A DNA stretch of 64,000 bases from Brevibacillus sp. DP1.3A. Its GTDB lineage: Bacteria > Bacillota > Bacilli > Brevibacillales > Brevibacillaceae. The position numbers and the translations under genes were made by a program. The notes under the pieces are model-generated. The model was not told the DNA's origin. It did not search any database and was given only the letters and a program-made list of their open reading frames with translations. The number at the start of each line of letters is the position of its first letter. The first letter of the stretch is position 1. Positions 1-64,000 of this stretch are shown here, piece by piece. The stretch is from assembly GCF_013284245.2 (NCBI RefSeq), contig NZ_CP085876.1, positions 4,261,001-4,325,000 of the forward strand, in the 5' to 3' direction.

Positions 1-65
1 TCAATCCATTTTAGGATACCTTTTTGCTTCATCAGATCTGCTTGCACATTCGTGCCTTTCGCCAT
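1..65 (-). CDS. N-terminal start of an unidentified CDS (runs off window)
   Basis: An ATG at 63-65 on the minus strand opens a frame that stays open to the window edge (21 complete codons, beginning M-A-K-G-T-N-V-Q). A G-rich ribosome site (GGGGGCG) lies 6-7 bases upstream. The product cannot be recognised from so few residues. The sequence upstream of the start could be a leader or the end of a mobile element. The call rests only on start, ribosome site and open frame. Confidence 0.4.
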   Translation of the reverse strand, partial: MAKGTNVQADLMKQKGILKWI

Positions 66-471
66 AGTTTCGCCCCCAAAGTCGTTTGAATTCCCTGAAT
101 GTTTCTGCGGCTTTGCAACCATCCTCGGGATGAATGATGTGGTCTTCCTTCTCTAGCGCTCATCGCCGTTGATGGTTCAGCGGGAGAAAGACGAAGTGAG
201 CTTCCCTTTTTTCGTGAAAGCCTTTCCAAGAATCGAAAGGCTTGTACACAATGCCTTTTATCTGACCCCAACTTTTTAGTAGGAACTCAAATATCATAGG
301 CAAAGTTCATTCTCACATAATAACTTTCTAATATGATTATATAATCTACAAAATGCATGTCAATAATTTTTAGACTATTTTATGAAATTTTCGCTTTTTG
401 GATAATTGCTGTCATTTGCGAGTCTATAGTAATATAGAGATTGACTACGAATGATCACGGAGGAATGACGT
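66..471. other. Intergenic, no supported gene
   Basis: This 406-base stretch holds no convincing gene. Near 228-250 there is a hairpin-capable inverted repeat (GAAAGGC / GCCTTTC) on the leader side of the minus-strand gene at the window edge. From about 280 to 440 the sequence becomes strongly A+T-rich and probably holds the promoter of the plus-strand gene at 472. A 79-codon minus frame at 32-271 has no ribosome site and an atypical composition, so it is not called. Confidence 0.5.
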
Positions 472-975
472 ATGTCTGATGTTATCGTGTTCAAAGGGGC
501 TATTGCTTTCCCCATTACATTGGATCCAACCGTTTGGGTTTTTGATGAACGCAAATTCGATCTGAAAACATACTCGGGCGAAGATGATAGCTCGCTAGCT
601 ACACAAGCAAAGTATTTGGCTGGCACGGGGACGCAGTGGGATAAGGAATTGCGCGAGGGGGCTACGCTTCCTTCCGAACGAAAAAGCTTAGCAGAAGAAC
701 GTAAAGTGCTCGAAGGCGAGTACGGAATCCGTCTCGATCCCTTCATTACAAACGCTGAGCCCCTACCAGAGGTGACTCATGTCCGTCTTCACCGCGGGGA
801 TCAGGAAGCAATCGTTCTTCCACTTGCTGAGGCAAGAAGAGCCATCCTACAATTCTCCAAAGACGGCAAGCCTATTAAAGAAGATGGTCCTGTGTACTTA
901 TATTTGCCGGAAGTGTTGCTGGCAAATGAAGCACCGATCAAAGGAATTACCGCTTTGGAGTTTATTACCAAGTAA
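472..975 (+). CDS. Conserved hypothetical protein, 167 aa
   Basis: The 167-residue soluble protein has no signal peptide and no membrane segment. Its ATG follows a good ribosome site (GGAGG, 7 bases upstream). The N-terminal stretch (residues 8-30, 'AFPITLDPTVWVFDERK') looks like a family signature: I recall similar proteins in Paenibacillus and Brevibacillus, sometimes labelled peptidyl-prolyl isomerase, but no isomerase motif is visible here and that label is not trusted. The C-terminal half is a mixed alpha/beta sequence ending in a leucine-rich segment. The gene is monocistronic and closed by a strong terminator. Function is unknown. Confidence 0.8.
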   Translation: MSDVIVFKGAIAFPITLDPTVWVFDERKFDLKTYSGEDDSSLATQAKYLAGTGTQWDKELREGATLPSERKSLAEERKVLEGEYGIRLDPFITNAEPLPEVTHVRLHRGDQEAIVLPLAEARRAILQFSKDGKPIKEDGPVYLYLPEVLLANEAPIKGITALEFITK

Positions 976-987
976 GCGTAAGATAAC

Positions 988-1024
988 AAAAGCCATCCTC
1001 CTTCGAAAAAAGAGGATGGCTTTT
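988..1024 (+). terminator. Rho-independent terminator after the 167-aa gene
   Basis: The stem AAAAGCCATCCTC / GAGGATGGCTTTT with an A-rich loop ends in a T-run. It lies 12 bases past the stop codon at 975 and can also stop transcription from sda on the other strand. Confidence 0.85.
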
Positions 1025-1057
1025 GCCATATGTTACGTATGTGTGATAATTTTGCTC

Positions 1058-1195
1058 TTAGGCGCTGAACTGCGTGATACGGATATTCCGATGCTGTAGT
1101 TCTTCGCGAAGCAATTCGATAAAAGCTGCATCTAGTTGAAGGTCGACAGCTCGATGATATACTTCTATCAACATTTGGTCACTTAAGTATTTCAC
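1058..1195 (-). CDS. sda: Sda, sporulation checkpoint inhibitor (45 aa)
   Basis: This 45-residue protein starts at GTG 1193-1195 behind GGAGGTGAGC. The sequence (VKYLSDQMLIEVYHRA at the start, then AFIELLREEL) has the helical-hairpin pattern of B. subtilis Sda (KLSDELLIESYxKA...FIELIxxEI). In B. subtilis, Sda binds the dimerisation domain of the histidine kinase KinA and blocks phosphorelay activation when replication is under way or damaged. The same inhibition of sporulation kinases is inferred here. The gene stands alone between a hypothetical gene and rocD. The upstream region carries a vegetative-type promoter and several DnaA-box-like sequences, which fits the DnaA control known for sda in B. 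subtilis. Confidence 0.85.
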   Translation of the reverse strand: MKYLSDQMLIEVYHRAVDLQLDAAFIELLREELQHRNIRITQFSA

Positions 1196-1226
1196 CTTTG
1201 CTCACCTCCATCTCTCATATGAGCCC

Positions 1227-1255
1227 ATTGTAACAGATGCATTTGTATCGAACAA
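1227..1255 (-). promoter_or_regulatory. Predicted sigma-A promoter of sda
   Basis: On the minus strand a -35 TTGTTC (1250-1255) and -10 TACAAT (1227-1232) are separated by exactly 17 bases, about 30 bases upstream of the sda start. The -10 has a good match to consensus and the -35 a moderate one. Confidence 0.6.
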
Positions 1256-1263
1256 TCGTTCGG

Positions 1264-1372
1264 ATATCCACAAGCAATGTGGACATCTTGTTGGTAACAT
1301 GTGGGTAAATTGTGTGTAACTTATAAGTATCCAAGCATTTCCTTTGTGGATGTTTTCTTCCATTTATCCACA
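1264..1372. promoter_or_regulatory. Cluster of DnaA boxes upstream of sda
   Basis: A perfect DnaA box TTATCCACA lies at 1364-1372. Near-matches are ATATCCACA at 1264-1272, TTACCCACA (complement strand) at 1300-1308, TTACACACA (complement) at 1311-1319 and ACATCCACA (complement) at 1345-1353. All lie just upstream of the sda promoter. In B. subtilis the sda promoter is directly activated by DnaA, so the same coupling is inferred. Confidence 0.7.
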
Positions 1373-1433
1373 GTCAGTCGAAAATTGTCGAACGAATGAT
1401 GTGACTATTCTGTCATAAAGAACCCTCAAGAAA

Positions 1434-1463
1434 AAAAGCCACCCTGTACAGGATGGCTTTTTT
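1434..1463 (-). terminator. Terminator of rocD
   Basis: Stem built on AAAAAGCCA / TGGCTTTTT with CCTGTACAGG at its tip, directly after the rocD stop codon. It is symmetric enough to work in both directions. Confidence 0.8.
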
Positions 1464-1471
1464 CGTTGCTA

Positions 1472-2683
1472 TTATGCGTTTGCAGCTTCTGTCACGTGCA
1501 GAACTTGCTTGATGCGATCAATTGCCCAATCCAGATCTTCTTTGCTGATGACGAGTGGCGGTGCAAAGCGAATGGTTGTCTCATGTGTTTCTTTGCACAG
1601 GAGTCCCAGTTCTTTTAGTTTTTCGCAATATGGACGAGCCGCTGTTGTCAGCTCCAAACCAATGAACAGACCGCGACCGCGAATTTCCTTGATGATTGGG
1701 TTGTTGATTTCTTTCAATTTCTCCATGAAGTATGCGCCCATTTCCAGGGAGCGCTGTACAAGACCTTCGTCAGCCAATACATCCATAGCTGCAACAGCAA
1801 CTGCACATCCGAGTGGATTTCCGCCAAAGGTAGAACCGTGGGAGCCTGGCTCAAACACGCTCAAGATTTCTTTATCTGCTGCTACTGCGGAGATTGGGAA
1901 CACGCCACCGCCAAGAGCTTTCCCCATGACGTACATGTCTGGTACTACATCTTCCCAATCGCTGGCAAACATTTTACCTGTGCGACCAAAGCCCGTTTGA
2001 ATCTCATCGCTGACCAAGAGTACATTGTTTGCTTTACATACCTCTTGTGCTTGCTTCAAGTAGCCCTCTTGCGGAATGATGATGCCTGCTTCCCCTTGGA
2101 TTGGCTCCAGCATGAATGCTGCTGTATTCGGTGTAATCGCTTGCTTAAGCGCTTCGATATCGCCATAAGGAATGATTTTGAAACCAGGCGTGAATGGTCC
2201 AAAGCCACGTCTGTACTCTTCTGCAGAAGAGAAGGAAGTTACTGTGACAGTACGACCATGGAAGTTGCCTTCACATACGATGATTTCTGCTTGGTTCTCT
2301 GGTACTTTTTTCACGTCATAAGCCCAGCGACGAACCGCTTTGAGTGCTGTCTCTACTGCTTCTGCACCAGTGTTCATTGGCAGGATCATTTCTTTTCCTG
2401 TCACGGCAGAGAGTTTTTCGTAAAATTCACCTAGTTGGTCATTGTAAAAAGCTCGGGAAGTGAGCGTTACTTTATCTGCTTGATCTTTCAGAGCTTGGAT
2501 GATACGTGGATGACGATGCCCTTGGTTCAGCGCAGAATATGCACTCAGCATATCCAGATATTTATTGCCTTCCGGATCGTGTACCCATACGCCTTCTGCT
2601 TTGGAAATAACGATCGGTAGCGGATGATAGTTGTGCGCACCAAATTTTTCTGTTTGTTCAATAACCACGTTTGTTTTACTCAT
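1472..2683 (-). CDS. rocD: Ornithine aminotransferase
   Basis: The 403-residue enzyme transfers the delta-amino group of ornithine to 2-oxoglutarate, giving glutamate semialdehyde in arginine degradation; it uses PLP in the cytosol. Class-III aminotransferase features are clear: the cofactor-binding [10 protein letters not shown] segment (residues 104-113), [13 protein letters not shown] (225-237) and the Schiff-base lysine in MGKALGGG (K255). The start at 2683 follows AAGGAGG at 7-base spacing; the frame extends 8 codons further but that would bury the ribosome site. Expression is expected from a sigma-54 promoter at 2723-2738 under the divergently encoded RocR. Length and motifs match the RocD family, so confidence is high. 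Confidence 0.95.
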
Positions 2684-2722
2684 GTCGTTAGCCTCCTTCA
2701 AGATCACTTGCTAAAATTATCT

Positions 2723-2738
2723 AGCAAGAACGATGCCA
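2723..2738 (-). promoter_or_regulatory. Sigma-54 (SigL) promoter of rocD
   Basis: Minus-strand sequence TGGCAT-N5-TTGCT has the GG/GC elements in the exact -24/-12 register of sigma-54 promoters. It lies about 40 bases upstream of the rocD start and is consistent with a divergent sigma-54 activator gene. Confidence 0.8.
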
Positions 2739-2780
2739 AATAGGAAAACCCCACAAAGTCGATCCAATCCGATCAGACGA

Positions 2781-2838
2781 GCAAAAAAATTTTGCATCTC
2801 GCATTCATATTCCTTTGCAGTGCATAATGTTTTTGCAC
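2781..2838. promoter_or_regulatory. Candidate RocR activator sites between rocD and rocR
   Basis: Two palindromes lie between the divergent genes: GCAAAA-N3-TTTTGC at 2781-2795 and GTGCA-N9-TGCAC at 2820-2838. They sit about 45 to 110 bases upstream of the rocD sigma-54 promoter, a usual distance for activator binding. The first resembles RocR upstream sites of B. subtilis, which are A/T-rich palindromes with TGCAAAA arms. The second overlaps the probable rocR promoter, where binding could give autorepression. Confidence 0.6.
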
Positions 2839-2851
2839 TCATTCCCTTTAT

Positions 2852-2859
2852 GCTATGAT
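2852..2859 (+). promoter_or_regulatory. Extended -10 promoter of rocR
   Basis: TATGAT at 2854-2859 is preceded by an extended -10 TG dinucleotide (TGC-TATGAT, from 2851). A weak T-rich -35 lies about 17 bases upstream, inside the second candidate RocR palindrome. Confidence 0.45.
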
Positions 2860-2879
2860 ACCCTCATAAGGAAAGGCTG

Positions 2880-4298
2880 GTGACCACGGTGTCGTCTTCT
2901 ACGCATAATTCTTCAGCTGACACTCTCTTGCGCATTTATGAACATATTTTGGACAGAATGAATGAAGGTGTACATGTCATCGATTCGGACGGAACGACGA
3001 TTGTCTACAATTCCAAAATGACCGAGCTGGAATCGATGACCAGACAAAACGTTTTGCACAAACCTTTGGCAGAGGTTTTTCAGTTCCCGTCTGGACAGGA
3101 AAGTACCTTGCTCACATGCTTGCGTACCGGAAATAGCATTCGCAATACACGCCAAACGTATTTCAACGACAAGCAAAAAGAAATTTCAACCATTAACCAT
3201 ACGTACCCCATCATTGAAAAAGGCAAGATCATCGGCGCAATGGAAATCGCAAATGATGTTACCAAAATGGAACGATTGATCAGAGAAAACCTGCTGCAAA
3301 AAAACGGGTCACGCTACACATTCGAGCACATTATCGGGAGAAGCGGTCCTATTCTCGATGTCATAGAGAATGCCAAACGCGCAGCACGCACCTCCTCATC
3401 CGTATTGGTAGTCGGTGAAACTGGTGCCGGGAAAGAGCTGTTCGTGCAAAGCATTCATAATGCCAGTCTGCGTGCTTCTGGTCCCCTTATTTCACAAAAC
3501 TGCGCAGCGCTTCCGGATAGCCTGATCGAAGGGCTTTTGTTTGGAACTGCTCGCGGAGCATTTACCGGCGCAGTGGAGCGACCTGGATTGTTTGAGCAAG
3601 CGGAAGGCGGAACACTTTTTCTCGATGAAATCAACTCGCTTAGTATGCCACTCCAGGCAAAATTGTTGCGTGCTCTGCAAGAGAAGTCGATTAGACGTAT
3701 TGGTGACACAAAGGATCGGTCGATCGATGTGCGAATCATTGCCGCTATCAATGAAGATCCTGTTGAGGCAATCGCCAATTCGCATTTGCGAAAAGACTTG
3801 TACTATCGACTCGGCGTCGTCACGTTATTTCTCCCCCCGCTTCGGGAACGCAAGGAAGATATTTCGATGCTGGTCAGCCATTTTATCGAGAAATACAATG
3901 AGCTGTTCCAAATGGAAGTAAGAGGCATCAGTGACGAGGTTCTGCAATTTTTTATCCAGCATGACTGGCCTGGGAATGTGCGAGAACTTCAACACTTGAT
4001 TGAGGGGGCCATGAATCTGATGATTGACGAATCAACCATCCGCTATGAACACTTGCCTTTGCACTTTTTGCGTCGTACACCAGCCGCTTCCGTAACGATC
4101 GAGCAACCCTCCCCTCATACATTGCCGTTTGTGGATGAAGGAAAGCCATTGAAGGAAACCATGCAAGAATTTGAAACAGCATATATTCACCATGTTGTGG
4201 AACGCTATAACGGAAATATTTCACGAGCAGCCAAGGAATTGCAAATTAGTCGTCAGAGCTTGCAATATCGTTTGCGTAAGCTGGGGATTAAGGGATAA
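2880..4298 (+). CDS. rocR: RocR-type sigma-54-dependent activator of arginine catabolism
   Basis: The 472-residue regulator has an N-terminal PAS-type sensor (about residues 18-130), a sigma-54 AAA+ domain (about 150-380) and a C-terminal Fis-type helix-turn-helix (about 430-470). Visible motifs are Walker A GETGAGKE (179-186), the sigma-54-contacting GAFTGA loop (226-231) and Walker B GGTLFLDE (243-250). The RGAFTGAVERPGLFEQ context is close to B. subtilis RocR. RocR responds to ornithine or citrulline and opens sigma-54 promoters of roc genes. The GTG start follows AAGGAAAGG. The gene is divergent from rocD, its obvious target; the sigma-54-type promoter of the permease downstream is a second. 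A 259-bp repeat begins 28 bases after its stop. Confidence 0.92.
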   Translation: MTTVSSSTHNSSADTLLRIYEHILDRMNEGVHVIDSDGTTIVYNSKMTELESMTRQNVLHKPLAEVFQFPSGQESTLLTCLRTGNSIRNTRQTYFNDKQKEISTINHTYPIIEKGKIIGAMEIANDVTKMERLIRENLLQKNGSRYTFEHIIGRSGPILDVIENAKRAARTSSSVLVVGETGAGKELFVQSIHNASLRASGPLISQNCAALPDSLIEGLLFGTARGAFTGAVERPGLFEQAEGGTLFLDEINSLSMPLQAKLLRALQEKSIRRIGDTKDRSIDVRIIAAINEDPVEAIANSHLRKDLYYRLGVVTLFLPPLRERKEDISMLVSHFIEKYNELFQMEVRGISDEVLQFFIQHDWPGNVRELQHLIEGAMNLMIDESTIRYEHLPLHFLRRTPAASVTIEQPSPHTLPFVDEGKPLKETMQEFETAYIHHVVERYNGNISRAAKELQISRQSLQYRLRKLGIKG

Positions 4299-4326
4299 AG
4301 AGTACCTTTTAAGAGCATTCTGGTTT

Positions 4327-4585
4327 GAGTCAACATAGTGGAGGAGAAGAAAAAGCACAGTTCTCTTCGACTCTGACACGCCCGCAAGTGGGAATCACTG
4401 TCCGTCTCCATTTCCAAAAGGGGACCGTCGAGCCAAAGCCACCCTACGGGCGGAAGTTTCTCGAGGAAGAAGGGTTCGGCAAGCGTGGTCCCCTTTTTGA
4501 AGTTCCGACTGGGTAGGCATTGTCAAGGTCTACGAGCCCTGCACTTTTTCTTCTCACTAGTTTTGTTGGTTCATCGTTACCTTTT
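4327..4585 (+). repeat. 259-bp structured repeat, copy 1
   Basis: This element is about 92% identical by hand count, without indels, to a second copy at 59325-59583. Its ends form an imperfect inverted repeat of about 34 bases whose inner core (GAGAAGAAAAAG / CTTTTTCTTCTC) is perfect. An internal stem AAAAGGGGACC / GGTCCCCTTTT encloses a block from 4420 to 4455 that is identical in both copies and includes CCACCCTACGGGCGG. A shared 63-71 codon frame exists, but the differences inside it are mostly non-synonymous (about 9 of 11 changed codons), which argues against a protein. A structured RNA, a 3'-UTR element or a MITE are all possible. Confidence 0.8.
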
Positions 4586-4640
4586 AATAATTGCTTAGAT
4601 GTTTTCTATCAGTCCAGTTTTCATCTTATCTTTTTTAATA

Positions 4641-4667
4641 AACGCCAAGAGATTTGGCGTTTTTTTA
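4641..4667 (+). terminator. Terminator between repeat copy 1 and the permease promoter
   Basis: Short stem AACGCCAA / TTGGCGTT with a 4-5 base loop and a run of seven T. It would end transcripts from rocR or from the repeat before the sigma-54 promoter of the permease. Confidence 0.8.
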
Positions 4668-4751
4668 ATTATTTTGCATCAGCTGCCGAAACATTTTGCG
4701 CTTTTTGCCAGTATATACCTCAAAAATAATATTTTCATAAAGTATTTCGTT

Positions 4752-4767
4752 TGGTATCATTCTTGCA
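4752..4767 (+). promoter_or_regulatory. Probable sigma-54 promoter of the amino-acid permease
   Basis: TGGTAT-N5-TTGCA places GG and GC in the sigma-54 -24/-12 register and is nearly superimposable on the rocD promoter (TGGCAT-N5-TTGCT). TTTTGCA-like half-sites at 4671-4710 could bind RocR. It lies about 75 bases before the permease start. Confidence 0.65.
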
Positions 4768-4838
4768 GAGCATATATCGCTATCGCGCCTGAAAACGCAT
4801 ACATCCATTTAACATACTCGCGTGAAGGAGAGGGTTAT

Positions 4839-6227
4839 ATGTCCACAAGCAACACGGAACAGCACAATCAATTGAAACGCACAATGAACAGCAGACACCT
4901 CTTTATGATTTCTCTTGGCGGCGTAATCGGAACCGGGTTATTCCTCGGATCAGGTTATACAATTAGTCAGGCAGGACCAGTTGGTGCCATTCTCTCCTAT
5001 TTAGTCGGCGGCTTTATTATGTACCTGACTATGCTATGTCTGGGCGAGCTGACAGTTGCCATGCCAGTGGCCGGTTCGTTCCAAACATATATGACCCGCT
5101 TTGTTAGCCCAGCACTTGGGTTTGGTGTAGGCTGGTTGTATTGGCTTGGTTGGGCCGTGACCGTTGCTTTAGAGTTGTTGTCATCAGGATTGCTGATGCA
5201 ACGTTGGTTCCCTGACTCACCTGTTTGGATGTGGTGCGCGATCTTTGGTGTAGTGCTCTTCTTATTAAATGCTTTATCTGCTCGAGCGTTCGGTGAATCT
5301 GAGTTCTGGTTTTCCAGCATTAAAGTAAGCGCTATCATCTTATTCATCATCTTGGGTGGAGCCGCGATGTTTGGCTTCATCGACCTGAAAAACGGTCAGC
5401 CTGCGCCAATGCTCACCAACTTTACAGAAAGCCCGCTTCTCCCCTTTGGAATCACAGGCTTGCTGATGACGATGATCACCGTGAACTTCTCCTTCCAAGG
5501 TACCGAGCTGATCGGGATTGCCGCTGGAGAAAGTGAGAATCCAGAGCAGACGATTCCGAAGGCCATTCGTACGACGGTTTGGCGTACACTCGTTTTCTTC
5601 ATTCTGGCGATTGCCATCGTGGCAGGGATGATTCCACACCAACAGGCGGGTGTAATTGAAAGTCCGTTTGTCGTCGTATTTGACAGTATTGGGATTCCTT
5701 ATGCCGCTGACATTATGAACTTCGTTGTCTTGACAGCACTTCTGTCTGTGGCTAACTCTGGTTTGTACGCAGCAACTCGTATGCTTTACTCCCTGTCCAA
5801 AGAAGGAATGGCTTCGAAAAAGCTTGGGGCCGTAAATGGAAAAGGGATTCCGATGCACGCTTTGTTGATTACGTTTGCAATTGCTCTCTTGTCTCTTCTG
5901 TCCGGTATTTTTGCAGAAGATACGGTGTTCATGGTACTGTTGTCAATCGCTGGTCTCGGCGCACAGGTGGGTTGGATCTCCATCTCTGCTTCGCAGCTGG
6001 CTTTCCGTCGCCATTACCTGAAAAATGGAGGCAAGTTGGAGGACCTGAAGTTCCGTACACCTTTGTACCCTATACTGCCTTTGATTTCCTTGATCCTGAA
6101 CTTGCTTGTTCTCGTGAGTTTGGCATTCGATCCAGAACAGCGCATCGCCTTGTACTGCGGAGTTCCGTTCATGATCATTGCGATATGCGTGTATCAATTC
6201 CATTTTAAAAAGAAAATCGAAGCGTAA
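4839..6227 (+). CDS. Amino-acid permease, APC superfamily (RocC/RocE-like)
   Basis: The 462-residue membrane protein has about 12 hydrophobic segments. The APC signature GGVIGTGLFLGSGYTI follows a short basic N-terminus (residues 21-36), and there is a conserved GTELIGIAAGESENP region between membrane segments. It imports amino acids with protons; arginine or ornithine is the likeliest substrate class because of rocR and the RocD-like sigma-54 promoter, but substrate cannot be read from sequence alone. The start at 4839 follows GAAGGAGAGGG. The frame extends upstream to 4599 through the terminator and promoter, so that start is rejected. The gene ends at a strong terminator. Confidence 0.85.
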   Translation: MSTSNTEQHNQLKRTMNSRHLFMISLGGVIGTGLFLGSGYTISQAGPVGAILSYLVGGFIMYLTMLCLGELTVAMPVAGSFQTYMTRFVSPALGFGVGWLYWLGWAVTVALELLSSGLLMQRWFPDSPVWMWCAIFGVVLFLLNALSARAFGESEFWFSSIKVSAIILFIILGGAAMFGFIDLKNGQPAPMLTNFTESPLLPFGITGLLMTMITVNFSFQGTELIGIAAGESENPEQTIPKAIRTTVWRTLVFFILAIAIVAGMIPHQQAGVIESPFVVVFDSIGIPYAADIMNFVVLTALLSVANSGLYAATRMLYSLSKEGMASKKLGAVNGKGIPMHALLITFAIALLSLLSGIFAEDTVFMVLLSIAGLGAQVGWISISASQLAFRRHYLKNGGKLEDLKFRTPLYPILPLISLILNLLVLVSLAFDPEQRIALYCGVPFMIIAICVYQFHFKKKIEA

Positions 6228-6236
6228 TTCAAAAAG

Positions 6237-6279
6237 AAAAGCTTGCTGCCCCCTCTTCAAGAAGGGACTGCAAGCTTTT
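6237..6279 (+). terminator. Terminator after the permease
   Basis: AAAAGCTTGC / GCAAGCTTTT stem directly downstream of the permease stop codon, with an interrupted inner stem CCCTTCT. Confidence 0.75.
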
Positions 6280-6314
6280 CATGTTTTATATGTGATGCGA
6301 TAGGCTTGGCAATA

Positions 6315-6422
6315 CTACAATGAGATTCGGACAATTTCCGTAACGACTACCATGGCAAAAACTGCAAATCCAAGGGAACTCGTTACCAGCAACATGCGCT
6401 TTAGCTTTTTCATATCTTCCAT
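6315..6422 (-). CDS. Putative 35-aa single-pass membrane micro-protein
   Basis: ATG at 6420-6422 follows GTGAGGG at about 8-base spacing. The 35-residue product has a basic N-terminus (MEDMKKLKRM) and one hydrophobic helix (about residues 11-28, LLVTSSLGFAVFAMVVV), ending TEIVRISL. Composition and arrangement are typical of small membrane proteins. No homolog is recognised. It lies alone between the permease terminator and the MFS gene on the same strand, and could be the last cistron of that unit. The call depends only on ribosome site and composition. Confidence 0.5.
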   Translation of the reverse strand: MEDMKKLKRMLLVTSSLGFAVFAMVVVTEIVRISL

Positions 6423-6509
6423 AAAAATTCCCTCACTTTCTTGCGCCAATCATCTCTATCGTTATATACGTTTGAACGATGGAAAATGTTTCATTTCGCC
6501 CAAAAATAT

Positions 6510-7727
6510 TTATGAGCGAGCTATTTTCTTAAGATCATTCCCGATTTGTCCGGTTTGTTGTTCCATGCGATGCAGCATCCAGGCCACCCAAAACCCGATG
6601 ACCAAACAAATGGTCCACGGCAGCCACGGCGATTGCAAGCGTAGCCCTACATCGTACACCCATCCTCCTGCTATTTGTCCGAATGAACCCCCGATGGCAA
6701 TCGAATACCCGTTGAAGCCGTAATAGGCGCCCACCAAGTCCTTGGGAGCAAAACGAGGAACGACATCGACCAGATTCGGAACAGCAATCATGGTACCCAG
6801 TGCAAAAAGGAACACATCCAAGAGAATGAGCCACAATGAATCGGCAAACGTGAACAAAAATAGTCCCACACTCATAAACAACGTCCCGATGCCAATCAAG
6901 GTAAGCCTTTGCTGATAACTCTCCAGCAATTGAGTCACTTTCATTTGAAATAAGATTACAAACAGCGAGAGCGCAGAAAGTACGATTCCTACATTCACCT
7001 TGCTATGCGTAACATTTTCAACAAACAGCGGAATCGTTAAAAACACCTGCATATTCAAATAATAATACCCCATCAAAATAAAGGTATATCGTACAAACAG
7101 CTTGTCCTTCACTACCGTGGACATACTTTCCCATATACTATGCCGCGTATTTGTGGCGCGAATCGGTGGGAATAAAAAGAAGATCACGATTGTATTCACT
7201 CCGAAGACGGCCCCTGCAAACAACGAAATGTACGTAAAATCAATAGCCGAGAGTGCTGTCCCCACGATTTGGGAACCGACAACCGCAATATTGCCAAGCA
7301 CATTGCGAAGGGAGAATACTTCTTTTCGGATGGCCTCAGGTGTAATAATCGCATAGGCAGCAGAGCAAGCAGGCTCAAACAACGCCCCACCCAATCCGGA
7401 AAGAATCGCGGCAACAAAAAAGTGCCATGTCTCGGTACAAAAAGCGAACATCGCAAAACCAACAGCACGTACGCCTAATCCGAGGAACATCGCCCCTTTG
7501 TATCCGAAGGCATCCGCGATCACACCGCCTATAAAAGCAAGACCTTGCTGGGAGAACTGTCTAACACTCAGGACTATCCCTGCCATCGCCAGTGTCCAGC
7601 CGATGCTACCCGTCAAATACAAAGTGAGATACGGGATTAATGCATAAAAGCCCATATTCATCATAAAAGATGTGCTTAACAAGAGCTTCACTGAAAAGGG
7701 CGTTTCTCGCCACCATTCCCACTTCAT
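6510..7727 (-). CDS. Major facilitator superfamily transporter (drug/metabolite type)
   Basis: The 405-residue membrane protein has about 12 predicted helices and the MFS loop 2-3 signature in the form GGVIADAFGYKGAM. The start MKWEWWRETPFSVK (7727) follows GAGGGG. An upstream in-frame extension to 7814 has no ribosome site and would overlap the promoter region shared with the divergent LysR gene. Substrate is unknown; a proton-coupled exporter is the usual role for this subgroup. Its divergent partner at 7862 is a natural candidate for its regulator. Confidence 0.85.
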   Translation of the reverse strand: MKWEWWRETPFSVKLLLSTSFMMNMGFYALIPYLTLYLTGSIGWTLAMAGIVLSVRQFSQQGLAFIGGVIADAFGYKGAMFLGLGVRAVGFAMFAFCTETWHFFVAAILSGLGGALFEPACSAAYAIITPEAIRKEVFSLRNVLGNIAVVGSQIVGTALSAIDFTYISLFAGAVFGVNTIVIFFLFPPIRATNTRHSIWESMSTVVKDKLFVRYTFILMGYYYLNMQVFLTIPLFVENVTHSKVNVGIVLSALSLFVILFQMKVTQLLESYQQRLTLIGIGTLFMSVGLFLFTFADSLWLILLDVFLFALGTMIAVPNLVDVVPRFAPKDLVGAYYGFNGYSIAIGGSFGQIAGGWVYDVGLRLQSPWLPWTICLVIGFWVAWMLHRMEQQTGQIGNDLKKIARS

Positions 7728-7861
7728 CCCAATACCCCTCGCTCTCCCGATAGCCCGCATGAAATAAGGATATCCCCAGCTTAGCGAACAGGGTATAATT
7801 TGGGAAACGAACATTTTTGTATATGGTAATCAAATATTTAGATAAGAGGGATTCCAACTGT

Positions 7862-8743
7862 ATGGACTTCGAACAATTACGCGCTTTCTACACATTGGCC
7901 CAAACGAAAAATTTCACCAAGGCTGCGGAAATGCTCCACTTAGTCCAGTCTACGGTGACAATGCGAATCAAGCAACTGGAAGAAAAAGTTGGCAAACCTC
8001 TTTTCATTCGTGATAAAAGAAGTGTGGAGATTACCCAAGCGGGCTTAACTCTTTTACCGTATGCAGAGAGAATCCTCAAACTATCCCATGAAGCCCTAAA
8101 TGAAGTCGCTTCACTCCAGCCTTATGAAGACTATTTATCGATCGGTAGCTTAAACGCGATCTGGACTTCCACCCTCGAGCCGATCTTGAAAGAGTACCAC
8201 TATCGATATCCACAAATTGCGATCAGCACAAAGACAGGGCACTCGTCCGATGTCATCCAGTATTTGCTGGACAACGTGATTCAAATCGGAATCGTGTACG
8301 TCCCCCCATCCTTGCCCAACTTTGACGTTATTCCAACGTGGGATGATGAAATTGTCTTGGTATGCTGTCCTGAGAGCCCCATTGCCGCATCTACACACGT
8401 CGATTCGCGCGAGCTGCGCAATCTGCCGCTGTTGTACATGAATTGGGGCCCTCCTTTTAACGAGTGGATTAGACAGACACTGCCGCGTAATTACGTACCC
8501 AAGCTGACAGTAGACAAAGCGGAGCTCGCCATCGACCTGATCAAAGAAGGTCTCGGTGTGAGCTTGTTGACGCGCTCTACCGTCAAAGCGGAGCTTGCGG
8601 CGGGTACCTTGAAGGAACTGATCATAACAGGCAATAAGCCTCCTAAACGCTCGGCGTACATCGTCTTGCCGAAGGACAAAAAAAATAAACCCAGCGTAGA
8701 AAAATGGCTGAGTTTAATGAGTGAATTAGGATATTCCACCTAG
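7862..8743 (+). CDS. LysR-family transcriptional regulator
   Basis: The 293-residue protein has the LysR winged helix-turn-helix at residues 1-60 (MDFEQLRAFYTLAQTKNFTKAAE, then LVQSTVTMRIKQLEEKVGKPLFIRD) and a periplasmic-binding-like effector domain after about residue 90. The ATG at 7862 follows AGAGGG; the frame opens earlier at 7817 without a ribosome site. It is divergent from the MFS transporter with 134 bases between the starts, the classic layout for LysR control of a neighbour. Its inducer is not evident. The effector domain resembles the CysL/YtlI branch, but that is only an impression. Confidence 0.88.
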   Translation: MDFEQLRAFYTLAQTKNFTKAAEMLHLVQSTVTMRIKQLEEKVGKPLFIRDKRSVEITQAGLTLLPYAERILKLSHEALNEVASLQPYEDYLSIGSLNAIWTSTLEPILKEYHYRYPQIAISTKTGHSSDVIQYLLDNVIQIGIVYVPPSLPNFDVIPTWDDEIVLVCCPESPIAASTHVDSRELRNLPLLYMNWGPPFNEWIRQTLPRNYVPKLTVDKAELAIDLIKEGLGVSLLTRSTVKAELAAGTLKELIITGNKPPKRSAYIVLPKDKKNKPSVEKWLSLMSELGYST

Positions 8744-8751
8744 CTTGCTGA

Positions 8752-9420
8752 TTACCTGGAATGCGGTATGGGGTCGACGACCGTGCTTCGTCTCCCCATC
8801 CATTCTTCATAGCCAAGACGAAGAAGAAAATACCAGCACATCGACAGGAAAAAGCCGGTAAGCACATCACTTAAATAATGAACACCCAAGTACACACGGC
8901 TGAACGCGAGCAATGCTACGAAAATAAAAACCGCAGGCTGTACGAGCGACGACCATCTTTTCTCCGTAAACCATTGGGCAATCCAAAACGCAACTATGCA
9001 ATAAAAGGCTGGTCCAATCATCGCATGACCACTCGGAAACGAAAAGGACTCCGGCAGCTCAATCAGATTGACGCCACTCGGTCTAGGTCTCTCAAAGAAC
9101 CGCTTTAAAAGCTCATTCGCAACTTCACTGGCACCGAGGGAAATCAGAACAAACATTGCCTCCACACGATATTTCTTTATGTATAGGACAACGAACATGA
9201 TCACCGCTACAGGCACAAGGAACATTCCTCCGCCAAGATTAGTTACCAATCGAAAAAAAGCAGTCCCTGCATCCGAGCGAATCGACTCCGCAAATGCGAT
9301 AGCTGCTTGATCCATACCTGCCACTTTCCCTGCTACGTAGAGGGCAAACATGATTGTGGCAAGTACCGCAAACCAAAGAGCTCCGCGTACATATCCATTT
9401 TTTCTCGTTGTCTGATTCAT
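8752..9420 (-). CDS. PAP2-family membrane phosphatase
   Basis: The 222-residue protein has about six hydrophobic helices and the complete type-2 phosphatidic acid phosphatase signature: KRFFERPRP, then PSGHAM, then SRVYLGVHYLSDVLTG, with the catalytic histidines in PSGH and in SRVYLGVH. Such enzymes remove phosphate from phosphatidate, phosphatidylglycerophosphate or undecaprenyl pyrophosphate on the outer membrane face; which one cannot be told. Its ATG overlaps the stop of the preceding yqxD-like gene by 3-4 bases, so the two are translationally coupled. Confidence 0.9.
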   Translation of the reverse strand: MNQTTRKNGYVRGALWFAVLATIMFALYVAGKVAGMDQAAIAFAESIRSDAGTAFFRLVTNLGGGMFLVPVAVIMFVVLYIKKYRVEAMFVLISLGASEVANELLKRFFERPRPSGVNLIELPESFSFPSGHAMIGPAFYCIVAFWIAQWFTEKRWSSLVQPAVFIFVALLAFSRVYLGVHYLSDVLTGFFLSMCWYFLLRLGYEEWMGRRSTVVDPIPHSR

Positions 9421-9869
9421 TGTTGATCTCCTCTTTCCATCAAAAAGCGCAAGGACTCAGCAAATCGCTGATCATCTTCACGCGTGCGAGCAGCAGGCCC
9501 CTTCGTACGACCTCCCCCGCGCCGATATCTCGCTTTTTCATTTCGTTCTTCCAAATGAAACGTAATCCGTTCTGGGTCAAAAACCATCCCGTGTGGTGTC
9601 AGGGCATGGGCTCTCTTCCCAAGAATGAGCGCTGCCAGACCAATATCCTGCGTCACCACGACATCCCCTGAACTCGTTTCGTTCGCCAGCTTCATATCTA
9701 CTGCTTGAGGGCCGGCATCTACCGTTACATGATTTGCGTTGCCGATTTGATGATTATAACTGGCAAAGGTCAAACAAATCCAGTTGAGCTCCTTGCACAA
9801 TGCTTGGGCAGTTAAGAGTGCCTGGCGCGGACAGGCATCCGCATCGATAAGAACACGTCCTTTTGACAT
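9417..9869 (-). CDS. YaiI/YqxD family (UPF0178, DUF188) protein
   Basis: The 150-residue protein carries the family's N-terminal acidic motif (RVLIDADACPR, residues 4-14), DAGPQAVDMKLAN, the VVTQDIGLAAL strand and a basic C-terminal segment (RYRRGGGRTKGP). The arrangement of conserved acidic residues resembles PIN-like nucleases, but the family is uncharacterised as far as I know. The start MSKGRV at 9869 follows GGAGAT; an earlier ATG at 9890 lacks a ribosome site. It overlaps the PAP2 gene. Confidence 0.85.
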   Translation of the reverse strand: MSKGRVLIDADACPRQALLTAQALCKELNWICLTFASYNHQIGNANHVTVDAGPQAVDMKLANETSSGDVVVTQDIGLAALILGKRAHALTPHGMVFDPERITFHLEERNEKARYRRGGGRTKGPAARTREDDQRFAESLRFLMERGDQQ

Positions 9870-9938
9870 GGTATCTCCTTTCGTGTGCATTTCTCTCCCC
9901 GTACCGATTCATTTTTGGTATGATGGAGGTGGAGAGGA

Positions 9939-10265
9939 GTGAGTTTACCTTTGCGCTATCAATTTATCCATGATGAACGGCTAGGTATACGACTTCCCGT
10001 ACTGCATCTGGAATGGGAAGATTATTCGAAGGTAGAAAGAGCGGACATGTTGCTGGAATGGGAAGAAATCCGCGCGACCATTCCGGATAAAATATACCGG
10101 GTAGAGAAGGTCATCATTGAGAAAACCAAACAAATGTCCGAAGAAGAAAATTTCGTAAGATCTTGTGAATTGAACAGCGAGATCCACGAGTTGGCTAGTG
10201 TTATTAACGATCTTAATATATGGTTCCGTGTCCAGCAAGACCATGACACCAAAATCCATCAATAA
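9939..10265 (+). CDS. Hypothetical protein, 108 aa
   Basis: The GTG start is preceded by GGAGGTG. The protein is soluble, rich in acidic and basic residues and predicted largely helical after residue 30 (KVERADMLLEWEEIRATIPDKI, then a long amphipathic stretch to ASVINDLNIWF). There is no recognisable domain. It is divergent from yqxD and ends at its own terminator. Function unknown. Confidence 0.7.
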   Translation: MSLPLRYQFIHDERLGIRLPVLHLEWEDYSKVERADMLLEWEEIRATIPDKIYRVEKVIIEKTKQMSEEENFVRSCELNSEIHELASVINDLNIWFRVQQDHDTKIHQ

Positions 10266-10283
10266 TTCGTTTATAAAAAGCAA

Positions 10284-10322
10284 CAGCTCCTTGGCTTCAT
10301 TAGCCTCGGAGCTGATTTTTTT
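10284..10322 (+). terminator. Terminator after the 108-aa gene
   Basis: CAGCTCC / GGAGCTG stem with an interior GGCTtcattAGCC extension and a T-run. It is convergent with the subtilase gene. Confidence 0.75.
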
Positions 10323-10329
10323 AGGAACC

Positions 10330-11250
10330 CTATGCTTTTTTTCGCTTGCGACCAATTTCTAACGCCTTCAGCCCTGCTACATGCGGGGCAGCCATCGAAG
10401 TGCCGTTCAGCTTTTTAAACTGATTCCCCGGCCACGTAGACAAAATATCAACCCCGGGTGCCTTCATATTTACGCCCTTGCCTCTCGCACTGAACGATGC
10501 CAATTTTCCCATTTGATCAATCGCACTAACCCCTAAGACACCATCGTACCGCGCTGGATACTCCGCTTCTCCCCCTCCATTGCCTGCAGATGCTACCAAT
10601 ACGATTCCCTGCTGATGGGCCCGACCAACTGCTCTCGCCATTGCTTCGCTATATTGGGGCATGCCAAAGCTCATGTTGACAACATCCATCTTATTGGCAA
10701 TTGACCATTGCAGTGCCTGCAAAATGGTCGACAAAGATGATTGACCCTCATGATCAAAAGCACGGACGTCATATAAATGGGCCTCTGGAGAAACTCCGAC
10801 AATTCCTCTTTGGTTCATCTCAGCTACGATGATCCCTGCGACATGCGTCCCGTGTCCATTTTGTTTGCCGCGCACTAGCTGGATGCCACCCTTTATTTGA
10901 TCCTTCAAATCAAAATGATCGCGGGAGATTCCCGTATCGATGACAGCGACCTTGACGCCTGCTCCACGCCCCTTTCGCCACAATCGCTGTGCCCCCACAT
11001 ATTGCACGCCCCACGGGATTTCATCCTCCCCTTGCGCATGGACGCTTACGGTAATGTTCTCTTCCACCATCGCTTTATACCTTCGAAAAAGCTCCTCATG
11101 CTGCTCAAAAATCTTTTGTTTGACACACAAGCAAGAAAGGTCATCATAGCATCGCCATGGAAGTCTCTCGGTTTTGGTCAGAACCTTGGTTTTCAAATCT
11201 GACAGTATCTCGGTAAACGGCGTATCCCGATGAAAGCTGACAATTTTCAA
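10330..11250 (-). CDS. Subtilisin-like serine protease without signal peptide
   Basis: The 306-residue S8 peptidase has the full catalytic set: Asp105 (AVIDTGI), His133 (GHGTHVAG), oxyanion Asn224 (SAGNGGG) and Ser285 (GTSMAAPH). There is no secretion signal. Instead, residues 1-70 form a short prodomain-like region with three cysteines (C34, C40, C42), an unusual trait for subtilases. It may act inside the cell or the spore, like intracellular serine proteases, or be exported by another route. The C-terminal tail is very basic (RKRKKA). The gene is monocistronic. Confidence 0.9.
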   Translation of the reverse strand: MKIVSFHRDTPFTEILSDLKTKVLTKTERLPWRCYDDLSCLCVKQKIFEQHEELFRRYKAMVEENITVSVHAQGEDEIPWGVQYVGAQRLWRKGRGAGVKVAVIDTGISRDHFDLKDQIKGGIQLVRGKQNGHGTHVAGIIVAEMNQRGIVGVSPEAHLYDVRAFDHEGQSSLSTILQALQWSIANKMDVVNMSFGMPQYSEAMARAVGRAHQQGIVLVASAGNGGGEAEYPARYDGVLGVSAIDQMGKLASFSARGKGVNMKAPGVDILSTWPGNQFKKLNGTSMAAPHVAGLKALEIGRKRKKA

Positions 11251-11437
11251 CCCACTAGCCTCCTGTCATGCGTCGTTCTGACTCATCCTATGTCACGGCT
11301 CCCCCTATGGGTTTGGGCCATTGCACAACGTTGAGCAAAATAGGCGAATAGCGGCCTGAATCTGTCCAAGCGAACTCCCTTGCTTTTCCATATAACTGCA
11401 TATGGCAGGCGTATTCCTTTGAAAGGAGCGAAGCATC

Positions 11438-11710
11438 ATGGCGAAAGCAAAAGGAAAAGCAAAGGCAAAAGTCAAGCTCAAAGCGAAGGGCAGTCCACGT
11501 GACATACTGAAGTCCATCAACAAGAAAAGTAAGAAAAAATGGACGATGGGCGATGTGCGATCGTTGGCAAAAAACTTCTCCATGAAAGACTTGAAGGATG
11601 ACAAGAAATTAAGCGAGCTGATTAAAAAAGTCAGCAAGGCGGTCGGTGTCAACTTATCCGACCAGCAAATGTCCAGTGTAAAAAAACAAGTGCATGATCG
11701 CCTCGGATAA
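11438..11710 (+). CDS. spoVIF: Stage VI sporulation protein F-like (SpoVIF)
   Basis: The 90-residue protein combines a Lys/Ala repeat N-terminus (residues 1-20, KAKGKAKAKVKLKAKG) with a C-terminal region (about 38-90, DVRSLAKNFSMKDLKDD to VKKQVHDRLG) that resembles the SpoVIF domain. In B. subtilis, SpoVIF (YjcC) is needed for late coat maturation and acts with GerE. The ATG follows GAAAGGAG. The basic leader could bind nucleic acid or coat polymers; this is inference. A YjcZ-like micro-protein lies just beyond on the other strand, which supports a sporulation context. Confidence 0.7.
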   Translation: MAKAKGKAKAKVKLKAKGSPRDILKSINKKSKKKWTMGDVRSLAKNFSMKDLKDDKKLSELIKKVSKAVGVNLSDQQMSSVKKQVHDRLG

Positions 11711-11725
11711 GGTATGTCTCCCCTT

Positions 11726-11757
11726 GGCTTCGCCACTCTTTGGCGAAGCTTTTTTTG
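11726..11757 (+). terminator. Terminator after spoVIF
   Basis: GGCTTCGCCA / TGGCGAAGC stem with a four-base loop followed by a run of seven T. Confidence 0.85.
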
Positions 11758-11761
11758 CAAA

Positions 11762-11789
11762 ACAAAAGAGAGAGCGAAAAATCGCTCTC
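11762..11789 (-). terminator. Terminator of the minus-strand YjcZ-like gene
   Basis: GAGAGCGA / TCGCTCTC stem with A/T loop; on the minus strand it is followed by CTCTTTTGTTTT. It lies about 33 bases beyond the micro-protein stop. Confidence 0.65.
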
Positions 11790-11821
11790 CCTCCTGGCGA
11801 AGCTAATACCCTGTGTTTTCG

Positions 11822-11911
11822 TTAGTCGCAAGAGCATGCAACGATAACGAGCAATACGAACAACACCAGTATTAAAGCAAAGTCGTCAAATCCTCCGTTG
11901 AACAGACTCAT
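11822..11911 (-). CDS. yjcZ: YjcZ-family sporulation micro-protein (29 aa)
   Basis: The start at 11909-11911 is preceded by AAAGGAGGG. The 29-residue product is MSLFNGGFDDF followed by a hydrophobic helix (ALILVLFVLLVIVA) and CSCD. This glycine-rich head, FALILVLFILL-type helix and Cys-rich tail is the pattern of the tiny membrane YjcZ/YhcZ-like family of Bacillales, made in sporulation. A second, longer member lies at 46444-46551. Confidence 0.85.
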   Translation of the reverse strand: MSLFNGGFDDFALILVLFVLLVIVACSCD

Positions 11912-12039
11912 TCGCTTTCCCTCCTTTGCCAGCAACTAGTCATACTGTATGTGCGAATGCTCAAGAATGATTGGACCATCGCCTATACAAGACTGTTTTT
12001 CCTGGTTTTTTACACAGTTACTGGCAAATGGAAAGGAGA

Positions 12040-12696
12040 TTAGCTCGCTTGTCTTTCAACTGGTTCTGGCAATCCATACTGCTTTTTCATGACTTGACGC
12101 CAAAACGGAATCGTACGTTGAATCATCGGTCCCGTTAACAGCGCTATCAGTATCGTGCCGATTGACACAGGTCCACCCAAAGCAGCACCTGCAAGCAGTA
12201 CGGTTACTTCTATGATCAGTCGGACTCGCTGGATACTCCAGCCAAGACGCTCGTTCATCGCCAGCATGAAGCTGTCGCGCGGTCCTGCCCCAAGAGAAGG
12301 AGATAAATACATCCCGATCCCGACAGCCAAAACAACGACACCTGCGAGAAACATCAAGAGCCTCGCCCAAATAGATTGCAGCTCAGGAATAAAATCTAAC
12401 CATAAGATAAGATCGAGAAAAACGCCAAAGCAAATCATATTTAAGAACATTCCAAAATTAGGCTTTATTTTTGCCACCAAATAAGTGGCGAAAATGACAA
12501 CGACTCCTACGATCTGAGACCACAGGCCAATCGTTAATCCAAATGTTTTTTGCAGGCCAATGTGAAAGGTTTCCCAAGGTGCTACGCCGAGGTTTGCTTT
12601 AATGGCCAGTACTGTACCGAATGCACCAACGAACAAGCCCAGTACAAACATCATGTAGCGAACTGTGATCGACCTGTTGAACCCTCTGCCAGACAC
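12040..12696 (-). CDS. YczE/YyaS/YitT-family membrane protein
   Basis: The 218-residue integral membrane protein has about five hydrophobic helices and the YczE-type N-terminus (MMFVLGLFVGAFGTVLAIKANLGVAPWE, with the conserved LGVAPW). In B. subtilis, YczE is needed with Sfp for making some secondary metabolites; its molecular role is unknown. The motif GMYLSPSLGAGPRD in the second half is also typical. The start choice is uncertain because no strong ribosome site is visible. It is followed at its 5' side by the 74-aa gene on the same strand (27-base gap). Confidence 0.8.
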   Translation of the reverse strand: MSGRGFNRSITVRYMMFVLGLFVGAFGTVLAIKANLGVAPWETFHIGLQKTFGLTIGLWSQIVGVVVIFATYLVAKIKPNFGMFLNMICFGVFLDLILWLDFIPELQSIWARLLMFLAGVVVLAVGIGMYLSPSLGAGPRDSFMLAMNERLGWSIQRVRLIIEVTVLLAGAALGGPVSIGTILIALLTGPMIQRTIPFWRQVMKKQYGLPEPVERQAS

Positions 12697-12723
12697 GTCT
12701 CTTTCATCTCCTGACGATGTGGT

Positions 12724-12948
12724 TTACTTCCAGCCTGCAATGACTTCGTAAAAAAGCCCGTCCTTCCGGTAATACGCTTCCGATTTGGAGAAGTTCAGGT
12801 AGGTCTGTGCCTCTACAAGCTGCTCTCCCGTCAAAATGACCTGGCGTTGCTTGTTCACATCGTCTCGATATTCGACGACGAGGCTGACCTCTTCCGACTG
12901 ACAATGTTGAATGAGTTCTTCTGGTGTAGTAAAAGTAATCCGCTTCAT
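12724..12948 (-). CDS. Hypothetical protein, 74 aa
   Basis: The ATG is preceded by a very strong ribosome site (GGAGGAGGTGGGGG). The 74-residue soluble protein starts MKRITFTTPEELIQHCQ and appears mostly beta with a tyrosine-rich end (FYEVIAGWK). It sits 43 bases downstream of rnz on the same strand and may be cotranscribed with it. No family is recognised. Confidence 0.75.
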   Translation of the reverse strand: MKRITFTTPEELIQHCQSEEVSLVVEYRDDVNKQRQVILTGEQLVEAQTYLNFSKSEAYYRKDGLFYEVIAGWK

Positions 12949-12991
12949 GCTCCCCCACCTCCTCCATCGTGATCATTCATTATAGCAGGGA

Positions 12992-13948
12992 TTATGGCTT
13001 TCTCCCATCGTTTCTCTCTCGCTTTACAGAAATGCTACCAAGATCATCAGCCAGTTGGGTCGCCGGGAAAATTTGCTGCGCTTCTGCCAACAGATCCTCC
13101 ATCGAAAAATCTCCGTCTTCATCTTCATAACGTGGACTAAAGTGAGTCAGGCATAGTTCTTTCACACCCGCGTCTTTGGCAATTTGAGCCGCCTCGCGTG
13201 CTGTGGAATGCCCGCTTCTGGTCGCCAGCTCCTTGTCATGATGGGCGTAGGTCGCTTCGTGGACAAGCAAATCTGCCCCTTTTGCCAGCTCCACAACCGC
13301 TTGGCTCGGCTCCGTATCTCCACTGAAGACGATTTTGCGTCCTGGCTGCGGCTCTCCAACGAAGTCCTTCCCGTCCAGCACTCGACCATCCTCGAGTGTG
13401 ACCTGTTCTCCTCTCTTCAAGGCTCCAAATAACGGCCCTGACGGCACACCGGCCTGCTTTGCCAGTTCTACTTGAAATGCTCCTGTCTTTTCCTTTTCCA
13501 TCACGGCATAAGCAAACGAAGGCACACGATGTTTCGCCAATCGACAGCTCACCACGATCTCTTCGTCCTCGTAGATTACGCCCTCACTAACGATTTTTAT
13601 TTCCAAAGGATATTGCAAATGAACTGGACTTGCCTCCATGATAGCTCGAAAATATTGGTCGAGCCCCGGTGGTCCATACAGCTCTAACGGAGTCGGTTCG
13701 GTATTGCGCAAAGACCGGCTCGCAAGCAGTCCGATCAGACCGTACAGATGATCCCCATGCAAATGGGTGATAAAGATTTTATCCAATTGACTAATTTTCA
13801 TCGGTGCGCGTAGTAGTTGGTGCTGAGTCCCCTCTCCGCAGTCAAACAACCACCATTTACCTGCCTGTAAAAATCGCAAGCCGATCCCACTCACGTTTCT
13901 TCGCGTAGTGGGTGCACCTGATCCGGTGCCTAAAAATGTAACGATCAC
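12992..13948 (-). CDS. rnz: Ribonuclease Z
   Basis: The 318-residue metallo-beta-lactamase-fold nuclease removes 3' trailers from tRNA precursors. The N-terminus VIVTFLGTGSGAPT is typical for RNase Z, the metal motif HLHGDH lies near residues 63-68, and GDTEPS and HEATY follow in the expected order. The GTG start at 13948 follows GGAGATGG. The frame extends 20 codons upstream without a better ribosome site and those residues are not family-like. Length (about 307-320 in the family) fits. Confidence 0.93.
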   Translation of the reverse strand: MIVTFLGTGSGAPTTRRNVSGIGLRFLQAGKWWLFDCGEGTQHQLLRAPMKISQLDKIFITHLHGDHLYGLIGLLASRSLRNTEPTPLELYGPPGLDQYFRAIMEASPVHLQYPLEIKIVSEGVIYEDEEIVVSCRLAKHRVPSFAYAVMEKEKTGAFQVELAKQAGVPSGPLFGALKRGEQVTLEDGRVLDGKDFVGEPQPGRKIVFSGDTEPSQAVVELAKGADLLVHEATYAHHDKELATRSGHSTAREAAQIAKDAGVKELCLTHFSPRYEDEDGDFSMEDLLAEAQQIFPATQLADDLGSISVKRERNDGRKP

Positions 13949-14074
13949 GCTATGTCCATCTCCTTTGTGGCCTTCCCTCATCATGTGCCTGTCTCTATCT
14001 CTAGGCATTCACCCTTTTTTATCTGGGCGCATAGCCTACAACATACAAAGCCTAGCAAGGAGGGACTCCTAATC

Positions 14075-15067
14075 ATGAAACGATTTTTGGCGCTGGGGCT
14101 GGCCGCTTTTCTCGTTATGACGGCCGTCTTGACTGGCTGCTCCAGCACTCCCGAAAAAATAAGAATTGGTGAAGTGACTCGTTCTTTGTTTTACGCCCCT
14201 CAATATGTCGCACTTGAAAAAGGATTTTTCAAGGAAGAAGGTCTGGAAGTGGAGCTCTCAACCATACCCGGCGGAGATAAAGTGATGTCGGCTCTGTTAT
14301 CTGGCGGCATCGAGGTCGCGCTCGTCGGCTCCGAGACCAGCATCTACGTCTCTCAGCAAGGTGCTGCCGATCCAGTTGTCAACTTTGCGCAGCTCACGCA
14401 GACGGACGGTACCTTCCTCGTCTCCCGCAACAAAATGGATGACTTTACTTTCGACAAGCTAAAGGGCAGTGTCTTCTTGGGTCAACGTAAAGGCGGTATG
14501 CCGCAAATGGTCGGAGAGTATGTACTCAAAAAGCACAATATCAATCCGCAAGGCGACCTGGAACTCTTTCAGAATATCGAATTCAAAAATATTGCGTCTT
14601 CCTTCGCATCTGGTACCGGAGCGTATGTACAGCTGTTTGAACCGGAAGCCTCCCGCTTTGAACAGGAAGGAATCGGCCATGTCGTCGCCTCTTTTGGCAA
14701 AGAGAGCGGAACCGTTCCATACACCGTCTTCATGACAAAACAAAGCTATATCGACAGCAACGCAGCAGCTATCCAAAAGTTTACCAATGCGGTCTACAAA
14801 GGGCAACAGTGGGTTGCCAGCCACAGTGCAAAAGAAACAGCTGATGTGATTGGCAAGTACTTCGAGCAAATCGATCCAAAGATTCTGGAAATCGCTGTAC
14901 AGCGTTACCTGGAACAGGGCTCCTATGCGACAGATCCCATTCTGGACGAAAAGGAATGGAATCAGTTACAAGATATTATGGATTCCGCTGGTGAATTAAA
15001 GCAACGCGCTGATTACACCAAGCTGGTAAACACCACTTTTGCTACCCAATCCAAGGAAGGGAAATAG
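14075..15067 (+). CDS. ABC-transporter substrate-binding lipoprotein (SsuA/ThiY-like)
   Basis: The 330-residue protein has a lipoprotein signal (MKRFLALGLAAFLVMTAVLTGC, lipobox LTGC), followed by a NMT1/SsuA-type binding domain (IRIGEVTRSLFYAPQYVALEKGFFKEEGLEVE). Such domains bind sulfonates, nitrate, taurine or thiamine precursors. The start at 14075 follows AAGGAGGGA. It leads a three-gene operon with the ATPase (7-base gap) and permease. No thiamine, SAM or T-box element was seen upstream, so the substrate remains open. Confidence 0.9.
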   Translation: MKRFLALGLAAFLVMTAVLTGCSSTPEKIRIGEVTRSLFYAPQYVALEKGFFKEEGLEVELSTIPGGDKVMSALLSGGIEVALVGSETSIYVSQQGAADPVVNFAQLTQTDGTFLVSRNKMDDFTFDKLKGSVFLGQRKGGMPQMVGEYVLKKHNINPQGDLELFQNIEFKNIASSFASGTGAYVQLFEPEASRFEQEGIGHVVASFGKESGTVPYTVFMTKQSYIDSNAAAIQKFTNAVYKGQQWVASHSAKETADVIGKYFEQIDPKILEIAVQRYLEQGSYATDPILDEKEWNQLQDIMDSAGELKQRADYTKLVNTTFATQSKEGK

Positions 15068-15073
15068 GCCGTC

Positions 15074-15877
15074 ATGAAGCAGATTTCTTCTACGCCGGCA
15101 AAAATAGAACTCGGCCACGTGACCCATCTTTATTTATCCACGACCAGGGCGTTCATGGCGGTCCAAGACATTAACCTGCGCGTGGAGGAAGGCGAGTTCA
15201 TTTGTCTGGTTGGTCCCAGCGGTTGTGGAAAGACGACGCTGCTCTCACTCATTGCAGGGCTTGAGAAGCCGACAGCAGGCAAGGTGTGGATCGACGGAAG
15301 AGAAGTCAACGGAACGTCTAGGCAAGTTGGCTACATGCTTCAGCAAGATTATTTGTTCAATTGGCGGTCCATCGAAGACAACGTGTTTCTCGGACTCGAA
15401 ATCCAAGGCATCCGTTCCAAGGTAACAGAGGAGTACGCCCTTCATCTGCTAGATGAGATGGAACTGTCTGATGTACGCAAATCCTCTCCCCTGCAGCTAT
15501 CAGGCGGCATGCGGCAACGAGTTGCACTCGTCCGTACACTCGCCTGTCAACCTGATGTACTGTTGCTTGACGAACCATTTTCGGCATTGGACTACCAAAC
15601 CAAACTCAAGCTCGAAGACTTGATTTTTTCGACGCTGCGTCGGCATAAGAAAACGGCAGTGCTTGTGACACATGATCTCTCCGAATCGATCGCGATGGGC
15701 GATCGCGTCTATATCTTTTCACGCAACCCGGGACGCATCAACAGCGAGATTGTCGTACCCAACCCGATCCGGGATGCTCTGCCATTCGACGCCAGAAATC
15801 ATGATGGATTCCAAGACTTGTTCCATCGCGTGTGGAAAGAGATGGAGGTAGTGTCTGATGCAGCCAAAGGAAATTGA
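15074..15877 (+). CDS. ABC-transporter ATPase (SsuB/TauB/NrtD type)
   Basis: The 267-residue ATPase has Walker A GPSGCGKTT (near residues 47-55), the Q-loop in MLQQDYLFNWRS, signature LSGGMRQR, Walker B LLLDEPFSALD and H-loop VTHDLSES. The Q-loop context and short length put it with the sulfonate/nitrate/taurine importers. It lies 7 bases after the binding-protein gene, and its last 20 bases overlap the permease start, so the three proteins should be made together. Confidence 0.92.
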   Translation: MKQISSTPAKIELGHVTHLYLSTTRAFMAVQDINLRVEEGEFICLVGPSGCGKTTLLSLIAGLEKPTAGKVWIDGREVNGTSRQVGYMLQQDYLFNWRSIEDNVFLGLEIQGIRSKVTEEYALHLLDEMELSDVRKSSPLQLSGGMRQRVALVRTLACQPDVLLLDEPFSALDYQTKLKLEDLIFSTLRRHKKTAVLVTHDLSESIAMGDRVYIFSRNPGRINSEIVVPNPIRDALPFDARNHDGFQDLFHRVWKEMEVVSDAAKGN

Positions 15878-16664
15878 ATCTGTCCATCGTCGCTACTTAC
15901 AGTTAGAAAAGCGTATGAGCTTTTCCGTCTTTTCCACACAACTGTTCCTCTTTCTCGTTTTTCTCGGTTTATGGGAGCTCTTGGCTCGAACAAACACCAT
16001 TAATGCACTCATCTTCAGCTATCCCTCCAAGATTTGGGCTCAATTTTGGTTGCAGCTGCAAGATGGCAGTCTTCTCCCGCATGTCGGCTTGACCGTATGG
16101 GAAACGATTATCGGCTTTCTCTTAGGAACGATTCTGGGAACCGTCATGGCAACGATCATATGGTGGTCCCCTTTTCTCTCCCGCGTACTAGAGCCTTATC
16201 TGGTGATTGCCAACAGTATGCCAAAAGTAGCCCTCGGTCCGGTTTTTATCGTCGGCTTTGGTCCAGGTTTGCTCTCCGTCATAGCGATGGGGTGCGCGAT
16301 CTCGGTCATCATCACCACAATCAACGTCTACACCAGCTTCAAGGAAGTCAATCAAAACTACGTCAAAGTCGTGCAAACACTCGGGGGTAGCAAGCGGCAA
16401 ATCTTCACGCTCGTCATTTTGCCAGCTACCATCCCAACCCTTCTCGCTACGCTGAAGGTGAATGTCGGACTTTCATGGGTGGGCGTCATCGTCGGAGAGT
16501 TTCTCGTATCCCAGCAAGGCTTGGGGTATTTGATCATATATGGCTTCCAAGTATTTAATTTCACCCTGGTCATGATGAGCTTAGCCATTATCGCGGTTAT
16601 CGCTACCCTGATGTATCAAGGCGTAGCCTATATAGAGCGGCGGCTCACCAGCCAGTTCAAATAG
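15858..16664 (+). CDS. ABC-transporter permease (SsuC/TauC type)
   Basis: The 268-residue protein has about six transmembrane helices and a binding-protein-dependent permease loop (the EAA-like region is KVVQTLGGSKRQIFTLVILPATIP). Its ATG lies inside the end of the ATPase gene with GGAGGTAG upstream. It completes the uptake system begun at 14075. Substrate not determined; a hydroxymethylpyrimidine-like, sulfonate or aromatic anion ligand would fit the family. Confidence 0.92.
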   Translation: MQPKEIESVHRRYLQLEKRMSFSVFSTQLFLFLVFLGLWELLARTNTINALIFSYPSKIWAQFWLQLQDGSLLPHVGLTVWETIIGFLLGTILGTVMATIIWWSPFLSRVLEPYLVIANSMPKVALGPVFIVGFGPGLLSVIAMGCAISVIITTINVYTSFKEVNQNYVKVVQTLGGSKRQIFTLVILPATIPTLLATLKVNVGLSWVGVIVGEFLVSQQGLGYLIIYGFQVFNFTLVMMSLAIIAVIATLMYQGVAYIERRLTSQFK

Positions 16665-16673
16665 ATGGCTTCT

Positions 16674-16719
16674 AAAAAACGGTGCCAACCATCTACCGGG
16701 GATGATTGCACCGTTTTTT
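16674..16719 (+). terminator. Terminator of the ABC operon
   Basis: AAAAAACGGTGC / GCACCGTTTTTT, a perfect 12-base stem with a 22-base loop, directly after the permease stop. Confidence 0.85.
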
Positions 16720-16744
16720 CATGGAGCAATACGTTTTGGAGAGG

Positions 16745-17128
16745 TTAGGGGGCGACGATCTCGACCTTAATTCGATCTGGGTCCTCGAAAAACAAAGCAT
16801 AATGTCCCTCGCCTCCAGCATGCGGATGCCGATCCTGATAGAGCAAAGAGATACCGCGACGAGCAGCTTCCTCCCGCAGCTTTTCCACATGCTCTCGATC
16901 CCGTGCGTAAAATGCCAGATGATTTAAACCGACACGACAACGGTGATACGAAATGTCGAGGAATCGCTCTTCTGCCTGGACAAAAACCAGATAGGTACCG
17001 TTCTGTTTCCAGCTTACCCCACTGGCCCATTCTTGATATCGCGTATAGCCCAGCTCCTCCAACAACCAGCCCCAAAAATCTTTTGAGCGTGCCAGATTGG
17101 AGACATACACTTCTACATGATGCAGCAT
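16745..17128 (-). CDS. VOC (glyoxalase/bleomycin-resistance) family protein
   Basis: The 127-residue protein is a single VOC domain: MLHHVEVYVSNLARSKDFWGWLLEELGY at the N-terminus, a central LNHLAFYARD strand and a C-terminal FFEDPDRIKVEIVAP. Putative metal ligands are the His in HHVEV, His in LNHLAF and Glu in KVEIV. Members are lyases, isomerases, dioxygenases or resistance proteins. No partner gene suggests a substrate. Confidence 0.85.
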   Translation of the reverse strand: MLHHVEVYVSNLARSKDFWGWLLEELGYTRYQEWASGVSWKQNGTYLVFVQAEERFLDISYHRCRVGLNHLAFYARDREHVEKLREEAARRGISLLYQDRHPHAGGEGHYALFFEDPDRIKVEIVAP

Positions 17129-17149
17129 CGCACAGCCCCCCTTTTTACA

Positions 17150-17181
17150 GAAAAGCGCCCGACAGCGAAATGCCGGGCGCT
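17150..17181 (-). terminator. Terminator of the TPR-protein gene
   Basis: AGCGCCCG / CGGGCGCT stem just downstream of the stop codon at 17194, read on the minus strand into TTTTC. Confidence 0.7.
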
Positions 17182-17193
17182 ACAACTATCGAT

Positions 17194-18153
17194 TTACTTC
17201 CAAAACTTCCACTTGCTCTTCTTCGTCGTCGGATCGTCTATTTGGCTCTCGACGACTTTCTGTTGGGCGGTTGCTTCCACTTCGTGCGCTCCAGGTACTC
17301 GATTCAGGAAGTGATCGACCATAGGCTTGTAGTTATCTGGCAAATGCTCTTGCATGTTTCGCAGGATGACAATTGCCTTTTCCATTTGATCGGTCGCCAA
17401 CAGAGCGTTGGCATAGTTGAAGCCTGCATACGGATACGGGAAATGTGGCGTCCAGAACTTTTCACAAATCTGAATCAACTGATAGACATAACCCGCTTGT
17501 CCCAATTCACCTGTCACAGTCATGACGACCTCAAAGCGATCTTTCGCTCCTTCAATCGCTACCGTGTACCATTTCATTGCATTCAGGAGATCCTCCTCAT
17601 TCAACGCAACACGCGCCAGCTGCAATTGTGGTCTCCATGCGCCTTCTTTACTTGCCAGCGCCTCTAGCTGCCCTTTCAGCTCATCCTTTTTCCCTCTTTG
17701 CAAGAAGCTCTCGACAAACATGTTCAAGCCATTTTCTTGATTCGGGTCTTTGTGCAGGCCTGTATGTAGGGTCTCGAACGCTTTTGGCTCATCTCCCTCA
17801 AACGCGAAGATTTTTGCCAAATTGGTGCATGCCGTGCCCGAGGACGGGAATCGTTCCAGACAATCTGTCAGGATTTTTTTAGCGCTTTCAAATTCTCTCG
17901 CCTGCATATGAACGACTGCACGGAAAATGAGAGCAGACTCGATTGGACCGTATAATTCGAGAAGCCTGTCGGCAGCGACAGCAGCTTGCTCATGAAATTG
18001 ACCCTTCACCAACTCCATCGCAAAATCGCGAAGCTTATCTTTTTCATCCCAGTACTTATCCAGATTTTGCGGAATTATTTTTTTCTGGTAGTCCTCTCGG
18101 GACATATCGATGGTTTGACCGAACTCATTGGTAAACGTCACAAATTCAGACAT
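17194..18153 (-). CDS. Tetratricopeptide-repeat protein
   Basis: The 319-residue soluble protein is a helical solenoid with repeated TPR-like units (for example LIFRAVVHMQAREFESAKKILTDCLERFP and TNLAKIFAFEGDEPKAFETLHTGLHKDP). The N-terminus contains FTNEFGQTIDMSREDYQKKIIPQNLDKYWDEKDKL, which looks like a distinct capping domain. Such proteins act as scaffolds. It is conserved-looking but not recognised. It has its own terminator and no obvious operon partner. Confidence 0.8.
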   Translation of the reverse strand: MSEFVTFTNEFGQTIDMSREDYQKKIIPQNLDKYWDEKDKLRDFAMELVKGQFHEQAAVAADRLLELYGPIESALIFRAVVHMQAREFESAKKILTDCLERFPSSGTACTNLAKIFAFEGDEPKAFETLHTGLHKDPNQENGLNMFVESFLQRGKKDELKGQLEALASKEGAWRPQLQLARVALNEEDLLNAMKWYTVAIEGAKDRFEVVMTVTGELGQAGYVYQLIQICEKFWTPHFPYPYAGFNYANALLATDQMEKAIVILRNMQEHLPDNYKPMVDHFLNRVPGAHEVEATAQQKVVESQIDDPTTKKSKWKFWK

Positions 18154-18259
18154 GAAACAGCCTCGCTTTCATTTCCTCACAAAAGTTTCAAATGATTGTT
18201 AAAGGGACAAGATATTTCCAAAGAAGAAGAACGATTCTCCACACAAGGAAAACCGCCAA

Positions 18260-18634
18260 TTAGATCCATGCTTTGATATTTACTTTACGGATAAATTCCT
18301 CCATTGATTCCTTCGCGGGTTCGTCATTTGCCTCTTCTGCATCTTCCATGCCCATCAATTGTCGAAACAGTGCTTCGTTCCTTGTCGCCAATGCAAAATC
18401 AAGTAAAGCCTCATGCGAGATGCGATTTGCTTCTTCCTCCAGCAACTGCTCCTCCAAGGCGATATCCTCTTCTACAACGGCGATATGCTTATCAATTTTC
18501 GGAATGCGTAAAACCCAGGAAAATGCGCTGTCCGGATTGCGGTCACGAGCAATCAGGTAACCGTATTCACCCAAAGGCAAACCTTGCTCGAAGGAGTCGG
18601 CAACAATGACGACGCGTTGTCCAAGCTTGAACAT
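18260..18634 (-). CDS. Hypothetical protein, 124 aa
   Basis: The start MFKLGQRVVIV at 18634 follows GGGAG; the open frame reaches 18724 but its extra 30 residues have no ribosome site. Residues 1-45 read as a small beta-barrel (GQRVVIVADSFEQGLPLGEYGYLIARDR), like a KOW or SH3-type module. The rest is acidic and helical. It does not match a family I can name. Confidence 0.7.
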   Translation of the reverse strand: MFKLGQRVVIVADSFEQGLPLGEYGYLIARDRNPDSAFSWVLRIPKIDKHIAVVEEDIALEEQLLEEEANRISHEALLDFALATRNEALFRQLMGMEDAEEANDEPAKESMEEFIRKVNIKAWI

Positions 18635-18731
18635 GAGCGTCAACTCCCAATAAAGATTAATTCTAATCATACTAAATTGTATGTGTTCTTGGGAAGAGCA
18701 AACCCCAAGGATAGGAAAATGCACAAAAAGT

Positions 18732-18760
18732 TTGTTGCTCGAACCAAAATAAGGTACAAT
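18732..18760 (+). promoter_or_regulatory. Predicted sigma-A promoter of the yneK-like gene
   Basis: TTGTTG (18732-18737) and TACAAT (18755-18760) are separated by 17 bases, about 40 bases before the start at 18802. Confidence 0.6.
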
Positions 18761-18801
18761 TTTTACTAGTGAATGGATATTCGTAATGAGGTGTACAAGG
18801 T

Positions 18802-19245
18802 ATGAGTGAAATGTCTACAGGGTTTTCCCTGTTTATCGTTGGTTGGACCATCGTTCTCGTAAGTCTTATGGCCATTGGCGGGTATTTCATGTTCCGCAAA
18901 TTTCTCAAGTCCATGCCCAAGCAAGACGGAAAATCCGACTTGGATTGGCAAGATCATTACATTGATCAGACACGTTCACTCTGGACAGATGAGGGTCTGA
19001 CCTTGCTCAATGAATTAGTTGATCCTGTGCCACAGTTGTTTCGTGATGTTGCGAGACGTTCTATTGCAGCGAAAATCGGCCAGATCGCGCTGGAAGAGAA
19101 AGCAACCACCATTACAACAGATTTGATTGTAAAGGGGTACATCGTAGCAACCCCCAAGCGTGACCACAAATGGCTCATTGCCCACCTGCAATCCAAAGAA
19201 ATCGACTACACTCCCTATGAAAAATATTTGAATGCCGAAGGATAA
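18802..19245 (+). CDS. yneK: DUF2621 (YneK-like) membrane-anchored protein
   Basis: The 147-residue protein has one N-terminal membrane helix (residues 8-31, FSLFIVGWTIVLVSLMAIGGYFMF) and a cytoplasmic helical domain. The segment FRDVARRSIAAKIGQIALEEKATTITTDLIVKGYI resembles the PCP_red fold (small subunit of light-independent protochlorophyllide reductase-like proteins), which is how the YneK family is usually described. Function in Bacillales is unknown. It is followed closely by a small membrane protein gene. Confidence 0.8.
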   Translation: MSEMSTGFSLFIVGWTIVLVSLMAIGGYFMFRKFLKSMPKQDGKSDLDWQDHYIDQTRSLWTDEGLTLLNELVDPVPQLFRDVARRSIAAKIGQIALEEKATTITTDLIVKGYIVATPKRDHKWLIAHLQSKEIDYTPYEKYLNAEG

Positions 19246-19310
19246 TTGAAACTTCCTGTGGAGTCATCCGTAAAAAAGGGTAAGACCTTTTTGGTAAGGA
19301 GACGATGTGG

Positions 19311-19553
19311 ATGTCAGTCCTACTCACGATTTTGGGGATCGGTTTCGTTATATTGATCGTTGCGATTGTCATTGTGGCGGTCCTCTTTAAGAAAGGCGCC
19401 CGGTTCTTGTGGAAAATGACCGGACGTGGCTATCACAAGTACAGCAGCAGTGATTACCGATATCGCCCTTTTTGGAAGATGGGGCATCGAACATACGGTC
19501 ATCGTCACTATCGTCGCAAATATTCCAGCCATAGTGGATTTTTTAGCAGCTAA
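19311..19553 (+). CDS. Small membrane protein, 80 aa, basic C-terminus
   Basis: Two ATGs (19305 and 19311) share AAGGAG at 19296-19301; the second gives normal spacing (about 9 bases) and is chosen. The product has one hydrophobic helix (residues 2-27) and a Tyr/His/Arg-rich tail (YHKYSSSDYRYRPFWKMGHRTY). The tail composition is unusual and may bind an anionic surface. The gene lies 65 bases downstream of yneK and may be cotranscribed. Confidence 0.65.
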   Translation: MSVLLTILGIGFVILIVAIVIVAVLFKKGARFLWKMTGRGYHKYSSSDYRYRPFWKMGHRTYGHRHYRRKYSSHSGFFSS

Positions 19554-19570
19554 CGAAATGAAAATGAGAA

Positions 19571-19600
19571 GGCACTCAAACTCGTTTGAGTGTCTTTTTT
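19571..19600 (+). terminator. Terminator after the 80-aa gene
   Basis: CACTCAAAC / GTTTGAGTG stem with a two-base loop followed by CTTTTTT. Confidence 0.85.
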
Positions 19601-19739
19601 ATGTGGAAAAGTCGTAGTTGGTGCAAGTTACAGTGGTGTGGTTCAAAGTATATATGAATACCACCTCTGACAACGATCGCTATAGTAACTACAGGATTGA
19701 ATGGAGAGAACACTAAAGAAGTTCCCAAAAAACAAGCAA

Positions 19740-19780
19740 CAAACCTCCAAAACCACAAGACTCGTGGCGCTGGAGGTTTG
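19740..19780 (-). terminator. Hairpin downstream of the DUF502 gene
   Basis: CAAACCTCC / GGAGGTTTG with an inner CCAC / GTGG stem lies just beyond the stop codon at 19787 on the minus strand. The following T-tract is weak, so this is a probable terminator. Confidence 0.6.
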
Positions 19781-19786
19781 TATTAT

Positions 19787-20386
19787 TTACGCATCGCTGC
19801 TTTTTTTGTTTACGTTTTGCGGCCCTCCGGATACTCCACCTGATACCAGGAATGCCATGACTTCTGAGCTTTCCGTATCAAGCAGCTGTACCTGATCGCT
19901 CGGGAACAACAGGAGATTTCCTGCAAAATTGTACGACTGGGGCAGATAGACCGCTACATGGTCTGTCAGACCGAAAGAATCGAGGCTTTCCTTTGTAATA
20001 AACCCCATTGCCTTCGCATTTCCATCCTTGGATAGCGTCACGAGCACCGGCTTGTCGAAGCTCTTCTTCTCCCCTACAAACGCTCCGATCAAATCCTTGA
20101 TGGATGTATAAATGAGTTTGATAAACGGCACTTTCTCGAAAACAGTGGACACGAGCGAAAGTAGTCCGCGTGTCAGCACATTAGATGCAAGGAAACCTAC
20201 AATCGTGATGCCGAGTATGGTCAAGAGGAAGCCTAGTCCTGGAATTTGGAGATTAAACCACTTGTGGACCAGCAGGTAGAACCAATTATCCACAGTCGTG
20301 AAAATCCAGTACAAAATATAAATCGTCACTGCCAAAGGAATGACAAACAATAGCCCCTCTAAAAAATAGCGAATGAAACGCTTCAT
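19787..20386 (-). CDS. DUF502 family membrane protein
   Basis: The 199-residue protein has two membrane helices near the N-terminus (about residues 9-29 and 48-72) and a cytoplasmic domain with the DUF502 pattern (GLLSLVSTVFEKVPFIKLIYTSIKDLI, and later VLVTLSKDG). The start at 20386 is preceded by three tandem copies of a 10-base GGAG-containing repeat. A frame extension to 20545 overlaps the divergent sulfurtransferase and is rejected. Function is unknown; the family is widespread and membrane-bound. Confidence 0.8.
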   Translation of the reverse strand: MKRFIRYFLEGLLFVIPLAVTIYILYWIFTTVDNWFYLLVHKWFNLQIPGLGFLLTILGITIVGFLASNVLTRGLLSLVSTVFEKVPFIKLIYTSIKDLIGAFVGEKKSFDKPVLVTLSKDGNAKAMGFITKESLDSFGLTDHVAVYLPQSYNFAGNLLLFPSDQVQLLDTESSEVMAFLVSGGVSGGPQNVNKKSSDA

Positions 20387-20390
20387 CTCT

Positions 20391-20420
20391 CTTCTCCTCT
20401 CTTCTCCTCTCTTCTCCTCT
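20391..20420 (-). repeat. Three tandem 10-bp repeats carrying Shine-Dalgarno sequences
   Basis: The plus-strand unit CTTCTCCTCT occurs three times head to tail (20391-20400, 20401-20410, 20411-20420). Read on the minus strand each unit supplies AGGAG just upstream of the DUF502 start. The nearest copy is at proper distance for initiation. Copy number could change by slippage. Confidence 0.8.
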
Positions 20421-20506
20421 CTCCTAACTACCTTACCGTAATTATTGTACCTGATTGGATTGCCATCTGCTATGATGAAGAAAAAAAAGCGAAAGTAGGG
20501 AGATTC

Positions 20507-21334
20507 ATGCAAGCACTTGTCACACCTCAATGGCTCAAGGATCATCTGAACGATGAAAATTTGGTGATCGTCGATTGTCGTTTTGCTTTAAGTGCTTCTG
20601 AAGCAGGTGCAGAGGAATACACGAAGGACCATATTCCGGGAGCCCTCTACTTTCATCTGAACCGTGACCTTTCTGGCTCCAAAAGCGAGCATGGTGGGCG
20701 TCATCCTCTACCAGACACGGATCTGCTGGCTGCCCATTTTTCAAATGCGGGAATCGATGCCACCACGACTGTCATCGCCTACGATGATCAGGAAATGGCG
20801 ATGGCAGGACGTCTATGGTGGCTACTGCGATACCTTGGTCACGATCAGGTAGCTGTACTCGATGGCGGATACGCTGCTTGGAAAAAGGCTGGCTATGAGA
20901 TTACAGCAGAAGTACCTACTGTACAAGCTCGAGAGTTCGTCCCTCATGTCCGCCACGACATGCTGGTTGACATAGAAGGTGTCAAAAAACGCAGCGAGCA
21001 CACTGTATTGCTCGATTCTCGTGCGCCAGAACGCTACCGCGGCGAGAACGAACCAATCGACGCAAAAGCAGGTCACATTCCCGGGGCGCATAATTTCTTT
21101 TATAAGGACAACCTCGCTGGTGATCAGACGATGCTTCCGGCAGACGAGCTGCAAAAGCGTCTCGCCCCTTACGCTGATAAAGAATTGATTGTCTATTGCG
21201 GCTCAGGCGTGACGGCTTGCTCCAATTTGCTCGCTTTCCATGCTGCTGGTCGATCAGATGTGAAATTGTATCTGGGCAGCTGGAGTGACTGGAGCTCGTA
21301 TCCAGATAATCCAGTAGCTACCGGCGAAGAGTAA
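20507..21334 (+). CDS. Thiosulfate/3-mercaptopyruvate sulfurtransferase (two rhodanese domains)
   Basis: The 275-residue enzyme has two rhodanese domains. The first (about 1-135) has EYTKDHIPGALYF and VLDGGYAAWKKAGY; the second (about 150-275) has the active-site loop CGSGVTAC with the catalytic cysteine in YCGSGVTA. It moves sulfur from thiosulfate or 3-mercaptopyruvate to cyanide or thiols. The ATG at 20507 follows AGGGAG. The last 54 bases have a diverged copy at 24766-24819, on the far side of the KAP insertion. Confidence 0.93.
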   Translation: MQALVTPQWLKDHLNDENLVIVDCRFALSASEAGAEEYTKDHIPGALYFHLNRDLSGSKSEHGGRHPLPDTDLLAAHFSNAGIDATTTVIAYDDQEMAMAGRLWWLLRYLGHDQVAVLDGGYAAWKKAGYEITAEVPTVQAREFVPHVRHDMLVDIEGVKKRSEHTVLLDSRAPERYRGENEPIDAKAGHIPGAHNFFYKDNLAGDQTMLPADELQKRLAPYADKELIVYCGSGVTACSNLLAFHAAGRSDVKLYLGSWSDWSSYPDNPVATGEE

Positions 21335-21948
21335 GCGAGGAGATATCGCTTTGGATACAGGGGTGTGATAGGTTGCTCTTTCGCCCCCTTTGAGCCTTTT
21401 CTTTAAACAGCTTACAAATAGGAGTTGGAGGATGCAATTACATGAAAACAGAGCCAATTACAATATGGCAGTCGGGACAGGTGGTTGTTGAAAATCGAAG
21501 ATCAAAGGCATAAATCATCCTCCTTCCCTGTAAGGACAAGGACGAGTACTTAGCTTTTAAGAAGATAGATCTATATCTTTTCTTAATCTTCATTTCACAG
21601 CCACTTGCTGTCATTGTGGTGATAGTTCCATTCGCTCCTTCTCCATGGTTCACTTTTGTCACTTTGTTACCAATCTAATCCCATCTCCAGACTACCTGTT
21701 GTCACTATGTCTTTTTTTAGGTTCGTACATGTTGCTTCGGGTGACAGCATGTCAAAAACTTGTTTCTCCGCGTCTTAGCTACGACTCCAGTTGACTGCTA
21801 CCGCTGTAACAGCAAGTGGTAGTCAACTGGAGTATACTTTGCCAGTTATTATCACAATTTTTGAGAGTGTTCGGGTCCGCTCCGGTGACGGAGGGGATTA
21901 AGGGGACAAGAGTTAATCTCTTCTGACTTTTTTCAATCGAGGCTTTAA
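21335..21948. other. Gene-poor left flank of the KAP insertion
   Basis: This 614-base stretch has no convincing gene. A possible 23-codon reading frame (21442-21513, MKTEPITIWQ...) follows GGAGTTGGAGG but has no other support. A 74-codon minus frame at 21438-21662 lacks a ribosome site. The most notable structure is a long hairpin at 21784-21833. There is no clear terminator directly after the sulfurtransferase stop; the terminator expected for that gene may be the one at 24829-24880, beyond the insertion. Confidence 0.5.
21784..21833. repeat. Long inverted repeat left of the KAP gene
   Basis: Arms ACTCCAGTTGACTGCTACC (21784-21802) and GGTAGTCAACTGGAGT (21818-21833) pair over 16 bases with a three-base bulge, enclosing a 15-base loop that itself contains GCTGTAACAGC. 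No T-run follows, so it is not a standard terminator. It could be a site for a recombinase, a regulator or an RNA. Confidence 0.65.
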
Positions 21949-24132
21949 TTAATTATCTTCTTCAATTAAAAATTCTTCCTCCTCTGTATTTTCACTCATT
22001 TGTTGAGAATTTTTATGGAGCCACACAAACTGCTGTGCTGTTTTAAGTTCTAAAGGAGTATCGGTAAATCTGGGATACTGCTCAACGAATAGCAAGTCGT
22101 TGTATATTCTTTTAAGTGAAGCAATAATTATCTCTGGATCAATTACCTGTGATACTGCTTGATATTGATTAATTTCAAAATCAGCCTTGTGGGACAATCC
22201 ACTTTCCATCTCCCAAGCAGTTGGCACATAACATAATAAGAATTTAGTTACGTTTTCCAGATTCTCTTCAAACCAGATAAGAAACTTAGTGTTAACCTCT
22301 CCTTCATCTCCATACGTCCTCCATATATTGAAAAGAGGAGTAACTTTAGAATGGAATTCATTTATTAACGTAGCAGGCCCGCCTTTGTAATCACCAATTC
22401 GCCTTGCAAGTCTTTTTCCAATCACGTCTAGGTCTTCTGAAGTAAAACCTCGTGGATTTGGACTATCTTCCTTTTCTCGGATAAACCACCTTAGGCATTC
22501 TAAACCAAATGTAAGGGGTTCTGCAGAAAGAACAAGTTCGATAGCCAAAGATAGACGAGCATCTTTTTTATCAATATTGGAAACGAGATCACCGACTAGC
22601 ATCGCGGAGCGTGAAAAAGGTGTTGAAAAACTAAACAATGCTTCTGGATTGGGATATAGTTGAGCGGAAACAACCAGAGCATGCGCTAACTTTATTGAAG
22701 TTTCCACTGGGATGTCCGAGGCTTGTTGACGTAACTTGGATATTACTGCTTCTGCATTTCTGTGATTGACTATTTGAGCAATACCGAGTGTAACTTCATC
22801 TATACTCATCTTATTTATTTTACTAATAAACTCCTCCAGTTGCTGGTCGGAAATATCATCATGGGGAACAGTATAAGAAAAATACCGAGTTGCATAAGAC
22901 TTTGAGCATATTCTTTTTTCCGCTGCCCACGAATTTTCCCACTCTGAACCGTAATGAGTATTACTATATATAGACTGTAATCGAGGAAATAAATATGAAA
23001 GTAATTCTTGCACTGAATTCACATCATCGTTAGAAAAACCAACCAAAGAACTCGAGATAAGTTGCTTAACTTTTTCTTTCTGTTCTTCGTTTCTATGTCC
23101 GTACCCGTAATCCCTACTCACACTTAAAAAGAGAGAAGTGTTTCGGCGAATAACATCATACAACTTTGGATAAAACACTCTCACACCTTCAATTAGCATT
23201 ATATCTACGTTATTGACCTCACCTTTCAGTATCGGGAGAGAAAATGTAAGTATATTACCGTATAGTTTTGCCTGTCTTGGAGTGCTCAATCTTGCCTCTA
23301 ACCCATATGTAAAATTTCGTACAAATAACTGAACCTCATCTTCCTTTAAAACAATACCAGCTTGTGATAACGCTTCGTCAACGCCAGAAAAACAGTATTT
23401 ACGTAATGAAACCTTATCAACTGCTGGTAATTGTAAGGGAACTTGTATTATTTTCTCCAAGAATGCTTTTCCAGCATTTTGTTGTCCAGAGCCATAACGG
23501 TCTTGCAGTGCCGCTGCCACCATCTCATGATCAAATGCTAGAACATAAGCCGTATTCTTAAAGTCTGCAGTAAGTTTTACCAAACGGAATATTGCATGGA
23601 TTTCACTTTTTTCTAGCCTGTCAATATCGTCAACAAGAATTACTACTCGCTGTTCTTGCTCATCCAAAATCTTTTCAATTCTCTCTCGAAAATTCTCTAG
23701 ATCAGCAGAACTCAACATATTACCTAAATTCTCTACAGCTTCTCCATGTCCAGTCAGCGAGGCAAATGGCTTTCCAAAGCGCTTTATCAGATCGCCGACT
23801 TTTTCAACGGATGTTGACAATGATCTATCAATGCTGCTTGCCAAATCAAAGAAGAATCCTTTCAGCAATTGTTCTTCGTCTCCAAATCTCCAAGGGTTAA
23901 ATTTAATACAAACAACATGCGGATGCTGGCTTAATTCGTGTTGTATAAAATTTAATACAGATGTCTTTCCCTCCCCCCACGCACCATTGATACCAATTAC
24001 GATACTGCTTCTATCCCTTCTTGTTGCTATGACTTGAGCAACCCGTTGAGCAAATGGCCATCTTTTAAATACATCACTATCTGGATGTTTAATCGGTGCA
24101 TCAGATGAATAAGCATCTACTGGCTCAGCCAT
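21949..24132 (-). CDS. KAP-family P-loop NTPase (727 aa)
   Basis: The N-terminal KAP ATPase domain (about residues 18-330) has Walker A GAWGEGKTS (50-58), the KAP hallmark KFNPWRF (77-83) and Walker B VVILVDDIDRL (163-173). The C-terminal 390 residues are helical with no recognised domain. No membrane helices are evident, unlike many KAP proteins. KAP NTPases include PifA, which excludes phage T7, and many occur in defence islands; a defence role here is inference. The ATG follows AAGGTGG. The region is AT-richer than its surroundings and lies in a small insertion next to a displaced sulfurtransferase gene end, which points to horizontal transfer. No toxin or nuclease partner is present. Confidence 0.88.
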   Translation of the reverse strand: MAEPVDAYSSDAPIKHPDSDVFKRWPFAQRVAQVIATRRDRSSIVIGINGAWGEGKTSVLNFIQHELSQHPHVVCIKFNPWRFGDEEQLLKGFFFDLASSIDRSLSTSVEKVGDLIKRFGKPFASLTGHGEAVENLGNMLSSADLENFRERIEKILDEQEQRVVILVDDIDRLEKSEIHAIFRLVKLTADFKNTAYVLAFDHEMVAAALQDRYGSGQQNAGKAFLEKIIQVPLQLPAVDKVSLRKYCFSGVDEALSQAGIVLKEDEVQLFVRNFTYGLEARLSTPRQAKLYGNILTFSLPILKGEVNNVDIMLIEGVRVFYPKLYDVIRRNTSLFLSVSRDYGYGHRNEEQKEKVKQLISSSLVGFSNDDVNSVQELLSYLFPRLQSIYSNTHYGSEWENSWAAEKRICSKSYATRYFSYTVPHDDISDQQLEEFISKINKMSIDEVTLGIAQIVNHRNAEAVISKLRQQASDIPVETSIKLAHALVVSAQLYPNPEALFSFSTPFSRSAMLVGDLVSNIDKKDARLSLAIELVLSAEPLTFGLECLRWFIREKEDSPNPRGFTSEDLDVIGKRLARRIGDYKGGPATLINEFHSKVTPLFNIWRTYGDEGEVNTKFLIWFEENLENVTKFLLCYVPTAWEMESGLSHKADFEINQYQAVSQVIDPEIIIASLKRIYNDLLFVEQYPRFTDTPLELKTAQQFVWLHKNSQQMSENTEEEEFLIEEDN

Positions 24133-24589
24133 ACTTTTTTACCACCTTTTCATCATATTTGGATCAATGCCTATAAATATAATAAAACATAGGGGATACT
24201 TATGGTAACTATTAACATTTGGTCTGACGGTTTAATAGTCTCCCGTACTCCCTTTTTTCAGCAAAAAGAAATTGCTGTCAATAATTCAATCGTTTTAGCT
24301 TTTTTATACCCTCGAAACAAGTTGTAATTTCTGTAGCGTTCAATTTTTGCAGGGCATAAGTTTGATTCTTTATAAATATTGTAATGTCGACTGGAGCCAC
24401 AGCAAAGTCATTCGTTCACGTAGTTGATCTGACTTCTTATATAAATCGCTCCTCTCAATATGGATGTAAAAAGCCGCCAAAATTTGGCGACTCATATGTA
24501 GTGGACCACAAGTTGAGTGTAAGATACTAAATTTTCTTTATTATGGACAATGACCTTATTTTTGAACCTACAACAGATTCGACAATCAA
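24133..24589. other. AT-rich region upstream of the KAP gene
   Basis: No convincing gene is present. A 41-codon plus frame from 24203 (MVTINIWSDG...) has an AGGGGA-like site but no other support. A small hairpin CGCCAAAATTTGGCG sits at 24477-24491. The KAP promoter must lie near the left end, but no clear boxes are picked. Confidence 0.4.
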
Positions 24590-24758
24590 TTAAGTAACGG
24601 CATCTAAAGAAACGTCTTTATCAAGATCAACATCTAGTCTTTTAGCTAACTTCAGTAAGTTTGCTTTGTTTGAAGATAATGTTGAACTAGTAATTAGTTC
24701 CTTAGCTGCCTTCATATCCATGTTTTTTTCTAACTCGCTAGCAATCACTCTGTATTCG
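24590..24758 (-). pseudogene. 3' remnant of an unidentified minus-strand gene
   Basis: A minus-strand frame of about 56 codons (YRVIASELEKNMDMKAAKELITS...KRLDVDLDKDVSLDAVT, stop at 24590-24592) has coding-like composition but no usable start or ribosome site. Its upstream end runs into the sulfurtransferase-like remnant at 24763. It therefore looks like the C-terminal part of a gene cut at the edge of the insertion. The family is not recognised. Confidence 0.45.
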
Positions 24759-24762
24759 AGAA

Positions 24763-24819
24763 GGCTGGAGTGACTGGAGATCGTGTCAAGAGAATCCGTT
24801 CGCTACGGACGAAGAGTAA
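24763..24819 (+). pseudogene. Displaced 3' end of a sulfurtransferase gene
   Basis: The frame reads GWSDWRSCQENPFATDEE-stop, matching the end of the intact sulfurtransferase (WSDWSSYPDNPVATGEE-stop). Over the last 54 bases 45 are identical (hand count), and the stop codon is conserved. A transcription terminator follows 10 bases later. This is best read as the original 3' end of the gene pushed away by the insertion, with the intact gene having received a new 3' end. Confidence 0.7.
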
Positions 24820-24828
24820 TTTCTAATT

Positions 24829-24880
24829 AAGCGGCGGTCACTACCCTATTAACTAGGGATCGGTCGCCTTATTTTTTCTT
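24829..24880 (+). terminator. Terminator after the sulfurtransferase remnant
   Basis: Imperfect stem with matching GGCG / CGCC ends and a CCCTA / TAGGG tip, followed by TTATTTTTT. It probably once ended the sulfurtransferase transcript. Confidence 0.65.
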
Positions 24881-24906
24881 CCTCTATCATTTTCGTTATT
24901 ATTCAT

Positions 24907-24926
24907 AGATAATAATTATCATTATC
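24907..24926 (+). promoter_or_regulatory. Fur box upstream of the iron-regulator operon
   Basis: GATAATAATTATCATTATC (24908-24926) matches 17 of 19 positions of the classical Fur box. The 7-1-7 core (24907-24921) has a single mismatch to TGATAAT-N-ATTATCA. It lies about 40 bases before the AraC-type regulator gene. Confidence 0.85.
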
Positions 24927-24964
24927 ACAAAGTTTTGCACTTGCCTGAAAAGGTGGATGGATTC

Positions 24965-26155
24965 ATGAAGCAAAATGAAGAATACGAGCCTAGACGTCAT
25001 ATGTCACTCCACGAGGTTCGTGCCTATATGATCTGTAACTTCGATCGTCCGTTAAACGTAACTACTTTGGCAGCGATGGCGAACTTAAGTCCGAGCTATT
25101 TTGGCGATTCGTTCAAAAAGGCTTACGGACAAAGTGTCATGGACTATGTAACGAGTCTGCGTATTAATCACGCCAAACGATTGTTACGCGAGACGGATAT
25201 GAAGCTGCGGGATATTGCGAAAACAATCGGGTATAGCGATGAGTTTTACTTTAGTCGGAAGTTTAAAAAGGAAGTGGGAGTGTCCCCATCCGCGTATGAA
25301 AGAGCTTCCGAGCCCAAAGTTGCCGTCTTCTCCCCTTCCCTGCTGGGTCATCTAATGGTATTAGGAATTTTACCAGTCGCTGCTCCTTTGGATGCGAAGT
25401 GGACCCCCTATTACTATCAGCAGTTTCAGCAACGAATTGCGGTTCATCTAAAAGCGGTCGAAACACCATGGAACGATGACGATCAGGAAATGATGCTTCT
25501 GGCTGCCAAACCGGACGTTGTCATTAGCCACATAGAACTTCCCGAAACTACTAGGCTACGCTTATCCGCACATGGCATAGACGTCTTGACCCTCCAATCT
25601 TCTGGCTGGAGAGAGCAATTACGTGAAGTGGCCAACTACACGGGCAAAGAAACTGCTTGTGACTCCTGGATCGCTTTTTATGAAGCGAAGGCTGCTGCCG
25701 TTCGCGCAGACCTGCAGTCCGTGCTCAAGCAAGATAAATTTGCGATCATTCGACTTTATCGGGATGGCATCCATCTCTACAACAACAAAGGAATGAAGGA
25801 GCTTCTGTACGATGATTTGCAGCTTTCTCTTGTGGAAAAGGAAATGAAACCTTGCAATCAGCCCATCACGCTCGAGCAGCTTGCGAGCTTAGACCCAGAG
25901 CGAATCCTGTTGTTCGTTTGTCTGGATGAGTCGACACGTCTAAGCTGGCTGACGCTGCAGCATCATTCACTTTGGAGAGAACTTCGCGCTGTACAAAATG
26001 GATACCTCTACTCCTTGCCTTCTAATCCGTGGTACGAGTATTCACCGGTTGCCATGAACCGAATGCTGGATGAAATGGTGCTGATGGTAACGGGGAAAAG
26101 TCCAAATGCAATTCAAGGTGTTGTCCATGGAGCCCCTTTCTCGCGTGAATTATAA
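24965..26155 (+). CDS. AraC-type regulator with siderophore-binding domain (Btr-like)
   Basis: The 396-residue protein has an AraC/XylS DNA-binding domain at about residues 14-115 (two helix-turn-helices; SPSYFGDSFKKAYGQSVMDY and IGYSDEFYFSRKFKKEVGVSP), fused to a periplasmic-binding-type domain (about 120-390). The same fusion occurs in B. subtilis Btr, which senses bacillibactin and activates the feuABC-ybbA genes; an equivalent role is inferred. The ATG at 24965 follows AGGTGG; a TTG at 24935 is possible but lacks a ribosome site. A Fur box lies upstream. It is followed by a binding lipoprotein and an esterase on the same strand. Confidence 0.88.
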   Translation: MKQNEEYEPRRHMSLHEVRAYMICNFDRPLNVTTLAAMANLSPSYFGDSFKKAYGQSVMDYVTSLRINHAKRLLRETDMKLRDIAKTIGYSDEFYFSRKFKKEVGVSPSAYERASEPKVAVFSPSLLGHLMVLGILPVAAPLDAKWTPYYYQQFQQRIAVHLKAVETPWNDDDQEMMLLAAKPDVVISHIELPETTRLRLSAHGIDVLTLQSSGWREQLREVANYTGKETACDSWIAFYEAKAAAVRADLQSVLKQDKFAIIRLYRDGIHLYNNKGMKELLYDDLQLSLVEKEMKPCNQPITLEQLASLDPERILLFVCLDESTRLSWLTLQHHSLWRELRAVQNGYLYSLPSNPWYEYSPVAMNRMLDEMVLMVTGKSPNAIQGVVHGAPFSREL

Positions 26156-26178
26156 TGTTTTCCAGTGAGAAACATTAT
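26152..26178 (+). promoter_or_regulatory. Palindrome at the end of the AraC-type gene
   Basis: ATAATGTTT-N9-AAACATTAT is a perfect 9-base inverted repeat, overlapping the regulator stop codon and 24 bases before the lipoprotein gene. No T-run follows. It could be an operator for the Btr-like protein or a processing hairpin. Confidence 0.5.
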
Positions 26179-26201
26179 CATCGAGAGGGGATTCCACTAG
26201 T

Positions 26202-27203
26202 ATGACAAAGAAAACTAGCCTTGCGCTAATGCTGACCACGACGATGCTCGTTGCTGGACTTGCAGCAGGCTGCGGGAACAATGCAAGCAATGAGTCTGTG
26301 ACGCAGAAGGTCGATTCGTCCGCGACTGGGAGTGCCGAAGGATCGGCAAAGAGCTCTTCTGACCAACCTGCCTACCCGCGAATACTAAAAGATGAAATGG
26401 GTAACGAGGTGACATTGCCTGCCGCACCTACCAAAATATTCGCTCCCAATCTGGAAGATACTTTGGTCGCACTAGGCGTTGCTCCGGTCGTGCAGTGGTC
26501 AACTGGCTCAAGACCAAAAATGTATTTGCAAGATAAGCTAAAAGATGTGCCGTCCATTACCTTCGCAGGTGGGTTGCCTCCAGAGCCGGAAGCGGTTATG
26601 GCCCATGAGCCAGATCTCATCCTCTTGCACAATGCCAACCATATCGAAAGCGGCGTGTACGATAAATATAAGATGATTGCTCCGACGTATGTGTTCAAGC
26701 AAGCAAATGCTGATCTTGAATCTTCCGTACGCGTGGTTGGCGATCTGTTGGGCAAGTCGGCGGAAGCTGAAGAAGCTTTGCAGAAATATAAGGAGCATGT
26801 CGATTCAGCCAAAAAGGTGCTGGCCTCTCATATCCAAGGCAAAAAAGCAGCGATTATTCGCTTCAATGGCAGAGGGATGTTCTTCATCAAGTACGATTTC
26901 TTCAGTGGATACGTACTTACCAATGAGATAGGCTTTTTGCCGAGCCAAGTTGTATCCGGCGGTGACATTAATTTATCACTAGAGAGCTTACCTGATTTGG
27001 ATGCGGACTATATTTTCCTCATCAATGACGCTGGTACGGGGGATGCATTCGAGAAGGATTTGACTGAGAGTCCTGTTTGGAAAAGCATGGAGGCTGTGAA
27101 GAACGGTCGTACGTTTAAAGTAGAGGGAGATCACTGGTTAAGTGGCGGCCTGATCGCACATATGAAAGTCATTGACGATGTGAAAGGATTGATTGCAAAA
27201 TGA
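26202..27203 (+). CDS. Iron-siderophore-binding lipoprotein (FeuA-like)
   Basis: The 333-residue protein has a lipoprotein signal (MTKKTSLALMLTTTMLVAGLAAGC), a Ser/Gly-rich linker, and a class-III substrate-binding domain starting near residue 60 (RILKDEMGNEVTLPAAPTKIFAPNLEDTLVALGV). Such proteins capture ferric siderophores outside the membrane. The position between a Btr-like sensor and a BesA-like esterase fits a catecholate siderophore. FecCD-type permease and ATPase genes are absent, so it must use a transporter encoded elsewhere. The last four bases overlap the esterase start. Confidence 0.9.
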   Translation: MTKKTSLALMLTTTMLVAGLAAGCGNNASNESVTQKVDSSATGSAEGSAKSSSDQPAYPRILKDEMGNEVTLPAAPTKIFAPNLEDTLVALGVAPVVQWSTGSRPKMYLQDKLKDVPSITFAGGLPPEPEAVMAHEPDLILLHNANHIESGVYDKYKMIAPTYVFKQANADLESSVRVVGDLLGKSAEAEEALQKYKEHVDSAKKVLASHIQGKKAAIIRFNGRGMFFIKYDFFSGYVLTNEIGFLPSQVVSGGDINLSLESLPDLDADYIFLINDAGTGDAFEKDLTESPVWKSMEAVKNGRTFKVEGDHWLSGGLIAHMKVIDDVKGLIAK

Positions 27204-28003
27204 GAATCATAGAGAAAAATGGCTACTCCCCTCGTAATTGTGTAGAGTGGACACTGCAATCAAGCCAAGGTCGTGACTATCGGATTATGATTGCGATACC
27301 AGAAGCTGAGGCCCCTCCTGAAGGGTATGCGGTTATTTATGCCGTTGATGGCGATGCGATGTTTGGAACGATTGCCGAGACAGTGAAGGTGCAAACCCGT
27401 AAGCCCAAGGGCTTCAACTCAGCCATTGTTGTAGGAATCGGCTATCCATCACGTCTGCCATTTGACATGGACCGTCGTTGTTACGATCTGACCATGCCTG
27501 TGGACGCAGCTACGCTTCCTGACCGACCAAATGGGCAGCCTTGGCCAGAGCATGGTGGAGTTGATCGGTTCCTCGATTTCCTTGAACAACAGCTGATGCC
27601 AGCTATTTCTTCCGAGTGGCAAGTAAATCCGAACAAACAGGCGATTTTCGGCCACTCCTTGGGTGGACATTTCACACTGTATACGATGTTCTCGCGTCCG
27701 AAGCTCTTTTCTCACGTCGTATCAGGCAGCCCTTCCGTCTGGTGGGGCAACGACGAGGTATTGAGGGAGCAAGAGCGCTTCATCGCCCAATGGAAAGGGG
27801 ATCACGAACTAAAGCTTCTTGTCATTGTTGGCGGTGATGAGCTCTCCTTCATGGTCGAGGGTGCACAACGGGTCGTCGAGCGCATGGAACCACTCGCTAC
27901 CAAAGGTGTTCAAGTGAGCTACATCAAATTCGAAGATGAGGGCCACGTAAGCGTGCTGCCTTCCGCGATTAATAGACTTGTGCGGTTTGTGCTTACGGAT
28001 TAG
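27200..28003 (+). CDS. Siderophore esterase, alpha/beta hydrolase (BesA/IroE-like)
   Basis: The 267-residue hydrolase has the nucleophile elbow GHSLGG (Ser near 153), FGHSLGGHFTLYTMF context, and an acid/His pair likely in VGGDE and DEGHVSV (His near 250). This matches the esterase-D-like family that includes BesA (YbbA), which opens the trilactone of ferric bacillibactin to release iron. There is no signal peptide, so it acts in the cytosol. ATGA overlap with the binding-protein gene indicates translational coupling. Confidence 0.85.
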   Translation: MRIIEKNGYSPRNCVEWTLQSSQGRDYRIMIAIPEAEAPPEGYAVIYAVDGDAMFGTIAETVKVQTRKPKGFNSAIVVGIGYPSRLPFDMDRRCYDLTMPVDAATLPDRPNGQPWPEHGGVDRFLDFLEQQLMPAISSEWQVNPNKQAIFGHSLGGHFTLYTMFSRPKLFSHVVSGSPSVWWGNDEVLREQERFIAQWKGDHELKLLVIVGGDELSFMVEGAQRVVERMEPLATKGVQVSYIKFEDEGHVSVLPSAINRLVRFVLTD

Positions 28004-28041
28004 CCCTCTGAAACTACTTTCAGAACGTAAAGGACAGACAA

Positions 28042-28836
28042 ATGATACGATATATTCGTTTATTGCTTCATTTCGGCTATCAAGAAGCCATGTCTTGCTT
28101 GTTTCCAGTCTTTATTTTTGCTTCGCTCGCCTTATCCAAGTTCGTCACCATTCCTGGTTTGCCGAGGTATGACCTCCTGCTTTTGCTCTGCCTACTCTTC
28201 CAAATCTTCATGGTGAAAAGTGGCTTGGAGTCTCGGGACGAATTGAAGGTCATCACGGTCTTTCACGTGATCGGGCTGTGCTTGGAAATATTCAAGGTGC
28301 ATATGGGATCTTGGAGCTATCCTGAGGATGCGTACAGCAAGGTGTTTGGCGTTCCTCTTTACAGTGGGTTCATGTACGCCAGTGTCGCGAGCTACTTATG
28401 TCAAGCGTGGCGCCGACTTGAGGTCACTCTCTCTGGCTGGCCGAATCAGATTATCGCCACAATTTTGGGCGCAATGATCTATTTGAACTTTTTCACCCAC
28501 CATTATATTTGGGATTTGCGTTGGGTGCTGATGGCAGCTATTTTCATTGTCTTCTGGAAAACACGTGTTTATTTTAGCGTCGCGAACGAGCGATTTTTCA
28601 TGCCCATCCCTCTTGGTTACTTTTTGATCGGTTTTTTCATTTGGATTGCGGAAAATATAGCGACGTTCCTCGGCGCTTGGAATTATCCGAATCAAAAAGC
28701 AGGCTGGGAGCTCGTGCATCTCAGTAAAATCAGCTCGTGGTTTTTACTTGTTATCGTGAGCTTTATTATCGTGGCGGAATTGAAACACGTAAAATCCAGA
28801 AGATCCCAGTCCCATGATAGCAAGAAACACATATAA
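28042..28836 (+). CDS. yoaT: DUF817 integral membrane protein (YoaT-like)
   Basis: The 264-residue protein has seven to eight hydrophobic helices and motifs typical of DUF817 (FKVHMGSWSYPEDAY, VPLYSGFMYASVASY, FFIWIAENIATFLGAWNYPNQ). B. subtilis YoaT belongs to this family; its function is unknown. The gene starts 38 bases after the esterase stop with a weak site (AAAGGA) and shares the strand, so it may be the fourth gene of the iron operon. It ends at a bidirectional terminator. Confidence 0.85.
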   Translation: MIRYIRLLLHFGYQEAMSCLFPVFIFASLALSKFVTIPGLPRYDLLLLLCLLFQIFMVKSGLESRDELKVITVFHVIGLCLEIFKVHMGSWSYPEDAYSKVFGVPLYSGFMYASVASYLCQAWRRLEVTLSGWPNQIIATILGAMIYLNFFTHHYIWDLRWVLMAAIFIVFWKTRVYFSVANERFFMPIPLGYFLIGFFIWIAENIATFLGAWNYPNQKAGWELVHLSKISSWFLLVIVSFIIVAELKHVKSRRSQSHDSKKHI

Positions 28837-28837
28837 A

Positions 28838-28884
28838 AAGCCTATCCACTCTTCCTACGAAACGTCAAAGGGTGGATAGGCTTT
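28838..28884. terminator. Bidirectional terminator between yoaT and the second lipoprotein gene
   Basis: AAAGCCTATCCAC / GTGGATAGGCTTT, a 13-base perfect stem between convergent genes. Confidence 0.9.
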
Positions 28885-28889
28885 CTCTC

Positions 28890-29873
28890 TTATTTCATTA
28901 CGTTGCCGAGTACATTCTCGATCATTTGGCGGTTGGCAATGACACCTGTGTACAGCCAGCTGGAATCTTTCGCAAATGTATAGGCATTTCCATTCTTCAC
29001 AGCAGGAATATTCGCCCATACTGGATCCTTTTGCAGCTGTTCCACAGCAGTTGGATTACTGTTTACGATAAACAAGTACTCGGCATCGAGTTCAGCCAAT
29101 TTCTCCATGGAAATCGCGTTCCAGTTTGCTTCTCCTGACTTGGAGATTTCCTGAACGATGGTAGGAGCCTTAAACCCGAGGTCCTTGTAGAGCACATCAC
29201 CGCTAGACAAGTCCTGACGTGCTACGTACACATTTTTCCCCGTCATCCACAGTGCTGCCGCTGATTTTTCCCCAATCGCTTGCTGCAACTTTTGTTTGGA
29301 CTCGGCTGCAAATGTCTCATAATCTGCCAGCACTTTCTTCGCTTCTTCTCCCTTGTTGAGAACTTCCCCTACTGTCAGGAGCTCTTTACGCCAATCGCTG
29401 TTCTTTTCTTTTCCGATTGTATAGGTTGGCGCAATTTTTTCGTACTGACTATACTTGTCGCCTTGGATCAAGGTCGCGCTATCCAAAATAATCAGGTCAG
29501 GACTATGGCTCATCACGACTTCTGGTGGCAGATCATAAGGAATCGCTGGAATACCCGCCAGCTCCTTTTGCAGGTAGCCTTGTACCTCGCTGTTCCCTAC
29601 TGACCATTGGGCAACCGGCTTCACTCCCAATGCGACTAAATGATCCTCCAAATAAGAAGCAATCACGCGCTGCGGTTGGGCTGGGACTGTTACTTCATTT
29701 CCCATCGCATCCTTCAATACCCGTGGAGCTTCAGCTGATGGTGTCGCCGTTTGACTATCGCCAGTTTGTGTCCCTGGATTCGCAGTATTCGGCTGGCCAG
29801 AGCAAGCACTCACGATTGTAACTAGGCTTGCCAATACGACACTGGCTATCAAAAGTTTGGCTGTTTTCTTCAT
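28890..29873 (-). CDS. Iron-siderophore-binding lipoprotein
   Basis: The 327-residue protein has a lipoprotein signal (lipobox VSAC near residue 24), a Thr/Gln-rich linker and a class-III binding domain (VLKDAMGNEVTVPAQPQRVIASYLEDHLVALGVKPVAQW). This closely parallels the lipoprotein at 26202, so the two are probably paralogs with related ligands. It is a single gene with a Fur-box-like element about 70 bases upstream. No permease is encoded beside it. Confidence 0.9.
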   Translation of the reverse strand: MKKTAKLLIASVVLASLVTIVSACSGQPNTANPGTQTGDSQTATPSAEAPRVLKDAMGNEVTVPAQPQRVIASYLEDHLVALGVKPVAQWSVGNSEVQGYLQKELAGIPAIPYDLPPEVVMSHSPDLIILDSATLIQGDKYSQYEKIAPTYTIGKEKNSDWRKELLTVGEVLNKGEEAKKVLADYETFAAESKQKLQQAIGEKSAAALWMTGKNVYVARQDLSSGDVLYKDLGFKAPTIVQEISKSGEANWNAISMEKLAELDAEYLFIVNSNPTAVEQLQKDPVWANIPAVKNGNAYTFAKDSSWLYTGVIANRQMIENVLGNVMK

Positions 29874-29940
29874 TGGTGTGTTCCTCCATCTGCGTCATGC
29901 CATCAAGCAGCGACAATTGCCAACTCGACTACATTTACGT

Positions 29941-29955
29941 TGAGAATAATTATCA
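29941..29955 (-). promoter_or_regulatory. Fur box upstream of the second siderophore lipoprotein
   Basis: TGAGAAT-A-ATTATCA has one mismatch to the 7-1-7 Fur core. It lies 68 bases upstream of the start at 29873. Confidence 0.75.
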
Positions 29956-30017
29956 AAATCACAATGGGTATTATAGCGGATTATGGCACGATGCTCAACT
30001 TTTTGTTTATGGAAACG

Positions 30018-30056
30018 AAAAAAGACCTCCTGCTTTCTAAGCAGAAAGTCCTTCGT
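30018..30056 (-). terminator. Terminator of the minus-strand MFS gene
   Basis: CTGCTT / AAGCAG stem with flanking GGAC / GTC pairs; on the minus strand it runs into a T-rich tract (TTTTTTCG). Confidence 0.65.
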
Positions 30057-30073
30057 CTATCCGTCTTGCAGCT

Positions 30074-31222
30074 TTAACGCGGAACCCCGCTTAACAAGAA
30101 TCGATGCAGTCCCCCGATCAGACACACGCCAGCTGTTACAAAAAACGCAATGAAGTAGGAATGGTGCCAATTCCCCAGCAAGCCTGCCAATACTGGGCTC
30201 AATACCGCTCCGATCGACAATACCGCTGAGTAAATACTAAACACGCTACCATATTGCTCTCGGGGTGAATGTACCGTCAAAATGGTCGCAAAAGCCGGAA
30301 ATAGCATCCCAAAGCACGCACCGAAGAAAAACATCATCACATGAATCGGAATTGCCAGCCCGATTGCCAGGGCATACAGAAGAAGACTAAGTACGCCCAA
30401 ACCAGCAAACGTTCTCGTCTCAACGGGGACGCGATGCAGCCAAAACTGGCACAGAATTGCAAGTGCCCCCAACCCTTTCAAGCTGAACAATATGCCAGTA
30501 ACGGCCGGGGACAGCCCTTGTTTTTGGATGAGCAAGGGCACTTCGTAGATGATCGTTCCTTGAGCGTAAATGATCGCAAATCCCCCAAGAAACGCAGGGT
30601 ACAGCATTCGATTTTCCAGGATGGCGGTAAGGCTCTGCTTGCCTCCACCTTTGATTCGTGGCGTGGACGGCGTGCTTCCCTCTACTCTAGCCGGCAGCAT
30701 CATCCAAGCGAAAACGCCAGCAATGATCATCATGTAGCCAAGAATCACGAATGATTGACCATAGCCGAACTGCACTGCCAAAAAGCTACCGACTGCCGGG
30801 GATACGATACCTGCCGAGGTAAGGACCAATCCCTTTTTACCCATGATTTCGCCCTGCTCAAGTGCCGTCTTCCCTGTTTCTCCGAGCAAGGCAGAACAAG
30901 CAGGAGATACAAACGCCATCAAAAACCCGAGCATCAGTCGAAAGGTAAAGAAACCAGCGGTATTTTGCACGATGCCTTGGCCAATCAGCATCACCCCAGC
31001 CAAAATCAATCCACCTGCGATAAACCATTTTTTCGGATAGCGATCGAGAAAAGGGCCAGCGAGCAGGTTGCCTGTCAAATTACTGATCGCATAACCGCCG
31101 AGCACGAAGCCGATCATCGCAGCGGATACACCCAATACGTTTAAATACGGCGCAAGAAGAGGCGTCTGCGCGTGCATGTCAAAGGCAACAAGAAACAAAA
31201 CCACTAACAGGAGAGCCCTCAA
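30074..31222 (-). CDS. Major facilitator superfamily transporter
   Basis: The 382-residue membrane protein has about 12 helices and an MFS loop 2-3 signature in the form AGPFLDRYPKKWF. A TTG start at 31222, preceded by GAGGAAGGGA, begins right before the first helix (LRALLLVVLFLVAF). The frame extends to another TTG at 31282, which has no ribosome site. Substrate is unknown; multidrug or metabolite efflux is most usual. It is divergent from the XRE-cupin regulator, with 170 bases between. Confidence 0.8.
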   Translation of the reverse strand: MRALLLVVLFLVAFDMHAQTPLLAPYLNVLGVSAAMIGFVLGGYAISNLTGNLLAGPFLDRYPKKWFIAGGLILAGVMLIGQGIVQNTAGFFTFRLMLGFLMAFVSPACSALLGETGKTALEQGEIMGKKGLVLTSAGIVSPAVGSFLAVQFGYGQSFVILGYMMIIAGVFAWMMLPARVEGSTPSTPRIKGGGKQSLTAILENRMLYPAFLGGFAIIYAQGTIIYEVPLLIQKQGLSPAVTGILFSLKGLGALAILCQFWLHRVPVETRTFAGLGVLSLLLYALAIGLAIPIHVMMFFFGACFGMLFPAFATILTVHSPREQYGSVFSIYSAVLSIGAVLSPVLAGLLGNWHHSYFIAFFVTAGVCLIGGLHRFLLSGVPR

Positions 31223-31343
31223 AGCATTCCCTTCCTCTCTAACGGCCTGTCTTTGTCCCAGTATATGAAGGGAATGGTACAAGTAGGATAAGAAAAGGAG
31301 GGGGAAGATTCAGAATAAATATAGCAATTATTTTTGTATTGCC

Positions 31344-31362
31344 GTAATATTTACTGTATTAC
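31344..31362 (+). promoter_or_regulatory. Palindromic operator candidate before the XRE-cupin gene
   Basis: GTAATA-N7-TATTAC is a perfect inverted repeat 30 bases upstream of the regulator start, in an AT-rich promoter region. The position suits autoregulation and possibly control of the divergent MFS gene. Confidence 0.5.
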
Positions 31363-31392
31363 CATAATTGTTTTTGATTAGGAGGTGACTTT

Positions 31393-31944
31393 TTGGAGCA
31401 CGTTTACAAAAAAATACGAGCGCTTCGTATACAGCAGGAGCTTACTTTAAAGGACTTAAGTGAGAAATCAGGATTCTCTGTCAGTTTCTTATCACAAGTA
31501 GAGCGTGGTAACAGTTCACTCGCGATTACTTCTCTGCAAAAAATTGCGGAATGCCTGGGTGTCTCCATTACGTATTTCTTTGAAGTAGAAAATGATGTCA
31601 TATACCACACACCCATTGAAAAGCGTAAAACATTGCAGATTGAAGGTTCACCTGTGAAGTACGTTCGAATCGGTGGGAATTTCCCTGACAGGGCGCTTGA
31701 GCCCCTCCTCAATGTGTTGCCACCCGGACAGACGAAGCATGTCGCCTTTCAGCATCCCGGTGAAGAGTTTTACTACGTCGTAAAAGGATGTGTCACCATC
31801 ATCGTCGACGAAACGGAATACCATCTCAAGCAAGGAGACACGATCCACTTCCCTTCCTCTCTCCTTCATACGTGGTACAATCCTTCCACTGTTGAAGAAG
31901 CCGAGATTCTGTCCGTTTTGACGCCTGTCATTTTTAGAGCCTAA
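31393..31944 (+). CDS. XRE-family regulator with C-terminal cupin domain
   Basis: The 183-residue protein has a Cro/C1-type helix-turn-helix (residues 5-60, with LTLKDLSEKSGFSVSFLSQVERGNSSLAITSLQKIA) and a cupin_2 sensor domain (about 105-180, with HPGEEFYYVVKGCVTI and HFPSSLLHTWYNP). The family (SutR/PuuR-like) controls amino-acid, polyamine or sulfur genes by small-molecule binding in the cupin. The TTG start follows GGAGGTGA. Fifty bases downstream is an M24 peptidase gene on the same strand, a likely target or operon partner. Confidence 0.9.
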   Translation: MEHVYKKIRALRIQQELTLKDLSEKSGFSVSFLSQVERGNSSLAITSLQKIAECLGVSITYFFEVENDVIYHTPIEKRKTLQIEGSPVKYVRIGGNFPDRALEPLLNVLPPGQTKHVAFQHPGEEFYYVVKGCVTIIVDETEYHLKQGDTIHFPSSLLHTWYNPSTVEEAEILSVLTPVIFRA

Positions 31945-31993
31945 CGCAACGTGTCCTTTCCGCATTATCTACCAATATAAAAGGGTGATTTAA

Positions 31994-33082
31994 ATGCAAG
32001 AAAGACTGGAAAAGCTACACGCGTATATGGAAAGCAGGAAACTGGACGCATTGATCATTACGCACCCCAAAAACGTGTACTATTTTACCGGATTTTTGTC
32101 AGAGCCACATGAACGTTTTATAGGCCTCGTTTTGGTGAGAGGCGAGTCCCCCTTCCTCTTCGTTCCACTGCTGGACGGTGAAAAAGCACGGGAGGCTTGT
32201 CCTGCCATTATGATTTACACGCATGACGATTCACAGGATGCGCTGACTGTGCTTCAGCATTTGCTGCCGACTCCCCTCTCTCACATTGGTGTGGAGAAGA
32301 ACCATTTGACAGCGAAAACATATGAGGCGCTCATATCGGTGGTGCACGCTACAGAAGCAGTGGATCTCGGAGAATTGCTGTGCAATATACGCGTGGCTAA
32401 GGATGAATCTGAAATCGCTACTATCAAGCGAGCTATTTGGGTGATGGAGGAATCCCTACGCCGTACGCTCCCTCTGATATCCGTAGGGATGACGGAACTG
32501 GACGTCGTAGCAGAGCTGGAATACCAGATGAAAAAGCTAAAAGCCCAAGGCCCTTCCTTTTCAACGATTGTACTCGCTGGAGAAAAAGCAGCACTGCCCC
32601 ATGGTGACCCAGGTGATCGTGTAATTCAGGCGGGAGAAGTTTTGTTGATTGACGCAGGGGTATACGTCGATGGGTATGTATCGGACCTGACTCGTACTTT
32701 TGCTGTCGGTCAACTTGGTGCAGAATTGCTAGACATGTACGATACGGTCTTGCAAGCGAATCTGGCTGGGATACAAGCCGTTCTACCAGGGGCTCTGATC
32801 GCAGATGTTGACCTAGCTGCACGAGCTGTCATTTCGGACCGCGGCTATGGAGAATTTTTCATCAATCGGGTAGGGCACGGAATCGGATTGGAGCTTCATG
32901 AGGCCCCGTACGTTCACAGCCGGGCAGTAGGAGAACTCATTCCAGGCATGGTTTTCACGATTGAACCAGGCATTTATAACACGCAGATCGGTGGCATCCG
33001 CATTGAAGACAATGTGCTCGTCACGAAGGATGGCGTAGAAGTATTGACGTCTTTTCCCAAAGAGCTGCAAATCATCGGATAA
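31994..33082 (+). CDS. M24-family Xaa-Pro peptidase
   Basis: The 362-residue enzyme has a creatinase-like N-terminal domain (residues 1-130) and a pita-bread catalytic domain. Metal ligands appear in order: Asp in LIDAGVYVDGYVSDLTR (two Asp), His in GHGIGLELHEAP, Glu in FTIEPGIY and Glu in IRIEDN. This is the proline dipeptidase/aminopeptidase pattern for releasing N-terminal residues next to proline. The ATG is 14 bases after AAAGGGTG. It abuts the GNAT gene, and follows the XRE-cupin regulator. Confidence 0.9.
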   Translation: MQERLEKLHAYMESRKLDALIITHPKNVYYFTGFLSEPHERFIGLVLVRGESPFLFVPLLDGEKAREACPAIMIYTHDDSQDALTVLQHLLPTPLSHIGVEKNHLTAKTYEALISVVHATEAVDLGELLCNIRVAKDESEIATIKRAIWVMEESLRRTLPLISVGMTELDVVAELEYQMKKLKAQGPSFSTIVLAGEKAALPHGDPGDRVIQAGEVLLIDAGVYVDGYVSDLTRTFAVGQLGAELLDMYDTVLQANLAGIQAVLPGALIADVDLAARAVISDRGYGEFFINRVGHGIGLELHEAPYVHSRAVGELIPGMVFTIEPGIYNTQIGGIRIEDNVLVTKDGVEVLTSFPKELQIIG

Positions 33083-33622
33083 ATGATAAAAGAAAAGGCT
33101 GGTGTCGTTCCTTTGAAAGTACTGGAAACAGATCGTCTCATCCTCCGCTGGCAAACTGCCGAAGACGCTGATTTTGTCTTGAAACTGATGAATGAGCCTT
33201 CTTGGATTCGATTTATTGGCGATCGTGGTCTTCGCTCGACGGAAGACGCCCGCAACTATATTTTGAATGGCGCTGTCGCGATGTACGAGAGTCTTGGCTT
33301 TGGTCTGTATTTGACAGAACGAAAGGAAGGAAATGTTCCGATCGGTTTATGTGGACTGATCAAGAGAGATTCGTTGGAGGATGTCGATATCGGCTTTGCC
33401 TTTCTGCCCGCATACTGGGGCAAAGGCTACGCATATGAGGCAGCCTCTGCCGTCCTTGCCCACGCAAAAGAAGTTGTCGGCTTAAAGCGCATCGTAGCAA
33501 TCACCAACCCCGATAATGCATCTTCTGCCAATCTTCTAAAGAAAATCGGCCTGCAAGAAAAAGGGATGGTTACTCTTCCAAATGATACGAAGGAGGTCAT
33601 GTTTTTTGCCATCGAGTTCTAG
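33083..33622 (+). CDS. GNAT-family N-acetyltransferase (RimJ/RimL-like)
   Basis: The 179-residue protein has the RimJ/RimL layout: LETDRLILRW near the N-terminus, the acetyl-CoA loop (AYWGKGYAYEAASAVL, about residues 111-126) and TNPDNASSANLLKKIGLQ near the end. It probably acetylates a protein N-terminus or small amine. Its ATG directly follows the peptidase stop without a clear ribosome site, so translation may be coupled. A TTG at about 33113 is a possible later start. The 3' end overlaps the convergent phosphatase gene by 4 bases. Confidence 0.85.
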   Translation: MIKEKAGVVPLKVLETDRLILRWQTAEDADFVLKLMNEPSWIRFIGDRGLRSTEDARNYILNGAVAMYESLGFGLYLTERKEGNVPIGLCGLIKRDSLEDVDIGFAFLPAYWGKGYAYEAASAVLAHAKEVVGLKRIVAITNPDNASSANLLKKIGLQEKGMVTLPNDTKEVMFFAIEF

Positions 33623-34215
33623 TCCATGCTGTCCAAATGAGTGATGGAATTGGTGAAATGGATCAGACGTCCGTATTCGTTATACTCCAACAAGTGGATA
33701 CCTGTGTCGCCTGTGCCAAAGTAAATGTCGTGCAAGACAGGCAGCTGCAAGAAGCTTTCGATGATTCTGGAGATCATGCCGCCGTGGGAAACAATCGCAA
33801 TTCTTTTATAGGAAGTGCTGAGATGTCTGATTGCGGAATAGATTTGCTCGCCGCGTGCGCGGAATTCGATCTTGCTCTCGCCATCTCCGCCCAACTTTTC
33901 GTGCGGCAAGATTCCCCAAGGAAACGCGACTTCCTCTAAGGGCTTGCCTGCCAGATCTCCATTATTGTGCTCTTGCAGCTCGGGTATGTACTGAACGGGA
34001 CAACCTACTGTGTCAGCCAAAATAGAAGCGGTCTCACTGGCTCGCTTGAGTGTGCTCGCCCAAATAAAATCTGGAGGAAACTGCTCCAAAACGCGCGCTG
34101 CCATGCGCCGTGCCTGTTCACGCCCTTCTTCTGTCAAAGGAAAATCTGCCTTGCCTTCATGTACATTCAAAATGTCTGCTTCGGATTGTCCATGGCGAAT
34201 CAACAAAATTTGCAT
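33619..34215 (-). CDS. Histidine phosphatase family (phosphoglycerate-mutase-like) protein
   Basis: The 198-residue protein carries the catalytic RHG motif (LLIRHGQSEAD, His8), the second-arginine region ASTLKRASETA, and the C-terminal histidine in VSHGGM (near 145). The family includes phosphoglycerate mutases and phosphatases such as alpha-ribazole or broad-specificity enzymes; sequence here does not decide. It begins 71 bases upstream of prfC's 3' end on the same strand. Confidence 0.88.
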   Translation of the reverse strand: MQILLIRHGQSEADILNVHEGKADFPLTEEGREQARRMAARVLEQFPPDFIWASTLKRASETASILADTVGCPVQYIPELQEHNNGDLAGKPLEEVAFPWGILPHEKLGGDGESKIEFRARGEQIYSAIRHLSTSYKRIAIVSHGGMISRIIESFLQLPVLHDIYFGTGDTGIHLLEYNEYGRLIHFTNSITHLDSMD

Positions 34216-34238
34216 CGGATTGCCTCCTCATGAGGGAT

Positions 34239-34270
34239 AAAGAGGGCCTCACCGTGAGTGGGAGGCCCTG
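34239..34270 (-). terminator. Terminator of prfC
   Basis: AGGGCCTC / GGAGGCCCT stem just downstream of the prfC stop at 34286, read on the minus strand into CTCTTTATCC. The T-tract is short. Confidence 0.6.
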
Positions 34271-34285
34271 TAATTCCCTTTTCAA

Positions 34286-35884
34286 TTAAGAATGAACGGA
34301 TTTCAAACCAAGAGAACTGTCATGGAACTTGATATTCGAGTACTTATCCATCGCGACACGCAACTGGTACTCGCTCTCAAACAGCATAACCGGACGGCCA
34401 TAACGGTCACTTACGGTTCTGTTCTTCACAGCATCGAGGTCTGCTTTCTCCCCTTCGAGCCAGCGAGCGATTTGATACGGCATACGAGTCAACATGATGT
34501 CTACCCCGTACTCGGCTTTCAAACGGTATTCCAGTACCTCGAACTGCAGCACACCTACCACGCCAAGAATCAGCTCTTCCATCGGATGGGTACGGAATAA
34601 CTGCACCGTTCCTTCCTCGGTCAACTGCATGATCCCTTTTTGGAATTGCTTGTGCTTCATCGCGTCTTTCACCATCACCTTGGAGAAAAACTCTGGCGAG
34701 AAGTGCGGCATTTCTTCGTACTCAAACGATTTTCCGACGCAAAGTGTATCTCCGATCTGGAAAATGCCCGGGTCAAAAAGACCGATGACATCTCCCGCGA
34801 ACGATTCATCGACTATTTCGCGGTCCTGTGCCATAAACTGTACCGGCTGCGCCAATTTAATGTCTTTGCCAAGACGGACGTGCTTGACTGACATTCCTCG
34901 CTCAAACTTGCCGGAGCAAATACGCAAGAAAGCGATGCGATCTCGGTGAGCTGGATTCATATTGGCTTGGATTTTGAAGATGAAGCCGGAGAAATCGTTC
35001 GTATACGGATCGATCAAGCCTTCTGTACTCTTCTTAGCAGAAGGTGCTGGCGCCATTTGCAGGAAGTTGTCCAGGAATGTTTGTACACCGAAGTTGTTGA
35101 TGGCACTACCGAAGAAAACAGGCGTCAGTTGCCCTTTGTTGATCAGTTCAGGATCGTATTCATCTCCCGCAACATCCAGAAGGGAGATTTCGTCCTGCAA
35201 TTGCTGCCACAGTTCTTGACCGACACGATCACCGATCAGCGGGTCTTCTGCTCCCTCTACAGGGAAAAAGGAGATATCCTCGTGCTGTGTATTGCTTTGA
35301 TACAGCTCGACACGAGACTTCATGCGGTCAAATACGCCGCTGAAATAGCTGCCCATCCCAATCGGCCAGTTCATCGGATAAGAGCGAATACCCAATACGC
35401 GCTCAATTTCTTCCAAGAGCTCGAATGGATCTTTACCGTGACGGTCCAGCTTGTTCACGAACGTAAAGATTGGAATACCACGCATGCGACAGACCTTGAA
35501 CAGCTTGATCGTCTGTGCCTCTACCCCTTTTGCTACGTCGATAATCATCACAGCAGCGTCTGCAGCAGTCAGCGTACGGTACGTATCCTCACTGAAGTCT
35601 TGGTGACCAGGTGTGTCCAAAATGTTGATGTGGTGACCATTGTATTCGAAATCCATCGCACTGGACGTAACGGAGATTCCACGCTTTTTCTCGATCTCCA
35701 TCCAGTCGGAAGTGGCATGCTTGGAATTTTTGCGCCCCTTGACCACCCCTGCTTCACGGATGGCTCCGCCGTAGTAGAGCAGCTTTTCCGTCATTGTCGT
35801 TTTACCCGCATCCGGGTGGGAGATGATGGCGAAGGTACGGCGTTTTGCTATCTCATTTTCCCATTGGGGATTGGATTGACTCAT
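34286..35884 (-). CDS. prfC: Peptide chain release factor 3
   Basis: The 532-residue GTPase recycles RF1 and RF2 from terminated ribosomes. G-domain motifs are complete: SHPDAGKTT (residues 22-30), GISVTSS as switch I, DTPGHQDF (switch II), NKLDR. The long C-terminal part has the RF3 domains. The ATG at 35884 follows AGGAG with 7-base spacing; an upstream ATG two codons earlier and the frame to 35959 are rejected on spacing. Length agrees with the family (about 525-535). Confidence 0.95.
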   Translation of the reverse strand: MSQSNPQWENEIAKRRTFAIISHPDAGKTTMTEKLLYYGGAIREAGVVKGRKNSKHATSDWMEIEKKRGISVTSSAMDFEYNGHHINILDTPGHQDFSEDTYRTLTAADAAVMIIDVAKGVEAQTIKLFKVCRMRGIPIFTFVNKLDRHGKDPFELLEEIERVLGIRSYPMNWPIGMGSYFSGVFDRMKSRVELYQSNTQHEDISFFPVEGAEDPLIGDRVGQELWQQLQDEISLLDVAGDEYDPELINKGQLTPVFFGSAINNFGVQTFLDNFLQMAPAPSAKKSTEGLIDPYTNDFSGFIFKIQANMNPAHRDRIAFLRICSGKFERGMSVKHVRLGKDIKLAQPVQFMAQDREIVDESFAGDVIGLFDPGIFQIGDTLCVGKSFEYEEMPHFSPEFFSKVMVKDAMKHKQFQKGIMQLTEEGTVQLFRTHPMEELILGVVGVLQFEVLEYRLKAEYGVDIMLTRMPYQIARWLEGEKADLDAVKNRTVSDRYGRPVMLFESEYQLRVAMDKYSNIKFHDSSLGLKSVHS

Positions 35885-36070
35885 CTTCATTCTCCTGTCA
35901 TCGCAAATAAGTAACACTTTCGTTTCCTCTACGATTATACCGACAAATGCTTGTCGCATCCACCTAGTAATTTTTCATTAAACCGTTATAATATTCAGTA
36001 GTAAAAATTTTTTGACTGCATGGCTTACATATCAATTACCAGAATATGACAATTTTGTAGGAGGAACCCT

Positions 36071-37591
36071 ATGTCAACGACTGTGGAAACACGTGCGGCC
36101 GAATTCCGTGACTATGTGAAGAAAATAACCAGCTACACGCAAGCGCTGAACGTTCTTTATTGGGACAAGGCTACACAAGCTCCTCGCAATGGAATGGATG
36201 CCCGTTCTGAAATCATCGGGACATTGGCTGGTGAGCAATTCAAGCTAGCGACGTCTAAAGAAATGGAAGCGCTTTTGACAGAGCTGAGTGAGCCATCTGT
36301 CCTCGAAACATTGGATGAAATTACCCGTCATAGTGTGCTGGAATGCAAAAAGGAATATGACCGCAACAAGAAAATTCCTGCTGACAGGCATCAGGAGTAC
36401 GTCGTGCTGACCGCCAAGGCTGAAACGGTGTGGGAAGAAGCTCGTGCCAACAACGACTTTTCCATGTTCCAGCCGTACCTCGAGAAAATCGTGAACTTCC
36501 AGCTCGAGTTCATCGAGTATTGGGGTCATGACGGCAAAAACAAGTACAACACCCTCTTGGACATGTATGAGCCTGGCATGACTGTCGATCAGCTCGATCC
36601 GATCTTTGCCACCTTGCGCGAGAAAACAGTCAAGCTGGTAAAAGCGATCGCCGACTCCCCGAACAAGCCAGACACATCCTTCTTGACGAAAAACTTCCCA
36701 GTAGCAGACCAAGAAGCATTCAGCCGTTATATCCTCGAGAAAATCGGGTACGACTTCAAGTCTGGCCGCATGGATCGCAGTGCGCATCCATTCTGCACCA
36801 CCTTCAATCCGGGTGATGTCCGCATTACGACGCGCTACGCTGAAAATGATTTCAATTCTGCGCTCTTCAGTTGTATTCACGAGGCTGGCCACGCGATGTA
36901 CGAGCAGAACATCAATCCAGACCTGCTGTTCACTCCACTGTGCGATGGTACCTCCATGGGGATTCACGAATCCCAATCCCGCTACTGGGAAAACATGGTC
37001 GGACGCAGTCTGCCGTTCTGGAATCACTTTTTCGCTGACTTGCAAAAAGCGTTCCCTACCCAATTCGAAGGTGTGTCTGTAGAAGATTTGCATCGTGCGG
37101 TTAACGCTGTAACTCCTTCCTTTATCCGGACTGAAGCAGATGAGTTGACGTACAACCTGCATGTCATGATCCGCTACGAAATCGAGAAAGGCTTGATCAA
37201 TCAAACCATTCAAGTGGCTGATCTGCCAAAAATCTGGAATGAAAAAATGAAAGAATACCTCGGTGTTGAGCCACCGACAGATGCACTGGGTGTGCTTCAG
37301 GATGTACACTGGTCAGGCGGAATGATCGGTTACTTCCCTACTTACTCGCTGGGTAATGTGTATGCGGCACAATTCGTCCACGTTATGGAAAATGAGATCA
37401 ACGGCTACGAAGAGCTGATCGCAAAAGGCGATTTCGCTCCGATACGTGAATGGCTCAAGGAAAAAATCCATCAGTACGGTAAAATGAAGAGCCCTCGTGA
37501 ACTCGTTCAAGCGATTACAGGCGAAGGCACAAATGCGACTTACTTGATGAATTACCTGGAGAAAAAATACACAGACGTATACAAGCTGTAA
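36071..37591 (+). CDS. M32 metallo-carboxypeptidase
   Basis: The 506-residue zinc enzyme removes C-terminal residues from peptides (carboxypeptidase Taq family). HEAGH (about 270-274) is the HExxH motif, with SGRMDRSAHPFCTTFNPGDVRITTRY before it, and HESQSRYWEN about 30 residues later (third ligand Glu). The N-terminal region is helical. The ATG follows GTAGGAGGAACC. The gene is monocistronic and divergent from prfC. Confidence 0.94.
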   Translation: MSTTVETRAAEFRDYVKKITSYTQALNVLYWDKATQAPRNGMDARSEIIGTLAGEQFKLATSKEMEALLTELSEPSVLETLDEITRHSVLECKKEYDRNKKIPADRHQEYVVLTAKAETVWEEARANNDFSMFQPYLEKIVNFQLEFIEYWGHDGKNKYNTLLDMYEPGMTVDQLDPIFATLREKTVKLVKAIADSPNKPDTSFLTKNFPVADQEAFSRYILEKIGYDFKSGRMDRSAHPFCTTFNPGDVRITTRYAENDFNSALFSCIHEAGHAMYEQNINPDLLFTPLCDGTSMGIHESQSRYWENMVGRSLPFWNHFFADLQKAFPTQFEGVSVEDLHRAVNAVTPSFIRTEADELTYNLHVMIRYEIEKGLINQTIQVADLPKIWNEKMKEYLGVEPPTDALGVLQDVHWSGGMIGYFPTYSLGNVYAAQFVHVMENEINGYEELIAKGDFAPIREWLKEKIHQYGKMKSPRELVQAITGEGTNATYLMNYLEKKYTDVYKL

Positions 37592-37612
37592 GCAGTTATA
37601 CCTTTGCTATCC

Positions 37613-37648
37613 AATGTTCTCCCTGCTCAGGGAGGACATTTTCATTTT
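37613..37648 (+). terminator. Terminator after the M32 peptidase
   Basis: AATGTTCTCCCTG / CAGGGAGGACATT stem with a two-base loop, followed by TTCATTTT. Confidence 0.8.
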
Positions 37649-37768
37649 AAACAGTTACCTTTCGTAACCTACGTACATAAAAGTGCATCCTTCCCCCCGC
37701 GGATAAATGCTAGTACACTGCATAATATACATGAGATTCCTATTGTCTTGAAAAAGGAGTGTTATCGA

Positions 37769-38488
37769 TTGGCTATCGATCTAAAAGGAAAAACCGCAAT
37801 CATTACAGGAGCAGGTAAAGGCATTGGTCGCGCTACTGCAATTGCTTTGGCAAAGGAAGGCGTGAATCTCGGCCTCTTGGCTCGCTCTGAGGAAAATTTG
37901 AAGCAAGTAGCCAAGGAAGTTGAAGCATACGGCGTGAAGGTCGCGATTGCGACAGCAGACGTTTCCAACTATGACGACGTCACGACAGCTGTTACCTCTA
38001 TCAAGAATGAACTGGGTCAAATTGATATCCTGCTCAACAATGCAGGCGTCGCTAAATTCGGTAAATTCCTAGAGCTGGAAACGAGCGAATGGGAACAAAT
38101 CATCCAAGTCAATCTGATGGGCGTGTATTACGTGACTCGCGCTGTACTCCCTGGCATGATTGACCAAAACTCCGGTGACATTATCAACATCTCCTCCACT
38201 GCTGGACAAAAAGGAGCTCCTGTCACCAGCGCGTATAGTGCATCCAAGTTTGGTGTTCTTGGTCTGACTGAATCGTTGGCTCTCGAAGTGCGCAAACACA
38301 ACATTCGCGTAACGGCGCTTACGCCTAGCACAGTAGCAACCGATATGGCAATTGACTTGGGTCTGACCGACGGAAATCCTGAAAAGACCATGCAACCTGA
38401 GGATATTGCTGAGTTCGTGGTTAGTCAGCTGAAGCTGAACAAACGCATCTTTGTGAAATCCGCTGGACTGTGGTCCACCAATCCATAA
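37769..38488 (+). CDS. Short-chain dehydrogenase/reductase (FabG-like)
   Basis: The 239-residue SDR has the NAD(P)-binding glycine motif GAGKGIG (near residues 13-19), NNAG (near 90), and the catalytic Ser and YSASK lysine (Ser near 141, Tyr near 155, Lys near 159). It resembles 3-oxoacyl-ACP reductases. The TTG start at 37769 is set by AAAAAGGAGTG; the frame extends to 37604 across the terminator of the upstream gene and is rejected. Substrate unknown. Confidence 0.9.
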
Positions 38489-38500
38489 ATATGACATGGC

Positions 38501-38554
38501 AAAAAAGCGAAAAGAGTCCGTTCGTACAGGCGGATTTCTTTTCGCTTTTTTTTC
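38501..38554 (+). terminator. Terminator after the SDR gene
   Basis: AAAAAGCGAAAAGAGTCCG / CGGATTTCTTTTCGCTTTTT, a long stem with a short loop and T-run. Confidence 0.85.
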
Positions 38555-38697
38555 GAAGTCCCGTGAAACCGCTTTATTTTTGTTCACTTTCTATCCACGA
38601 TTTCTTCACGCCTTATTCACACCTGCCCAACCAAAAATGCCCTCAACTGGAGTATGATGAACATGTAAAACATTTCCACAAAGTGGAGGGTATCCTT

Positions 38698-38847
38698 ATG
38701 ATACAAATGCTGTCGAATTGGTTGTGGGGTAATGAAGAACAAGAAGTCGTTCCATTCGAGACGAAAAGATACGTCCGGAATGAAATGGAGCAATTCACGT
38801 TCAATGAGCCACAGCAAGTGCTGCCGTATCCGCTTCCCCAGTTATAA
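38698..38847 (+). CDS. Hypothetical protein, 49 aa
   Basis: The ATG follows GTGGAGGG with 7-base spacing. The 49-residue product starts MIQMLSNWLWGNEEQEVV, is acidic in the middle and ends in a proline-rich tail (QQVLPYPLPQL). It has its own terminator at 38875-38902, so it is a complete transcription unit. No family is known to me; the amphipathic Trp-rich N-terminus could contact membrane. Confidence 0.6.
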   Translation: MIQMLSNWLWGNEEQEVVPFETKRYVRNEMEQFTFNEPQQVLPYPLPQL

Positions 38848-38874
38848 GATCCAATACTTGATCCAATATAACCT

Positions 38875-38902
38875 GAAGCTGCCGAATCTGGCAGCTTTTT
38901 TT
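38875..38902 (+). terminator. Terminator after the 49-aa gene
   Basis: GAAGCTGCC / GGCAGCTTTT stem with a six-base loop and run of T. Confidence 0.85.
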
Positions 38903-38961
38903 GCTCCTTTCTGAAAGCGCTCACTGATGTGCTACAATGTGGTAAACAGGAGGGGTTTGCT

Positions 38962-39540
38962 TTGGTAGAGTTCACAGAGAAATGGTTACCCACATACATT
39001 CGCCGCGATTTGGCGGTTTTATTTTGCGGTATCAATCCAGGACGTATATCGGCTACGACGGGTTTCCACTACGCCAATCCAGCCAACCTGTTTTGGCGCG
39101 GATTGTACGAAGGCGGCCTGACACCTCACAAGCTCTTGCCCGAGGAAACCGCTACCCTCTTAGACTACAACTATGGTATTACCGATCTGGTCTCACGCCC
39201 TACCCGCTCCGCAACAGACCTTCGTAACGAGGATTATGCCACAGGTGCAGAGCAGTTCGTCCAAATGATTCAGACTTACCGGCCTCGTGTCATTTGTTTT
39301 AACGGCATTACTGCTTTTCGTCACGCGACCGGACAAAAAAAAGAAGCAATTTCACTGGCGCTGCAGCCAATCAGGTACTTTGGGACAGAAGATTGGTCTG
39401 GCAGCTATGTGTTTGTCGTCCCGTCTACCAGTGGGGCTAACGCATCTTTTACACGTGAGGAACGAATCGCCAAGTTTACTGAGCTAAGTCATTTTTTACG
39501 CGAGATGAATTGGCACCCGCTTCCCTTGCCTGCTGAGTAG
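38962..39540 (+). CDS. mug: Mismatch-specific DNA glycosylase (Mug/TDG family)
   Basis: The 192-residue enzyme removes uracil or thymine from G:U/G:T mispairs. The family motif GINPG (near residue 24-28) is present, followed by GFHYANPANLFWRGLYEGGLTP, the DLVSRPTRSATDL region, and a C-terminal VPSTSGANASF where Mug/TDG have their substrate-wedging loop. The TTG start at 38962 follows AGGAGGGG; the frame begins earlier at 38929 but lacks a ribosome site. Length and motifs fit the family. Confidence 0.9.
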   Translation: MVEFTEKWLPTYIRRDLAVLFCGINPGRISATTGFHYANPANLFWRGLYEGGLTPHKLLPEETATLLDYNYGITDLVSRPTRSATDLRNEDYATGAEQFVQMIQTYRPRVICFNGITAFRHATGQKKEAISLALQPIRYFGTEDWSGSYVFVVPSTSGANASFTREERIAKFTELSHFLREMNWHPLPLPAE

Positions 39541-39613
39541 ATCCTTCAGTGTCAACCACTCCTCTTCTTCCGTACAATACTTGTAGCTCTGTACGCAAGG
39601 AGGGGCATCAGCA

Positions 39614-40603
39614 GTGGACGATCTCATCAAAAAAATCCAGAACAGATACGACATGACTGTTCTGCATCACAAAACCATTCGGGATACATCCAAATCACTC
39701 GTCATTTACTTGGAAACAACCAATGGCAAATTCATCGGAAAGGCTTTCCCTCTGCAAAAGGAACGTTTACATTTCATTCTGAATGCAGAAGCGCATTTGC
39801 GCCAAAACGGCGTACTCATCCCCGACATTCAACGAACCAAAAATAATAAGCGTTACATAACTCATAATGAAAATCTTTTCGTTCTCCACCGAAGGCTATC
39901 CTGGCCAAATATTGCGTATAATTCCCCTTTTCGAATGGAACGGATCGGCACGGTATTAGGCAAATTTCATGTGAGGTCACTCGGTTTTTCCTCCAAGCAT
40001 GGCAACCTTTACAATGGCGCAGAAAAATGGTCCGTGGAATACAAGACAGATTTAGCTGCCCTTGAGAAGTGGGAGCTTCGACATGCCGGGAAGACTGATC
40101 AAAAATACACTGCGATCGCGGAATACCTTCCTTTTTTTAAACAAGCCGGGATCACAGCCAAGGAACACTTGATATCCGCTCCATACTTCTCGAAATGGAA
40201 AAAAGAACTCCTGAGCAACCACTTTCTCTGTCACGGCGATTTTAACAATGGGAATTTGCTCGTCAGTAATCAAAGAATTGCGATCATTGACTGGGATGAC
40301 GTTCGTTACGATTTTCCGTCCAAAGACATTGCCCGTGTTCTATCCCTTGCTATGCGAAAAAATGAACAGTGGAACGAGGAATTGTTCTCTCATATAATGC
40401 GTGGCTATCTCCAAGAAAATCCCCTATCGATTGAGCAACTGCATTTGCTCTTTGTCGATCTCGCTTTCCCGCATATCATTGAACGTTTTTTACGCAAAAA
40501 GCTGTACGCCCAGATGAGCCTTGCTGAGATTCAACAGTTTTGCAATCGGGAAGCTCTCAAGACCGCCTTTATGTTAGACGAAATGAAGGCCCATGTATAT
40601 TAG
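39614..40603 (+). CDS. CotS/YtaA-like phosphotransferase (spore coat-associated kinase fold)
   Basis: The 329-residue protein has a choline-kinase/aminoglycoside-phosphotransferase fold: HGDFNNGNLL (catalytic Asp near 211) and IDWDDVRYDFPSKDIAR (metal-binding Asp). The GTG start follows CAAGGAGGGG. Sequences of this size, with a basic N-terminal region and such motifs, often belong to the CotS/CotI/YtaA coat-protein kinases of spore formers. A role in the coat is inferred from family; resistance function is less likely. Confidence 0.8.
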   Translation: MDDLIKKIQNRYDMTVLHHKTIRDTSKSLVIYLETTNGKFIGKAFPLQKERLHFILNAEAHLRQNGVLIPDIQRTKNNKRYITHNENLFVLHRRLSWPNIAYNSPFRMERIGTVLGKFHVRSLGFSSKHGNLYNGAEKWSVEYKTDLAALEKWELRHAGKTDQKYTAIAEYLPFFKQAGITAKEHLISAPYFSKWKKELLSNHFLCHGDFNNGNLLVSNQRIAIIDWDDVRYDFPSKDIARVLSLAMRKNEQWNEELFSHIMRGYLQENPLSIEQLHLLFVDLAFPHIIERFLRKKLYAQMSLAEIQQFCNREALKTAFMLDEMKAHVY

Positions 40604-40662
40604 ACACAAGGCTATAGCCTGTCTATACACATAGGCCTTCCCTATTTAACTGGCGTATACCG

Positions 40663-42528
40663 TTAAGTCCGGGCCAGCTTCACCAATGAGCTTTGCTGAC
40701 GCGTATAGTGAATGAGCTCTGCCGCCATCTCGTAATAATTGAAAGGTGTAATCAGATAGATGCCATTGAAGTAACGAACGGCCGTGTCGACCAATTCCTT
40801 CGCGATTGCGATTCCTTCCTGTCGGGCGGCTTCTCCCTGTACCTTTTTCATCCGTTCGAGAGCCTCTGTCGACAGCTTGATTCCCGGCACTTCATTATGC
40901 AGGAACTCCGCATTGCGCGAGCTGGTCAGCGGCATGATCCCGATAAAGACAGGAATGCCGATGTGCTTCGTCGCCTCGTACACATTCCGAATGGACTCTG
41001 CATCGTACACAGGCTGTGTCATAATGTAGTCCGCACCTGCCTCGACCTTCTTTTCCAAGCGGGCAACGGCAGCATCCATATTTCGGACATTCGGATTAAA
41101 GGCTGCGCCCACAATAAACTGGGCTTTTTGCTTTAACGGACGTCCTGAGAACGAAACACCTTCGTTCAACTGCTTCACCATGCGAATCAGATCAAACGAG
41201 GTCACATCAAATACCGAGCTGGCACCTGGCAAGTCACCAAAGCGTGATGGATCGCCAGTAATCACCAATATTTGGTCAATCCCCAATGCGTGCAGCCCCA
41301 TTAAATGCGATTGCTGTCCAATGAGATTGCGGTCCCGGCAAGCAATGTGCAAGAGCGGATCGATTCCATGTCTGCTCTTCATGAGGGCCCCGAGAGCCAT
41401 GTTGCTCATACGCACTGTCGCCAACGAGTTATCCGCCAACGTAATGGCGTCTGCTCCTGCTTTGTGCAGCTCGCAGCATCCGTGGAGAAACTGGTCTGCA
41501 TCCAGATCACGCGGAGGATCAAATTCAACAATGATCGTCGTTGCTGTTTTTACGCGCTCGACAATGCTTGGTTTCTCCCTCTCCCTCGTGTTCTGCACAG
41601 AAACCGAAGGACGATCTCCAGCTACGATGGTTGGATTCACACGCGCTTGCGGCTCAAGTGACTCAAGTGCATCCGCAATCGCCTTCACATGTGCAGGTGT
41701 GGTTCCGCAGCATCCGCCAATCAACCGTACCCCTTGCTCACGCAAGCGAAGCGCACTCTGTCCAAAATATTCAGGTGATGATTTAAAAGCGTATTCTCCG
41801 TCAGTCATCCCCAGACGCCCCGCATTCGGGAATACGGATAAGAGTGCATCTTCTGGAATTACTGTATTTTCAAACGAACGAAGTAATTCAGCGGGACCAA
41901 GGCGACAGTTTAGTCCGATCACGTCAGCACCTGCGGCTTTCAGCTTGGAAAAAGCATCTGTCAGAGCGTAGCCATCACGTGTGCGCCCTACTTCCAAAGT
42001 AGCTAACTGTGCGATTACAGGTACATCTGTGAGCGGGCGGATTACCTCGATCGCCAGAAGCAGCTCCTCCAAGTCCACGAACGTCTCCAGAATCAGTCCA
42101 TCTACGCCAGCATGCAATAGAGCAATCGCCTGTTCCTCATATTGGTCACGGTATTCATCCAAAACCTTTTTCTTCACCCGTCCAGCCAAAATCGATCCGA
42201 TGCTCCCAGCCACATAAGCATCATCCTGAGCAGCTTCCCGTGCAATGGCGACTGCGAGCCGATTAATCCGCGCAACCTTATGCTCTAGACCGTAACGGCT
42301 CAATGCATCGCGGTTGGCAGAATACGTATTTGTCTCTAGGAAACGTGCACCGGCCTGATAGTAGGACGTATGAACTTCATGTACCAAACGAGGGTTGGAT
42401 AAACACAGCTCCTCAAAGCTGACACCAACTGGGACGCCCAGCCCGTGCAGCTGGGTCGCCATCGCTCCATCTCCGACTAGAAGGTTGTCTTTCAAATAGG
42501 CTCGTAAATCTTTCTTTCTCGTCGTCAA
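40663..42528 (-). CDS. yitJ: Bifunctional homocysteine S-methyltransferase / 5,10-methylenetetrahydrofolate reductase (YitJ-like)
   Basis: The 621-residue fusion has an N-terminal homocysteine S-methyltransferase domain (about 1-300) with zinc cysteines in VIGLNCRLG and IGGCCGTTPAH, and a C-terminal methylenetetrahydrofolate reductase TIM barrel (about 325-610; VEFDPPRDLDADQFLHG, QILVITGDPSRFG, YIMTQPVYD). It supplies methyl-folate and can methylate homocysteine. The start is placed at the ATG (42528), 32 bases after metH, so the two form an operon under the S-box. YitJ of B. subtilis has the same fusion. Confidence 0.93.
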   Translation of the reverse strand: MTTRKKDLRAYLKDNLLVGDGAMATQLHGLGVPVGVSFEELCLSNPRLVHEVHTSYYQAGARFLETNTYSANRDALSRYGLEHKVARINRLAVAIAREAAQDDAYVAGSIGSILAGRVKKKVLDEYRDQYEEQAIALLHAGVDGLILETFVDLEELLLAIEVIRPLTDVPVIAQLATLEVGRTRDGYALTDAFSKLKAAGADVIGLNCRLGPAELLRSFENTVIPEDALLSVFPNAGRLGMTDGEYAFKSSPEYFGQSALRLREQGVRLIGGCCGTTPAHVKAIADALESLEPQARVNPTIVAGDRPSVSVQNTREREKPSIVERVKTATTIIVEFDPPRDLDADQFLHGCCELHKAGADAITLADNSLATVRMSNMALGALMKSRHGIDPLLHIACRDRNLIGQQSHLMGLHALGIDQILVITGDPSRFGDLPGASSVFDVTSFDLIRMVKQLNEGVSFSGRPLKQKAQFIVGAAFNPNVRNMDAAVARLEKKVEAGADYIMTQPVYDAESIRNVYEATKHIGIPVFIGIMPLTSSRNAEFLHNEVPGIKLSTEALERMKKVQGEAARQEGIAIAKELVDTAVRYFNGIYLITPFNYYEMAAELIHYTRQQSSLVKLART

Positions 42529-42560
42529 CTCAATCCCTTCTCTCCCATATTCATTTATCT

Positions 42561-45500
42561 TTAAACTTCAAAAATAGATGGACCTGCGTTGAAATAACGT
42601 GCTTCAGGGTGAGCAAATACCATCGCCGATACGGAAGCTTCTGGCTCCATCATGAAGCCCTCTGTCAGCTGAACGCCGATATCCTCTGGACGCAACAGAC
42701 GGAATAACTGCGCCTGATCTTCCAGATTCGGGCAAGCAGGGTAACCGAAGGATACACGAATGCCCTGATATCTAGCACCGAAGCGCTCGAGCATCGTCAT
42801 CTCAACCGGATCCGATATACCCCACACGTCGCGCATGACGTGGTGAATTCGCTCAGCAAATGCCTCTGCCAGCTCCAATGCCAAGGCTTGGAGGACATGG
42901 GAGCGCAAGTAGTCACCACGCTCTTTTAGCTCTGTAGATTTTTCGCGAATCCCTCCCCCAGCCGTTACGGTCAGGAATCCAACATAGTCCATTTCCTTGC
43001 TCTCCACTGGTCGCAAGAAGTCGGACAGGCAAAGATGAGGTTCTTCCAGCTGACGCGGGAACGAAAAGCGCTCCAGCAGCTTGCTGTGGTCTTTTGGATC
43101 ATAGACCAAAATATCGTTGCCATCTGACTGAGCCGGGAAGAACTGATACACACCGTGTGTCGTAATGGTTCCTTTTTGCTTCGCTTCATTTAATAGCTCT
43201 TCCACAATGCCGTACAGTTCCAGTACCTTGTCGTCGCCTGCCTCTATCAATCTATCTACATTTCCGCGAACACCGAGGTGTTTTCCGAGGAGCATCCGCA
43301 GGTTCAAATACGGCTGCAAATGGCTGAGCGGATATTGTCGCAAAACATGTCGTTCACAATCGGGCGGCAGATGGATCGGAACGGTTCTGCTGATGGCTGA
43401 GCGAGCAGGCACTGGTGCTTTTTTCTCCTCAACAACAGGCTGAGCCGTTGCAACTGCTTCCAGCAGATGCTGCTGTTCTTCTACCAAGCGATCACGTTCA
43501 TCCGGATTTTGTAGACGATTCACGAGGTCCAGACCATCCATGGCATCTTTTGCGTATAAAACAATTCCACGGTATTCTGGTGCGATCCGGTTCGATGTGA
43601 ACTTGCGCGTTAACGCCGCACCGCCAACCATCATCGGGATATCAATGCCTGCCTCACGCAGGTCTTGTGCAGTAATGACCATTTGCTGCGCGGATTTCAC
43701 CAAGAGTCCAGAGAGACCGATGGCATCCGGCTTTTCTTCTCTGCATGCGGCAATCAGTTGCTCTGGCGGTACCTTGATCCCCAGGTTCACGACATTGTAG
43801 CCGTTGTTTGACAAAATAATTTCCACGAGGTTTTTTCCGATGTCGTGTACATCGCCCTTGACTGTCGCCAACAAGATTTTCCCCTTGGCAGCGGCATCGC
43901 TTTTTTCCATGAATGGCTCTAAAAACGAAACGGATGCCTTCATAACTTCTGCGCTCTGCAATACTTCTGCCACGATCAGCTGGTTGCCGTTGAACAGGCG
44001 ACCGACCTCTTCCATCCCAGTCATCAACGGACCGTTGATGATCTCGAGCGGTGCGTATTTATCCATAGCCAGCTTCAAGTCTTCCACTAGACCATCCTTG
44101 GAGCCTTCGACTACATAACGGGCCAAGCGTTCTTCGAGCGTTAACGAGGAGACTTCCACACTGACTTCCTTTTTCTTTTGGCGATAAAATTCGGTGAAGG
44201 CCGCCAAGGTCTCATCATTTGTCTCGAATAGAAGGGCTTCTGCCAGCTTTTTCTCGTCTTCTGGAATCGAAGCGTAGCGCTCCAGCTTTTCCGTGTTGAC
44301 GATGGCGTAATCAAGCCCTGCGAGAGTGGTGTGGTACAAGAAGACCGCATTCAGCACTTCCCGACCTGCAGCAGGCAAGCCGAAGGAAACGTTACTGACA
44401 CCCAGGATCGTCTTGCAAGCAGGCATTGCTTGTTTGATTAAACGAATTCCTTCTACGGTTTCCAATGCAGAGCCGATGTATTGTTCATCCCCCGTCCCTA
44501 CTGGAAAGACGAGTGGATCGAAAATAATATCCTGTGGCTTTATTCCATACTGGTTGACAAGAATGTCGTACGAGCGTTGCGCGACCTCCAGCTTCTTTTC
44601 GCGAGTGATAGCCATACCCGCTTCCTCAATCGTTCCAACGACAACGGAGGCACCGAACTTGTGAATAAGCGGAACGACTTCCTCAAATCGCTCCAACCCG
44701 TCTTCCAGGTTGATCGAGTTGAGAATGGCCTTCCCTTGCGAGTAACGAAGTCCCAGCCCCATGACCTTGGCATCTGTCGAGTCGATCATGAGGGGCGCTT
44801 TTACTTTTTTCACGATGAACTGTAGGAATTTTTCCATATCTTCGTATTCATCACGGTCGGGATCAGCCAAGCATATATCGATGACATGTGCGCCGCGCTT
44901 TACTTGGGCCCGGGCAATATCAGATGCTTCTTCATAGTGACCAGCTGCAATCATTTCACGGAATTTTTTGGAACCGATGACATTGGTCCTCTCCCCTACT
45001 AGCAGGGGACGATTGTCATCTTCGACGTAAACGACCTCGATCCCGGAGACCGCGCTCAGCGGTTCTACAGCTGCACTGCGAGGCTTGCAGTCTTTCAATG
45101 CTTCTGCCATCGCTTGAATATGGTCAGGCGTTGTTCCGCAGCAACCGCCAGCGACGTTTATCCAGCCTTGTTCAGCGAATGCCAGCATTTTCGAGGCAAG
45201 TCCTTGTGGCGTTTCATGGTAATGACCGTTCTCATCTGGCAAGCCTGCGTTCGGATAACAACTGACCGCACATTGGGCAATTCCCGACAATGTCCGCAGA
45301 TGATCACGCATGAACTCTGGTCCTGTCGCACAGTTCAGACCAATAGAGACTGGCTTTATATGTTCCAAGGAGATGTAAAACGCCTCGATGTTTTGGCCAG
45401 CAAGCGTCGTGCCCATCGGCTCAATCGTACCTGACAGCATCACTGGGATCTCCTGTCCAAGCTCTTCAAAAGCTTTGCGAATCCCAATTCCACCGGCCTT

Positions 45501-46007
45501 AACGTTCAACGTATCTTGCGAGGTTTCCAAAAGAAGAACATCGGAGCCACCGAGAATCAGACCTTTTGCCTGACGATAATACGCCTCGACCAGTTCTTCA
45601 AAAGTGACACCGCCTGTCAACGAAAGGGTTTTGGTCGTAGGTCCCATTGCACCAGCTACAAAACGCGGCCACTCCTCCGTGGAATAGGCATCCACCGCTT
45701 CTCTGGCCAAGCGTGCTGCCGCTATATTGATCTCAAGGTCTTTCTCTGGCACATCGTACTCGGCTAAAACGATGGAAGCAGCACCAAACGTATTTGTTTC
45801 GACGATGTCTGCTCCCGCCTCTAAATATTTCTCATGAATGGAACGGATCACATCTGGTCTGGTCAAGTTCAAGAGTTCATTACAGCCATCATAGGCTTCA
45901 CCGCCGAAATCATCAGCAGTCAGGTTCGCCTGTTGAAGCATGGTGCCCATTGCACCATCCAGAATCAGAATTTTCCGGGAAAGCTGTTCGCGAAAAGTTG
46001 GTTTCAT
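42561..46007 (-). CDS. metH: Cobalamin-dependent methionine synthase
   Basis: The 1148-residue enzyme methylates homocysteine with methyl-cobalamin. Domains in order: homocysteine-binding (zinc Cys in SIGLNCATG and VAGGCCGTTPDH, about 1-310), pterin-binding (about 325-600; RTNVIGSKKF, FDPLVFPVGTGDEQY), cap, B12-binding with DVHDIGKN (His ligand near 720), and AdoMet-reactivation domain (about 900-1140; YPACPNLEDQ, FMMEPEASVSAM). The start at 46007 is preceded by GGGG. It is controlled by the S-box at 46129-46230 and is followed by yitJ. Confidence 0.95.
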   Translation of the reverse strand: MKPTFREQLSRKILILDGAMGTMLQQANLTADDFGGEAYDGCNELLNLTRPDVIRSIHEKYLEAGADIVETNTFGAASIVLAEYDVPEKDLEINIAAARLAREAVDAYSTEEWPRFVAGAMGPTTKTLSLTGGVTFEELVEAYYRQAKGLILGGSDVLLLETSQDTLNVKAGGIGIRKAFEELGQEIPVMLSGTIEPMGTTLAGQNIEAFYISLEHIKPVSIGLNCATGPEFMRDHLRTLSGIAQCAVSCYPNAGLPDENGHYHETPQGLASKMLAFAEQGWINVAGGCCGTTPDHIQAMAEALKDCKPRSAAVEPLSAVSGIEVVYVEDDNRPLLVGERTNVIGSKKFREMIAAGHYEEASDIARAQVKRGAHVIDICLADPDRDEYEDMEKFLQFIVKKVKAPLMIDSTDAKVMGLGLRYSQGKAILNSINLEDGLERFEEVVPLIHKFGASVVVGTIEEAGMAITREKKLEVAQRSYDILVNQYGIKPQDIIFDPLVFPVGTGDEQYIGSALETVEGIRLIKQAMPACKTILGVSNVSFGLPAAGREVLNAVFLYHTTLAGLDYAIVNTEKLERYASIPEDEKKLAEALLFETNDETLAAFTEFYRQKKKEVSVEVSSLTLEERLARYVVEGSKDGLVEDLKLAMDKYAPLEIINGPLMTGMEEVGRLFNGNQLIVAEVLQSAEVMKASVSFLEPFMEKSDAAAKGKILLATVKGDVHDIGKNLVEIILSNNGYNVVNLGIKVPPEQLIAACREEKPDAIGLSGLLVKSAQQMVITAQDLREAGIDIPMMVGGAALTRKFTSNRIAPEYRGIVLYAKDAMDGLDLVNRLQNPDERDRLVEEQQHLLEAVATAQPVVEEKKAPVPARSAISRTVPIHLPPDCERHVLRQYPLSHLQPYLNLRMLLGKHLGVRGNVDRLIEAGDDKVLELYGIVEELLNEAKQKGTITTHGVYQFFPAQSDGNDILVYDPKDHSKLLERFSFPRQLEEPHLCLSDFLRPVESKEMDYVGFLTVTAGGGIREKSTELKERGDYLRSHVLQALALELAEAFAERIHHVMRDVWGISDPVEMTMLERFGARYQGIRVSFGYPACPNLEDQAQLFRLLRPEDIGVQLTEGFMMEPEASVSAMVFAHPEARYFNAGPSIFEV

Positions 46008-46059
46008 TGACGTGCCCCTTTTCTCCCTTGCATCGGCTTATTCTCTGTAATTAGGTAAA

Positions 46060-46098
46060 TAAAATCAAAAAATCCTCTTCTTTGAAAGAAGAGGATTT
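46060..46098 (-). terminator. S-box terminator hairpin
   Basis: AAATCCTCTTCTTT / AAAGAAGAGGATTT stem on the minus strand followed by TTTTTTGATTTTATT. It lies between the SAM aptamer and the metH start and would form when SAM is bound. Confidence 0.9.
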
Positions 46099-46128
46099 GT
46101 CAGCAGATACGAAAACGCCTGAGACATC

Positions 46129-46230
46129 CTCTTATCTTTCAAAGCACGTAGCTTTGCTGGAATTGGCACCGGATTTTTACCGGTTGCCGAGGCTTCATCA
46201 GGCCAGTCCCTCTGCCTCTCTGGATAAGAG
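46129..46230 (-). ncRNA. SAM-I riboswitch (S-box) of the metH-yitJ operon
   Basis: Read on the minus strand, the sequence has the S-box core: closing helix CTTATC / GATAAG, the conserved AGAGGCAGAGGGACTGGCC, then GATGAAGCC and CGGCAACC, the P3 arm CCGGTAAAAATCCGGTGCC, and AATTCCAGCAAA. The layout matches the SAM-I class that shuts off methionine genes when SAM is abundant. A terminator (46060-46098) lies downstream. The promoter is at 46283-46312. Confidence 0.95.
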
Positions 46231-46282
46231 TCGTACACTTGTCATTTAGTTGTATTGTGAAATGTCTTGAATGTTTGCAAGT

Positions 46283-46312
46283 ATCTTAACACCCCCTTTG
46301 TCTCCCCGTCAA
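46283..46312 (-). promoter_or_regulatory. Predicted promoter of the metH riboswitch transcript
   Basis: -35 TTGACG (46307-46312) and -10 TAAGAT (46283-46288) with 18-base spacing on the minus strand; the transcript would start about 45 bases upstream of the S-box closing helix. Confidence 0.6.
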
Positions 46313-46443
46313 TTGTGAATTGTCTATTTTTTACTGAGCCTCTTCTCTTACACGCCCATTTTTGCCTAAGCTGGGCATCCGCCCAGTCCAATATCGGCAT
46401 TCGTGTATAGACTGGAGTATAACGGAAAGGAGGGGAAACAAAG

Positions 46444-46551
46444 ATGAGTACATCTTTCTGCGGGAACGGATTCTTCGGTGACTGCTTCGCAATCGTGCTC
46501 GTGCTGTTTATCCTGTTGGTTATTATCGGGTGCTCGTGTGACGACTGTTAG
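46444..46551 (+). CDS. yjcZ: YjcZ-family micro-protein (35 aa)
   Basis: The ATG follows AAAGGAGGGG. The 35-residue product MSTSFCGNGFFGDCFAIVLVLFILLVIIG ends CSCDDC. Phe/Gly/Cys-rich head, one hydrophobic helix and Cys-rich tail are typical of YjcZ-type sporulation micro-proteins, and it has five cysteines. It resembles the one at 11822-11911 but has a longer, Cys-rich head. It has its own terminator. Confidence 0.85.
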   Translation: MSTSFCGNGFFGDCFAIVLVLFILLVIIGCSCDDC

Positions 46552-46566
46552 ATAAGTGTTTAAGAA

Positions 46567-46615
46567 AGGCTATCCCAAAAGCCATCAGGAATGGCTGCGG
46601 GATAGCCTTTTTTTC
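46567..46615. terminator. Terminator between the YjcZ-like gene and the anti-sigma gene
   Basis: AGGCTATCCC / GGGATAGCCT with inner AGCCAT / ATGGCT; followed by a T-run. It separates convergent genes and probably works in both directions. Confidence 0.85.
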
Positions 46616-46618
46616 GTT

Positions 46619-48829
46619 TTAGTCGGCGATGATCTTGCCTGTCACGGCATCAAGGGCCATAAATTTGTTCGCAAGCTTTTCCTCACTCCACGGCACATAC
46701 GCCAGCTTCGGTTGAGGTAATTTTTGCCCATCCACATCTTTCATCAAATAGACCAGCTTCAAAGGCATGACGCGTAAATACTCCTCAACAGCCTTATCTT
46801 TCGAGATGATCTTGTCGGATGCTGGAAGCTCCACCAACTCGTGCGTCTCTCTGTAGTTATCAAACTTTGTCACTTTGCCCGTAGACGGATCGACCGTTAC
46901 CGAATAAGCCGCTTTTTGCTCGCGATCCTGTACAGGAATGCCATCCTTGCTCAGGAAAAATCTGAATTCCCATTCGCCCGATGACACAGGACTCGCTTCG
47001 CCTGGCTGTATAACTTGTGCCAATTGTACTTCTTTTACACCTGGATCGACGTATTTATGCAGAAAGGCGAATGCAGCCTCTTCCGCTTGCTGGCGTTTGA
47101 CTGTCACTGCAGCATTGGAACGCGGTGTTCCCAGCCCGACGACACTGCCTGTTTCTGCGATAACTTCTACGCCGATATACTTGTCATTTTTATCATACCA
47201 GACGTATTTCTTGCGTCCATCGCGCTCACGTTCACTCTCTCTGTAGGTCAAGCCTTCTACCTGTACGCCGAACTCTGCTTGCAGCAGTGCTTTTGCCTCA
47301 TCCTTGGAGCGAACCTTGACGTATTCTTTCGGAGATTCGATTGGATGTGCTTTCTTCGTATTCAACTGATCATAGGCAAGCCCGTTATCTCCCGTTCCAT
47401 ACACAATCTTGCCACTGGTCGCGTCGATATGCCACTCCGTACCATCTTCACGTCCTCGTTGCATGAAGGAAACAGCTGGCGTGTACTCCAGAATAGGCTG
47501 CCACTTCTCTCCTTGTTTTGATTCTGGCCGTATTCTCGGATTCTGCACGTATCGAAGCTTCATATGCTCACTCAGCTCTTTGATGGCTACCTCTTCTGAC
47601 ACAGCAGTCGATACATCTGGATATCGTGACGGCTCGAATGATACGGGCTCCTTCCTGAAATATTGGACATGGCCAGAGTCAGTTGTTACTATGCTTATTT
47701 CATCAGACAACACTGGCAGCCCGTTATAGTATCGCAAGTACAATCCTGGATTGTTGGCGTCCAACAACCGATAGTTCTCGCTATCAGCCCCGAGCAGTTT
47801 GTTCAGAAACTGTCGCTCTTGCTCCAAGGCTTTTGCTCCTTCTGCTTCTTTCCGGCTCGCTGCTTCCTTTTTATCCCTATACAGAAGCATATACGATTCC
47901 AGTGCTTGACCATTTCCATAGATCGCAAGAGAAACTTGATGCCCCTCCTTGTTCATTTTCCCCAAGATTACTAACATGCCATCGTGGTTCTTCTCTTTAT
48001 CCAACAGAAGAAGGGAGGGGTTCAAATCGGGCACGGCATCTGTCAGCTTGGTGAAAAAGGCTTGTTCACTCTTGTTCAATCGCCCGAAAAATGTGACTTG
48101 CTCATGCTGGTCAATTCCAACTGACAATACGTCGAACGGAACTCGCTGGCCGTTTTCCATACGTTGATAATTCACGCTCATCCATGGGCCTTTTACCTTA
48201 TACTCGTCCGTATAGATCTGAGTCTCGACGAGCTGATAGGTCTTACTTTCCTCCCCCAAAAAAGCTTGAAGAAATGCGCTTGCTGCTTTCTCCGCAGTCT
48301 TGGCTGATGGCAATTTCTCTTCCTTCTGTTCTCCTCGATCACCATCAATTGTAAAGCTCTCAATTTGTCCTGTCTGTATATCATATGCAACCTTGGCACG
48401 AGCATTATCGCCTTCCAATAACGTTAGATTACTGAATCCATAGCTTGTACGATCCACTCTTATTGTCATCTTACTCAAGGCTGGGATCGCCTTTTTCAAT
48501 GGTAAAATTGCCTCCTCCGGCGACACCTTTACACTGTTCGGATTTGCCTCTTTATTGTTTGTTTTCGTAGCAGTTGTAGCAATCGCATTCGTTACATTTT
48601 TGCCATTTGGCAACTGTGGAAACCAGCCTTGTTGGTGCATGCCCACAGCAGTTACCGCCAAGCACGCTGCCAGCGAGCCAGCTACAAAAATTCGGTTTCG
48701 ATTCTTGTGTTTATTCTGTGCAATCGCACCTCTGATCCGTAATTCCATCTCTTTTGTAAACCTCACTTCCTCCACAGATTCCTCACTTGCACTCCGTACC
48801 ACTTCGCGAATTTGCTTATCTACATCCAT
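46619..48829 (-). CDS. Membrane anti-sigma-type protein with YcdB/PepSY-like extracellular domain
   Basis: The 736-residue protein has a short cytoplasmic N-terminus (about 1-45), one membrane helix (about 47-64) and a large outside region with repeated beta-rich units (for example YDIQTGQIESFTIDG, IDATSGKIVYGTGDNG, VTVDPSTGKVTKFDNY, LDAVTGKIIAD). The repeated x-D-x-x-T/S-G-K-I pattern is that of YcdB/PepSY-type domains. Its start overlaps the stop of the ECF sigma gene by 10 bases, so it is the likely membrane anti-sigma factor of that pair. The signal sensed is unknown. Confidence 0.78.
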   Translation of the reverse strand: MDVDKQIREVVRSASEESVEEVRFTKEMELRIRGAIAQNKHKNRNRIFVAGSLAACLAVTAVGMHQQGWFPQLPNGKNVTNAIATTATKTNNKEANPNSVKVSPEEAILPLKKAIPALSKMTIRVDRTSYGFSNLTLLEGDNARAKVAYDIQTGQIESFTIDGDRGEQKEEKLPSAKTAEKAASAFLQAFLGEESKTYQLVETQIYTDEYKVKGPWMSVNYQRMENGQRVPFDVLSVGIDQHEQVTFFGRLNKSEQAFFTKLTDAVPDLNPSLLLLDKEKNHDGMLVILGKMNKEGHQVSLAIYGNGQALESYMLLYRDKKEAASRKEAEGAKALEQERQFLNKLLGADSENYRLLDANNPGLYLRYYNGLPVLSDEISIVTTDSGHVQYFRKEPVSFEPSRYPDVSTAVSEEVAIKELSEHMKLRYVQNPRIRPESKQGEKWQPILEYTPAVSFMQRGREDGTEWHIDATSGKIVYGTGDNGLAYDQLNTKKAHPIESPKEYVKVRSKDEAKALLQAEFGVQVEGLTYRESERERDGRKKYVWYDKNDKYIGVEVIAETGSVVGLGTPRSNAAVTVKRQQAEEAAFAFLHKYVDPGVKEVQLAQVIQPGEASPVSSGEWEFRFFLSKDGIPVQDREQKAAYSVTVDPSTGKVTKFDNYRETHELVELPASDKIISKDKAVEEYLRVMPLKLVYLMKDVDGQKLPQPKLAYVPWSEEKLANKFMALDAVTGKIIAD

Positions 48830-49392
48830 TCCAATCCCTCCTTTTCACACAATGCCTTAAAATGTTTTCGGGCCCGTGACAATTGGGTTCGTACGGCATC
48901 TTCTGAAATATCCAGCACTTGCGCAATCTCTCTTATCGACAAATCTTCATAGTAATGAAGTACCATGACTTTTCGGTACAGCGGCGAGAGCTTCATCACC
49001 TGCTCCGCTATCTGTACCTTGCTCATTCGTCCGATGACAGCCGATTCAACATTTGCAGTGTCGACCTTTTCTGGCGGTGCCTCCTCTTTGGAGAGGTATG
49101 TAGAAAAAATCTGGCGAAAGGACCACGAACGCAAATATTTACGGGACTCGTTGATCGCGATTCGGTAAAGCCACGTTTTCACGCTACTCTGATGACGGAA
49201 CTGATCCAAACCCCGATACGCCTTCAGGAACACTTCCTGGGTGATATCTTCCGCGATTCCCCGATCCTTGACGATCAAGTAGGCGAGCTGCACGATGTTG
49301 TCTCCGTACTCGCTCATGAGTCTCGTCAGCTTCTCCTCATTGGTCAATTGCAGCGTCCAGTCCGCTTCGCTACTTTTGGCACTTGCATTCAC
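48820..49392 (-). CDS. ECF-type RNA polymerase sigma factor
   Basis: The 190-residue protein has sigma region 2 (AYLIVKDRGIAEDITQEVFLKAYRGLDQFR, then TWLYRIAINESRKYLR) and region 4 (LSPLYRKVMVLHYYEDLSIREIAQVLDISEDAVRTQLSRARK). The GTG start at 49392 follows GGAGGTG; an earlier ATG at 49467 is rejected. The translationally coupled membrane protein downstream is presumably its anti-sigma factor. Target genes are not known. Confidence 0.92.
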   Translation of the reverse strand: MNASAKSSEADWTLQLTNEEKLTRLMSEYGDNIVQLAYLIVKDRGIAEDITQEVFLKAYRGLDQFRHQSSVKTWLYRIAINESRKYLRSWSFRQIFSTYLSKEEAPPEKVDTANVESAVIGRMSKVQIAEQVMKLSPLYRKVMVLHYYEDLSIREIAQVLDISEDAVRTQLSRARKHFKALCEKEGLEWM

Positions 49393-49527
49393 GCGCTGTT
49401 CACCTCCTTGTTTCGTGTTGATATGTATTTGATCCAACTGGCTTATTTTTGTGACAAGAATATCCAATTATTTTTTCCATAATCCTTTTCCCTTCTTCCA
49501 CTGCTGCACTCCGTTGCGTTGCTTTCA

Positions 49528-49556
49528 TTGTCAGCGCACATTGCTTTTGCTATCAT
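49528..49556 (+). promoter_or_regulatory. Predicted promoter of the 164-aa gene
   Basis: TTGTCA (49528-49533) and TATCAT (49551-49556) with 17-base spacing and an extended -10 TG, 34 bases before the start at 49591. Confidence 0.6.
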
Positions 49557-49590
49557 GAGGCTTATTGTAGAGCGAAAGGAACGAGATGAC

Positions 49591-50085
49591 ATGGATGACT
49601 TGCAAGCACGAGAAAAAGACAAATTTCTGTCCTGTTTGGAGACCATAAAAGAACTATCCAAATCCGAATTTGAAACCTATTCCATCGTTAAGAATACAGA
49701 AACCGGGGAACATTATCTCCATTATTTTTTGTCCCACATTAACTTGTCCGAGGGAGGCAGAAGAGACGATTACGATCACTTCCTGCCGATTGAATCCGAC
49801 GATATTTTAGGGATTATGTTTGGCGAGCAAGCGTACCAGTTCCCTGAAAACTGGCGCTCCGCTTATTTGCGCAGTGGTAACGACAATCGATTGATCCCGT
49901 TCGATCCATCTGAAAATTACGATCTGGACGAGGCCGCTGCTGCCGAGCTGGCTATGCTCGAAAAGCTGGAACAGTACAAAGAGCAAATGATGAACGCGGA
50001 TAACCTCAGCGCGGAAGAAAGGGAAGAGCTGACCAAGCAGTATTTCGCGGAATTAGATAAGATTTTGAAAAAACCGGAACAGTGA
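49591..50085 (+). CDS. Hypothetical protein, 164 aa
   Basis: The start MDDLQAREKDKF at 49591 follows AAAGGAAC; the upstream frame to 49519 overlaps the promoter and is rejected. The protein is soluble and acidic, with a central FSETG/HYLHYFLSHINL-like region and helical C-terminus rich in Glu/Lys (AELDKILKKPEQ). No family is recognised. It lies between the ECF sigma gene (divergent) and the T-box leader of argS. Confidence 0.7.
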   Translation: MDDLQAREKDKFLSCLETIKELSKSEFETYSIVKNTETGEHYLHYFLSHINLSEGGRRDDYDHFLPIESDDILGIMFGEQAYQFPENWRSAYLRSGNDNRLIPFDPSENYDLDEAAAAELAMLEKLEQYKEQMMNADNLSAEEREELTKQYFAELDKILKKPEQ

Positions 50086-50086
50086 G

Positions 50087-50116
50087 TTGCATCCTGACGG
50101 TTAATACAGCTATAAT
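50087..50116 (+). promoter_or_regulatory. Predicted promoter of the argS T-box leader
   Basis: TTGCAT (50087-50092) and TATAAT (50111-50116) with 18-base spacing, directly after the stop of the 164-aa gene; the leader RNA starts about 10 bases downstream. Confidence 0.6.
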
Positions 50117-50134
50117 TCTAGAGAAACAAACGAA

Positions 50135-50418
50135 TCGTTGATGAGGAAAGTACTCCTTGTGCGAGGCTGTAGCGAGTCGGGGACGGTGTGAGCCCGATGC
50201 CAAACCATGTGAGGAAGCGCCCCTCGGAGATGCGACCTGAACATCCTACGCCAGCCATTATGGGCAACGGATCGTGTAGGGCTATGCCGGGACTGCCCGT
50301 TACAGCAGATCAAGCGGTTTTTGCCTTCCTGTTCGATGGAAGGGAAAAACAACAAGAGTGGCACCGCGGGAGTATAACCTCTCGTCTCTTTTTCACAGGA
50401 GACGTAGAGGTTTTTTTA
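50135..50418 (+). ncRNA. T-box leader controlling argS
   Basis: The leader has the T-box elements in order: stem I with an AGTA loop-E motif near 50151-50154 and GATG / CATC base pairs bracketing a K-turn-like bulge, the distal AGCGAG and GGTGTGAG loops (50169-50193), later helices, the conserved T-box AGAGTGGCACCGCGGG (50355-50370) and a terminator stem AACCTCTCGTCTC / GAGACGTAGAGGTT (50377-50411) with T-run. Opposite AGTA in the specifier loop lies ATGCGACC; CGA (Arg) fits the gene, though register is not certain. Uncharged arginyl-tRNA would favour antitermination. Confidence 0.9.
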
Positions 50419-50440
50419 TTTGAAAGGAGTAGAAATTTAA

Positions 50441-52156
50441 ATGAGCTACAAACACCAAGTCGCTGAAAAGATTGCCGCTACGCTCTCCTCGATGGGCGTA
50501 GACACACTGACAAAAGAAGCCGTATACGGCATGCTGGAAACACCACCAAACCCTGCGATGGGCGATGTTGCCTTCCCATGCTTCCAATTGGCAAAAGCAT
50601 TGCGCAAAGCTCCACCGATGATCGCAGCAGAGCTGGCTGAACAGCTCTCCAGTGCACCCTTGCGCGAATCGCAAGCAGTTGGTCCATATGTGAACCTGTT
50701 CCTGGATCAAGAAAATGTGGCAGAGCAAGTAATCGGAACAATCCTTACTCAAGGCAGCACATATGGAAGCAGCAATGTCGGTCAAGGACGCAAAGTACCA
50801 ATCGACCTCTCCTCCCCGAATATCGCGAAGCCGTTTTCCATGGGTCACCTGCGCTCTACTGTAATCGGGAACGCGATTGCCAACACCATGGAAAAGCAAG
50901 GCTACGAGCCAGTGCGCATCAATCACTTGGGTGACTGGGGAACGCAGTTCGGTAAACTGATCGTTGCATATCGCCTCTGGGGTGACGAAGCAAAGGTAAA
51001 AGCAGAACCGATCAAGGAGCTGCTCAGCCTATACGTTCGCTTCCACGAAGAAGTCGAGAACGATTCTACCTTGGAAGACCAAGGCCGGGAATGGTTCAAA
51101 AAGCTCGAGGATGGCGACGAAGAAGCACAACATCTGTGGAAATGGTTCCGTGATGAGTCCCTCAAAGAATTCATGAAGATCTACGACCTGATGAACGTAG
51201 CCTTCGACTCCACGCACGGTGAAGCATTCTACAACGACAAAATGGATCGCGTTGTTACGTTGCTCGAGGAAAAAGGTCTCTTGACTGAATCCGACGGTGC
51301 AATGGTCGTGAACCTCGATGAATACAATATGCCGCCATGCCTGATCAAAAAATCAGACGGCGCTACCCTGTACGCAACGCGTGATTTGGCTGCTGCCCTC
51401 TTCCGCCACGAATCGTACGATTTTGCAAAAGCACTCTATGTCGTAGGAAACGAGCAACGCCTCCACTTCCAGCAGCTCTATAAAGTGTTGGAAAAAATGG
51501 GCTATGCATGGTCTGCAAATATGCACCACATTCCATTCGGCATGATGCTCAAGGACGGCAAGAAAATGTCCACGCGTAAAGGGAAGGTTGTTCTCTTGGA
51601 AGAAGTGTTGGCACAAGCCATTTCTGATGTCCAAAAAGTCATCGAAGAGAAAAACCCTACCCTGTCCAATAAAGAAGAAGTGGCTCGCCAAGTCGGGGTA
51701 GGCGCAGTAATTTTCCATGACTTGAAAAACTTCCGCCTGAATGATGTCAACTTCTCCTGGGAAGAGATGCTGACCTTCGAAGGTGAAACAGGACCATACG
51801 TACAATACGCACACGCTCGTGCATGCTCGCTGCTGCGCAGAGGTGGCTACCAGCCAGCAACGACAGTGAACCTGGCTTCCGGCGCACTCGACAGCAAAGA
51901 GGCTTGGGCAGTGATTACCCTCTTGAACGCGTTCCCAGAGGTAATCGAACGTGCTGCCGATAACTTCGATCCGTCGCAAATCGGCAAGTATGTCATCGAC
52001 CTGGCGCAAACGTTCAACAAGTTCTATGCGAATGTACGCATCCTGGCTGAGGAAGAAGATGTGAAAGCATCCCGTCTCCAGCTCGTAGCAGCAGTCGTTG
52101 CTGTGCTGAAGGAAGGTCTGCGTCTGCTCGGTATAGCTGCTCCAGAAGAAATGTAA
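50441..52156 (+). CDS. argS: Arginyl-tRNA synthetase
   Basis: The 571-residue class-I synthetase charges tRNA-Arg. It has the N-terminal Add-1 domain (about 1-110), the HIGH-type motif in SSPNIAKPFSMGHLRSTVIG (about 126-145), the KMSKS-type loop as KMSTRKGKV (near 375), and the C-terminal anticodon-binding domain. The ATG follows GAAAGGAG. A T-box leader precedes it, so its level should rise with uncharged tRNA-Arg, which links it to the roc-type arginine economy elsewhere in the window. Confidence 0.95.
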   Translation: MSYKHQVAEKIAATLSSMGVDTLTKEAVYGMLETPPNPAMGDVAFPCFQLAKALRKAPPMIAAELAEQLSSAPLRESQAVGPYVNLFLDQENVAEQVIGTILTQGSTYGSSNVGQGRKVPIDLSSPNIAKPFSMGHLRSTVIGNAIANTMEKQGYEPVRINHLGDWGTQFGKLIVAYRLWGDEAKVKAEPIKELLSLYVRFHEEVENDSTLEDQGREWFKKLEDGDEEAQHLWKWFRDESLKEFMKIYDLMNVAFDSTHGEAFYNDKMDRVVTLLEEKGLLTESDGAMVVNLDEYNMPPCLIKKSDGATLYATRDLAAALFRHESYDFAKALYVVGNEQRLHFQQLYKVLEKMGYAWSANMHHIPFGMMLKDGKKMSTRKGKVVLLEEVLAQAISDVQKVIEEKNPTLSNKEEVARQVGVGAVIFHDLKNFRLNDVNFSWEEMLTFEGETGPYVQYAHARACSLLRRGGYQPATTVNLASGALDSKEAWAVITLLNAFPEVIERAADNFDPSQIGKYVIDLAQTFNKFYANVRILAEEEDVKASRLQLVAAVVAVLKEGLRLLGIAAPEEM

Positions 52157-52168
52157 GAAAGAATTACG

Positions 52169-52210
52169 AAAAGCCGGTTGCCTTCCTTGTGGGGAAGCGC
52201 CGGCTTTTTT
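52169..52210 (+). terminator. Terminator after argS
   Basis: AAAGCCGG / CCGGCTTTTTT stem with a GGTTGCCTTCCTTGTGGGGAAGC interior, 13 bases past the stop. Confidence 0.8.
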
Positions 52211-52280
52211 GATTGTCCCGTGTCATCATCATTCCTCTGTGAGATAATGGAACGATGGCAGATAAAAGAGGTGAGCAACG

Positions 52281-52643
52281 ATGGGAAGAAGTGTACATTT
52301 CGGCAAGACGGATTTTACCTTGCGTCTCACTGGCTTGCATACGCTCTTAGCCTTGAAGAGCACGATCACGTTACCTTATCAATCGATCAAGCATGTCGAG
52401 GTCGGTTCTTTTATTCCGCCAAAATGGATGTTGCGCTTGCCAGGGACGTCCTTTGGACCTTTGAACATTTACGAAGGAAGCTTTCAGCATAGAAATGAAT
52501 GGTACTTCCTTTCTTTTACCCAGACTGATTCGTTGTTGATCCTAGAAGTAGAGGGACATGTCAAATATCAGCATGTCATTGTACAGCTAGAAAACCCAAC
52601 AGAAGTAGCAGCCACATTGCGAAAATACTTACACGAACAATAG
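52281..52643 (+). CDS. Hypothetical protein, 120 aa, PH-like fold
   Basis: The start at 52281 follows GAGGTGAG. The 120-residue protein shows alternating beta strands with a C-terminal helix (VQLENPTEVAATLRKYL), the layout of bacterial PH-like domains (ITLPYQSIKHVEV, LNIYEGSF, LILEVEGHVKYQHVIVQLENP). Such domains bind membrane phosphates or proteins, but no function can be assigned. It has its own terminator and no partner. Confidence 0.7.
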   Translation: MGRSVHFGKTDFTLRLTGLHTLLALKSTITLPYQSIKHVEVGSFIPPKWMLRLPGTSFGPLNIYEGSFQHRNEWYFLSFTQTDSLLILEVEGHVKYQHVIVQLENPTEVAATLRKYLHEQ

Positions 52644-52674
52644 GTCCCCTAATAAGCGCTCACTCTTTCATGGC

Positions 52675-52709
52675 AAAAAGCCCCGACATATCCACGTTCG
52701 GGGCTTTTT
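52675..52709. terminator. Bidirectional terminator between the PH-like gene and the thiolase operon
   Basis: AAAAAGCCCCGA / TCGGGGCTTTTT, a perfect 12-base stem. Confidence 0.9.
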
Positions 52710-52727
52710 CATTTGCACATGAGAAGT

Positions 52728-53909
52728 TTACATCGTTAAGTTTTCATAGATCACAGACATCCCCATGCCACCTGCCATGCACAACGTCACCATGCCATAC
52801 TTCTCGCGTCTGCGCATCATTTCGTTCATCAACGTCACAGTCAGTTTGGCTCCAGTTGCTCCCACAGGGTGACCCAAGGCAATCGCGCCTCCATTGACAT
52901 TCACCTTGCTCGTGTCCAGCTCCAAGCATTTGATTACAGACAATGCCTGGGCGGCAAATGCCTCGTTCAATTCGATTAGTCCAATGTCATCCTGTGTCAA
53001 TCCTGCTTTCTCCAATACCTTTTGCGTGGCGGGAACTGGTCCGATCCCCATCACGTCAGGTTCGACTCCTGCGCTGGCAAAAGCCTTTATTTTCACGAGC
53101 GGAGTCAATCCCGCTTCCTCCGCCTTTTCACGAGACATCATCAATACAGCGGCTGCACCGTCATTCATCGGACACGCATTTCCGGCAGTGATGGTTCCCT
53201 CTTTTTGAAAAACACTTTTCAGCTTAGCCAGCTCTTCCAGCTTGATATCAGGGCGCACGGATTCATCCTGCGCAAAAACACGGGTGCCTTTGCGATCCTT
53301 GATTTCAATCGGTACAATCTCACTTTCAAACGTGCCCGCTTCGATTGCTGCCGCTGCTCTTACATGGCTCTCATAAGCAAAACTATCCTGCTCCTCACGG
53401 GAAATACCGTACTGTACAGCCAGCCGTTCTGCCGTCATCCCCATATGCTCACCGGTCAGCGAGCAGATCAATCCATCGGATAAGAGAGCGTCTTCCATAG
53501 ACAAATTGCCGAATTTGCTGCCCCAGCGGTTCTTCACGAGATAGGGAACACTGCTCATGGACTCTACTCCGCCCGCAATCACCACGTCCTCTTGACCTGC
53601 TGCTATGGCTAGCGCACCGTTGCCAATCGCCTTCAATCCTGAGCCACACGCTTTGATGACGATGTGACCATAGACATTGCGTGGAAATCCCGCTAGCTGC
53701 GAGCTGATACGTGCAGCATTGAGTCCTCCCCCATGTACGTATCCATTACCAAAAATCACTTCATTGACTTGTTCCTTCGGCAAATCAACTTTATTCATCA
53801 AGCCTTCCAATACTTGCCGCCCCAGCTCTGTTGCCGGTACGTCACGCAGGCTTTTCCCGAATGCACCCACTGCACTGCGCACACCCGCGACTATGACCAC
53901 GTCTCTCAT
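52728..53909 (-). CDS. Acetyl-CoA acetyltransferase (thiolase)
   Basis: The 393-residue thiolase has its acyl-enzyme cysteine in IKACGSG (Cys88), GHPVGATGA (His near 348) and CMAGGMG (Cys near 378). It condenses or cleaves acetoacetyl-CoA. It is the last gene of the six-gene operon with two CoA-transferase subunits, which would activate acetoacetate to acetoacetyl-CoA for thiolysis to acetyl-CoA. The start is ATG 53909 with AAGGGAG upstream. Confidence 0.93.
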   Translation of the reverse strand: MRDVVIVAGVRSAVGAFGKSLRDVPATELGRQVLEGLMNKVDLPKEQVNEVIFGNGYVHGGGLNAARISSQLAGFPRNVYGHIVIKACGSGLKAIGNGALAIAAGQEDVVIAGGVESMSSVPYLVKNRWGSKFGNLSMEDALLSDGLICSLTGEHMGMTAERLAVQYGISREEQDSFAYESHVRAAAAIEAGTFESEIVPIEIKDRKGTRVFAQDESVRPDIKLEELAKLKSVFQKEGTITAGNACPMNDGAAAVLMMSREKAEEAGLTPLVKIKAFASAGVEPDVMGIGPVPATQKVLEKAGLTQDDIGLIELNEAFAAQALSVIKCLELDTSKVNVNGGAIALGHPVGATGAKLTVTLMNEMMRRREKYGMVTLCMAGGMGMSVIYENLTM

Positions 53910-53936
53910 GCCACAGCTCCCTTTCGTTTTCTGCCA

Positions 53937-54677
53937 TTACAGTACACGGTTCAAAAATTCTCTCGTGCGCTCTTCTTTCGGATTGTTGAAAATTTCTTGG
54001 GGTCTAGCCATCTCGATGATCTTGCCTTGATTCATAAACGCAACCCAATCGGCCACTTCCTTGGCGAACCCCATTTCATGCGTCACAATAATCATCGTCA
54101 TCCCTTCTTGCGCGAGCTGCTTCATTGTCTCCAGCACTTCCCCTACCAGCTCCGGATCAAGTGCTGAGGTTGGTTCGTCGAAGAGCATGATCTCGGGCTT
54201 CATCGCCAGCGAACGAGCAATGGCCACGCGTTGCTTTTGTCCACCGGAGAGGCTGGACGGGTAGGCGTCCGCTTTTTCAGAAAGACCTACCTTTTGCAGC
54301 AGCCGGAGTGCTTCCTGCTTCGTTTCTTCCTTGTCCGCTTTCTTGGCAATCAGCGGTGCCTCCATGATGTTTTCCAGAACCGTTTTATGCGGAAACAGAT
54401 TGAAGTGCTGGAACACCATGCCTACCTTTTGCCGTACTTTGGTCAAGTCATCCTTTTTCGAGTCGATGCTTTTTCCTTCGATATAGATCTCTCCGCCATC
54501 CTTGATCTCCAGAAAATTAATGCATCGAATCAATGTGCTTTTCCCAGATCCACTAGCACCGATCAAGACGACAACCTCGCCCTTTCCGACTTGCAGGGTA
54601 ACATCCTTGAGAACTTCCACTTTTCCGAAGCTTTTCTTCAAATTTTGCACGCGTATCATTTCTCTTTGCTTTTCCAT
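53937..54677 (-). CDS. Amino-acid-type ABC-transporter ATPase (GlnQ-like)
   Basis: The 246-residue ATPase has Walker [10 protein letters not shown] (about residues 38-46), the Q-loop [14 protein letters not shown], signature [16 protein letters not shown], Walker [14 protein letters not shown] and H-loop VTHEMGFA, typical of polar-amino-acid importers. The start MEKQRE follows GGAGGGG. It pairs with the permease (17-base gap) and binding protein upstream, inside an operon for acetoacetate-type metabolism. Confidence 0.93.
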
Positions 54678-54694
54678 CGTCTTTCCCCTCCGCT

Positions 54695-55360
54695 TTACGC
54701 CTCTCCTTTGGCCAGACGCTTCTCCATGATGTGGACCACATACGTAAACACCATGACAATAATCAAGTAATAAAGCGCCACAATCAAAAAGTACGTCATT
54801 TCATCAAAGGTTTCCGCTGACAAGCGACGGGCCAGTGAGAACAATTCATCCATGGCAATGAAAGCGGCCAGAGACGATTCCTTCAAAGACAAAATAAACT
54901 GGTTGCCAAGCGGCGGGATCGATCGTTTCATCGCTTGCGGCAAAATGATCCGACGCATGGTCTGACGAGCGGACATGCCCAAAGACAGACCTGCCTCCAT
55001 TTGTCCTTTATCAATCGACTGAATAGAGCCCCGGAAAATCTCTGCGATATAGGCTCCGCTGTGAATCGCCAGGGCGAGCGCTGCCGACCAAAATTGACCG
55101 AGGTCAATGATTTTGTAAAAGCCGAAATACAAGACGAAAATTTGCACGATCAGCGGCGTACCGCGAATGATCATGATGTACGCATTGGCTACAAAACGTG
55201 CAATGGGAAGCTTGGATACCTTTAACAAGGCCACAAACAATCCGATAATCGATCCAACGATAACAGATGCAACCGTCAGCTGAAACGTCAGCAGTAACGG
55301 CTTCCAAAAAAACGGCAATGTTCGGAAAAACTCTTCTGTCAGATGGGCAAAACTCGGCAC
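54695..55360 (-). CDS. Amino-acid-type ABC-transporter permease
   Basis: The 221-residue protein has five hydrophobic helices, a HisM/GlnP-type pattern ([36 protein letters not shown]) and the EAA-like loop [21 protein letters not shown]. The GTG start follows GAGGGG. It works with the binding protein and ATPase next to it as an importer of a polar amino acid or similar acid. Confidence 0.92.
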
Positions 55361-55410
55361 TTGATGCCACCCCTCACTCGTAATGGAATATACTTGTCAT
55401 ACCAAACTCA

Positions 55411-56229
55411 CTATTCGGCTTTGCTGATGTCACGATTAAAGTACTTTTCGCTCAATTTGAGGTAGGTACCATCTTCCACCATTTGCTTGAGCACTTCGTT
55501 GATCTTGTTCAGCAATTCCGTATTTCCTTTGCGCACTGCGATTCCATGCTGGACTTCTGAAAGTGGCGTCCCGCTTTTCTTGAGCTTCAAGCCTTGCCCA
55601 ATGGCAAGCTCCCCTACGACGCTATCTGTAATCACGACATCATGTTTTCCCTGCTCCAAAGCACGCAGAGCCGTTACATCGCTGTCATACGTTTTGATGT
55701 TATCCGTATACTCCCGCGCCATCTTTTCATGTGTAGTGCCGAGTGCAACTGCCACTTCTTTGCCTTTCAATCCTTCCAGCGTGCTAATGGTCCCATCGGG
55801 GCGAACGAACAGTTGACCACCGGACAAGTAGTACGGGTCTGCGAAATCAACCTGCTGCTTCCGCTCTTCTGTGATCACATGGCTAGCAATCGCCGCATCG
55901 TAGCGTCCTTCCTTTACCCCTGCGATAATGCCGGAAAAAGGCGATGTGACTGGCTTTGGCTCAAGACCCAAGCGCTTGGCGATCTCATTGCCGATCTCGA
56001 CATCAAATCCAGTCAATTGACCATCCTTGAAGTAGCTGAATGGCTGATATTCACCGGAAGCCGCGTATACAAATACCCCTGCCTCTTTTGTCATGGACGA
56101 TGCATTTCCAGCAGTTGCCCCACCCGCTTGACCTCCCGCACTGTTAGTGGAAGCGCCTTGGCTACATCCGCTTACAAGTAGTGACAACGAGAATACGACT
56201 CCTGCGATTGTTTTCATTGTTTTTTTCAT
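55411..56229 (-). CDS. Amino-acid-type ABC-transporter substrate-binding lipoprotein
   Basis: The 272-residue lipoprotein (lipobox LVSGC) has the family-3 binding fold: VYAASGEYQPFSYFKDGQLTGFDVEIGNEIAKRLGLEP, GRYDAAIASHVITEERKQQVDFADPYYLSG, then LSEVQHGIAVRKGN. The ATG at 56229 follows GGGGGATGG; the frame extends to 56457 but only into the CoA-transferase gene. It is the first transporter gene of the operon. The ligand is not evident; a ligand related to ketone-body or amino-acid breakdown would fit. Confidence 0.9.
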   Translation of the reverse strand: MKKTMKTIAGVVFSLSLLVSGCSQGASTNSAGGQAGGATAGNASSMTKEAGVFVYAASGEYQPFSYFKDGQLTGFDVEIGNEIAKRLGLEPKPVTSPFSGIIAGVKEGRYDAAIASHVITEERKQQVDFADPYYLSGGQLFVRPDGTISTLEGLKGKEVAVALGTTHEKMAREYTDNIKTYDSDVTALRALEQGKHDVVITDSVVGELAIGQGLKLKKSGTPLSEVQHGIAVRKGNTELLNKINEVLKQMVEDGTYLKLSEKYFNRDISKAE

Positions 56230-56273
56230 CTGTTCCATCCCCCAATTCTTTATGTTCGCGCTTACATTTTTCA

Positions 56274-56936
56274 TTACTCTACCATTTGTAAATTTTCTGA
56301 AATCATTAGAGGTGCTCCGGTATTGGTGATGACATTTTCCAAGGTGTACGGGTACATTACCTCTGTCAAAAGCAAGCCTCTTTGCGTGACCTCGATAACG
56401 GCCCTCTCGGTGATAATGAGATCGACGCAGCCCTTTGCCGTCAGCGGTAATGTGCACTCCCTGCGAATTTTGGGCTCACCTGCCTGATTGACATGGCTCA
56501 TGAGCACGATTACTTTTTTGGCGTAGTAGGCCAGCTCTGCTCCTCCACCAATTCCATGAACGCGTGAGCCAGGAACAATCCAGTTTGCCAGATCTCCTCG
56601 GCGATTCACCTGCAAAGCCCCGATAAACGCTGCATCCAGCTTTCTTCTTCGGATCATGCCATACGCTATGGTGCTGTCGAAATACGATGCCCCCGGTACT
56701 ACGGTAACAGGTGCTCCACCTGCGTTGGAAATATGCTGGTCCTCTTCTCCCTTTAACGGCGTAGGTCCAACTCCCAAGATTCCATTCACCGAGTGAAACA
56801 TGACTTGCCATTCATGCGGGATAAAATCAGCGACGAGCTCAGGTATCCCAATCCCCAAGTTCACTGCCATTCCGGGAGCGACCTCTTTGGCTGCACGCCA
56901 TGCAACCATATTTCGCTGATCCACTTCCAACCCCAT
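56274..56936 (-). CDS. 3-oxoacid CoA-transferase subunit B; expected catalytic Glu is Val
   Basis: The 220-residue protein matches CoA-transferase family I beta subunits (VNLGIGIPELVADF, ISNAGGAPVTVVPGASYFDS, DLANWIVPGSRVHGIGG). The family's active-site motif is S-E-N-G-I-L-G, with Glu attacking the CoA thioester. Here it reads SVNGILG: residue 50 is Val (codon GTG at 56787-56789, minus strand) in an otherwise perfect context. This may be a sequencing or real A-to-T change making the enzyme inactive, or another residue serves. The ATG overlaps the alpha subunit stop. Confidence 0.9.
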   Translation of the reverse strand: MGLEVDQRNMVAWRAAKEVAPGMAVNLGIGIPELVADFIPHEWQVMFHSVNGILGVGPTPLKGEEDQHISNAGGAPVTVVPGASYFDSTIAYGMIRRRKLDAAFIGALQVNRRGDLANWIVPGSRVHGIGGGAELAYYAKKVIVLMSHVNQAGEPKIRRECTLPLTAKGCVDLIITERAVIEVTQRGLLLTEVMYPYTLENVITNTGAPLMISENLQMVE

Positions 56937-57601
56937 TAGCTGTTCCCTCCGCCACTTACCACGATATAATCCACAAAAATGCCAGGCGTCACAATTTTAT
57001 CCGGGTCCAGCTCTCCTGCCGGAACGATCTCCTCCACCTCAGCGATCGTGATATCTACGGCCATCGCAACTAGTGGATTCAAATTTCTTGCCGCCTTGTC
57101 ATAAACGAGATTACCGTAGGTGTCCGCCTGTTTCGCATAGACGATTCCTACCTCCGCTGTAAGAGCAGCTTCAATCTGACAAGTTCTTCCGGCAAAGGCA
57201 AACGGCTCTGCTCCTTCCATTCGCTCTCCTCTCACATGCGCATCTACAACGATTCCCGGAATGCCAACACCTCCTGCCCGAATCTTTTCTGCGAAAATTC
57301 CTTGAGGACAAAATGTCACTTCCAGCATCCCGTCCATCATTTGTTGACCTGCTTCGGGATTGGAGCCAATATGTGTGGTTATCAGCTGCCTCACCCGTCC
57401 ATGACTGATCAGCTTTCCGATTCCGAGTTCCGGATACCCCGCATCAATTCCGATGAGTGTCAAGCTTTGCACGCCTTTGCGCAAGATCGCATCAATCAAG
57501 TGTGCCGGGGAGCCAATCGTACCGAATCCGCCATACATCAGCCGGGTGCCATCTAAGACATGCTCCACTGCTTGTTCGTGCGTCACCAGTTTTGATAACA
57601 T
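56936..57601 (-). CDS. 3-oxoacid CoA-transferase subunit A
   Basis: The 221-residue alpha subunit has the family pattern (GTRLMYGGFGTIGSPAHLIDAI, IGSNPEAGQQMMDGMLEVTFCPQG, VAMAVDITIAEVEEIVPAGELDPD, VTPGIFVDYIV). It binds the CoA acceptor and pairs with subunit B. It is first in the operon and sits about 55 bases downstream of a sigma-54 promoter. The start is ATG 57601; the region upstream has GATAAGGAAG as ribosome site. Confidence 0.92.
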   Translation of the reverse strand: MLSKLVTHEQAVEHVLDGTRLMYGGFGTIGSPAHLIDAILRKGVQSLTLIGIDAGYPELGIGKLISHGRVRQLITTHIGSNPEAGQQMMDGMLEVTFCPQGIFAEKIRAGGVGIPGIVVDAHVRGERMEGAEPFAFAGRTCQIEAALTAEVGIVYAKQADTYGNLVYDKAARNLNPLVAMAVDITIAEVEEIVPAGELDPDKIVTPGIFVDYIVVSGGGNS

Positions 57602-57657
57602 CGCATGCTTCCTTATCTCTTATTCTTGGGTAAATCGCTTACGTCCAACTATGTAAT

Positions 57658-57673
57658 AGCAACTCTTGTGCCA
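57658..57673 (-). promoter_or_regulatory. Sigma-54 promoter of the CoA-transferase operon
   Basis: Minus-strand TGGCAC-N5-TTGCT is a perfect match to the sigma-54 -24/-12 consensus. It lies 57 bases before the start of subunit A and opposite the divergent sigma-54 activator gene. Confidence 0.92.
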
Positions 57674-57724
57674 AGCCTCAAAACGGCAAGAAAACGCAAT
57701 CAAGCTAAAAGCAACCCTCTCTTG

Positions 57725-57801
57725 GTGAGTCGAAGTAGACTCACTTTTGAATCGAAAAGTAGGAAAAGTCTAACTTTTTTATTGAATCTATTTCGACTCA
57801 A
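57725..57801. promoter_or_regulatory. Paired upstream activator sites of the CoA-transferase operon
   Basis: Two matching palindromes, GTGAGTC-N6-GACTCAC (57725-57744) and TTGAATC-N6-GACTCAA (57782-57801), share arms TGAxTC / GAxTCA with the same six-base spacer, centred 57 bases apart. They sit 50-145 bases upstream of the sigma-54 promoter, as expected for two dimers of the divergently encoded activator. Confidence 0.8.
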
Positions 57802-57880
57802 TTATTTTTAATTTCGATTCACTATACAACGATCAATTTCATCTTGTACAATCAGTTGAAAAACCGGGGAGCTACTCAAC

Positions 57881-59302
57881 ATGGAAAAAGCTGCGGAGAT
57901 ACTAGCATTGTCTTCTGTTGATCGTTTTATTGACATCCTGAACACACTGGCAGATGGCATATTCATTGCTGATGCGCAGGGAACTACTTTATGGTTAAAC
58001 AATGCCAGTGAAAACCTGTGTGGTCTACCAAAAGCCGAACTCATCGGGCAAAACGTATCCGACCTCGAAGAAATGGGGATTTTCAGTCCTTCAGTTACCC
58101 GCTTGGTTTTAGAAACGGGAAAACCGACCACAACCATTCAACTCGTCAATAGTAAAGGGAAGTTCCTGGTGACCGGGCATATCATCCCGGATGAGGATGG
58201 GAGACCGGAGCTGATCGTTTCCCACTCACGTGATATCACAGAGGCAGCCCGTGCCAGTTCGCAGCTGGAAGAGACGGTCGCTTTGCTTAAGCGGTACAGC
58301 GAAGAGATTCAGCTCATGAAGTGGGAAGCGAGCCAGAGCTCTTCTCAAACCATGATTGGCAACAGTCGTTCCTATCTCGCCCTGTTGGAATTAATGAAAA
58401 AAGCAGCCCCTGTCGACACAACTGTGTTTATTACGGGTGAAACAGGCGTAGGAAAAAGCTATCTTGCGGAGCAAATCCACCAGTTGAGCGGACGAAGAAG
58501 CGGGCCGTTCGTCCACGTCAACTGTAGCGCCATTCCCGAAACCTTGATCGAATCAGAGCTGTTCGGCTACCACAAAGGGGCATTTACGGGGGCGAGTCAC
58601 TCGGGGAAAATCGGATTAGTGAAAATGGCGGACAAAGGGACGCTTTTCTTGGACGAAATCAGCGAGCTTCCCTACCACTTGCAATCGAAATTATTGCTGC
58701 TCCTGCAAAACAAAACGTTTATGCCAATCGGCGGCACCAAAACATACACAGCTGACATCCGCATCATAACGGCAACCAATGCCAACCTTCAGGAGCTCGT
58801 GCGGTTGGGCAAATTCAGACACGACCTGTACTATCGCCTTAATATTTTGCCAATCAATGTTCCGCCATTACGGGAGAGAAAGGACGATATTTTCCCGTTA
58901 CTCCACCATAATTTACAGCGATTCAATAGCAAGCATAACCAGAAACGGCGTTTTTCCCCGGAAGCGCTGGATGTTTTGCATCAATACGAATGGCCTGGGA
59001 ATGTGCGGGAGTTGGAAAATTTGGTAGAGCGGATCGTCATCACGTCCAAGCTGGATGAAATCCAAGTCAGCGATTTACCAGAAGAACTGCGGAGTATTCG
59101 GGAGCTGGAGGAAGGGATTCTTTCACTCGGTTCTCTTTCTCTTACCGAGCGGATGGAGAAAATTGAGATGGAATTTATTCTGCAAGCATTGCGCACACAC
59201 AAAACGACACGCAAAACAGCAGCGGCCCTCGGTATAACCCAGTCGCTACTTATGCGGCGGATTAAAAAGTATGGGATTCAACTGGATTTTGAGGAAGAGT
59301 GA
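57881..59302 (+). CDS. PAS-containing sigma-54-dependent activator
   Basis: The 473-residue protein has an N-terminal PAS sensor (about 15-125), AAA+ domain (about 157-385) with Walker A GETGVGKS (186-193), GAFTGA (233-238) and GTLFLDE (253-259), and a C-terminal Fis-type helix-turn-helix (KTTRKTAAALGITQSLLMRRIKKYG). The ATG follows GGGGAG. It has no receiver domain, so it is not an AtoC-type response regulator, but plays the same role for the divergent CoA-transferase operon. The ligand sensed by the PAS domain is unknown. The 259-bp repeat begins 22 bases after its stop. Confidence 0.92.
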   Translation: MEKAAEILALSSVDRFIDILNTLADGIFIADAQGTTLWLNNASENLCGLPKAELIGQNVSDLEEMGIFSPSVTRLVLETGKPTTTIQLVNSKGKFLVTGHIIPDEDGRPELIVSHSRDITEAARASSQLEETVALLKRYSEEIQLMKWEASQSSSQTMIGNSRSYLALLELMKKAAPVDTTVFITGETGVGKSYLAEQIHQLSGRRSGPFVHVNCSAIPETLIESELFGYHKGAFTGASHSGKIGLVKMADKGTLFLDEISELPYHLQSKLLLLLQNKTFMPIGGTKTYTADIRIITATNANLQELVRLGKFRHDLYYRLNILPINVPPLRERKDDIFPLLHHNLQRFNSKHNQKRRFSPEALDVLHQYEWPGNVRELENLVERIVITSKLDEIQVSDLPEELRSIRELEEGILSLGSLSLTERMEKIEMEFILQALRTHKTTRKTAAALGITQSLLMRRIKKYGIQLDFEEE

Positions 59303-59324
59303 TTGAGAAACTTGGAAAAGCCCT

Positions 59325-59583
59325 GAGTCAACATAGTGGAGGAGAAGAAAAAGCGCAGTTCTCTTCGACTCTGACACGCCCGCAAGAGAGATTGACTGTC
59401 CGTCTCCACTTAAAAAAGGGGACCGTCGAGCCAAAGCCACCCTACGGGCGGAAGATTCTCAAGGAAGAAGTGTTCGACAAGCGTGGTCCCCTTTTTGAAG
59501 TTCCGACTGGGTAGGCGTTGTCAAGGTCTGCGAGTCCTGCGCTTTTTCTTCTCACCAGCTTTATTGGTTCATCGATACCTTTA
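59325..59583 (+). repeat. 259-bp structured repeat, copy 2
   Basis: Same length as copy 1 (4327-4585), no indels, about 20 substitutions by hand count. The terminal stem (GAGAAGAAAAAGCGCAG / CTGCGCTTTTTCTTCTC) is perfectly paired here; copy 1 has two A-C mispairs at the same place. The GGGGACC / GGTCCCC internal stem and the CCACCCTACGGGCGG block are unchanged. Like copy 1, it follows a PAS/AAA+ sigma-54 activator gene in the same direction, 22 bases after the stop. A shared reading frame exists but its changes are not protein-like. Confidence 0.8.
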
Positions 59584-59620
59584 AAAATGATCATCTTTAT
59601 CTTTTTAGATTGGTATATAA

Positions 59621-59651
59621 AAAAGGAGCGCTATCTCGCAGCGCTCCTTTT
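59621..59651 (-). terminator. Terminator of the 133-aa gene
   Basis: AAAAGGAGCGC / GCGCTCCTTTT stem just beyond the stop at 59662, running into TTTTTTATA on the minus strand. Confidence 0.85.
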
Positions 59652-59661
59652 CATTCTTGGA

Positions 59662-60063
59662 TTACTCTTCAATCTTCTTTGCTTTTTTGCCAAACCACGT
59701 ATTTGCAACTAGCTCGACTACTTGCTTCGGCAATGATTGTGGTGCTTGTATTTCTGTTCCAGCCTTGTCCACTGTGCGGTACAGCAAAGCTTTGTCATCT
59801 GCTGGGTCTGACATGGTTTGCAGTGTCCACTCACCGATTTGTCCGGCGTTTGTCCACTCCTCGATCATCAGCTGATACTCTCCCGGAGCCAGCTCGATGT
59901 AATCCTCGTCTGTCACATCCACAATAGCATATCCATCATGCTCGATTTCAGCATCGTATGTATTTCCGTTCGCCCCTTCGTACAGAGCGAGCTCTTCCGG
60001 GTTGTTCAAGTTTTCTGTAAGATGAGTAAAATCCGCAATCGTCACCTTAATACGCTTTTTCAT
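59662..60063 (-). CDS. Hypothetical protein, 133 aa
   Basis: The ATG at 60063 follows GGGAGGGG. The 133-residue soluble protein begins MKKRIKVTIADFTHLTENLNNPEELALYEG, is acidic and probably beta-rich (ELAPGEYQLMIEEWT), ending in a Lys-rich tail. No family is recognised. It has its own terminator; 51 bases separate it from the endonuclease IV gene on the same strand, so the two may be cotranscribed. Confidence 0.7.
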   Translation of the reverse strand: MKKRIKVTIADFTHLTENLNNPEELALYEGANGNTYDAEIEHDGYAIVDVTDEDYIELAPGEYQLMIEEWTNAGQIGEWTLQTMSDPADDKALLYRTVDKAGTEIQAPQSLPKQVVELVANTWFGKKAKKIEE

Positions 60064-60114
60064 AGCTACCCCTCCCGTGTTGAACACATCATTTCACACT
60101 CTACCACAACATGG

Positions 60115-60957
60115 TCAGCCCTGCCAATTGTCTCTGAGCAGACGAACATGTTTGATTTCTTCGCTTTGTCCCCCTTCTGAGCCTCTCGCCGTTTCCAGAA
60201 CGATGGGAAGTCCTTGCAATTCGGGTGTTTGCAAAAAAGCGGCAATAGCTGCATCACCGATCATCCCTTTTCCGATGGAGGCATGCCGGTCTCGAAAGGA
60301 ACCACTCGGATAAACGGAATCGTTCAGATGAACGGCACGCAAGCTCGTAAAATAATCGAGCTCTCGCATCCGATCAGCTACTTCCCCCCAATCATTCCCT
60401 TTCCACAATCCGCTGGCAAATGCATGACACGTATCCAGGCAAAAGCCTACCTTCTGTGGCTCAGCAAACAATTGTCGAACCTGCGTAAGCTCTTCGAGTG
60501 TCGTGCCCATCCGGTTACCTTGTCCGGCATTGTTTTCGATTAACAGCTGGGCCTTTCCATTCCAGCCATCCAGTATTTGATTGACCATCTGGATCATGAT
60601 TTTGTAACCGGTAAGAACATCGGCGCCTTTATACTGGCCAAAGTGAACGACCACGCCCAACGCTCCACAAGCTTCGGCAATTTCAAGGTCATTTCGTACG
60701 GAGCCCACTGTGACGGCGAATAGCTCCTGCTCCTCGACGCAAAGATTGACCGGGTATGGCGTATGAGCAATCGACAGCATACCATTTTGCTGACAAAAGG
60801 CGCGACACCGCTCTGCATCCCGGGCATCGAATTGCTTAACACCTAAACTTCGCGGGTTTTTCGGGAAAAATTGAAAGGATAACGCTCCTTCTTTGTAGGC
60901 AGTTCTCGCCGCCTCCTCGTACCCATGACGAATACTGACATGACAACCGATTTCCAA
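60115..60957 (-). CDS. nfo: Endonuclease IV (AP endonuclease family 2)
   Basis: The 280-residue TIM-barrel enzyme cuts abasic sites in DNA. Family motifs are in order: GCHVSIRHG, SFQFFPKNPRS, AHTPYPVNL, VVHFGQYKG, IENNAGQGNRMG, CLDTCHAFASG, HLNDSVYPSGSFRDRHASIGKG and IVLETARG (usually LETP). Most metal-ligand His, Glu and Asp positions are present. A TTG start follows AGGGCGGG. Length fits Nfo (about 280-300). Confidence 0.9.
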   Translation of the reverse strand: MEIGCHVSIRHGYEEAARTAYKEGALSFQFFPKNPRSLGVKQFDARDAERCRAFCQQNGMLSIAHTPYPVNLCVEEQELFAVTVGSVRNDLEIAEACGALGVVVHFGQYKGADVLTGYKIMIQMVNQILDGWNGKAQLLIENNAGQGNRMGTTLEELTQVRQLFAEPQKVGFCLDTCHAFASGLWKGNDWGEVADRMRELDYFTSLRAVHLNDSVYPSGSFRDRHASIGKGMIGDAAIAAFLQTPELQGLPIVLETARGSEGGQSEEIKHVRLLRDNWQG

Positions 60958-60995
60958 GGCAATCCCGCCCTTCTCTCGCTTCCTTTCATTGCTTG

Positions 60996-61159
60996 TTCAA
61001 AAAGTCGTCTTTTCAGCACCAAGAAAGTGGTGTGAACCTGAAAAAGGAGGAGCGGAATGTAGGAAACCTACATGAGCACCGGACTTTGAAGGTGAACGCC
61101 TCTTTCGACGCCGAATAGACTTTCAGGACGACTCCTTGATCAAAAGACGACTTTTTGAA
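60996..61159. mobile_element. MITE-like element with perfect 18-bp terminal inverted repeats
   Basis: TTCAAAAAGTCGTCTTTT (60996-61013) is exactly complementary to the end at 61142-61159. The 164-bp interior is non-coding, with a hairpin ATGTAGG-AAA-CCTACAT and further GC-rich segments. No target-site duplication is obvious. A miniature transposon end pair or a long structured RNA are both possible. Similar elements elsewhere in this genome would settle which. Confidence 0.75.
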
Positions 61160-61244
61160 ATACCTCTATCATTTTTCCCTCTGTCTCTTCTTCTCAATCG
61201 AATACTTGCGCTTCCCTGTCAGATCGAATAAACTTAAAACTAAA

Positions 61245-61258
61245 CCGAACGTTCAGTC
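61245..61258 (+). promoter_or_regulatory. TetR operator in the tetR promoter
   Basis: ACCGAACGTTCAGT is nearly palindromic around ACGT and sits 23 bases before the TetR-type gene. It matches the sequence before the MFS gene (61897-61910), which shows that one regulator binds both. Confidence 0.8.
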
Positions 61259-61280
61259 TAGAAGAAGGAGCTTTTAAAAA

Positions 61281-61874
61281 ATGTCAAAGCGTCGTCTCGA
61301 TGGGGAGAAAACCAAACAACATATCGTAGAGAAAGCCACCGAGTTATTTTCTCAGAAAGGCTATTCAGCCACTTCCATTGAGGACATTTGCCAAGCAACT
61401 GGAGCGAGTAAGGGCAGCCTCTATTATCACTTCAAAAACAAGGAGCAGTTGTTCCTGTATTTGCTTGAAAAGCAGTACAACGAATGGGTAGATCTGTGGC
61501 AGGAAAAAGAAAAAGAATTCGAGACATCCATCGATAAGCTGTACGGCTTAGCTGCTTTTTTCTTGGAGGATTTTTTGTCCCACCCTTTAAAAAAAGCAGG
61601 CGAAGAGTTCTCCGGTAGCCAGCTCGCCGATCCAGTCATTTTGGAACAAGTGCTGGAAATGCTCGGTTCTACGTATACCCTCTATACTTCCCTCTTCCAA
61701 GAAGGAATCGACCGAGGCGAGTTCGCCCCATGCGATCCCGAAGAAATGGCGATGATATTGGAAGGGCTCATGAACGGAATCATTAACGTAGGTTATCAAA
61801 TGGAAGACGAACGTCTTCATGCTCTTCTGAAGAGGAGCATTGACGTTTTGCTGCATGGCATTGTTGCCAAGTAG
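61281..61874 (+). CDS. TetR-family transcriptional repressor
   Basis: The 197-residue protein has a TetR DNA-binding domain (residues 8-58; KTKQHIVEKATELFSQKGYSATSIEDICQATGASKGSLYYHFKNKEQLF) and a helical ligand-binding region. The ATG follows AAGGAG. It probably represses itself and the MFS gene 62 bases downstream, as the same operator sequence precedes both. The ligand is presumably a substrate of that transporter. Confidence 0.93.
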   Translation: MSKRRLDGEKTKQHIVEKATELFSQKGYSATSIEDICQATGASKGSLYYHFKNKEQLFLYLLEKQYNEWVDLWQEKEKEFETSIDKLYGLAAFFLEDFLSHPLKKAGEEFSGSQLADPVILEQVLEMLGSTYTLYTSLFQEGIDRGEFAPCDPEEMAMILEGLMNGIINVGYQMEDERLHALLKRSIDVLLHGIVAK

Positions 61875-61896
61875 CATTTTTTTCACCTTTAATTAG

Positions 61897-61910
61897 ACCG
61901 GACGTTCGGT
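61897..61910 (+). promoter_or_regulatory. TetR operator in front of the MFS gene
   Basis: ACCGGACGTTCGGT matches the operator at 61245-61258 and is close to a perfect ACCGAACGTTCGGT palindrome. It lies in the 62-base gap between tetR and the MFS gene, so the MFS gene has an own regulated promoter. Confidence 0.8.
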
Positions 61911-61936
61911 ATAACTTTTCGGGAGTGAAATGACCT

Positions 61937-63184
61937 ATGAAAGGTCTTTGGGGAAACAAAGTTTTTCTCACTGTCTTTATCAGTGATACATTAGAAAATA
62001 TCGGTATATGGATTCGTAACATGGCCTTGCTCTACTATGTGATGGAGACGAGCGGCAACAATCCAACCGCCGTATCGCTTTTGACCGCTATCGAACTTGC
62101 GCCGATCTTGGTTTTTTCGATTATTGGCGGGGCATTGGCTGATCGCTGGAATCCGAAGCGAACGATGATAGCCGGGAACCTGTTGAGCGCCATCTCTGTT
62201 TTGGTCATCGTGTATTTACTCTGGCAAGGGATGTGGATCGCTGTATTCTTTGCGACATTTATCTCGGCTGTCGTGTCACAGTTCTCCCAGCCTTCTTCTG
62301 CCAAGATGATGAAGCGTCATATTCCTGATGAGCAAGTTGCAGCAGCTGTGTCTATTTCACAAAGTACGGGTTCTATTTTTCTACTGGTCGGCCCGATTGT
62401 CGGAACCTTTTTCTTTGAACATTGGGGCATCTACCCTTCCCTGTTAACGATGGCTGGCCTATTCTTCGTCTCGGCACTGATCCTCTTGACACTCCCTGCC
62501 TCATCTGCCACTGCACCAGAGGAAGATGGAACTCTCCTTTCTGAGATTAAAGCAGGTTTTGCCTATGTAAAAAAGCGACCAGCCTTGCGCGGGCTCGCCA
62601 TTACCTTTTCGTGTCTGGGGCTATCCTCGGGTTTTATTAATTCGCTGGAGGTATTTGTCATCACGGATCGTCTTTTACTCTCCAAGGAAGCCATTCAATG
62701 GTTTAACGCGTTAGACGGATTGGGTATGCTGTTGGGCGGCATTTTGGCTTCCGTTTATCTGGAACGCCTGAATGGTCGCTGGGTCATTACAGGTGGATTG
62801 ATATTCTTCGCTCTCTCCGTCGCCGTAGAAGTTCTCTCTGTATGGATATACCTAACCGCAGCGATGCGCTTTTTCACCGGAATTGGGATGGCATTTTTAC
62901 AGATCGTGATCAGTATGTTCATGATCAAGCTCGTGGATGAAGCGTATATCGGACGGGTAAATGGAACGATTTCACCGCTCATGGTCGGACTCATGATGAT
63001 CGGTTCCTTTGTTGCAGGTCCGCTCATGCAGATGACTTCGTTGATTATGGTCTTTCTAATAGCATCTGTAATCCTTCTGCTTACTGCATGGGGATGTACT
63101 CGAATCAAGTGGGATTCGGCAGAGGTTACACAAGATGGAGCTAACCATCTTCTCGAACAAAAACAAGCGCAAACTCTATCATAA
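61937..63184 (+). CDS. MFS transporter (MFS_3/enterobactin-exporter-type)
   Basis: The 415-residue membrane protein has about 12 helices, starting with KVFLTVFISDTLENIGIWIRNMALLYYV, the loop 2-3 signature in the form GGALADRWNPKRTMIAGN, and a long central loop near residue 195. This is a proton-driven exporter of drugs or metabolites; substrate unknown. Its control by the adjacent TetR protein through shared operators suggests induction by its own substrate. Confidence 0.9.
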   Translation: MKGLWGNKVFLTVFISDTLENIGIWIRNMALLYYVMETSGNNPTAVSLLTAIELAPILVFSIIGGALADRWNPKRTMIAGNLLSAISVLVIVYLLWQGMWIAVFFATFISAVVSQFSQPSSAKMMKRHIPDEQVAAAVSISQSTGSIFLLVGPIVGTFFFEHWGIYPSLLTMAGLFFVSALILLTLPASSATAPEEDGTLLSEIKAGFAYVKKRPALRGLAITFSCLGLSSGFINSLEVFVITDRLLLSKEAIQWFNALDGLGMLLGGILASVYLERLNGRWVITGGLIFFALSVAVEVLSVWIYLTAAMRFFTGIGMAFLQIVISMFMIKLVDEAYIGRVNGTISPLMVGLMMIGSFVAGPLMQMTSLIMVFLIASVILLLTAWGCTRIKWDSAEVTQDGANHLLEQKQAQTLS

Positions 63185-63200
63185 GAAAATGCGCCCAAGC

Positions 63201-63231
63201 AAAAAAGCTGTCCACTAAGCGGACAGCTTTT
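63201..63231. terminator. Bidirectional terminator between the MFS and universal stress protein genes
   Basis: AAAAAAGCTGTCC / GGACAGCTTTTT with a six-base loop; convergent genes. Confidence 0.85.
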
Positions 63232-63243
63232 TCTAGCAAAATG

Positions 63244-64000
63244 CTATGTTTTCACAATGAGGAGTGGTGTTTTCGTACGATGAATCGTTTTAAATGTAAC
63301 ACTGCCAAGAAGCGTACCTGCAACTGCACCTTGGCCATGATGACCGAGCACAACCAGTCCTGCGTCGATTTCTTCAGCCGTCTGGCGGATCACAGTAGCT
63401 GGGTCTCCAACCACGACCTTGCTTTCAAAAGGAAGCGATGCAGCTTCAAGCATCTCCTCGCAAGGTTTTAGCGTTTCACGTCCCCAACCTTCGAGGGTAT
63501 TCATGTTATCCCAGCCTACGCCATACACTCCTGCGTATGTGACTGGTGGGATGACAACGGACAAGAGTGTATATGATACATCCGGTAGGTGCTGCCCCAT
63601 CTCGATGGCTTTTTTCGCAGCTTCCATCGAATGATCGGAGCCATCTACTGCAATGAGTACTTTATTCCAAGGGAAGCGGCTCTCATCTGTCTCCTCCGCA
63701 ATGAGGAAGACTGGGACTTTGACATCGTGGAGTGTCGGATAGCTGACGCTTTGCAACAGGAAGCCTGTAATGCGACCGTAACCATGTGTACCCATTACGA
63801 TGGCAGCATAGTCATTCGCTGCGTGCTTCGCAATGACTTCATGCGGCTCTCCGAACTCAATCTCCAGTTCATACGAGATTCCGGCTTCTTCTACGATCGC
63901 CAGGAATTTTTTCAGATCATCTCTTGCTTCATCCAATTGAAAATCTTCAACGACATCTCGTCCCAACCTTCTGACAACATTGCGCGAAGGGAACGGCGAA
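63244..64000 (-). CDS. Universal stress protein, tandem UspA domains (5' end outside window)
   Basis: The frame is open to the window edge, so the start lies outside. Two UspA domains are visible: the second is complete with its ATP-type motif (KVLIAVDGSDHSMEAAKKAIE at its start; LVVLGHHGQGAVAGTLLGSVTFKTIHRTKTPLLIVK at its end), while the first is cut by the edge and ends in VMGTHGYGRITGFLLQSVSYPTLHDVKVPVFLIA. The conserved G-2x-G-9x-G-S/T loop is clear in the second (G-Q-G...GSVT). Such proteins bind ATP and aid stress survival. A TTG near 63966 could be an internal start but is not preferred. Confidence 0.85.
   Translation of the reverse strand, partial: SPFPSRNVVRRLGRDVVEDFQLDEARDDLKKFLAIVEEAGISYELEIEFGEPHEVIAKHAANDYAAIVMGTHGYGRITGFLLQSVSYPTLHDVKVPVFLIAEETDESRFPWNKVLIAVDGSDHSMEAAKKAIEMGQHLPDVSYTLLSVVIPPVTYAGVYGVGWDNMNTLEGWGRETLKPCEEMLEAASLPFESKVVVGDPATVIRQTAEEIDAGLVVLGHHGQGAVAGTLLGSVTFKTIHRTKTPLLIVKT

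Follow-up and report, generated by a model that had tools for sequence, protein, structure and literature searches.

The two 259-bp copies contained in the window (the stretch of 64,000 nucleotides of Brevibacillus sp. DP1.3A analysed here) are members of a dispersed, non-coding family of long hairpins of Brevibacillaceae, a conclusion that many independent results support. This family is large, conserved and structured, and it has no match in Rfam 15. With moderate confidence, we regard it as a non-autonomous mobile structured element that is targeted to terminator hairpins and whose fold is still under selection. The initial annotation, which had proposed a structured RNA or a MITE and not a gene, was supported on the points tested, namely further copies, covarying stems, empty sites and the lack of a reading frame.

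Copies, subfamilies and distribution of the hairpin family

Both window copies are 259 bp long and differ at 21 positions with no indels, in line with the equal length and the roughly 20 differences counted earlier by hand. Their ends can pair, as had been predicted; the second stem, formed by AAAAGGGGACC and GGTCCCCTTTT, is present (Table 1), and the block described as unchanged corresponds to the lack of any difference between the copies at element positions 89 to 131. The description as a two-copy element holds inside the window only. In the window genome (G000), blastn gave 27 rows; merging of split rows and of palindromic back-matches reduced these to 22 distinct sites. The covariance model R1 of the minus strand, for which 37 copies of the clade and one divergent relative were used, gave 54 matches at E 0.01 that fall into two subfamilies.

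Table 1. Coordinates of the hairpin copies and their parts (window positions unless a genome and contig are given)
Feature	Position	Strand	Sequence, partner or basis
Copy 1 of the hairpin element	4327-4585	minus (better-folding strand)	blastn and model R1
Copy 1, covariance-model core	4367-4535	minus	R1, 197.9 bits, E 2.4e-44
Copy 1, base stem, outer arm	4344-4360	plus	GAGAAGAAAAAGCACAG; partner 4539-4555
Copy 1, base stem, other arm	4539-4555	plus	CTGCACTTTTTCTTCTC; partner 4344-4360
Copy 1, inner stem arm	4416-4426		AAAAGGGGACC; partner arm 4487-4497
Copy 1, inner stem arm	4487-4497		GGTCCCCTTTT; partner arm 4416-4426
Copy 1, conserved core motif	4398-4410	minus	TGGAGACGGACAG; comparison across subfamilies by eye
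Copy 1, facing strand of core internal loop	4503-4513	minus	CCCAGTCGGAA
Copy 2 of the hairpin element	59325-59583	minus (better-folding strand)	blastn and model R1
Copy 2, covariance-model core	59365-59533	minus	R1, 206.5 bits, E 2.3e-46
Shortened copy, example	G013:C1:6143415-6143550		
Shortened copy, example	G015:C1:1206939-1207100		
Shortened copy, example	G000:C1:138314-138440		

Searches of the genus confirmed that copies are numerous. Among its 26 genomes, blastn returned 21-28 rows in nine, one or two weak rows in two and none in 15, and R1 at E 0.001 found matches in 23. The two weak blastn hits of G001 proved to be family members; the single hit of G007 had by eye the appearance of coding sequence and was excluded as a member, and 18 R1 matches were found in that genome. 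At E 1e-5 the broader model R2 matched in 30 of the 39 genomes of the order, which cover five of its seven genera; three of the nine order genomes without a match belong to Brevibacillus, and one of the nine, G009, contains three weak R1 matches. When 250 genomes sampled evenly from the class were scored under stricter filters, R2 matched in 14, 13 of them in Brevibacillaceae. The other, G087, belongs to another family of the class, outside the order, and harbors 26 R2 matches up to E 1 (best 1e-6), 25 of which are full length. G035, a congener of G087, showed no match, and a horizontal arrival in G087 is possible. Named carriers recovered by an exact-pattern scan of 45 stretches, which possibly left out close kin of the window genome, were Brevibacillus formosus, B. 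fortis and B. porteri. The family therefore appears in many Brevibacillus species with up to dozens of copies per genome, and copy number, orientation and subfamily differ from species to species.

In agreement with the initial failure to recognise a riboswitch or repeat family, no Rfam family matched the element at gathering score, the only hits being SAM and TPP riboswitches elsewhere; five diverse element loci gave nothing at E 0.5, and positions 4200-4700 of the window gave chance-level hits only at E up to 10. The SAM (S-box) riboswitch lies at 46129-46230 of the window on the minus strand (96.4 bits), upstream of the minus-strand ORF 42561-46007. A phage or plasmid origin was discarded, as 50,697 phage records and 72,556 plasmid records, searched by blastn with words of 11, contained nothing that matched. 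A search of the open-access full-text literature found no description of the family.

The second subfamily of G000 occurs as X'-Y pairs, in which an inverted partner is followed by a Y hairpin, and forms tandem arrays whose units recur about every 518 bp, with five X' starts in locus L249 and four in L248. Tandem Repeats Finder, with a longest period of 500, returned nothing for the 518-bp array. Tandem hairpin units were also found at L250 (G000) and at L263-L265 (G001), the latter genome containing an array with a 352-bp period, and the array sizes listed vary between species. Since neighbouring units of L249 were 95% identical in one comparison and 100% identical in another, this array is young at least in part. 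Some copies are shortened (Table 1): the top of the hairpin is lost and both base arms are kept, as slippage across a palindrome would do.

Fold, covariation and constraint on individual copies

Folded as RNA and compared with 200 shuffles, copy 1 gave z values of -4.0 on the plus strand and -4.8 on the minus strand, with no shuffle as good on either strand. As DNA the margin was smaller, with z values for the two strands of -2.4 (one of 200 shuffles as good) and -3.4 (none of 200). An RNAalifold analysis of 153 near-full copies gave -62.8 for the minus strand versus -41.4 for the plus strand; the better-folding strand is therefore the opposite of the one initially read. Wobble intermediates did not single out a strand: on strand-neutral pairs, the ratio of G-U to A-C was 15:10, 13:3 and 17:10 under three definitions, and a count of 47 G-U versus 16 A-C was biased by the fold chosen.

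A common architecture is found in very different sequences. It comprises an A/G-rich base stem, a middle stem, an internal loop and an apical stem whose head varies, together with a large asymmetric loop that has a CAGT...CCC-like side. The base stem has 17 bp in the family consensus, and the version of copy 1 contains mismatches. In copy 1, TGGAGACGGACAG and the facing CCCAGTCGGAA form a 3x3 purine internal loop, GGA/AGG, which is also the prevalent form across the family, where a G-N-C/G-N-C pair triplet adjoins it. According to a comparison of R1 hits by eye, the TGGAG side of this loop is kept nearly always; opposite it, the window family, G047, G050, G051 and G087 have GGA, and certain copies of Y and of G001 have GAA or GCA.

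The stems, whose conservation in further copies was in question at the outset, covary strongly. In alignment A3 (45 matches, 41 distinct rows), which was fitted to the structure so that its counts lean towards it, both sides changed in 22 of 40 pairs, and 214 cells were double-changed versus 68.6 +/- 7.2 after shuffling (none of 500 shuffles reached 214) and at most 36 in slid controls. Two other measures were weaker: seven of 500 shuffles reached the count of double-changed pairs, and the pair-type diversity was 53 versus 53.1 in shuffled alignments. Furthermore, in many ortholog groups the outer pairs of the inner stem have switched jointly (C-G, A-T, T-A), and these switches postdate speciation. 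The compensatory changes seen in A3 indicate a folded single strand more than a duplex motif.

Individual copies are also constrained in place. In alignments of orthologs the element was 93.5% identical, with 0.65% gaps, and the near flanks were 88.1% identical, with 11% gaps. When the neutral rate was taken from the group-wise alignment of orthologous flanks, 6.2 changes per column were predicted for 20 ortholog groups, and 80 of the 246 element columns showed none. On the other hand, 27 columns changed at least 1.6 times as often as this expectation, with up to 28 changes; the excess at columns 82, 86, 95, 100, 154 and 156 over flanking DNA might reflect mutation hot spots of an extruded hairpin or an underestimated neutral rate. 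At conserved columns, truncated copies differed from the consensus at 67 of 2507 sites (26 copies, 2.7%) and intact copies at 124 of 22475 (146 copies, 0.55%), a weak control in that a single old and decayed site, S23, contributed 44 of the 67 differences and intact copies served to define the columns. Template switching from arm to arm could keep stems paired, but it would not fix unpaired loop columns, and a purely selfish element would not be expected to show constraint on each copy.

We found no sign that gene conversion lies behind the similarity of the copies. For the 146 copies in groups of at least three, the nearest relative was an ortholog in 106 cases, a paralog of the same genome in three and another copy (drafts included) in 37. 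Five of 23 ortholog groups were monophyletic in the tree, which we put down to the few, saturated variable columns.

Orientation, site age and neighbouring terminators

In the six complete genomes of the brevis clade, 141 of 141 copies had one orientation relative to replication, a count that includes short remnants and represents only about 30 independent sites (30 site groups). In G000, the 11 sites below 2.2 Mb are all on the minus strand and the 11 above 3.9 Mb all on the plus strand; the same rule was followed by the 23 sites of G006 and by the 23, 24, 24 and 25 sites of G002, G013, G015 and G019, respectively. In G000 the dnaA gene opens C1; it was also located in eleven further genomes, and the terminus was taken as opposite to it. 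The folded strand, minus in the window, is always codirectional with the fork in this clade, and the GC skew of the window agrees. With R1 at E 0.01, 49 of the 54 G000 matches were codirectional; the other five were the weakest of this genome (E 3e-4 and above) and are taken to be the inverted partner type X', an identity that one of them, L258, shows by its place beside a Y copy. The orientation bias is weaker or absent outside the brevis clade: codirectional matches were 27 of 33 in G001 at E 0.01, and 13 of 20, 4 of 9 and 8 of 26 at E 1 in G050, G051 and G087.

Comparison of flanks, carried out on the six complete genomes and on stretches of three named drafts, defined 30 site groups from 29 clusters, one of which was split by hand into two sites. 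As 18 of these groups were present in all six genomes, at least as remnants, and 24 in at least four, most copies predate the six species, and the 18 groups common to all imply that mobility is rare. Four groups were single-copy, two in G002 and two in drafts. The two G002-only copies are recent insertions, each having an empty site in all eight other clade genomes; empty sites, which the initial annotation had tied to a MITE, were accordingly present in both cases examined among the four single-genome copies. The flanking target duplications linked with them in the same proposal were not visible at either insertion when compared with the eight empty sites each.

Read on the folded strand, the empty sites consist of a strong stem-loop and a T-run followed by the join, and in the filled sites the extra DNA begins within a few bases of the T-run. 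The two insertions carry about 320 and 450 bp (hand count) and differ in this extent and in the length of their ends. Their edge sequences are common to other copies, which shows that the moving unit is longer than the 259 bp initially taken as the element and that old copies have frayed edges. By eye, this unit includes a second, short hairpin, located upstream with respect to the folded strand, and the longer units end in short inverted sequences that match imperfectly. At L075:1501-3054 of G006 an element copy is split by an insertion sequence, which has an ORF of 443 aa encoding an rve integrase-core transposase; the two parts of the element share 7 bp there, which is what a target duplication would produce.

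A stem-loop with a T-run was found within 200 nt upstream on the folded strand for 165 of 166 copies, some of these hits using the element's own AAGTTTT edge, compared with 46 of 166 downstream on the folded strand and, for the opposite end, 84 of 166. Because part of the main count uses that edge, the two clean empty sites are the firmer evidence, and at both of them the insertion lies directly behind the T-run of an intrinsic terminator. A rough ORF reading of two genomes indicates that, at 23 of the 25 site groups listed, the upstream-side gene is directed towards the element in one genome or both. Copy 1 of the window is one of the two exceptions, with no upstream-side gene reading towards it on the folded strand; it is located between two plus-strand genes, encoding a sigma-54 activator and an amino acid permease, and by eye a terminator-like hairpin is found at about 4640-4666. 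Both window copies are directly behind a plus-strand gene for a sigma-54 activator with a PAS domain (2880-4298 and 57881-59302), which may be due to chance.

Proposed origin and comparison with known systems

That the copies encode a small protein is extremely improbable. Stop-free plus-strand stretches of at least 60 codons do occur in 147 of 153 copies, with a mean of 75 codons versus 56 in letter-shuffled copies, but the longest stretch is spread over the three frames (65, 44 and 44 of the 153 copies), core lengths shift by one base between copies, and even the two window copies, credited initially with a shared frame of 60-70 codons, differ in their longest stop-free plus-strand frame. 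Within groups, changes in the frame of copy 1 were 184 synonymous and 495 non-synonymous versus 154 and 467 possible (ratio 0.89), and the codon positions were hit evenly (202, 243 and 234). The frame spread, the ratio and this evenness led us to reject a coding gene, and the earlier remark that the frame is unlike that of a conserved protein was borne out by the absence of synonymous bias and of a kept frame in 153 copies. A rather unlikely, although far more substantial, alternative is that the copies are multi-copy genes for a structured non-coding RNA, which would be transcribed from the minus strand, codirectional with the fork, would act in trans for the host and would have been widely duplicated. 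The genes for rRNA and tRNA are codirectional with replication, as are the copies of the brevis clade, and the RNA genes would also account for the better fold of the minus strand (-62.8 versus -41.4), the strong covariation, the constraint in place on loops and stems and the higher deviation of truncated copies at conserved sites (2.7% versus 0.55%, with 44 of the 67 differences from S23). Nevertheless, a non-systematic inspection by eye of the stretch from the upstream terminator to the hairpin revealed nothing conserved that resembles a promoter, species differ in copy number, orientation and subfamily, and nine of the 39 order genomes had no match at E 1e-5 (G009 among them, with its three weak R1 matches).

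An ordinary MITE of a DDE transposase, i.e. an internally deleted insertion sequence with terminal inverted repeats and target duplication, would likewise be intergenic, non-coding, hairpin-forming and dispersed, with empty sites, and the short imperfect inverted ends seen by eye in the longer units would suit it. We consider this origin improbable, as no target duplication was seen at the two sites examined, the conserved internal loop and the internal covariation go far beyond terminal repeats, and a one-way orientation is not expected of such elements. Still less probable would be a double-stranded chromosomal landmark, such as a binding site for a fork- or segregation-related protein that needs one orientation. 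The orthologous positions, the constraint (80 of 246 columns unchanged) and the uniform orientation of 141 copies in six genomes are what such a site would show; however, the compensatory changes favour a folded single strand over a duplex motif, the X' partners of G000 are reversed, and counter-oriented matches were found in G001 (6 of 33), G050 (7 of 20), G051 (5 of 9) and G087 (18 of 26).

Returning to a mobile element targeted to terminators, we propose that a non-autonomous unit would be moved by an enzyme acting in trans that reads the folded strand. The unit would enter DNA in the single-stranded state, immediately 3' of the stem-loop and T-run of a terminator, probably in the lagging-strand template, where only terminators of fork-codirectional genes would expose that sense, hence the single orientation. 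Movement, and its direction to terminators, is indicated by two clean cases and a statistical trend, and we infer the use of single-stranded lagging-strand DNA from the orientation and the target. After insertion the fold might be kept for a continuing role, either as RNA from the folded strand or as a protein-binding or fork-active hairpin. We tentatively suggest, as a possibility only, that these copies represent a class of terminator-homing elements, in which a folded strand of at least 230 nt would be read at its purine loop, inserted into the lagging-strand template just behind terminator stem-loops, on their 3' side, without target duplication and retained by the host as a functional RNA or hairpin at dozens of loci. 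The 30 site groups are natural replicates and, together with the recent insertions with empty sites and the orientation rule, allow two questions to be put to the test: what draws insertions to terminator hairpins while DNA is replicated, and for what reason bacteria retain dozens of long-hairpin copies at fixed places.

Prokaryotic MITEs, BOX, RUP and SPRITE are described as small, intergenic, non-coding, stem-loop-forming, dispersed and non-autonomous, with terminal inverted repeats and with direct repeats that are said to wane with time (PMC10969869). The hairpin family shares the first six of these properties; unlike the repeats depicted there, it showed no direct repeat even at two recent insertions, its internal loop is conserved, its copies are constrained once inserted and its orientation is fixed. 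The hairpins of REP/BIME and of elements of the IS200/IS605 type are read as single strands and occur in inverted pairs and arrays. Inverted pairs and arrays are also found in the hairpin family, for which a single-strand reading and a lagging-strand preference would be further likenesses; unlike the short palindrome of REP/BIME, its hairpin has at least 230 nt and its insertions lie at terminators. IS200/IS605 elements are linked with the lagging strand, group IIC introns target transcriptional terminators, and introns without endonuclease lean on host replication (PMC7923331). Like group IIC introns, the hairpin element was located directly behind an intrinsic terminator at both recent insertions. 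The T-run forms part of the similarity. Unlike these introns, the hairpin element is much shorter and no exon-joining logic was seen; Rfam scans revealed no group II intron core (domain V), either up to E 10 in the window copy or up to E 0.5 in five further loci.

Bacillus cereus likewise has repeats dispersed over its chromosome, bcr1-bcr18, some of them similar in character to structured RNA; the hairpin family was instead encountered in Brevibacillaceae and in a single genome from elsewhere in the class. The nearest precedent would be the 190-bp repeat of Bacillus subtilis, of which Kunst et al. reportedly described 10 copies in 1997. This repeat is dispersed, has nearly all its copies in one orientation relative to the fork, has a secondary structure that compensatory changes preserve and is suspected to be a structural RNA. 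A single fork orientation is shared by the 141 brevis-clade copies of the hairpin family and not by those of G001, G050, G051 and G087; compared with the B. subtilis repeat, the hairpin family is longer, has up to dozens of copies and includes inverted pairs and tandem arrays. A question similar to ours has been posed for the B. subtilis repeat since 1997.
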